In this document: positions 1 through 26,348 of the stretch, piece after piece
How the letters are laid out: every line of letters begins with the position of its first letter
How positions within the stretch are numbered: position 1 is the first letter of the stretch
Virus record (IMG/VR): IMGVR_UViG_3300023223_000955
Coordinates: 1-26,348 of that record
From: a virus
Reading direction: 5' to 3' (one strand)
Length of the DNA: 26,348 nucleotides
Position numbers and translations under genes: made by a program
The notes under the pieces: generated by a model
The model's input: only the letters and a program-made list of their open reading frames with translations
The model's database searches: none
Told to the model about the DNA's origin: nothing

Positions 1-255
1 ATACATGGCTTTAATCACTGAAAGACGGGCTTTGAGAGTCGTTGGCTTGATACCGTGGGTAACACAATCAGCCAAATAATCCTTAATGTCATTTGTCGTT
101 ATTTGATTTAAGTCCTTATCACCTATGTATTTAAAGAAAAGATTGAGCCTATCTCGATAGGCCTTCATTGTCGTTTCAGAAACATGCTGTTTTTGGATCA
201 GATGATTCGTGGAAACAGATTTTAAGTAGATTTCTAGGATATTTTGGTTGTTCAT
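1..255 (-). CDS. int: Tyrosine recombinase/integrase, N-terminal part (runs off the window)
   Basis: Reading the minus strand from an ATG at 255 gives 85 open codons beginning MNNQNILEIYLKS and continuing off the left edge. The pattern ETTMKAYRDRLNLFFKYIG, then ITTNDIKDYLADC and TTLKARLSVIKAMY, is the SAM-like core-binding domain that precedes the catalytic domain in tyrosine recombinases (phage integrases and XerC/D). The catalytic R-H-R-Y residues would lie outside the window and cannot be checked. The start is supported by AAGGAG (complement of 263-268) seven bases upstream. It is divergent from the gene at 397 with a dyad between them, the usual layout of an integration/immunity switch. 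A Xer-like resolvase or an unrelated mobile-element integrase are the alternatives. Confidence 0.8.
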   Translation of the reverse strand, partial: MNNQNILEIYLKSVSTNHLIQKQHVSETTMKAYRDRLNLFFKYIGDKDLNQITTNDIKDYLADCVTHGIKPTTLKARLSVIKAMY

Positions 256-309
256 GGTCAAGCTCCTTGGTTGATAATTAATATTATAATGGAAGATTCT
301 ATTTTTATC

Positions 310-336
310 GTTATAAAAGACCTTGATCTTTATAAC
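310..336. promoter_or_regulatory. Operator-like inverted repeat GTTATAAA-N11-TTTATAAC
   Basis: Perfect 8-bp arms at 310-317 and 329-336 lie in the divergent region between the integrase and the gene at 397. The right arm overlaps the putative -35 of the rightward promoter. A near copy with a 10-bp spacer occurs at 15682-15707. The role as a repressor site is inferred. Confidence 0.5.
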
Positions 337-352
337 AACACCGTTTTAAAAT
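323..352 (+). promoter_or_regulatory. Putative sigma70 promoter for the 397 gene
   Basis: TTGATC (323-328) is followed after 18 bp by TAAAAT (347-352). The -35 sits inside the 310-336 dyad, so a protein bound there would block transcription. Confidence 0.4.
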
Positions 353-396
353 GAACATACAATATAAATGTCAAATATAGGGAGCGTAATAGTTCG

Positions 397-882
397 ATGA
401 GCAAGCAATCACAAGAGATAAAAATCGTATCATCATTGAAGTCGGCCATGCTAAAGATATTAAGGGAAAAATCTCACAAACCCCATTGGCGGGATGTTTC
501 TATAAATGATTTGATAAAAAATGTGGAACGTCACATTCACGACCTTGAAGTTCGCTTGCTAGAAATGAGCCTGGAAGATGCCAAACAAGAATGCGCCAAT
601 GTAGCCATCGACATTGCTATGATTTATGACAATATTAGCCAAAAATTCCTGAAAAAGAGAACGTTGGATGGATCCCCATCTTTGAACATTCAAATGGTGG
701 TCAATAGATTTTTTGCCGAAGTTTATGATGTATCTAAAAAAGGTGGAAAGCAAATAATTTGTGGAAGATTGAACGTTACCCTTCCAACAATCTCAACTTG
801 GCGTAAGGGTGAAGTGGTCCCAAGGATCGAAACTCTTGATGAAATGTGGATGATGATTATGGACGCCCAGAATGATAATTAG
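397..882 (+). CDS. MazG-like helical domain fused to a helix-turn-helix; candidate regulator
   Basis: This is a 161-residue protein. Residues 28-85 (KPHWRDVSINDLIKNVERHI, then AKQECANVAIDIAMIYDNI) resemble the phage MazG/dNTP pyrophosphohydrolase-like domain, which normally reads HW..L..E...EL and EAADVANFAMMIADN. The metal-binding acids look altered: E to R/H in the first helix and D to N in ECANVA. Residues 115-155 (GGKQIICGRLNVTLPTISTW, then RKGEVVPRIETLDEMW) look like a Cro/CI-type HTH, where ISTWRKG is the recognition-helix pattern. The likely state is a catalytically inactive fold joined to a DNA-binding tail. The start has a GGGAG about 12 bases upstream, which is long spacing. Position next to the integrase and a dyad suggests a regulatory role, but this is inference. 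Confidence 0.65.
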   Translation: MSKQSQEIKIVSSLKSAMLKILREKSHKPHWRDVSINDLIKNVERHIHDLEVRLLEMSLEDAKQECANVAIDIAMIYDNISQKFLKKRTLDGSPSLNIQMVVNRFFAEVYDVSKKGGKQIICGRLNVTLPTISTWRKGEVVPRIETLDEMWMMIMDAQNDN

Positions 883-1240
883 CCCATACAACATAAGAGT
901 TTGGGATGTTGAAAAACAAAAAATGATATTTATGCCTCAATTGTTGAATTCCAGATCTTTTAAGGATTATTTTATTTTTGATGAGAGCCAGCTTATCAAT
1001 CCAAGAATGAGATCGGTTGGCTTTGCAGATCGCAATGGCCAAGAAATCTATGAAAAGGATTATGTCAAAATCTATAGTAAGAAATTTGGAAATAAATTAG
1101 AGATTATTGCTTGGATTCCACAACTTGCAAAATTTGGATGGGGTGGATGTACGCCAGGTGGAACGCCACATAGTTTTTCAATTGGCAATGCGGCAAAGAT
1201 CTTTGAAGTTGTTGGGAATGAATTTGAGGGGGTGAAATGA
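872..1240 (+). CDS. YopX-like phage protein
   Basis: This 122-residue protein overlaps the previous stop by 11 bases, implying translational coupling. SVGFADRNGQEIYEKDYVKI (near residues 49-68) is the core signature of the YopX family, usually written as GLKDKNGKEIYEGDIVK, and is followed by a strand-rich segment (IAWIPQLAKFGWGG). YopX proteins are small, widespread phage and prophage proteins without an established biochemical function. N-terminal IRVWDVEKQKMIFMP is also typical. Family assignment is good; function is unknown. Confidence 0.8.
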   Translation: MIISPYNIRVWDVEKQKMIFMPQLLNSRSFKDYFIFDESQLINPRMRSVGFADRNGQEIYEKDYVKIYSKKFGNKLEIIAWIPQLAKFGWGGCTPGGTPHSFSIGNAAKIFEVVGNEFEGVK

Positions 1241-1404
1241 AAAAGGTAAACATAGCCTTCAAAAGTGGGCATACGCCAACCATGGAATTAGAAGAGGAAG
1301 TTGCTCACGAAATGATTCAAATGATGTATGACGGTATGACCGTGTACAAATTACCCAATATGTGCATCAGATTGGCCGAGGTCGATCTCATAGAGATTTT
1401 ATAA
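1237..1404 (+). CDS. Small hypothetical protein (55 aa)
   Basis: The ATG overlaps the TGA of the YopX-like gene (ATGA), so it is probably coupled to it. The product begins MKKVNIAFKSGHTPTMELEE and ends RLAEVDLIEIL. It is acidic and methionine-rich, with no motif I recognise. Last gene of this small leftward-end operon; a dyad follows 12 bases later. Confidence 0.6.
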   Translation: MKKVNIAFKSGHTPTMELEEEVAHEMIQMMYDGMTVYKLPNMCIRLAEVDLIEIL

Positions 1405-1416
1405 GGTCACATTTAA

Positions 1417-1439
1417 GTCATTATCTGGGGAATAATGAC
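1417..1439. repeat. Perfect 8-bp inverted repeat after the 1237 gene
   Basis: GTCATTAT (1417-1424) and ATAATGAC (1432-1439) flank a 7-base loop. No T-run follows, so it is a poor intrinsic terminator. It could be an operator or RNA 3' end. Two tandem 9-bp units, AATGATGCA, follow directly at 1441-1458. Confidence 0.4.
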
Positions 1440-1620
1440 AAATGATGCAAATGATGCAAAAAGAGCAAATTTTATTTATGTGTTTTTTAACTAAAAATCC
1501 ACAATTGACGGTTACAAATCATTTAATTTAATATTTTATTTATCATTTAAAACCAATAAAAAGGCGAGTAAACGCCAAATTTCTTATTTTAACAACGCAA
1601 AAACTCAAATTCTTTCAGGT

Positions 1621-1649
1621 TTGAATCGATTCTGATATAAGTGTATAAA
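1621..1649 (+). promoter_or_regulatory. Putative sigma70 promoter for the tail-fibre operon
   Basis: TTGAAT (1621-1626), a 17-bp spacer and TATAAA (1644-1649) lie 24 bp before the ATG at 1673. GGAG at 1662-1665 is the ribosome-binding site. Upstream DNA from 1470 is AT-rich and holds no gene; a weak GGCG/CGCC hairpin at 1563-1576 is the only other structure seen. Confidence 0.55.
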
Positions 1650-1672
1650 ATATTGCACATCGGAGTCCGGAA

Positions 1673-2155
1673 ATGGCTAATGAATTCAAAACGGGCACTG
1701 TCATTACGGTTAGAATCACTTTGAGCATTTCAGGAGAAGTTGTTTCGGCACTCCCACAATTGGTTAATACCCTATATTACATCAGAAATAATGAAAAATT
1801 CAAATTTTTCTGGGCTGCCAAAGATCCGGCAGCAGCAGATATTGCCGCAGAAGCCACTGCGGAGAATAAAACAGTCGCAACTATCGTGTTTGATGGCGAA
1901 GTCGTGGTTTTAACCATTCCAATAGTTGATACCGACACCCTGGTATTAAATGATTGTGAAAAAGTCCCTGTATTTGTTGAAGTGGCTTATCTGGATACCG
2001 CTTTAGATCGTCAAAGGGCTGTTCCCGATCAAGCTCGGATTGATTCGGACAAAGATCTAATGAGAGTTGATCACGTTTCAATCCCAGAGAGTTTGGAAAT
2101 TTGTGATTATTATGTTGGTCCCATGATTAAATCTGTCAATGAGGGATGGCTATAA
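1673..2155 (+). CDS. Hypothetical virion-associated protein (160 aa)
   Basis: The 160-residue product begins MANEFKTGTVITVRITLSIS and is rich in alternating hydrophobic strands (VATIVFDGEVVVLTIPIV, KVPVFVEVAYLD), suggesting a beta-sandwich. The stop codon is immediately followed by the ATG of the 1041-residue fibre, so the two are co-translated. It may be a fibre connector or base protein, but I do not recognise the family. Start fixed by GGAG seven bases upstream and a promoter just before. Confidence 0.6.
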   Translation: MANEFKTGTVITVRITLSISGEVVSALPQLVNTLYYIRNNEKFKFFWAAKDPAAADIAAEATAENKTVATIVFDGEVVVLTIPIVDTDTLVLNDCEKVPVFVEVAYLDTALDRQRAVPDQARIDSDKDLMRVDHVSIPESLEICDYYVGPMIKSVNEGWL

Positions 2156-5100
2156 ATGACTCTTGCAACTGTTGAGGTTCCGTCCGGTGATCTCATGTTC
2201 AGGAAGATCTATGATCCGACTGCCATCGTTGGCGATGCCTTTTCCATGGATAACATGGTCGAAACGGCTGGCCTTAAAATATTGACTTCGGCTGAACGCG
2301 CCGACATAGCAGCCAATACTGTCGATAGACACGTTCAAGATAGCGATTTATTCCTCGACTTTGGCAACGCTAATCAAGTAAGCGCGGCGGAATTGCGTGT
2401 GCATGTTGATGACAGCTCGCTACATTTTACAGAAGGATCGATAAGTCACTTAAATATTCAAGACATCGGCACAAACTCTCACGTCGATATCGACGCGCAT
2501 ATTGTAGACGTTACACTTCACAGAATTATTAACGATGCGGGAACTTCAACTATTGAGCTGTATAGTGCTAGTAAAATAGCTGCTGATATTGCGGCAGTTG
2601 CCAACAACGCTGATATGAAAGATGGCGTAAGAACGACGGCAACATCGAATATTACGCTCAGCGGCAATCAAACTATTAACGGGTATCTGACTATCGACGG
2701 CGATAGGGTGGGTGTCGTGGGTCAAACTGATCCGACAGAAAATGGTATATACATTGCGGATTCAGGGGCATGGTCACGCTCTACCGACATGGACGCTGAT
2801 TCCGAATTAACTAATGGTGCCCGATGGGCTGTCGGTAATACCTCATCAACTAAAAATGGATTTTCATATATTTGTACTACGCCCGACCCTATAACCATCG
2901 GCGTTACAGCTACCACATGGACAGAAATTAAACGCATTGAATTCGGTGTTATTTCAGGAACGGCCACAGAGGGCAACGATCCACGCGTCCCTTCTCAAGA
3001 CGAAAACGACGCATTAGTCGGCACCGGGACGCCATCAAGTGCAAATGTATTTGTGACGAATGATGATGGAAGGCTCCACAGCTCGACAAGCACGCTGTCT
3101 GAGGGATCGAATCTTTATTATACAGATGTACGTGTTTCGGCTAACAGCGATGTGACAGCAAACACTACCCACAGAACCAGCACCGGAAACGATCACGGTT
3201 TTATAGATCAAGATGTCACAATTTTGGCCAGACCGCAACACGCGGGTATGACATTGGGAACATCCGCCGTACAGGGTGTTCTTCATGTTGCGGGCACCGG
3301 CCCCGCTATTGCATTTGTTTCAAAATTTGGGAATGACAGCCTGCCCTCTGCCATCATTATGCGAAAAGCCCGTGGAACAGAAGGAACCCCATTAGCGATA
3401 CTCTTAAATGATAATATAATGAGTGTTACATCGAGTGGTTATGATGGCACGGCATTTGACACGACGACACGATTTCGGATCAATGCTTCTGAAAATTGGT
3501 CTGTAGGCAATCACGGATCAGAAATACAAATTTTTACGACGCCAAACGGAACAGACACGCCGCAAGTGTCGGCCACATTTGGAAACGATGGCATACTTAG
3601 CACTGTAGAAAGAATATTTGCCGAAGGCCGCGAAGTAACTATGAATGCTGACGGGTTTACCCCGATTCATTTAGTCACAGATTTTCCAACACCATCAGGC
3701 GGCGTTATAACATTATTGGCTAATAACGAAGATAGAATTAAAGGATTAGGATTAACCCACTCTGACAGATTTGCCATACCAGATTCAGGCACCAATAACT
3801 TAAAAGCCGAAGCGTTTAATATCCACACTTTAACTTATACGGGCTCAGATACTTATTTTACGGGTGGAAGCGTTGGATTTTTTCAATTTTTTCTATTAAC
3901 AATGTTTGGTAACACGTTGCCATTTACACAGGGGTCCGCAACACTCTTCGACATAATAGGTGACCCCGCATTGCCAGTAAAGCAAGTAAGCTTCGACCAA
4001 TCAAGGGCGGACAACTTTGCATCTCTCGGAACACTCAACGACATTAGACTATTTATAAATAGTACCGCGTTATTAAACAACGGCGGATTAACTTTAATCA
4101 ATAGTAACGATCTCAGAGTAAACGAATTGATCATGTTTAACTTTGTCGAAAATACTAATGATGTGTTTTTTACAATAGATGGAGATCAAGACTTAACAGG
4201 TAAAATAACCGGGTTAACAGCCACAACATTTTCAAGTGAATCAGTTGTAGATATACGTCCAAATATTGGCGACAATTCATCTTTTGAATTAGAAGGAAAT
4301 ACTTTTTTGGGCACCGGATCAGTTTTTAAATCTGGCGTCACTGGAAATATTACAGCTATTGCTGATGCTTCTATAGGCGCAACTTCAATATCAGCCGTAG
4401 TAGATTCAGGCGGTGTGGCAAGATTTCCTTTTACGGGACCAACTGTTTTTCAGTTTCAAAAAGTAACCATATCAGGTTATACAACTAGCCCAACGTATAA
4501 CGGTACTTTTATAATCACGAACACAGATGGCACATCATTTTTTGAAATCTCTAAAATTGCCTTTGATACCGCTGAAACTGGTGGGTCTTTTACCTCTGAT
4601 TCAATCACAGTAACATCAACAGTTCATGCCCGATCTGACGGCGAAGGTTTGTCCATAAGGGATTCAGTTAACCATAATATAGGATCATACGTTTACAACG
4701 CACTAGCGAATACATTTCAAGTTAACAACGATTTTACAGCCACGGAAACAGCCACTTGGGATACAGGAAGTCTTACCCAAGAAGATAAACAAATCATATC
4801 AACAGGTAATGCAGGGTTAAAAGACAGTAAAACCATTGGCTCTTTTCAATTTAATGAAAATGGTACTGTCTCTTCAATAAGTGATGGAGCTTATGGGGAG
4901 ATGACATTTTCAGTAGGCTCTAATTTTAAACTAGGAATTAATGCTCAGTTATTCACATTGGTTGACCCCCTAAATGGCACTATTAGATATGACGGCGCTA
5001 TAGAATTTGACACAACTTATGATGCAATTTTTCATACCTCACTATCTCCTACTGAGGCTGATTATAGAGTTTCTGTAGCTGTAAATGATACTGATCCCGA

Positions 5101-5281
5101 CTATAACGTGGATGATTCTGATATTGGCTACATGGTTTTGTCGTTAAAAGATAAGGGCGATTCAGTTCATATAGAAATTCCAATAGTACTACAACCAGGA
5201 GACACTGTTAGACCGTCGATTGCTGGTCAGGGAACCAGCGTAAACTTAATTTTGGCACACGGTCAAGGCAGCGCGAAATGA
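2156..5281 (+). CDS. Tail fibre / receptor-binding protein (1041 aa)
   Basis: A long, Thr/Ser/Asn/Gly-rich, cysteine-poor protein typical of trimeric phage fibres. Residues about 180-212 carry the motif DRVGVVGQTDPTENGIYIAD then GAWSRSTDMD, a repeat unit known from many tail fibres (usual form RVLVKDQTD..ENGIYVV..GAW.RATD). Heptad-like and short beta repeats fill the middle. The last 140 residues (from GSFQFNENGTVSS, with LFTLVDPLNGTIRYDG and VLQPGDTVRPSI) look like a C1q/TNF-type jelly-roll head, a plausible receptor-binding tip. It starts directly after the previous TAA with no gap. Host recognition is inferred from the family. Confidence 0.85.
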   Translation: MTLATVEVPSGDLMFRKIYDPTAIVGDAFSMDNMVETAGLKILTSAERADIAANTVDRHVQDSDLFLDFGNANQVSAAELRVHVDDSSLHFTEGSISHLNIQDIGTNSHVDIDAHIVDVTLHRIINDAGTSTIELYSASKIAADIAAVANNADMKDGVRTTATSNITLSGNQTINGYLTIDGDRVGVVGQTDPTENGIYIADSGAWSRSTDMDADSELTNGARWAVGNTSSTKNGFSYICTTPDPITIGVTATTWTEIKRIEFGVISGTATEGNDPRVPSQDENDALVGTGTPSSANVFVTNDDGRLHSSTSTLSEGSNLYYTDVRVSANSDVTANTTHRTSTGNDHGFIDQDVTILARPQHAGMTLGTSAVQGVLHVAGTGPAIAFVSKFGNDSLPSAIIMRKARGTEGTPLAILLNDNIMSVTSSGYDGTAFDTTTRFRINASENWSVGNHGSEIQIFTTPNGTDTPQVSATFGNDGILSTVERIFAEGREVTMNADGFTPIHLVTDFPTPSGGVITLLANNEDRIKGLGLTHSDRFAIPDSGTNNLKAEAFNIHTLTYTGSDTYFTGGSVGFFQFFLLTMFGNTLPFTQGSATLFDIIGDPALPVKQVSFDQSRADNFASLGTLNDIRLFINSTALLNNGGLTLINSNDLRVNELIMFNFVENTNDVFFTIDGDQDLTGKITGLTATTFSSESVVDIRPNIGDNSSFELEGNTFLGTGSVFKSGVTGNITAIADASIGATSISAVVDSGGVARFPFTGPTVFQFQKVTISGYTTSPTYNGTFIITNTDGTSFFEISKIAFDTAETGGSFTSDSITVTSTVHARSDGEGLSIRDSVNHNIGSYVYNALANTFQVNNDFTATETATWDTGSLTQEDKQIISTGNAGLKDSKTIGSFQFNENGTVSSISDGAYGEMTFSVGSNFKLGINAQLFTLVDPLNGTIRYDGAIEFDTTYDAIFHTSLSPTEADYRVSVAVNDTDPDYNVDDSDIGYMVLSLKDKGDSVHIEIPIVLQPGDTVRPSIAGQGTSVNLILAHGQGSAK

Positions 5282-5318
5282 TAATTAAAAATTCAAAACA
5301 ATTAGACACAGGAAAATT

Positions 5319-5615
5319 ATGAAAGTTAATGTTTTAACACCGATACAAAATCTCAAAGGCGAAATTATCAAAGATGGCGAAAATGATTATTTGCTGCGGG
5401 ATGTTTTGATAAATGCAATTTTGGCCGACAAATCTGGATTGAAGGGGGTTGAGAAACTCAAGCGATATAATCTAGCCGATAAGATAAATAAAACTGATGT
5501 TGTTGAGATTGAGGATAGTTACATTGACGAATTACTCGAAGACATCGCGGCACAGTACGCGACCCTTGTTTACGGTTTTGTTCATGGAGTATTGAAGAAG
5601 GATGGCCCCCAGTGA
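5319..5615 (+). CDS. Small phage protein downstream of the fibre (98 aa)
   Basis: The start is preceded by AGGAAAA (about 5311). The sequence MKVNVLTPIQNLKGEIIKDG, then YLLRDVLINAILAD and KINKTDVVEIEDSYIDELLE, followed by ATLVYGFVHGVL, resembles a widespread small phage protein placed near structural genes (pattern: upfront G..I, RDVL.NALL, K.Y..D.VEL....I..L). No enzymatic motif is present. The downstream gene begins within its stop codon. Function unknown. Confidence 0.6.
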   Translation: MKVNVLTPIQNLKGEIIKDGENDYLLRDVLINAILADKSGLKGVEKLKRYNLADKINKTDVVEIEDSYIDELLEDIAAQYATLVYGFVHGVLKKDGPQ

Positions 5616-6124
5616 GTGTAGTTAAATATGCCAGAAATGCCCGGGTTGAAGTAGAGGCTCGGATGCGTGATGAAAATGGGGCATTCGTCACCACTTCGCT
5701 CATGCAAACAACAGTCCAACGCACTTCAGATTTCAATTATTGGGATGGTGATAGTTTTGAAACTGCACCCACACAGCTTTCTATGACTAAAATCAGTGAT
5801 GCCAATAGCCCTGGACTCTGGCAATTTCTGTTTCCAACTACCGGTTTTAATGCAGATACCTATCTGTTCGATATTACCGATGCATCAGTGGCTAAGGATG
5901 CCGTGAACGTGCCTTTGCAACACGTTGCCATTGTGGGTGACATGCTTGCAATGTTCCAAGAATGGGCTGCTGCTGGAGCCATAGGGAAGGCCGTATATAA
6001 TTCCACAACATCCGTTTTGACATTAACATTTGTGAATGGAACTGATACCCTCAGTTTCGACATGAAAGATTCTGTGGGCAATCCTGCAGCAAGTTCACCA
6101 TTTTTCGAGAAAATACCTCAATAA
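5612..6124 (+). CDS. Putative virion beta-sandwich protein (170 aa)
   Basis: It starts with GTG at 5612 overlapping the previous TGA (GTGA), with AAGAAGGA about 10 bases before. The N-terminal half (ARVEVEARMRDENGAFVTTS, then PGLWQFLFPTTGFNADTYLF) has the strand pattern of an Ig-like or baseplate accessory domain. The C-terminal part (SVLTLTFVNGTDTLSFDMKD) is another strand pair. In the fibre operon and probably a surface or fibre-accessory protein. No family recognised with certainty. Confidence 0.6.
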   Translation: MSVVKYARNARVEVEARMRDENGAFVTTSLMQTTVQRTSDFNYWDGDSFETAPTQLSMTKISDANSPGLWQFLFPTTGFNADTYLFDITDASVAKDAVNVPLQHVAIVGDMLAMFQEWAAAGAIGKAVYNSTTSVLTLTFVNGTDTLSFDMKDSVGNPAASSPFFEKIPQ

Positions 6125-6288
6125 TGAGTATTTACGGATATGCTTTTAATGTTGGACCCGGGCCAATAGAAATCATTAATAATGTCAATTCAAGTATCAG
6201 TATTGCCGTAGTTCAGCCAGTAATTGCGGTTTCTGTTGCAATAGTTCAACCAACAGTAGCGGTTGCCATTACGGTTGTTTGTGATTAA
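6124..6288 (+). CDS. Small repetitive beta-strand protein (54 aa)
   Basis: The ATG shares one base with the previous stop (TAATG). The product starts MSIYGYAFNVGPGPIEIINN and then repeats a strand-turn unit: IAVVQPVIAVSV and AIVQPTVAVAITVV. Alternating small hydrophobic residues with QP turns suggest a stacked beta structure rather than a transmembrane helix. It is the last gene of the fibre operon. Function unknown; it could be a tiny virion decoration or fibre-tip protein. Confidence 0.55.
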   Translation: MSIYGYAFNVGPGPIEIINNVNSSISIAVVQPVIAVSVAIVQPTVAVAITVVCD

Positions 6289-6291
6289 TCC

Positions 6292-6320
6292 TTGCATTTC
6301 AAAAATCAATACCCTATGAT
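6292..6320 (+). promoter_or_regulatory. Putative promoter of the accessory gene block
   Basis: TTGCAT (6292-6297), 17-bp spacer, TATGAT (6315-6320). It lies just after the fibre operon and before a terminator-like hairpin. Confidence 0.45.
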
Positions 6321-6351
6321 TATATCGTCCTAGCAGACAAAGTTTACATTA

Positions 6352-6409
6352 CTCAATGCCACTTTCACCGCGTTTTCACGCACATGCTAGGATGTGGCGT
6401 TGAGTTTTT
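6352..6409 (+). terminator. Terminator-like hairpin placed as an attenuator
   Basis: CTCAATGCCAC (6352-6362) pairs with GTGGCGTTGAG (6394-6404) over 11 bp with one G-U. TTTTT (6405-6409) follows directly, and AGGAG of the next gene comes one base later. Because a promoter lies upstream at 6292, the hairpin is in the leader of the accessory operon. It may alternatively just end the fibre transcript. Confidence 0.5.
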
Positions 6410-6420
6410 CAGGAGCGAAT

Positions 6421-6603
6421 GTGAAAACTCAAAAGAAGACCGTAGAAGAATTTTCCAAAACATATCAACCCTTTATAAACGCATGCCAAGAGGCCGGTAT
6501 TGAACCCTCAAAGAATGAAGCTTCTAAGTTCAGGCGTGGGATTGGGACGGCTATAAAATTTAGTAATGAGCAATGGCGTTTTTGTCCTCATAGGAATAGC
6601 TGA
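6421..6603 (+). CDS. Small hypothetical protein (60 aa)
   Basis: GTG at 6421 is chosen because AGGAG at 6411-6415 sits five bases upstream. A longer in-frame GTG at 6394 lies inside the terminator stem and lacks a site. The product, MKTQKKTVEEFSKTYQPFIN to FCPHRNS, is basic and soluble with no recognised domain. First gene of the accessory block. Confidence 0.6.
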   Translation: MKTQKKTVEEFSKTYQPFINACQEAGIEPSKNEASKFRRGIGTAIKFSNEQWRFCPHRNS

Positions 6604-6605
6604 TT

Positions 6606-6782
6606 ATGAGCTGCCCATATCATAAAGCGCATCCTGAGCCCACGGGAAACAACATTGCCATTGGTCAGCAATGCCACAAATGCGAAGAGGTTTATCAGGG
6701 CACATACAAAGGCCCTGCTGAGTGCGAGTGTCTTAATTGTAGGGTTGATCGAATAGAAGAAAAACTGGGGATGAAATTATGA
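6606..6782 (+). CDS. Small cysteine-rich zinc-ribbon-like protein (58 aa)
   Basis: Product MSCPYHKAHPEPTGNNIAIG continues with QQCHKCEEVYQG and CECLNCRVDRIEEKL. C23xxC26 and a later CxxC (CLNC) plus the N-terminal C3/H6 could bind one or two zinc ions. The stop overlaps the next ATG (ATGA). No specific family recognised. Confidence 0.65.
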   Translation: MSCPYHKAHPEPTGNNIAIGQQCHKCEEVYQGTYKGPAECECLNCRVDRIEEKLGMKL

Positions 6783-7195
6783 AATGCGAGAAGCACCCAG
6801 ACGCGGCATTTACCAATATTAATGGGCGCATGCATTGTGTCCAGTGCGCTTTTCATCCTGGCATCCCCAAGGAGCCCACACTACCAAATAACAACAATAT
6901 AAGCTGTGATTCCGTACTTATTGGAAATGAGCCGTTTGGGGGCGCACCAAAATCAGGTGACCCAAGCCAAAGAAGTGATGGCAAAGACGATTGCTATCCT
7001 GACGATATTGCGAAGTCCGCGGGAATCCATTCAAGCGGACCTTGGACTGCCCACGATAAAGTTTACCCTGCTGAACATCCAGGAGTTAACCAACCTTGGA
7101 TTTGCCGCAAATGTGGCAAAGAAGGCATAGATATGGCCCGCCGTAAATTAGATGAATACTCAGAACTAAAGCTTAAATTTAAGGATAAATCATGA
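6779..7195 (+). CDS. Zinc-ribbon protein with a C-terminal WICxxCxxEG module (138 aa)
   Basis: ATGA-coupled to the gene before. C3, H6, C20 and C23 (MKCEKHPD..MHCVQC) form a plausible N-terminal zinc site. A low-complexity Asn/Asp/Gly/Ser-rich linker follows, then a C-terminal module PWICRKCGKEG with DEYSELKLKFK behind it. The same module recurs in the proteins at 9224 and 11337, so these are likely paralogues. Such proteins are common in phage accessory blocks without known function. Confidence 0.7.
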   Translation: MKCEKHPDAAFTNINGRMHCVQCAFHPGIPKEPTLPNNNNISCDSVLIGNEPFGGAPKSGDPSQRSDGKDDCYPDDIAKSAGIHSSGPWTAHDKVYPAEHPGVNQPWICRKCGKEGIDMARRKLDEYSELKLKFKDKS

Positions 7196-7326
7196 GCAAT
7201 TACAACAAAGCAAGAAAACACATGAAGGATTTTGAAGTTCTGGCAAAATTCACAACGCGCCCCCTAGACATTTTGGCAGTACAAGAAGATTCAAATTATC
7301 CGAACCCAGTGCCGAAACTTAGATAG
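7192..7326 (+). CDS. Small hypothetical protein (44 aa)
   Basis: ATGA-coupled to the preceding gene. Product MSNYNKARKHMKDFEVLAKF then TTRPLDILAVQEDSNYPNP is basic at the N-terminus and proline-rich at the end. No family recognised. Coding status rests on overlap and block context. Confidence 0.5.
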   Translation: MSNYNKARKHMKDFEVLAKFTTRPLDILAVQEDSNYPNPVPKLR

Positions 7327-7338
7327 AAAGGAAATAAC

Positions 7339-7551
7339 GTGAAACTAATTGAAGAAGCCGAATATGCCAGTCATCAAAATATAGAACTATTAATGGGAGA
7401 AGTGATCCTTATAACCTGTTTGATTCCGCCACTTCTTTATTTGATGGCAACGCAAAAGGATGGAAAAGGTAAGATTATTTTAATAGCAATGGTTGTCGTT
7501 CTTATTGCAATCCAATTGTTTCTGATGGTGAAAATAGCGGTGGGGAAATAG
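7339..7551 (+). CDS. Small two-helix membrane protein (70 aa)
   Basis: GTG start with AAAGGAAA about 6 bases before it. Two hydrophobic helices are visible at about residues 18-36 (LMGEVILITCLIPPLLYLMA) and 45-66 (KIILIAMVVVLIAIQLFLMV), separated by a charged QKDGKGK loop. Size and topology would fit a holin or a membrane-acting accessory protein, but no lysin gene is nearby, so I do not assign it. A second two-helix gene follows at 7611. Confidence 0.6.
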   Translation: MKLIEEAEYASHQNIELLMGEVILITCLIPPLLYLMATQKDGKGKIILIAMVVVLIAIQLFLMVKIAVGK

Positions 7552-7610
7552 TGGACTCTAAAAAACTATTAAAGATCATGGCTTAATGATTTTGAGAAAT
7601 GGAGCTGTAA

Positions 7611-7790
7611 ATGAACAAAATAATGATAGGCCAGTTTTTACTAATAAATTTATGCGGGGCGTTGTTCTTCTGGTCAATGGTTACAGATAAGCTTGACAAA
7701 CATCCCTTTATTAAGGGAATGCTGCGTGTCTCGTTTGGCGGGTTTGCTTTGCTGTTTGCCATTGATTTGATTATGGAGTTTATCAAATGA
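7611..7790 (+). CDS. Small two-helix membrane protein (59 aa)
   Basis: GGAG (7601-7604) lies six bases before the ATG. Two hydrophobic segments, IGQFLLINLCGALFFWSMV and SFGGFALLFAIDLIMEFI, flank a short charged turn (TDKLDKHPFIKG). Its stop overlaps the next ATG. It could work with the 7339 product as a membrane pair. Function unknown. Confidence 0.6.
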   Translation: MNKIMIGQFLLINLCGALFFWSMVTDKLDKHPFIKGMLRVSFGGFALLFAIDLIMEFIK

Positions 7791-8137
7791 ATAAACCCAA
7801 ACACACAGCAGGGCCAAGAGATACTAGGCTTTGGCTGGAACCACAAGAGGTCAACCCTGATTTGTATCATGACTTTTGGGAAATACCCTGGTCTAAAGCC
7901 GGTGAAATAGCAGTTGAAGGTGTTTATGGAAAGGCTAATGCTTATCGAATCGTCGAAGAACACAACGCCCTAGCAGGAATTGAGGATGTGCCGGGGTTTA
8001 TGGACGATGTTAAAAACTTAGTGGACAATCTTGAATCGTGGTATGAAGGTGAAACTTTTGTATTTAGTGACGAGGTTGAAAAGGTTGCCAAAGCTTTAGC
8101 CAAGCTCCCAAAAACCCCAGAAGATAAGAGGGCATAA
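7787..8137 (+). CDS. Phage HTPGPW/ANA-type protein (116 aa)
   Basis: ATGA-coupled. KHTAGPRDTRLWLEP near the N-terminus and GKANAYRIVEEHNALAGI around residues 46-63 match a common phage protein pattern (KHTPGPW..., then ANARLIAAAPELLEAL) seen in Ea22-like and related accessory proteins. The C-terminal third is a charged helix pair (VKNLVDNLESWYEG, VEKVAKALAKL). Biochemical role unknown. Confidence 0.65.
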   Translation: MNKPKHTAGPRDTRLWLEPQEVNPDLYHDFWEIPWSKAGEIAVEGVYGKANAYRIVEEHNALAGIEDVPGFMDDVKNLVDNLESWYEGETFVFSDEVEKVAKALAKLPKTPEDKRA

Positions 8138-8340
8138 TGGGAACAGTACACATACCAAGAAACATCATGAAAAGAATTGAAGCTCTCGAAGGGTGCTCAC
8201 ATCAAATGTATCGAGACATTAAGAGGATGGTTAAAAATAAAAAGCATAAGTATCACATTAATTTTGGACATATCAGAAGCCATTTGGACAAGTTGGAAAA
8301 GTGGTATCCAGCCTCAGAAGATAAGGAGGTGGAGGGGTGA
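8137..8340 (+). CDS. Small basic hypothetical protein (67 aa)
   Basis: The ATG shares its first base with the previous TAA. Product MGTVHIPRNIMKRIEALEGC continues with HQMYRDIKRMVKNKKHKYHI and HLDKLEKWYPASEDKE. It is mostly helical and basic with no zinc pair. Its 3' end carries the GGAGGTGGAGG that serves as ribosome-binding site for the next gene. Confidence 0.6.
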   Translation: MGTVHIPRNIMKRIEALEGCSHQMYRDIKRMVKNKKHKYHINFGHIRSHLDKLEKWYPASEDKEVEG

Positions 8341-8558
8341 TAGATTTATTTACTAAATTTAGCCAATGGGCTGATGACTGTCCGGAGAATAGGTCAGTTA
8401 GTAATCTCAATGGGTTGATTAAAGAGATTACAGAGCAATCAGTTAAAGCCCTTAAAAAATACGATAGGAACTTTTTCTATAATCATGATTGTTGTATGAC
8501 TGCCAATCCATCTAAAGAAGCCGAGGAAGCTCTAGCAGAAATCGAGGCCCAGAAGTGA
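8337..8558 (+). CDS. Small hypothetical protein (73 aa)
   Basis: GTG start (GTGA overlap) directly behind a strong purine-rich site ending GGAGG. Product MIDLFTKFSQWADDCPENRS then NGLIKEITEQSVKALKKYD and KEAEEALAEIEAQK. Helical, acidic C-terminus. No recognised family. Confidence 0.55.
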   Translation: MIDLFTKFSQWADDCPENRSVSNLNGLIKEITEQSVKALKKYDRNFFYNHDCCMTANPSKEAEEALAEIEAQK

Positions 8559-8692
8559 GCACCAACAGCGAACCTTTGAAGCTTAACCGCTGGAAGTGTC
8601 AAAAATGTAACAGGCATTTCCATACTATTGTTAGTTTTGAATGGCATAAGTGTAAAACCCCAGAGCAGAGAAAGCGAGATGATGATGAGTGA
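8555..8692 (+). CDS. Small zinc-finger-like protein (45 aa)
   Basis: GTG start overlapping the previous TGA. WKCQKCNRHFHTIVSFEWHK then C gives CxxC at 15/18 followed by H, H, H and C33, a plausible single zinc finger. The tail EQRKRDDDE is charged. No ribosome-binding site beyond coupling is obvious. Function unknown; may bind nucleic acid. Confidence 0.55.
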   Translation: MSTNSEPLKLNRWKCQKCNRHFHTIVSFEWHKCKTPEQRKRDDDE

Positions 8693-9083
8693 TGAATATA
8701 CACATACTACAGACGAAGAATTTTGGAGTAGTGATGGATTCTCGACAAGAGAGGAAGCGATTAAAGATGCCAAAGAATGTTATGTTGGTTATGACAAATT
8801 TTTCACAGGCGTTAAATATGATCCACTGAGATACCATGATTTTCAATTTGGGGACTTAATCACAGAAGACCTTTACTGTGTCATCGCAGATCACGTTAAC
8901 GAAGATTGTATTTCTGGATGGTTGGACAGTAAGGAACTGGTTAAACAACTTAATGAGAAAATCGCCCCCATCGTTAAAGAGTTGGTGAAAAAACTTGATC
9001 CCCCTAATTTTTGGGGCATTGAAAAGATTGTAGAACATAAAACCCCAACCCCCAACCAAACAAGAGAGGCGGATCGTGAGTAA
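8679..9083 (+). CDS. Hypothetical phage protein (134 aa)
   Basis: Three consecutive ATG codons (8679, 8682, 8685) overlap the end of the zinc-finger gene; the first is used here. An upstream in-frame ATG at 8628 would add residues lying within the previous gene. The protein (EYTHTTDEEFWSSDGFSTRE, AKECYVGYDKFFTGVKYD, DHVNEDCISGWLDSKELVKQ, PPNFWGIEKIVEH) follows a pattern I know from several phage accessory proteins: FYTG in the N-terminal half and a FWGI/FF.I end. No catalytic motif. Function unknown. Confidence 0.6.
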   Translation: MMMSDEYTHTTDEEFWSSDGFSTREEAIKDAKECYVGYDKFFTGVKYDPLRYHDFQFGDLITEDLYCVIADHVNEDCISGWLDSKELVKQLNEKIAPIVKELVKKLDPPNFWGIEKIVEHKTPTPNQTREADRE

Positions 9084-9273
9084 ACACATAATAAAAGGCT
9101 GGACATTCAATGGGTGGAGAGCAAAAGACATGTTAACAAAGCGTCCAAATGATGAACAGCAACTCAAAACATTTCCGAGTTTTCAATTGGCTAAAAAGAG
9201 GTTTGGGAAATACCAAAAACAAAATGGGTTGTATGGGCGAGAGGCAGGCAGCAGACCGCCTAGCCCAGCTTGA
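9076..9273 (+). CDS. Small basic hypothetical protein (65 aa), uncertain
   Basis: GTG start overlapping the preceding stop by eight bases, after CAAGAGAGGCGG. Product MSKHIIKGWTFNGWRAKDML then KRPNDEQQLKTFPSFQLAKK is basic. Its last 50 bases overlap the coiled-coil/zinc gene in another frame. It fills an otherwise empty stretch of 140 bases in a block where genes always abut, which is the main support. Confidence 0.45.
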   Translation: MSKHIIKGWTFNGWRAKDMLTKRPNDEQQLKTFPSFQLAKKRFGKYQKQNGLYGREAGSRPPSPA

Positions 9274-9538
9274 AGCCGAGAAGAAGGCTTTGGAAGAAGA
9301 GTTGAAAAAATACACAGACAAATACGGCGACATAAATGCCTGCGATCATAAAAAGGCTCCTGCACATTACAGTATACAGGAGAAAGGCACCCCTTGGATT
9401 TGCTCGGAATGTTTCGAAGAAGGTTTCGGGGATAGGCTTATGTGTATCGGTGTTGATGGCAGGAGATACTTAGAACTTAAAGCCTTAAAAGCCCTGGAAC
9501 CAACCAACGATAAGCTGCAAGGAGATTTAGATGAGTGA
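9224..9538 (+). CDS. Coiled-coil plus zinc-ribbon protein with WICxxCxxEG module
   Basis: ATG at 9224 (MGCMGERQAADRLAQLEAEK) is preferred to 9149 because the extra N-terminus would overlap the 9076 gene; ATG 9233 is also possible. A heptad-rich helix (RLAQLEAEKKALEEELKKY) leads into C..H at NACDHKKAP and CxxC at PWICSECFEEG, a four-ligand zinc ribbon, followed by GRRYLELKALKAL. The C-terminal module is shared with the proteins at 6779 and 11337. Its stop overlaps the next ATG by eight bases. Confidence 0.65.
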   Translation: MGCMGERQAADRLAQLEAEKKALEEELKKYTDKYGDINACDHKKAPAHYSIQEKGTPWICSECFEEGFGDRLMCIGVDGRRYLELKALKALEPTNDKLQGDLDE

Positions 9539-9911
9539 TCTATCCGACAAAGTATTGGCGAAGATTAGAGAAGAAAAGGCATTGAATATCAGGGCGGCTA
9601 CGGTGTTGAGGTGGAATAGGGGATTCAATTCTTACATGATGCCTAGAGACCTATCAAAGAAACTGAACGTACCACAAATGGTATGGACTGACGATCTTAA
9701 ATTCACCACCTCATACGATTGGACAATGCTTGGGGTTAAAGAGTGTAACGAAAAAGATTTATTCGTACACATTGGCTACACGTATATTGAAATAACAGAC
9801 AATTGCGGGGATAAGCTTTATTATCGAGATGCCCTAGATGAATTCCCATCCCCTGAACAAATCACAGAGGCCTGGTTGGAAGTTTTAGAGGCACATCATG
9901 AACAAAAATGA
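9531..9911 (+). CDS. Hypothetical protein (126 aa)
   Basis: Overlaps the previous gene by eight bases with AAGGAG (about 9520) before the ATG. Product MSDLSDKVLAKIREEKALNI, then YDWTMLGVKECNEKDLFVHI and LEVLEAHHEQK. Mixed alpha/beta with no diagnostic motif. Not recognised. Confidence 0.6.
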   Translation: MSDLSDKVLAKIREEKALNIRAATVLRWNRGFNSYMMPRDLSKKLNVPQMVWTDDLKFTTSYDWTMLGVKECNEKDLFVHIGYTYIEITDNCGDKLYYRDALDEFPSPEQITEAWLEVLEAHHEQK

Positions 9912-10131
9912 AATCCTAACAGTACTCAAAGAGACCAAGGAAAACACAACTGATTTTATAGACATGATAGCCAAGTTCGTTGTGAACCACCTTGATGATA
10001 ATCCAGATTTTTTAAAACCCATAATTAAATGTGTTATCGACATGCAAAAAAACGCTGACATACTAAACGCTCAAGCCCTTGAAGCGGCGACTGCAATAAA
10101 AGAATTTGAAGAGGCGAAGGAGAGGCAGTGA
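9898..10131 (+). CDS. Small helical hypothetical protein (77 aa)
   Basis: Overlaps the preceding gene by 14 bases. MNKNEILTVLKETKENTTDF then MIAKFVVNHLDDNPDFLKPI and AATAIKEFEEAKERQ predict an all-helical, probably oligomeric protein. No family recognised. Confidence 0.6.
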   Translation: MNKNEILTVLKETKENTTDFIDMIAKFVVNHLDDNPDFLKPIIKCVIDMQKNADILNAQALEAATAIKEFEEAKERQ

Positions 10132-10499
10132 AATACCAAGGCTGGATAAAAGAAAACGTAACAGAAGCTTATGGAAAATGTGTTGAAGTGACCAAGCAAA
10201 TGCTAGAAGCCTTCCCAGAATTAACAAGGGTCAAGGGGCACTATCATTGCCCGTTTGATGGTAAGCGTCCTCACTGGTGGCTAAAGACTGACCAGGGTGT
10301 TGTCGTTGATCCTACGGCGTCTCAATTCCTTAGTGGTGGGATTATGGGTGAATATGAAGAGTGGAAAGAGGGACGGCCAGAACCTACTGGGAAGTGTATG
10401 GATTGCGGCGGGTATTGCTATAACAATTCAAACTTTTGTACTCAGAAATGTCTTGACGCTTATTCTGAATATGCTGGATGGAAAAAGAGTACGTTATGA
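10128..10499 (+). CDS. Phage protein with a Cys-His-Asp array and a zinc ribbon (123 aa)
   Basis: GTG start behind AGGAGAGG. The N-terminal 70 residues, AYGKCVEVTKQMLEAFPELT then GHYHCPF and PHWWLKTDQGVVVDPTASQF, match a well-represented phage family. The invariant Cys in GKC, His in HWW and Asp in DPT are arranged as in papain/transglutaminase-like folds, so a thiol hydrolase fold is possible but unproven. The C-terminus, GKCMDCGG..N.SNFCTQKC, is a four-cysteine zinc ribbon. Coupled by overlap on both sides. Confidence 0.7.
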   Translation: MKYQGWIKENVTEAYGKCVEVTKQMLEAFPELTRVKGHYHCPFDGKRPHWWLKTDQGVVVDPTASQFLSGGIMGEYEEWKEGRPEPTGKCMDCGGYCYNNSNFCTQKCLDAYSEYAGWKKSTL

Positions 10500-10582
10500 G
10501 TCTTGACGGTCTTATAAAAATTGGAGAATCAAAGCATCATTACAATGCTTTACGGGACATTATCGAAGAATCGGAGAAGTGA
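10496..10582 (+). CDS. Very small hypothetical protein (28 aa)
   Basis: ATGA overlap with the previous gene and end-to-end overlap with the next. Product MSLDGLIKIGESKHHYNALR then DIIEESEK. Its short length makes coding status uncertain, but it exactly fills the space between two coupled genes. Confidence 0.45.
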   Translation: MSLDGLIKIGESKHHYNALRDIIEESEK

Positions 10583-10815
10583 TGACTGATAAAAATATTA
10601 ATATATCTTGCATAATCATTACAGTTATATTTATTGCATTATGCATATCCATAGGCTTCGTCGTTGATGACGATAGAAAAAATATAGAAATGCAAAGTCA
10701 ACCATTGCCGTTAAAAGCAATAAGTGTATCCACAAGTAGAGGTCAAACATTTGCGGTTTTAGAAGATGGAAGTGTATGGGAAAAAACTCCTTATGGATGG
10801 CTGAAAAGCAAATGA
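10582..10815 (+). CDS. Single-pass membrane protein (77 aa)
   Basis: ATG at 10582 with GGAG (10573-10576) five bases before it; GTG at 10579 is an alternative. Residues 8-28 (ISCIIITVIFIALCISIGFV) form one hydrophobic helix, likely an N-terminal anchor. The exported part (SVSTSRGQTFAVLEDGSVWE) resembles one blade of an RCC1/BNR-like beta repeat. Function unknown. Confidence 0.6.
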   Translation: MTDKNINISCIIITVIFIALCISIGFVVDDDRKNIEMQSQPLPLKAISVSTSRGQTFAVLEDGSVWEKTPYGWLKSK

Positions 10816-11255
10816 CTATTAACGGCAAATATGCTGAAGATTGCAATTATTGGAAGACTGGAAAGGCTAGCCCAGATACTTGGATTGAAAAATCTATCGA
10901 GCTGATAAAAAATTTCGGTGGAGAACTGTTATCGTCTGCTTTTGGCCAACAATTGGATAAATCAGCCTATATGATTCAATTCAAATTAGAAGGCCAAAAT
11001 TATAAGATCATTTGGCCCGTACTCGAATCTAAAAATGGTGATGATTATGCAGCCAGACGGCAATCGGCAACCATGCTCTATCACGACATCAAAGCAAAAC
11101 TGATTTCATCGCAAATACTCGGGACACGATCAGCTTTTTTTCAGTGGGTGCAATTACCAGATGGCCGGCCAGCGGTTCAGCTCAGCGGTAATGAATTGAT
11201 TGAGAATATCCCAACGTTGTTATTAGATAATCGTAAAGGGGCCACCAATGAGTAA
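10812..11255 (+). CDS. Hypothetical protein (147 aa), Trp-rich
   Basis: ATG 10812 gives the usual ATGA overlap; an upstream in-frame ATG at 10797 is possible. The sequence MTINGKYAEDCNYWKTGKAS, then KNFGGELLSSAFGQQLDKSA, QFKLEGQNYKIIWPVLESKN and ARRQSATMLYHDIKAKLISS looks like a compact alpha/beta phage protein whose middle carries R(R)QSAT-type helix seen in small phage proteins acting on DNA, but I cannot name the family. Context gives no further clue. Confidence 0.6.
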   Translation: MTINGKYAEDCNYWKTGKASPDTWIEKSIELIKNFGGELLSSAFGQQLDKSAYMIQFKLEGQNYKIIWPVLESKNGDDYAARRQSATMLYHDIKAKLISSQILGTRSAFFQWVQLPDGRPAVQLSGNELIENIPTLLLDNRKGATNE

Positions 11256-11340
11256 ACACAAGATTGAGATAGTATCCACAATTGACGCGATGGATGTGAT
11301 TAAAAAAATTGTACCAATCGGCGTGGAGTGTGGATCATGA
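11248..11340 (+). CDS. Very small hypothetical protein (30 aa)
   Basis: Overlaps the previous gene by eight bases and the next by four (ATGA). Product MSKHKIEIVSTIDAMDVIKK then IVPIGVECGS. Short, so support comes from overlaps and the AAAGGGGCC about 5 bases before its ATG. Confidence 0.45.
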   Translation: MSKHKIEIVSTIDAMDVIKKIVPIGVECGS

Positions 11341-11669
11341 CTTTAGATCCAAGATGCACTTATGATCATGATAGATGTTGGTCCCCTGATTTAGTGGTCA
11401 TACCGAATAGTACAGCGTTTTACGCTCATTGGATATGCCGAACCTGTAAGGCAGAGGGTAATAAACGAATTCATGAAGATACACATAAAAATGAAATTAG
11501 TGGTAATCCAAATGAATATTATGATCTGACCAAAAAGGAAGTATGTCCCGTCGATCATCTGACGCTTTATTATGTTCTAGAAACAATCAGAGATAACTGG
11601 GGATTGGGACTTCTTAATGGCCAACACCCACCATGCCGTAAATGCGGAGAAGAACTAAAAGATGAGTAA
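11337..11669 (+). CDS. Double zinc-ribbon protein with WICxxCxxEG module (110 aa)
   Basis: ATG 11337 follows GGAG (11325-11328); a GTG at 11328 is the longer option. C7, H10, C13 near the N-terminus (PRCTYDHDRC) pair with CxxC in HWICRTCKAEG; a second ribbon is formed by C in EVCPVDH and CRKC near the end. The WICRTCKAEG..EYYDL stretch is the module found also at 6779 and 9224. Probably a nucleic-acid- or protein-binding accessory factor. Confidence 0.65.
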   Translation: MTLDPRCTYDHDRCWSPDLVVIPNSTAFYAHWICRTCKAEGNKRIHEDTHKNEISGNPNEYYDLTKKEVCPVDHLTLYYVLETIRDNWGLGLLNGQHPPCRKCGEELKDE

Positions 11670-11856
11670 GAATCCAAGAGAAGTTATCATCATTATGCGC
11701 TGTAAGTTAGACAAGGATAAACATACAGCCATGGACTTTGATTTAAAAGAGGGTGTTCAATTGATCTCTGCCGCTGAATATGAACCTGTTTACAAATGGC
11801 CATGCTCACGTATGTATGACAAAATAGAGGGGAAATTAGATGACATTACCGACTAA
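11662..11856 (+). CDS. Small hypothetical protein (64 aa)
   Basis: Overlaps the previous gene by eight bases. MSKNPREVIIIMRCKLDKDK then YEPVYKWPCSRMYDKIEGK. Two isolated cysteines only. No family recognised. Confidence 0.55.
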   Translation: MSKNPREVIIIMRCKLDKDKHTAMDFDLKEGVQLISAAEYEPVYKWPCSRMYDKIEGKLDDITD

Positions 11857-12055
11857 CTACGATCAAGAAATGGCAAAAGCTCTAAATATGAATCCTGTGA
11901 ATCACGGCATTGCCATATGTATCGAATGTTCAAAAGAATTCGTGAAAAAGGCTACAAATCAGATCACCTGTGGAATGGATTGCAATATCAGCCGTGAGCG
12001 TAGAATGATCCGTGCATGGCGAAAGAAAAGGAAGGAATTGAAAGATGCAATGTGA
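11840..12055 (+). CDS. Small zinc-ribbon protein (71 aa)
   Basis: Overlaps the previous gene by 17 bases, behind AGAGGGGAAA. CIECSKEFVKKATNQITCGM then DC gives CxxC...CxxxC, a standard zinc knuckle resembling the small phage/plasmid CxxC...CSxxC type. The C-terminal RERRMIRAWRKKRKELK is a strongly basic helix suited to nucleic-acid binding. Confidence 0.65.
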   Translation: MTLPTNYDQEMAKALNMNPVNHGIAICIECSKEFVKKATNQITCGMDCNISRERRMIRAWRKKRKELKDAM

Positions 12056-12236
12056 TCATAAATCAGTGATACAGCTGCCCAAACCACATGGGAGCATGAT
12101 CTTTGGGCCTGGTGGCAGGATCAGCCCAGAGCAGCATCAAACCATTCTTGATTACAAAAAAATGGGATATTTGAAGTGTCCTAAGTGTGATCAGATTTTA
12201 AATGATACAAGTAAGGATGCGACAGTTTCGACCTAA
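12045..12236 (+). CDS. Small zinc-ribbon protein (63 aa)
   Basis: Overlaps the previous gene by 11 bases. C3 and H5 (MQCDHK) together with YLKCPKCDQIL (CxxC) complete one zinc site. Between them is GPGGRISPEQHQTILDY. AAGGA precedes the ATG. Function unknown. Confidence 0.65.
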   Translation: MQCDHKSVIQLPKPHGSMIFGPGGRISPEQHQTILDYKKMGYLKCPKCDQILNDTSKDATVST

Positions 12237-12276
12237 AGAAATACACTGGAAAGACGATAAAAAGATTGAAAGGTAA
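12202..12276 (+). CDS. Possible micro-ORF (24 aa)
   Basis: ATG inside the end of the 12045 gene. Product MIQVRMRQFRPKEIHWKDDK then KIER is very basic. It fills the gap before the lipoprotein gene, but there is no clear ribosome-binding site, so it may be chance. Confidence 0.25.
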   Translation: MIQVRMRQFRPKEIHWKDDKKIER

Positions 12277-12281
12277 GTGAT

Positions 12282-12743
12282 ATGAGAAATCTCATTTTAA
12301 TATTTTTAATCATCCTCATTGGATGCGAATCAACATTGAAACATGAAACGATAGATCGACGCGAAGAATCTCCGAAAGTCAATGAAACCAAGGAAGTGAC
12401 AACCGGTGGGGTATTTTATTTCAGGCAATTCGAAGTGGGCCAACGATTCGTGCCAAGGAACGAAATAATACACGGTTCCAATGGGAAATACGAATTGTCT
12501 GTTGCCAGTGTGGGGAATAATTCTATTTCAATCCACTACAAGGAATATTTCAAGCCCAATACCATAGATTTCGATGGTTACAAAACTTATGACGAACTCG
12601 ATACCTGGCACATCAAACCGGGCTTCACATTCAAATATGATTATGATCTCAGCAAATCAACGATCTTTTCATTGAAGAAGCTGCAGTTTGAAATCTTGGC
12701 CATCACGGATGATGGCGTGGTCAAATACAAAAGGATTAAATAA
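12282..12743 (+). CDS. Predicted lipoprotein (153 aa)
   Basis: MRNLILIFLIILIGCESTLK is a textbook lipoprotein signal: short basic start, hydrophobic core and lipobox ILIGC, so Cys15 would be acylated after cleavage by signal peptidase II. The mature part is hydrophilic and beta-rich (GGVFYFRQFEVGQRFVPR, KYELSVASVGNNSISIHYKE, YKTYDELDTWHIKPGFTF). Phage lipoproteins can act in superinfection exclusion, as outer spanins or as lysogenic-conversion products; size and lack of a partner spanin argue against the spanin option. Start preceded by AAAGG. Confidence 0.7.
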   Translation: MRNLILIFLIILIGCESTLKHETIDRREESPKVNETKEVTTGGVFYFRQFEVGQRFVPRNEIIHGSNGKYELSVASVGNNSISIHYKEYFKPNTIDFDGYKTYDELDTWHIKPGFTFKYDYDLSKSTIFSLKKLQFEILAITDDGVVKYKRIK

Positions 12744-12745
12744 TC

Positions 12746-12913
12746 ATGGCAAATGATAAAAAGATCGTAATTCAACCGACATTTGTACGCTGCAATGACT
12801 GTAAAATCTTTGTGGAACGCAAACCCCGCATAACCCAAGGTGATTGGGATGAATTCTGTCTGATTTTCAAGACAGGGCATCTTAAATCTTGCTGGAAAGA
12901 CGAAAAAAAATAA
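12746..12913 (+). CDS. Small zinc-binding-like protein (55 aa)
   Basis: Begins two bases after the lipoprotein stop. MANDKKIVIQPTFVRCNDCK, then EFCLIFKTGHLKSC: CxxC at 16/19 and C38, H45, C49 can form a zinc site. Ends with a lysine-rich tail. Unknown function. Confidence 0.6.
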   Translation: MANDKKIVIQPTFVRCNDCKIFVERKPRITQGDWDEFCLIFKTGHLKSCWKDEKK

Positions 12914-12947
12914 TAAAATTGGGAAAGCCGCCGATAATACACAAGGC

Positions 12948-12982
12948 TTGACAGAGGGCAGAGACCCTTATTTGTTTATAAT
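12948..12982 (+). promoter_or_regulatory. Possible promoter elements before the 12991 gene
   Basis: A perfect TTGACA (12948-12953) and a perfect TATAAT (12977-12982) lie in the gap 12914-12990, but they are 23 bp apart, too far for one sigma70 promoter. Either may work alone. GGG-CAGAGA-CCC between them forms a short hairpin. Confidence 0.25.
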
Positions 12983-12990
12983 GATAATCC

Positions 12991-13119
12991 ATGATAAAAA
13001 TCAGAGACTGGTTCAACCTATTTTTCAGAAGATACCCTTTAAAATGCCGATCATGCAACATCAAAGGAATCTTCGACAATTCCAGAATATGCGTGTTCTG
13101 TGGAGTTTTTAATGATTAA
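12991..13119 (+). CDS. Small zinc-ribbon protein (42 aa)
   Basis: Product MIKIRDWFNLFFRRYPLKCR contains an amphipathic start, then CRSC (19/22) and CVFC (34/37), a complete four-cysteine ribbon. Overlaps the next ATG by eight bases. No good ribosome-binding site is visible, so the start is uncertain. Confidence 0.55.
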   Translation: MIKIRDWFNLFFRRYPLKCRSCNIKGIFDNSRICVFCGVFND

Positions 13120-13264
13120 ATGCCTGCAATGTGGGAAGAAATACAGCAATAATTTGGATTCATGCCCAAATCAAAAGAAATGGATCTGCCCGAAATGTGG
13201 CAAAGTATATGGACAACCATTTGTTTCTTGTGGGAATTGTGATTATGATATTAATCAGGAGTAA
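13112..13264 (+). CDS. Double zinc-ribbon protein (50 aa)
   Basis: MIKCLQCGKKYSNNLDSCPN, then WICPKCGKVYG and SCGNCDYD. Cysteines at 4/7, 18, 26/29 and 40/43 give two interlaced zinc ribbons in only 50 residues, rubredoxin-like knuckles of CxxCG type. Overlaps the previous gene; its end GGAG is the ribosome-binding site of the next gene. Confidence 0.65.
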   Translation: MIKCLQCGKKYSNNLDSCPNQKKWICPKCGKVYGQPFVSCGNCDYDINQE

Positions 13265-13266
13265 AT

Positions 13267-13524
13267 ATGAAACGTAGATCATTCTTTGGCCTATTGGCCG
13301 CAACCTTGGCGACCCCCTTTGCATTCCTGAAGCCGAAACCGAAATGGCATCGTGTCGGGATTGTCCGTAATAATGGTAAAGATGCCGTTTATGTAGATGG
13401 TAAAAGGCATATCTCACTCACCGTCGACGGCATTAATGATTATGTAAATTTCAGCGAAACGCCTATTGCCTTTGAAGTCGGAGATGGCACAACGCACACG
13501 GTTTCACAGTGGATAAAAAATTAA
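13267..13524 (+). CDS. Small exported-type phage protein with RRSFFG motif (85 aa)
   Basis: GGAG lies six bases before the ATG. The N-terminus MKRRSFFGLLAATLATPFAF resembles a twin-arginine (Tat) signal: RRSFFG plus a hydrophobic stretch; similar N-termini recur on short phage proteins. No AxA cleavage site is clear (AFLKPKPK follows). The remainder (RNNGKDAVYVDGKRHISLTV, TPIAFEVGDGTTHTVSQW) is beta-rich. Last gene of the micro-gene block; tRNA-like sequence begins one base later. Confidence 0.6.
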   Translation: MKRRSFFGLLAATLATPFAFLKPKPKWHRVGIVRNNGKDAVYVDGKRHISLTVDGINDYVNFSETPIAFEVGDGTTHTVSQWIKN

Positions 13525-13598
13525 GGCTTACACTTTCTGGGATGGGTATCGTTGATTCAGACTTTATCGGGGAGGTTCGATTCCTCTGTTCGCCGCCA
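13525..13598 (+). tRNA. Degenerate tRNA-like sequence (good T-arm and CCA end, poor 5' half)
   Basis: The 3' part is convincing: T-stem GGAGG (13571-13575), loop TTCGATT, CCTCT (13583-13587), acceptor strand GTTCGCC, discriminator G and encoded CCA (13596-13598). The 5' strand GGCTTAC pairs at only five of seven positions, and no acceptable D-arm or seven-base anticodon loop is seen. Likely a decayed tRNA or tRNA fragment. Confidence 0.35.
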
Positions 13599-13624
13599 AA
13601 TACGCAGGGAAATGGAAAAATTAA

Positions 13625-13696
13625 TGCGGGGAGAGACGGCTCTCAGTTTCGGCTCATATCCGAAGATCCTAGGTTCGACTCCTGGCCCCGCAACCA
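13625..13696 (+). tRNA. tRNA with CAU anticodon (Met or Ile2), CCA encoded
   Basis: Acceptor TGCGGGG (13625-13631) pairs fully with CCCCGCA. Anticodon stem TTCGG/CCGAA is perfect around loop CTCATAT, giving anticodon CAU at 13655-13657. T-arm is CTAGG-TTCGACT-CCTGG. A and CCA end the gene. The D region is reduced: GAGA-CGGC-TCTC is the best helix, with a four-base loop, so the RNA is only 72 nt. First pair U-A and no C1:A72 mismatch argue against initiator tRNA. Elongator Met or a lysidine-modified Ile tRNA remain possible. Confidence 0.75.
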
Positions 13697-13729
13697 GATT
13701 TGATAGCGCAACATGACGAGAGGAAAACT

Positions 13730-19688: not shown

Positions 19689-21113
19689 ATGAAGTTTTTT
19701 AGATTTGGAAACAAACAAGAAATAGTGACAGATGATAAAAATAACATCATCGAAGGCGCTGGATCCGCACAACCCCGGCCAAAATCCGTAAGAAGATTAT
19801 CAGAATCCATATTTACCCAAACAACTGACGTTGATGAGGGAACGGAATTCAGTGATATCTTTTTCAAGCAATTGGGGGGTACAACCGATATTGATCTGCC
19901 CCAACAAACACTGAGAAAAGCCCAAAGATTATCCGTTCTTTTATTCAGAAAAAATGTCAGGGCATGGAGTGGAACGGAAATCCTCAAAGATTTTGCGTTG
20001 GGTGATGGGATCAAATTCAAGGCATCTGATGCGAAGGTTCAGGAGATTTTGGACAAGCATTGGGAGATCAATGAATGGGATGACAAAATTGAAGAACGCA
20101 TGAGAGCCCTTTCATTGTTCGGCGAACAGACATATCCCGTATTTGTCAACGAAGAAACGGGAATGGTCAAACTTTCAACAATATCACCGTTAAAAATTAA
20201 AAACGTTTTAAGAGATCCAAAAAATGCTGAAAATGTTCAGTTTGTTGTTACTGAATTACGAAAGGCCCGTCGGCTAAAAATCATCAACATAAATGATGAT
20301 GGTGAACTGGTTGGCGAAACCTTCTATTTTGCTGTTAATCGAATAAGTGGAGGAACTCGAGGCGTTCCAGACATGCTACCGGCCGTTGATTGGCTTGAAG
20401 GTCTTGATGGAATGTTGTTTGCGCTCATGGAACGAAGTTCTTTGGCCCAGGACATCGTTTTTGATCTCACTTATGAGGGTGCCAATGATTCGGAATGCCG
20501 GAAAATGGCATTAGAATTTATTCAAAGCTTGAAAGAGGGCGGAGCATATGCCCACAATGAAAGAGTCAAACTTGAGATTATGGCCCCCGAGTTGGCCGCA
20601 TCTGATGCCGAAACTGTGATTTCAATATTGCTCCGCCAAATTCAATCGGGGATGAGATTGTGCGGCTTATTTTTCGGAGATGCCGAAGATCTCACCAAAG
20701 GGAGTGCAAGCGAACTCAGCATGCCGGTGGCCAAGGCCATTAAAGCAAGACAAAATTTTTGGAAGAGAATTATCACCAAAATATTCAAGTTTCAGATCCA
20801 AAAATCAAAAGAGGCTGGAAAATTGGATGGCGTTACGGATTTTAATTTTAAAATCTCAATGGATCCAATACTTTTGAGGGATATCAAAACCATGACGACA
20901 GCTTTGATTGATCTCAGTACAACTTTGACCGATGCAGTTGCGGAAAATTATGTTTCAAACAAAGAAGCTTCTGAACTTTACAGAAGCGCATTGGAACAGC
21001 TTTTTGGAGGTCTTATGGATGATTTCGATCCTGAAGATCTGCAAGATATTGAAGCTCTTAAAAAGAGATTTGGCAAAAAAGATGAAGATGATGAGAATGA
21101 CAAAAAGGAATAG
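19689..21113 (+). CDS. Portal protein (474 aa)
   Basis: Forms the dodecameric portal through which DNA is packaged. It follows TerL by three bases. KAQRLSVLLFRKNVRAWSGT, WDDKIEERMRALSLFGEQTY, GVPDMLPAVDWLEGLDGMLF and LRQIQSGMRLCGLFFGDAED follow the portal stem/wing/clip layout, and the C-terminal tail is strongly acidic (DDENDKKE). The strand GETFYFAVNR before RGVPDMLP is typical of portals of Siphovirus-like phages. Assigned from motifs plus synteny (TerL-portal-Mu F). Confidence 0.9.
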   Translation: MKFFRFGNKQEIVTDDKNNIIEGAGSAQPRPKSVRRLSESIFTQTTDVDEGTEFSDIFFKQLGGTTDIDLPQQTLRKAQRLSVLLFRKNVRAWSGTEILKDFALGDGIKFKASDAKVQEILDKHWEINEWDDKIEERMRALSLFGEQTYPVFVNEETGMVKLSTISPLKIKNVLRDPKNAENVQFVVTELRKARRLKIININDDGELVGETFYFAVNRISGGTRGVPDMLPAVDWLEGLDGMLFALMERSSLAQDIVFDLTYEGANDSECRKMALEFIQSLKEGGAYAHNERVKLEIMAPELAASDAETVISILLRQIQSGMRLCGLFFGDAEDLTKGSASELSMPVAKAIKARQNFWKRIITKIFKFQIQKSKEAGKLDGVTDFNFKISMDPILLRDIKTMTTALIDLSTTLTDAVAENYVSNKEASELYRSALEQLFGGLMDDFDPEDLQDIEALKKRFGKKDEDDENDKKE

Positions 21114-21144
21114 AAAATCAATGTTAATGAAAGCAGATTTTTAA

Positions 21145-21447
21145 ATGGTTGAAAATCATAAAAAACGATATTATTACGTTGTCTTGAACACGGTTCCTGA
21201 GAGTGTTTTCACAGAAGAGGAATTGTACCCAAAAAGTGAATATGGTAAGAATCACACTAGAAAATGGTTAATGTTTTGGACTAATGACCCCGCGATTCCA
21301 AGTGCTTTCGAACCTTATTTAATTGTGAGCCCGCCACCTTTCATGACAAAAACTCTGGCGTTAACTGCGAAAGAGGCAAACACACTGGCCGGAACTGAAG
21401 CTGAAAACGGTTTAGAAGACGAGGGATGGGGCTTGAAGAATGACTAA
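21145..21447 (+). CDS. Hypothetical protein (100 aa)
   Basis: Lies 31 bases after the portal gene. MVENHKKRYYYVVLNTVPES, then FTEEELYPKSEYGKNHTRKW and TLALTAKEANTLAGTEAENG. Acidic C-terminus, no recognised domain. It overlaps the next gene by eight bases, so the two may act together as an insertion in the head module. Confidence 0.6.
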   Translation: MVENHKKRYYYVVLNTVPESVFTEEELYPKSEYGKNHTRKWLMFWTNDPAIPSAFEPYLIVSPPPFMTKTLALTAKEANTLAGTEAENGLEDEGWGLKND

Positions 21448-22153
21448 CAGGTTAGGCGAAGAAGACCATTTATACAACTTCGAGCAAGCCTTGGGGCCTT
21501 TATTAGATCAAGTCGGCTCAGTAGATTCTGATTCGGTATCTGCCGGTGTTACCCGAAATGGGAACTCTTGGACTTTTAACGGTGTAAGTGAAATAGTTGA
21601 ATTTTTGGCCGCCAATTTACCTTTTAGCCCTCTGTCTGATTATTCAACCTACATGACTTTTAAAGTCCTTAATGCAAATGGCGCCAGAGATCCTATCTGG
21701 GGATTGAGTGTCGATCCTGGGGGCTCTACAAAATTCCCATTTGCCTCTTGGGATGATGCGACACAAGTGAACCAGCTTTATGCAAACGGCAACAACTCCA
21801 CTTCCGCAACAAATGCCAGGGTAACAATAGCTGAACCAGCTCCTTCAGTCTTAATTGCATTGGCAATGTCTGTTATAGCTAGTACTGATGTGGTAGAAAT
21901 AGCTATTCATACGGGACTTGGAGAAACAGGGGCAGATACTAGAACACACGATGCAAACCAGCCTATAGAAGATAATTTAGCGATAGCACTTCATAATGGC
22001 AAATATGCAAACATAGAGGTATTCCAATTCGGGACCTACAATACCGCATTTAGTTCGCAAGATCTTCAAGATACAGCGGCTTCACTCATTGCAGCGGCTT
22101 CAAACGGCGCATCATCATTTTCAAAAATGTCATTATTGTTAAATGACTCCTAA
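21440..22153 (+). CDS. LamG/concanavalin-like virion protein (237 aa)
   Basis: SWTFNGVSEIVEFLAANLPF, then LSDYSTYMTFKVLNANGARD and GKYANIEVFQFGTYNTAFSS have the strand order of a LamG/concanavalin A-like jelly-roll: WTFNGV for the first strands, TMTFK for the next, and VEIAIH and IEVFQF later. Such domains bind carbohydrate in phage decoration and tail proteins. Position between portal and head-morphogenesis genes is unusual for a fibre and suggests a head-surface or connector accessory protein. Medium confidence for the fold, low for the role. Confidence 0.55.
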   Translation: MTNRLGEEDHLYNFEQALGPLLDQVGSVDSDSVSAGVTRNGNSWTFNGVSEIVEFLAANLPFSPLSDYSTYMTFKVLNANGARDPIWGLSVDPGGSTKFPFASWDDATQVNQLYANGNNSTSATNARVTIAEPAPSVLIALAMSVIASTDVVEIAIHTGLGETGADTRTHDANQPIEDNLAIALHNGKYANIEVFQFGTYNTAFSSQDLQDTAASLIAAASNGASSFSKMSLLLNDS

Positions 22154-22158
22154 TTCTT

Positions 22159-23202
22159 ATGGCTACCAAAAGCGAAGATTCAGAAAAGTTCGTCAAATCA
22201 TTTGCCGATAGTCGAAAATCTCTTTTCAAACTCTCGGATGCGGCAGTTATCAACCTGATTGCCTTGATGAAAGATTTTCGAGAAGATTCTTTGGAACGGT
22301 TGAGATTTGACCGGCCATCAGATCCCCGTGATCCATTCAATGTGAGAATTTTGCCAGATTTAGAGGCAAGTCTTAACAATTCCCTCGATGCTTTAAAACA
22401 AAGATCCGGTCAGGAGATTGAGGAAAAACTTGCATTAGGTTTTGATCTCGGGCAAGGTACGACAGCCCGGGCATTGGTCGCTGCAAATATTCCATCTGCC
22501 TTCCCACAGATTGCGCCAAGTGTTTTGGCAACATTATCAAGAGATTCGGTAAATGTTTATAGCGAAATGTTTGATGAACTTGGAACGGCGATCACAAATC
22601 AAGTCAATCGATCTGTTGCAGGTCTTCAATCTTCAAGTCAGGCCATGAGTAAGATAAATCGTCTTTTGAGAACGAGTCCGGAAGTCAGGGCCGGTATGAG
22701 AAGACGGGTTAAATTCGCATTTCAAGCTGAAGAAATTGTTAGAACGGAAATGGGGCGGGTTTTCTCAAGTGCTCAACAAGCAGCATCAGAACAATTGGCA
22801 GATTCTATACCTGGCTTAAAAAAACGGTGGCTTCCCGTTGGTGATGCCCATGTTAGACGTGGCCACAGAGAAGCCGGCGATATATATGCACCTGGCGGTG
22901 AAATTGGCCCAATACCAATTAAGCAGAAATTCAAAATACTTGATTATTCGAGGATCGGCTCTTCGAAATTCATGACACTTGGCGGAAAATCCAGCCCAAA
23001 GGGATTCACAGGCGGCTTGACCGTTATCGGTGTTAAAACATTTCAAAGACGGGGGAAATTAATCGTTGATAAGATGTTATTTCCCAGAGATCCAAGCGCA
23101 AGTGCTGGAAATGTGGTGCAATGTCGGTGTGTGACAATTGATGTCATTCCCGATCTGGAAAAGACTTTAGATAAATCACTTGGAATTATTCAACAATCCT
23201 GA
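22159..23202 (+). CDS. Mu F/SPP1 gp7-like minor head protein (347 aa)
   Basis: Minor head morphogenesis protein that associates with the portal. The hallmark segment is RTEMGRVFSSAQQAA (residues 195-209), then KKRWLPVGDAHVRRGHREAG (221-240), and VQCRC at 320-324, equivalent to RTE..R..N.A, W....D.RVR..H and NCRC of Phage_Mu_F. The final cysteines and the histidine are conserved. The N-terminal 190 residues are helical. It starts five bases after the lectin-like gene without a strong ribosome-binding site. Confidence 0.85.
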   Translation: MATKSEDSEKFVKSFADSRKSLFKLSDAAVINLIALMKDFREDSLERLRFDRPSDPRDPFNVRILPDLEASLNNSLDALKQRSGQEIEEKLALGFDLGQGTTARALVAANIPSAFPQIAPSVLATLSRDSVNVYSEMFDELGTAITNQVNRSVAGLQSSSQAMSKINRLLRTSPEVRAGMRRRVKFAFQAEEIVRTEMGRVFSSAQQAASEQLADSIPGLKKRWLPVGDAHVRRGHREAGDIYAPGGEIGPIPIKQKFKILDYSRIGSSKFMTLGGKSSPKGFTGGLTVIGVKTFQRRGKLIVDKMLFPRDPSASAGNVVQCRCVTIDVIPDLEKTLDKSLGIIQQS

Positions 23203-23216
23203 AACGAGGTATTACC

Positions 23217-23567
23217 ATGGCAAAAAAGAAAGCAACGAAAAAAAAGAGTGAGAAAAAAACAGCCGAAAAAAATGATGAGGTTGAAGAAGAAGATTTAACG
23301 GAAAAACCTGAAAATGAAGAAACAAAAGAAACTGTTTCAGAGACAGTTGAAGAAGTTGTTTCAGAAGATGAATCCAATGTGGGAACAGAACCGGAAAAAG
23401 TTCCAGAAACTGTGGAAAAATCTAACTCATGCGATAGACCCAAAGACGCTCCAGATGCCGAAGATTGCTTGGGCGAATTTGAAACCGCTACCCATCATAT
23501 CTATAAAATAAAGCATCAAAAAGTTTCAAAATATGGCGGCAAGAAAAAGATTTTGATCGAAAAATAA
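23217..23567 (+). CDS. Low-complexity Lys/Glu-rich protein (116 aa)
   Basis: MAKKKATKKKSEKKTAEKND is a basic start, followed by an acidic Glu/Thr/Val-rich stretch (EETKETVSETVEEVVSEDES) and a more ordered end (DCLGEFETATHHIYKIKHQK). AACGAGGT before the ATG serves as ribosome-binding site. It could be a head-associated or scaffold-helper protein, but only composition supports this. A terminator-like hairpin follows. Confidence 0.6.
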   Translation: MAKKKATKKKSEKKTAEKNDEVEEEDLTEKPENEETKETVSETVEEVVSEDESNVGTEPEKVPETVEKSNSCDRPKDAPDAEDCLGEFETATHHIYKIKHQKVSKYGGKKKILIEK

Positions 23568-23651
23568 TTGCCAAAATTTTAAACGGCTAAGAAAAAAGAA
23601 CAGATTGTTCATCTAATAACTAATGTTATTTTGTGGCAATCTTGTTTTTTT
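23568..23651 (+). terminator. Terminator-like hairpin before the capsid gene
   Basis: TTGCCAAAAT (23568-23577) pairs with ATTTTGTGGCAA (23628-23639) with a two-base bulge, and a T7 run follows at 23645-23651. An inner AATAAC-TAAT-GTTATT hairpin (23615-23630) is perfect. Long loop makes it a moderate candidate. Confidence 0.45.
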
Positions 23652-23652
23652 A

Positions 23653-23682
23653 TTGATACCGCTCATCGAAATAAGATATTTT
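23653..23682 (+). promoter_or_regulatory. Putative promoter for the capsid polyprotein
   Basis: TTGATA (23653-23658), 18-bp spacer, TATTTT (23677-23682). The start point would fall very near the ATG at 23689, and no Shine-Dalgarno is seen, so the transcript might be leaderless. Confidence 0.35.
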
Positions 23683-23688
23683 TGATGT

Positions 23689-26202
23689 ATGAAAAGATTC
23701 TCAGAAAAAAGCAATGTCTTATTTCTCAATAATGTCGATGGTAAAACTGGAAAAGAATGGGATGTTGTTCTCATCGAAGCCGGTTGGTCTTTAAATGAAA
23801 AATTCTATTCACGGGAACTTTTAGAAAAATCAGTTGGTCTTTTTGAAGGTGTGAAATGTTGCGCTTTCTTGGAAGGCGACGATTTCCATCATCGTGACGA
23901 AAGAGATGCCCAAAGACGACCTTCAGGATCTGCAAAAAATACAGTCGGTTGGTTTGAAAATGTTAAATTCGGCGAATTTGATAAACCTGATGGTTCAAAA
24001 GGCGTTGGAATTCTTGCAAGATTTAAAATCTTAGAAGGCCAGGATTGGTTGAGCAAGGGAATGCGAGATGCTTTTGGCAGTGGCAAAACCGATCTGCTTG
24101 GTTTTTCTATCGATGCCCATGGAGAACTTCACCATGGATTTCAGGATGGTAAAGAAGGCGGGATTGTTGAATCAATCACTCAGGTCGATTCAACTGATGT
24201 TGTGACAGATCCAGCCGCCGGCGGAAAATTTATCCGCATTGCTGCAAGTCAAGACAACAAGGATAAAAAAGGATTTTCCATGAAAAAGATTAAAGACTTT
24301 GCTGAAAAGCATGGAATCAAACAAAAAGATGGAGAATCTGACGATGATTTTACATCCAGAGTTCTTGAATCAAAACTTATCGAAGCCGAAAACACTCTGG
24401 GTAATATGTTAAGAAAAGCCATGGAGGCCAAAGGCCTGTCAACGGCTGATCTTGGAAAAGCTGCCGGAATCGATGCCGGTACAGTAGCACAAATTTTGAG
24501 TGGAAGCATAAAAAGACCGCCTGATGCAAGATTAAAGGGATTTGCCCGGGTTACAGGTCTTTCATTCGAACAGCTTTTGAATGCAATCCCTTCAGACATG
24601 AGAGAATCAATCGATGGCGCGTACATCAGTGAACTAGAAACGGAGTTGGTTATGAAAACCGAAAAAGACATCAAAGAAGCTCAAGACAAACTTGCTGAAG
24701 ATCAGAAAAAGTTTCAGGAAGAACAAAAGGCTTCACGAATCAAAGAAAGCCAGCTCTTAGTGAAAGAAGCGCTGATCGGATCAGATCTCCCCGAACAGGC
24801 CCAAAAGAAAATCACTGAAAAGTTTGATGGTCAAGAAGAAGTGACCAAAGAACACATCGAAGAGGCCATTAAAGAAGAAAAAGCCTATATTGCTTCCTTC
24901 AAAGAGTCTACCGGAGACATTGAAAATCTCGGTGATGCCCATGATGACGATGATGATGCTCTTAAAAAAGCCAAAGTCGGAAAAGGTCTTCAGGAGAAGT
25001 TCGCCAAGGCATGGGATGGCTTCTATGAAATGGAAGATGTGGATGGCGTTCCAAAATTTTCAAGTCTGAATGAGGCTTGGAGGGCTTATAACCAAAATAA
25101 CCACAAGGCCCATGGCAGTCGTGAAATGGTTGCCCACCATATTTTTGAATCAATGGCCAGGGCTTTCCCCGGTAAAATTGTTTATGATTTTGGTGATCCT
25201 TACGAAAGACATGAGCGAAAACTTAAAGAAAATTGGGGGAAAATCACATCAGAGACTTTGCGTGAGGCATCGACCACAAGTGATTTCTCTGTTGGTTTTG
25301 GTCAGGCTATGTTCCGAAGATTGCAAAAGGAATATTCTCAGGATCCCCGCAATGATTGGCGCAAAGTTGTGTCCAGCATTGAAAACCTTCAAGATGCAAC
25401 CAATACATTTTCAGTTGTTAGAACTGGTGAGACTAAAGAATTGCCAATTGTTGCAGAAAATGGGGATTATCAGGAATTACATCCTACCCGCGCTGAAGAA
25501 GTCGAAGTTATCACCCCTGAAAAGCGTGGTGGCTTGGAGATCGTTAGTTGGGAAACTGTTTTGGCTGACCGCATTGGAATCATCAGAAAGATTCCTCGTA
25601 ATTTGGCCCGGGCTTCAAACTTGACCATTCACAAAAGTGTTTGGAACGAAATCGAATCAAACCCAACAATGCAAGACAGTAAAACCCTTTTCCATGCGGA
25701 TCACAACAATATCATTTCCGGTGATCCTGTAATTTCTTATGCCAATGCCGTAGTCGGTATTACAGCGCTGAGAAATCAAACGGCTCTTGAATCACTTGAA
25801 AAACTTGGTTTGATGCCTAAATTCTTGATGACTGCGGTTGAACAAGAGGCTGTGGCCGAAGAAATCATTGAATCTCTGGCGAAAGCAACCAGTGCTGAAG
25901 ATGCCACAGTGAAAAACGTTCTGAAGTCCAAATTTGCTATGGAAGCACTCGGAACCATTGGCCTTGGTGTAACTGCCGGAACCACAAAGTTCTGGTATAT
26001 CGCAGCAAGTCCAAAAGATGCTGATACCATTGCCGTTGGATTTTTGGGTGGTCGTGACAGACCTGACATATTCGTTCAGGGAATCGACACTCCAAATTCA
26101 GGATCAATGTTTGATGCTGATAAGATCACTTACAAAGTGCGCCTTGTTCATGGTGCAAGAGTTGTTGATCACCGTTGGATTCAGCGTTCAGCAAACACCT
26201 AA
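23689..26202 (+). CDS. Prohead protease-HTH-scaffold-major capsid polyprotein (837 aa)
   Basis: Four segments are visible. Residues 20-190: prohead protease (WDVVLIEAGWSLNEKFYSRE, HHRDERDAQ with H67/H68, and LLGFSIDAHG with S140 as a possible nucleophile). Residues 237-299: an Xre-like HTH (LRKAMEAKGLSTADLGKAAG, GTVAQILSGSIKRPP). Residues 310-440: charged coiled-coil scaffold with DDDDD at 419-423. Residues 450-837: HK97-like, Mu-T-type capsid (TSDFSVGFGQAMFRRL, FSVVRTGETKELPI, KTLFHADHNNI, VRLVHGARVVDHRW). One open frame with no stop or shift. Protease cleavage would separate the parts. ATG 24280 and 24652, both with ribosome-binding sites, could start shorter products. Confidence 0.85.
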   Translation: MKRFSEKSNVLFLNNVDGKTGKEWDVVLIEAGWSLNEKFYSRELLEKSVGLFEGVKCCAFLEGDDFHHRDERDAQRRPSGSAKNTVGWFENVKFGEFDKPDGSKGVGILARFKILEGQDWLSKGMRDAFGSGKTDLLGFSIDAHGELHHGFQDGKEGGIVESITQVDSTDVVTDPAAGGKFIRIAASQDNKDKKGFSMKKIKDFAEKHGIKQKDGESDDDFTSRVLESKLIEAENTLGNMLRKAMEAKGLSTADLGKAAGIDAGTVAQILSGSIKRPPDARLKGFARVTGLSFEQLLNAIPSDMRESIDGAYISELETELVMKTEKDIKEAQDKLAEDQKKFQEEQKASRIKESQLLVKEALIGSDLPEQAQKKITEKFDGQEEVTKEHIEEAIKEEKAYIASFKESTGDIENLGDAHDDDDDALKKAKVGKGLQEKFAKAWDGFYEMEDVDGVPKFSSLNEAWRAYNQNNHKAHGSREMVAHHIFESMARAFPGKIVYDFGDPYERHERKLKENWGKITSETLREASTTSDFSVGFGQAMFRRLQKEYSQDPRNDWRKVVSSIENLQDATNTFSVVRTGETKELPIVAENGDYQELHPTRAEEVEVITPEKRGGLEIVSWETVLADRIGIIRKIPRNLARASNLTIHKSVWNEIESNPTMQDSKTLFHADHNNIISGDPVISYANAVVGITALRNQTALESLEKLGLMPKFLMTAVEQEAVAEEIIESLAKATSAEDATVKNVLKSKFAMEALGTIGLGVTAGTTKFWYIAASPKDADTIAVGFLGGRDRPDIFVQGIDTPNSGSMFDADKITYKVRLVHGARVVDHRWIQRSANT

Positions 26203-26251
26203 GAACGAATTGAGAACATAATCCTTATTTAATTGGAAGGAATTAGGACAG

Positions 26252-26299
26252 ATGAAAAGTAATAAAAAAGAAGACCTTTTCCGACTTTGGCTTTTTTAA
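26252..26299 (+). pseudogene. Truncated start of the next head gene, broken by a chimeric junction
   Basis: ATG 26252 follows GGAAGGA and starts MKSNKK, which looks like a genuine gene start. From 26270 the DNA becomes the reverse complement of 24991-24913, so the codons after MKSNKK (EDLFRLWLF and stop) are artificial. The true gene is not in the window. Confidence 0.6.
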
Positions 26300-26348
26300 G
26301 AGCATCATCATCGTCATCATGGGCATCACCGAGATTTTCAATGTCTCC
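26270..26348 (-). repeat. 79-bp inverted copy of 24913-24991
   Basis: The last 79 bases are the exact reverse complement of 24913-24991, inside the poly-Asp linker of the capsid polyprotein. Identity ends sharply at 26269/26270. Most likely an amplification or assembly chimera at a contig end. Confidence 0.9.

Follow-up and report, generated by a model that had tools for sequence, protein, structure and literature searches.

Gene architecture and genomic setting

The gene at 23689–26202 raises the question of how a helix-turn-helix (HTH) domain of the Xre type came to lie inside a phage head polyprotein and what it could do there. The original prediction placed an intact HTH at residues 237–299, between protease and scaffold, and proposed that it would be freed at maturation and could then bind DNA or the packaging complex or regulate late genes. 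The window, i.e., the whole stretch of DNA analysed, spans an entire IMG/VR record (26348 bases), which is classed as linear and is probably a fragment. The reading frame of 837 aa is uninterrupted from the ATG at 23689 to the TAA at 26202, and its features are collected in Table 1.

Table 1. Features of the head polyprotein gene and of the region upstream of it (window coordinates).
Feature	Position	Strand	Basis
Terminator-like stem-loop (stem 23602–23642) and T run	23598–23652	+	Conserved; includes palindrome 23598–23610
Polyprotein gene protease-HTH-scaffold-capsid	23689–26202	+	837 aa; open frame, Pfam/PHROG domains, full-length homologues L003, L004, L054, L055
Protease-like domain (residues 1–197)	23689–24279	+	PHROG 15531; His68, Ser140, Asp170
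Internal ATG M198, candidate start of HTH-scaffold-capsid chain	24280–24282	+	Met 5/5, SD 5/5; AAGGA ~24269–24273
Xre/lambda-repressor-type HTH domain (residues 237–299)	24397–24585	+	Pfam HTH_31, AlphaFold2, fold matches, dN/dS
Internal ATG M322, candidate start of HTH-free scaffold-capsid chain	24652–24654	+	Met 5/5, SD 5/5; GGAG 24642–24645
Putative helical scaffold region (residues 322–524; long helix 315–362)	24652–25260	+	AlphaFold2 secondary structure, position between protease/HTH and capsid
Major capsid domain (residues 525–837)	25261–26199	+	Pfam PF25209; partial NF045541/NF045540 matches

A hit to PHROG 15531, 'head maturation protease' (E 9.8e-6), covers residues 17–192, and three candidate catalytic residues, His68, Ser140 and Asp170, are unchanged in all eight aligned sequences. 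The Pfam search, S78 included, gave no match of its own for this N-terminal part. Over the C-terminal half the hit is to PHROG 4523, 'major head and protease protein' (E 3.6e-41), and residues 525–832 match Phage_capsid_4 (PF25209, E 2.7e-23), the C-terminal capsid domain expected of the fusion family. A scaffold role is assigned provisionally to residues 322–524. Since the preceding genes encode a terminase (18249–19685), a portal (19689–21113) and a MuF-like protein according to Pfam and PHROGs, the setting is the head module of a tailed phage. The AlphaFold model of the full-length protein (pLDDT 46.5) could be relied on in its protease and HTH parts only and was too poor for the capsid; in a fold search with this model the best 50 matches listed all fell on the HTH and none on the protease.

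The last 79 bases of the window (26270–26348) are an exact reverse complement of 24913–24991, joined inside the next gene, which runs on normally in the relatives. The contig ends here in a fold-back chimera; the inverted copy is located 3' of the polyprotein gene, which is unaffected.

Identity and fold of the HTH domain

The Pfam model HTH_31 matches residues 237–292 with 34.4 bits (cut-off 27; E 2.7e-8), and HTH_26 (32.6 bits, cut-off 22) and HTH_3 (29.4 bits, cut-off 23) also score above their cut-offs. AlphaFold2 was run on residues 196–349 with five sequences and gave five helices (approximately 236–248, 252–259, 263–271, 279–289 and 293–298) with a pLDDT of ~90 across the domain. The model superposes on P22 c2, 434 Cro, SinR and PlcR in VIA-align with Z ~10 and rmsd 1.3–2.3, and the Foldseek and VIA-align matches include the DNA-binding Xre proteins P22 c2, 434 Cro, the 434 repressor and SinR. 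The same searches also returned HppE, HEPD and cyanase, non-regulatory proteins with Xre-like domains. Curated models and the five-helix fold thus both place the domain among the Xre HTHs. The observation behind the original prediction is right in its coordinates, in the intactness of the domain and in placing it after the protease and before the scaffold; as far as domain architecture is concerned, the surprise that it expressed is warranted.

Distribution and origin of the insertion

Four further IMG/VR contigs (L003, L004, L054 and L055) encode a protein of 828–838 aa that is 68–71% identical overall, and all four carry the HTH at the identical place. As the same domain at the same place is shared by five independently assembled contigs, chance and an assembly join are excluded as its source. 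No additional members of this clade came up when several other queries were used in further scans, and scans of viral contigs with the HTH only recovered the same clade alone.

More distant homologues differ. The whole stretch between protease and scaffold (residues 198–321) is absent in L005, L037 and L053, which are actinobacterial homologues plus a related contig at ~28% identity, and in L051, the Microcystis phage Mae-JY22. A Pfam scan of 35 more distant protease/capsid fusions gave no match to an HTH model, and one scan of genome contigs yielded only two actinobacterial homologues, both without the HTH. The domain order that the original prediction suggested looking for in related phages is therefore seen in all four close relatives and is missing in the distant homologues compared. 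This distribution indicates a lineage-specific insertion, and the lineage, a small family of uncultured phages, has an HTH-bearing variant of a known protease-scaffold-capsid fusion type. In our literature search, whose coverage was incomplete, no capsid polyprotein with an Xre HTH was described in the papers listed.

In tblastn of the HTH stretch against phage records there was no match at E 0.01, and the best match had E 0.1 when the threshold was relaxed to 10; the many hits to Flavobacterium portal genes (E 2) were treated as chance. A stand-alone Xre-like ORF of 70 aa lies upstream of the terminase gene (17014–17226; HTH_31 E 1.9e-5, slightly below the cut-off) and has relatives of 49–57% identity in three of the four related records. 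It was rejected as the donor, being only 26–28% identical to the inserted domain.

Mosaicism and selection

The HTH occurs in two types that are ~50% identical to each other, type A in the window, L054 and L055 (89–97% amino acid identity) and type B in L003 and L004 (85%). The capsid part of the window protein is closer to L003/L004 (75–84%) than to L054/L055 (67–68%). HTH and capsid part thus have different nearest relatives, a case of mosaicism inside one gene.

When the type A copies were compared in pairs, the HTH had a dN/dS of 0.02–0.05 and protease and capsid one of 0.14–0.19, with synonymous sites near saturation in most pairs and the exact ratios accordingly rough. By this measure, the HTH is under strong purifying selection, and no other segment of the protein is as constrained among the window, L054 and L055.

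Candidate internal starts flanking the HTH

Four internal Met columns are invariant in the five sequences, and only two of them, M198 and M322, are preceded by Shine-Dalgarno-like (SD) sites. They flank the HTH, and both begin ATGAAA. The SD duplex energy in the five sequences is −5.3 to −8.4 kcal/mol for M198 and −5.4 to −6.1 kcal/mol for M322, and the annotated start M1 has no SD in any of them (−1.5 to +0.8). When 815 codon positions were ranked by their worst energy among the five sequences, M198 was at rank 41 and M322 at rank 39 (~top 5%). The SD before M198 is retained although the linker residues that it encodes vary between sequences. At the level of signals, both positions have the form of nested genes, i.e., in-frame internal starts with an SD-like site at the scaffold boundary. 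Single sites of this strength are common, as in-frame internal ATGs of the window genes equal M198 in 14 of 64 cases and M322 in 7 of 64; the weight therefore rests on the invariance of Met and on two of four such columns having a site.

The 27 other protease-capsid fusion genes, drawn from L005–L053, offer a comparison. In 8 of them, the strongest SD-preceded internal Met lies 145–205 aa before the capsid (2.1 expected, permutation p 0.0004), and the mean SD energy is −4.8 within this band and −2.6 elsewhere; M322 is 203 aa before the capsid domain. The enrichment is suggestive, since the band was picked after a first look and some sequences are related. It suggests that internal scaffold starts may be common in protease-capsid fusions.

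Since conserved SD-preceded starts flank the HTH, no cleavage would be needed to obtain chains that carry the domain and chains that lack it, and the nested starts probably give capsid chains of both kinds. The better-supported anatomy is that of an HTH cassette bounded by two internal starts, and the domain is most likely a minor accessory of the scaffold.

Upstream region and possible DNA contacts

The 121 nt before the head gene hold a conserved terminator-like stem-loop, which follows the preceding gene and has z of −4 to −7 in all five sequences, and three of its pairs have changed on both sides. An interrupted palindrome, GAAC-N5-GTTC (23598–23610), overlaps the left arm of the stem-loop, lies 91–92 nt from the start in each of the five and could be an operator. 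A second exact copy, GAACAGATTGTTC, is found at L080:12063-12075 (G001, the phage of L003), on the other strand and in an intergenic position with similar flanks.

In the 434 repressor, Q28, Q29 and Q33 read bases, and K40 and R41 contact phosphates. Aligned to it, the K40-R41-P42 loop corresponds to K275-R276-P277, which is kept in all five proteins, Q17 corresponds to T252, and Q28 and Q29 to A/K263 and G264; at the position of Q33, type A has Q268 and type B has L. From this alignment, the domain appears to keep the backbone contacts of 434 more than its base contacts. DNA binding by the HTH is possible, and the residues of the recognition helix do not argue strongly for a specific reading of DNA.

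Proposed role and alternative explanations

What is seen directly is the domain, its position, its conservation and the conserved start signals. From these, we infer start use, stoichiometry, a docking role and removal of the HTH, and the account that joins them is our preferred one, held tentatively as a whole. In one small phage lineage, an Xre-type HTH would have been inserted into the fusion gene at the point where protease and scaffold meet. Translation from M1, which has no SD, would give few full-length chains bearing the protease, that from M198 HTH-scaffold-capsid chains and that from M322 scaffold-capsid chains lacking the HTH, so that the HTH would accompany the scaffold as an accessory in sub-stoichiometric amounts. 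In prohead assembly, it may dock to or pair with a partner, which could be DNA, portal/terminase or another chain, and it would be removed together with the scaffold at maturation.

The idea of the original prediction, extended by a version with autoregulation, makes the domain a DNA-binding regulator that acts, as a free HTH-scaffold-capsid chain or as a proteolytic fragment, on an operator of the head operon or of late genes. We consider it rather unlikely. The closest folds are DNA-binding repressors, residues 236–301 are net positive (9 K/R against 5 D/E) inside an otherwise acidic protein, and K275 and R276, at the phosphate-contacting positions of 434, are invariant. The palindrome, too, is constant ahead of the gene, and elsewhere in the sequence read only the one intergenic copy in G001 was found. 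However, the base readers Q28 and Q29 are replaced by A/K and G, Q33 is retained in type A only, and the palindrome overlaps a terminator-like hairpin. It is also identical beside types A and B despite their differing recognition helices, an argument against its being read by the variable helix, and for this reason an operator read by the HTH is placed here among the alternatives. A special form, in which the unassembled chain is its own repressor, binding the upstream palindrome and stopping head synthesis until assembly or proteolysis relieves it, appears highly doubtful; if true, it would couple expression of the gene to the pool of unassembled head protein.

The domain could also be a purely structural module of the Xre fold that has lost DNA binding and pairs chains in the scaffold. 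The enzymes HppE, HEPD and cyanase, non-regulators returned by the same fold searches, are consistent with this, as are the weakly kept base-contact positions and the precedent of a coat-binding scaffold HTH in P22, although that is of a different, two-helix kind (PMC9965877, PMC10275583). Against it, the invariant basic loop KRPP and the very strong constraint would be expected at least equally for nucleic-acid contact; we regard a purely structural role as unlikely. Still less credible is a chance fusion, in which a small HTH gene with its own start at M198 was captured and has no role in assembly. M198 with its SD resembles a gene start, the whole 198–321 stretch is missing in distant homologues, and the two diverged HTH types have other nearest relatives than the flanks, but a passenger is hard to reconcile with the lowest dN/dS in the protein and with retention of the HTH in five of five members at 68–71% overall identity. 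The scaffold accessory between two starts remains our preferred reading.

Comparison with known systems

In the Pseudomonas phage MD8, protease, scaffold and major capsid are encoded by one gene (PMC8508860). The present gene resembles the MD8/F10-like fusions (NF045540, NF045541) in using a single gene for three functions and in its homologous capsid part: MD8 and F10 were among the homology hits, and the partial match to NF045541 has E 7.1e-41. The scores remain far under the whole-protein cut-offs of the two NCBIfam models (140.5 against 525 bits and 126.4 against 475 bits). Those fusions have a ClpP-like protease and no HTH, whereas a PHROG 15531-like protease and an Xre HTH are present here.

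Internal starts have precedents in the nested protease/scaffold genes C and Nu3 of lambda (Shaw and Murialdo, as cited in PMC8508860) and in Mu, with an in-frame scaffold start within the protease gene, as also proposed for Mu-like phages (PMC4378225). In both, an in-frame internal start yields scaffold without protease, for which the present gene has candidate starts only. Their capsid is a separate gene, while here it is part of the same chain and two candidate starts flank the HTH. The P22 scaffolding protein likewise contains a motif named HTH; it is a C-terminal, U-shaped, coat-binding helical hairpin, unlike the five-helix Xre domain described here (PMC9965877). The 434 and P22 c2 repressors of the Xre family share the five-helix fold (rmsd 1.6–2.3), and the sequence aligns to the 434 repressor and a 434 variant. 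These are stand-alone regulators, whereas the present domain lies inside a structural polyprotein and lacks most of the base-reading residues of 434.

An Xre domain in a capsid precursor would connect a regulator fold with head assembly. Single-gene fusions also face a problem of stoichiometry, as few proteases are needed for hundreds of capsid subunits. Internal starts at the scaffold boundary, conserved here and enriched in other fusions, would be a simple answer for the whole group.

Two other regions of the window were recorded. An ORF of 1041 aa without a Pfam match occupies 2156–5281, and in the neighbouring ORFs at 15873–16457 and 16454–17017 Pfam gave a weak match to an AP2 domain and one that is MmcB-like.
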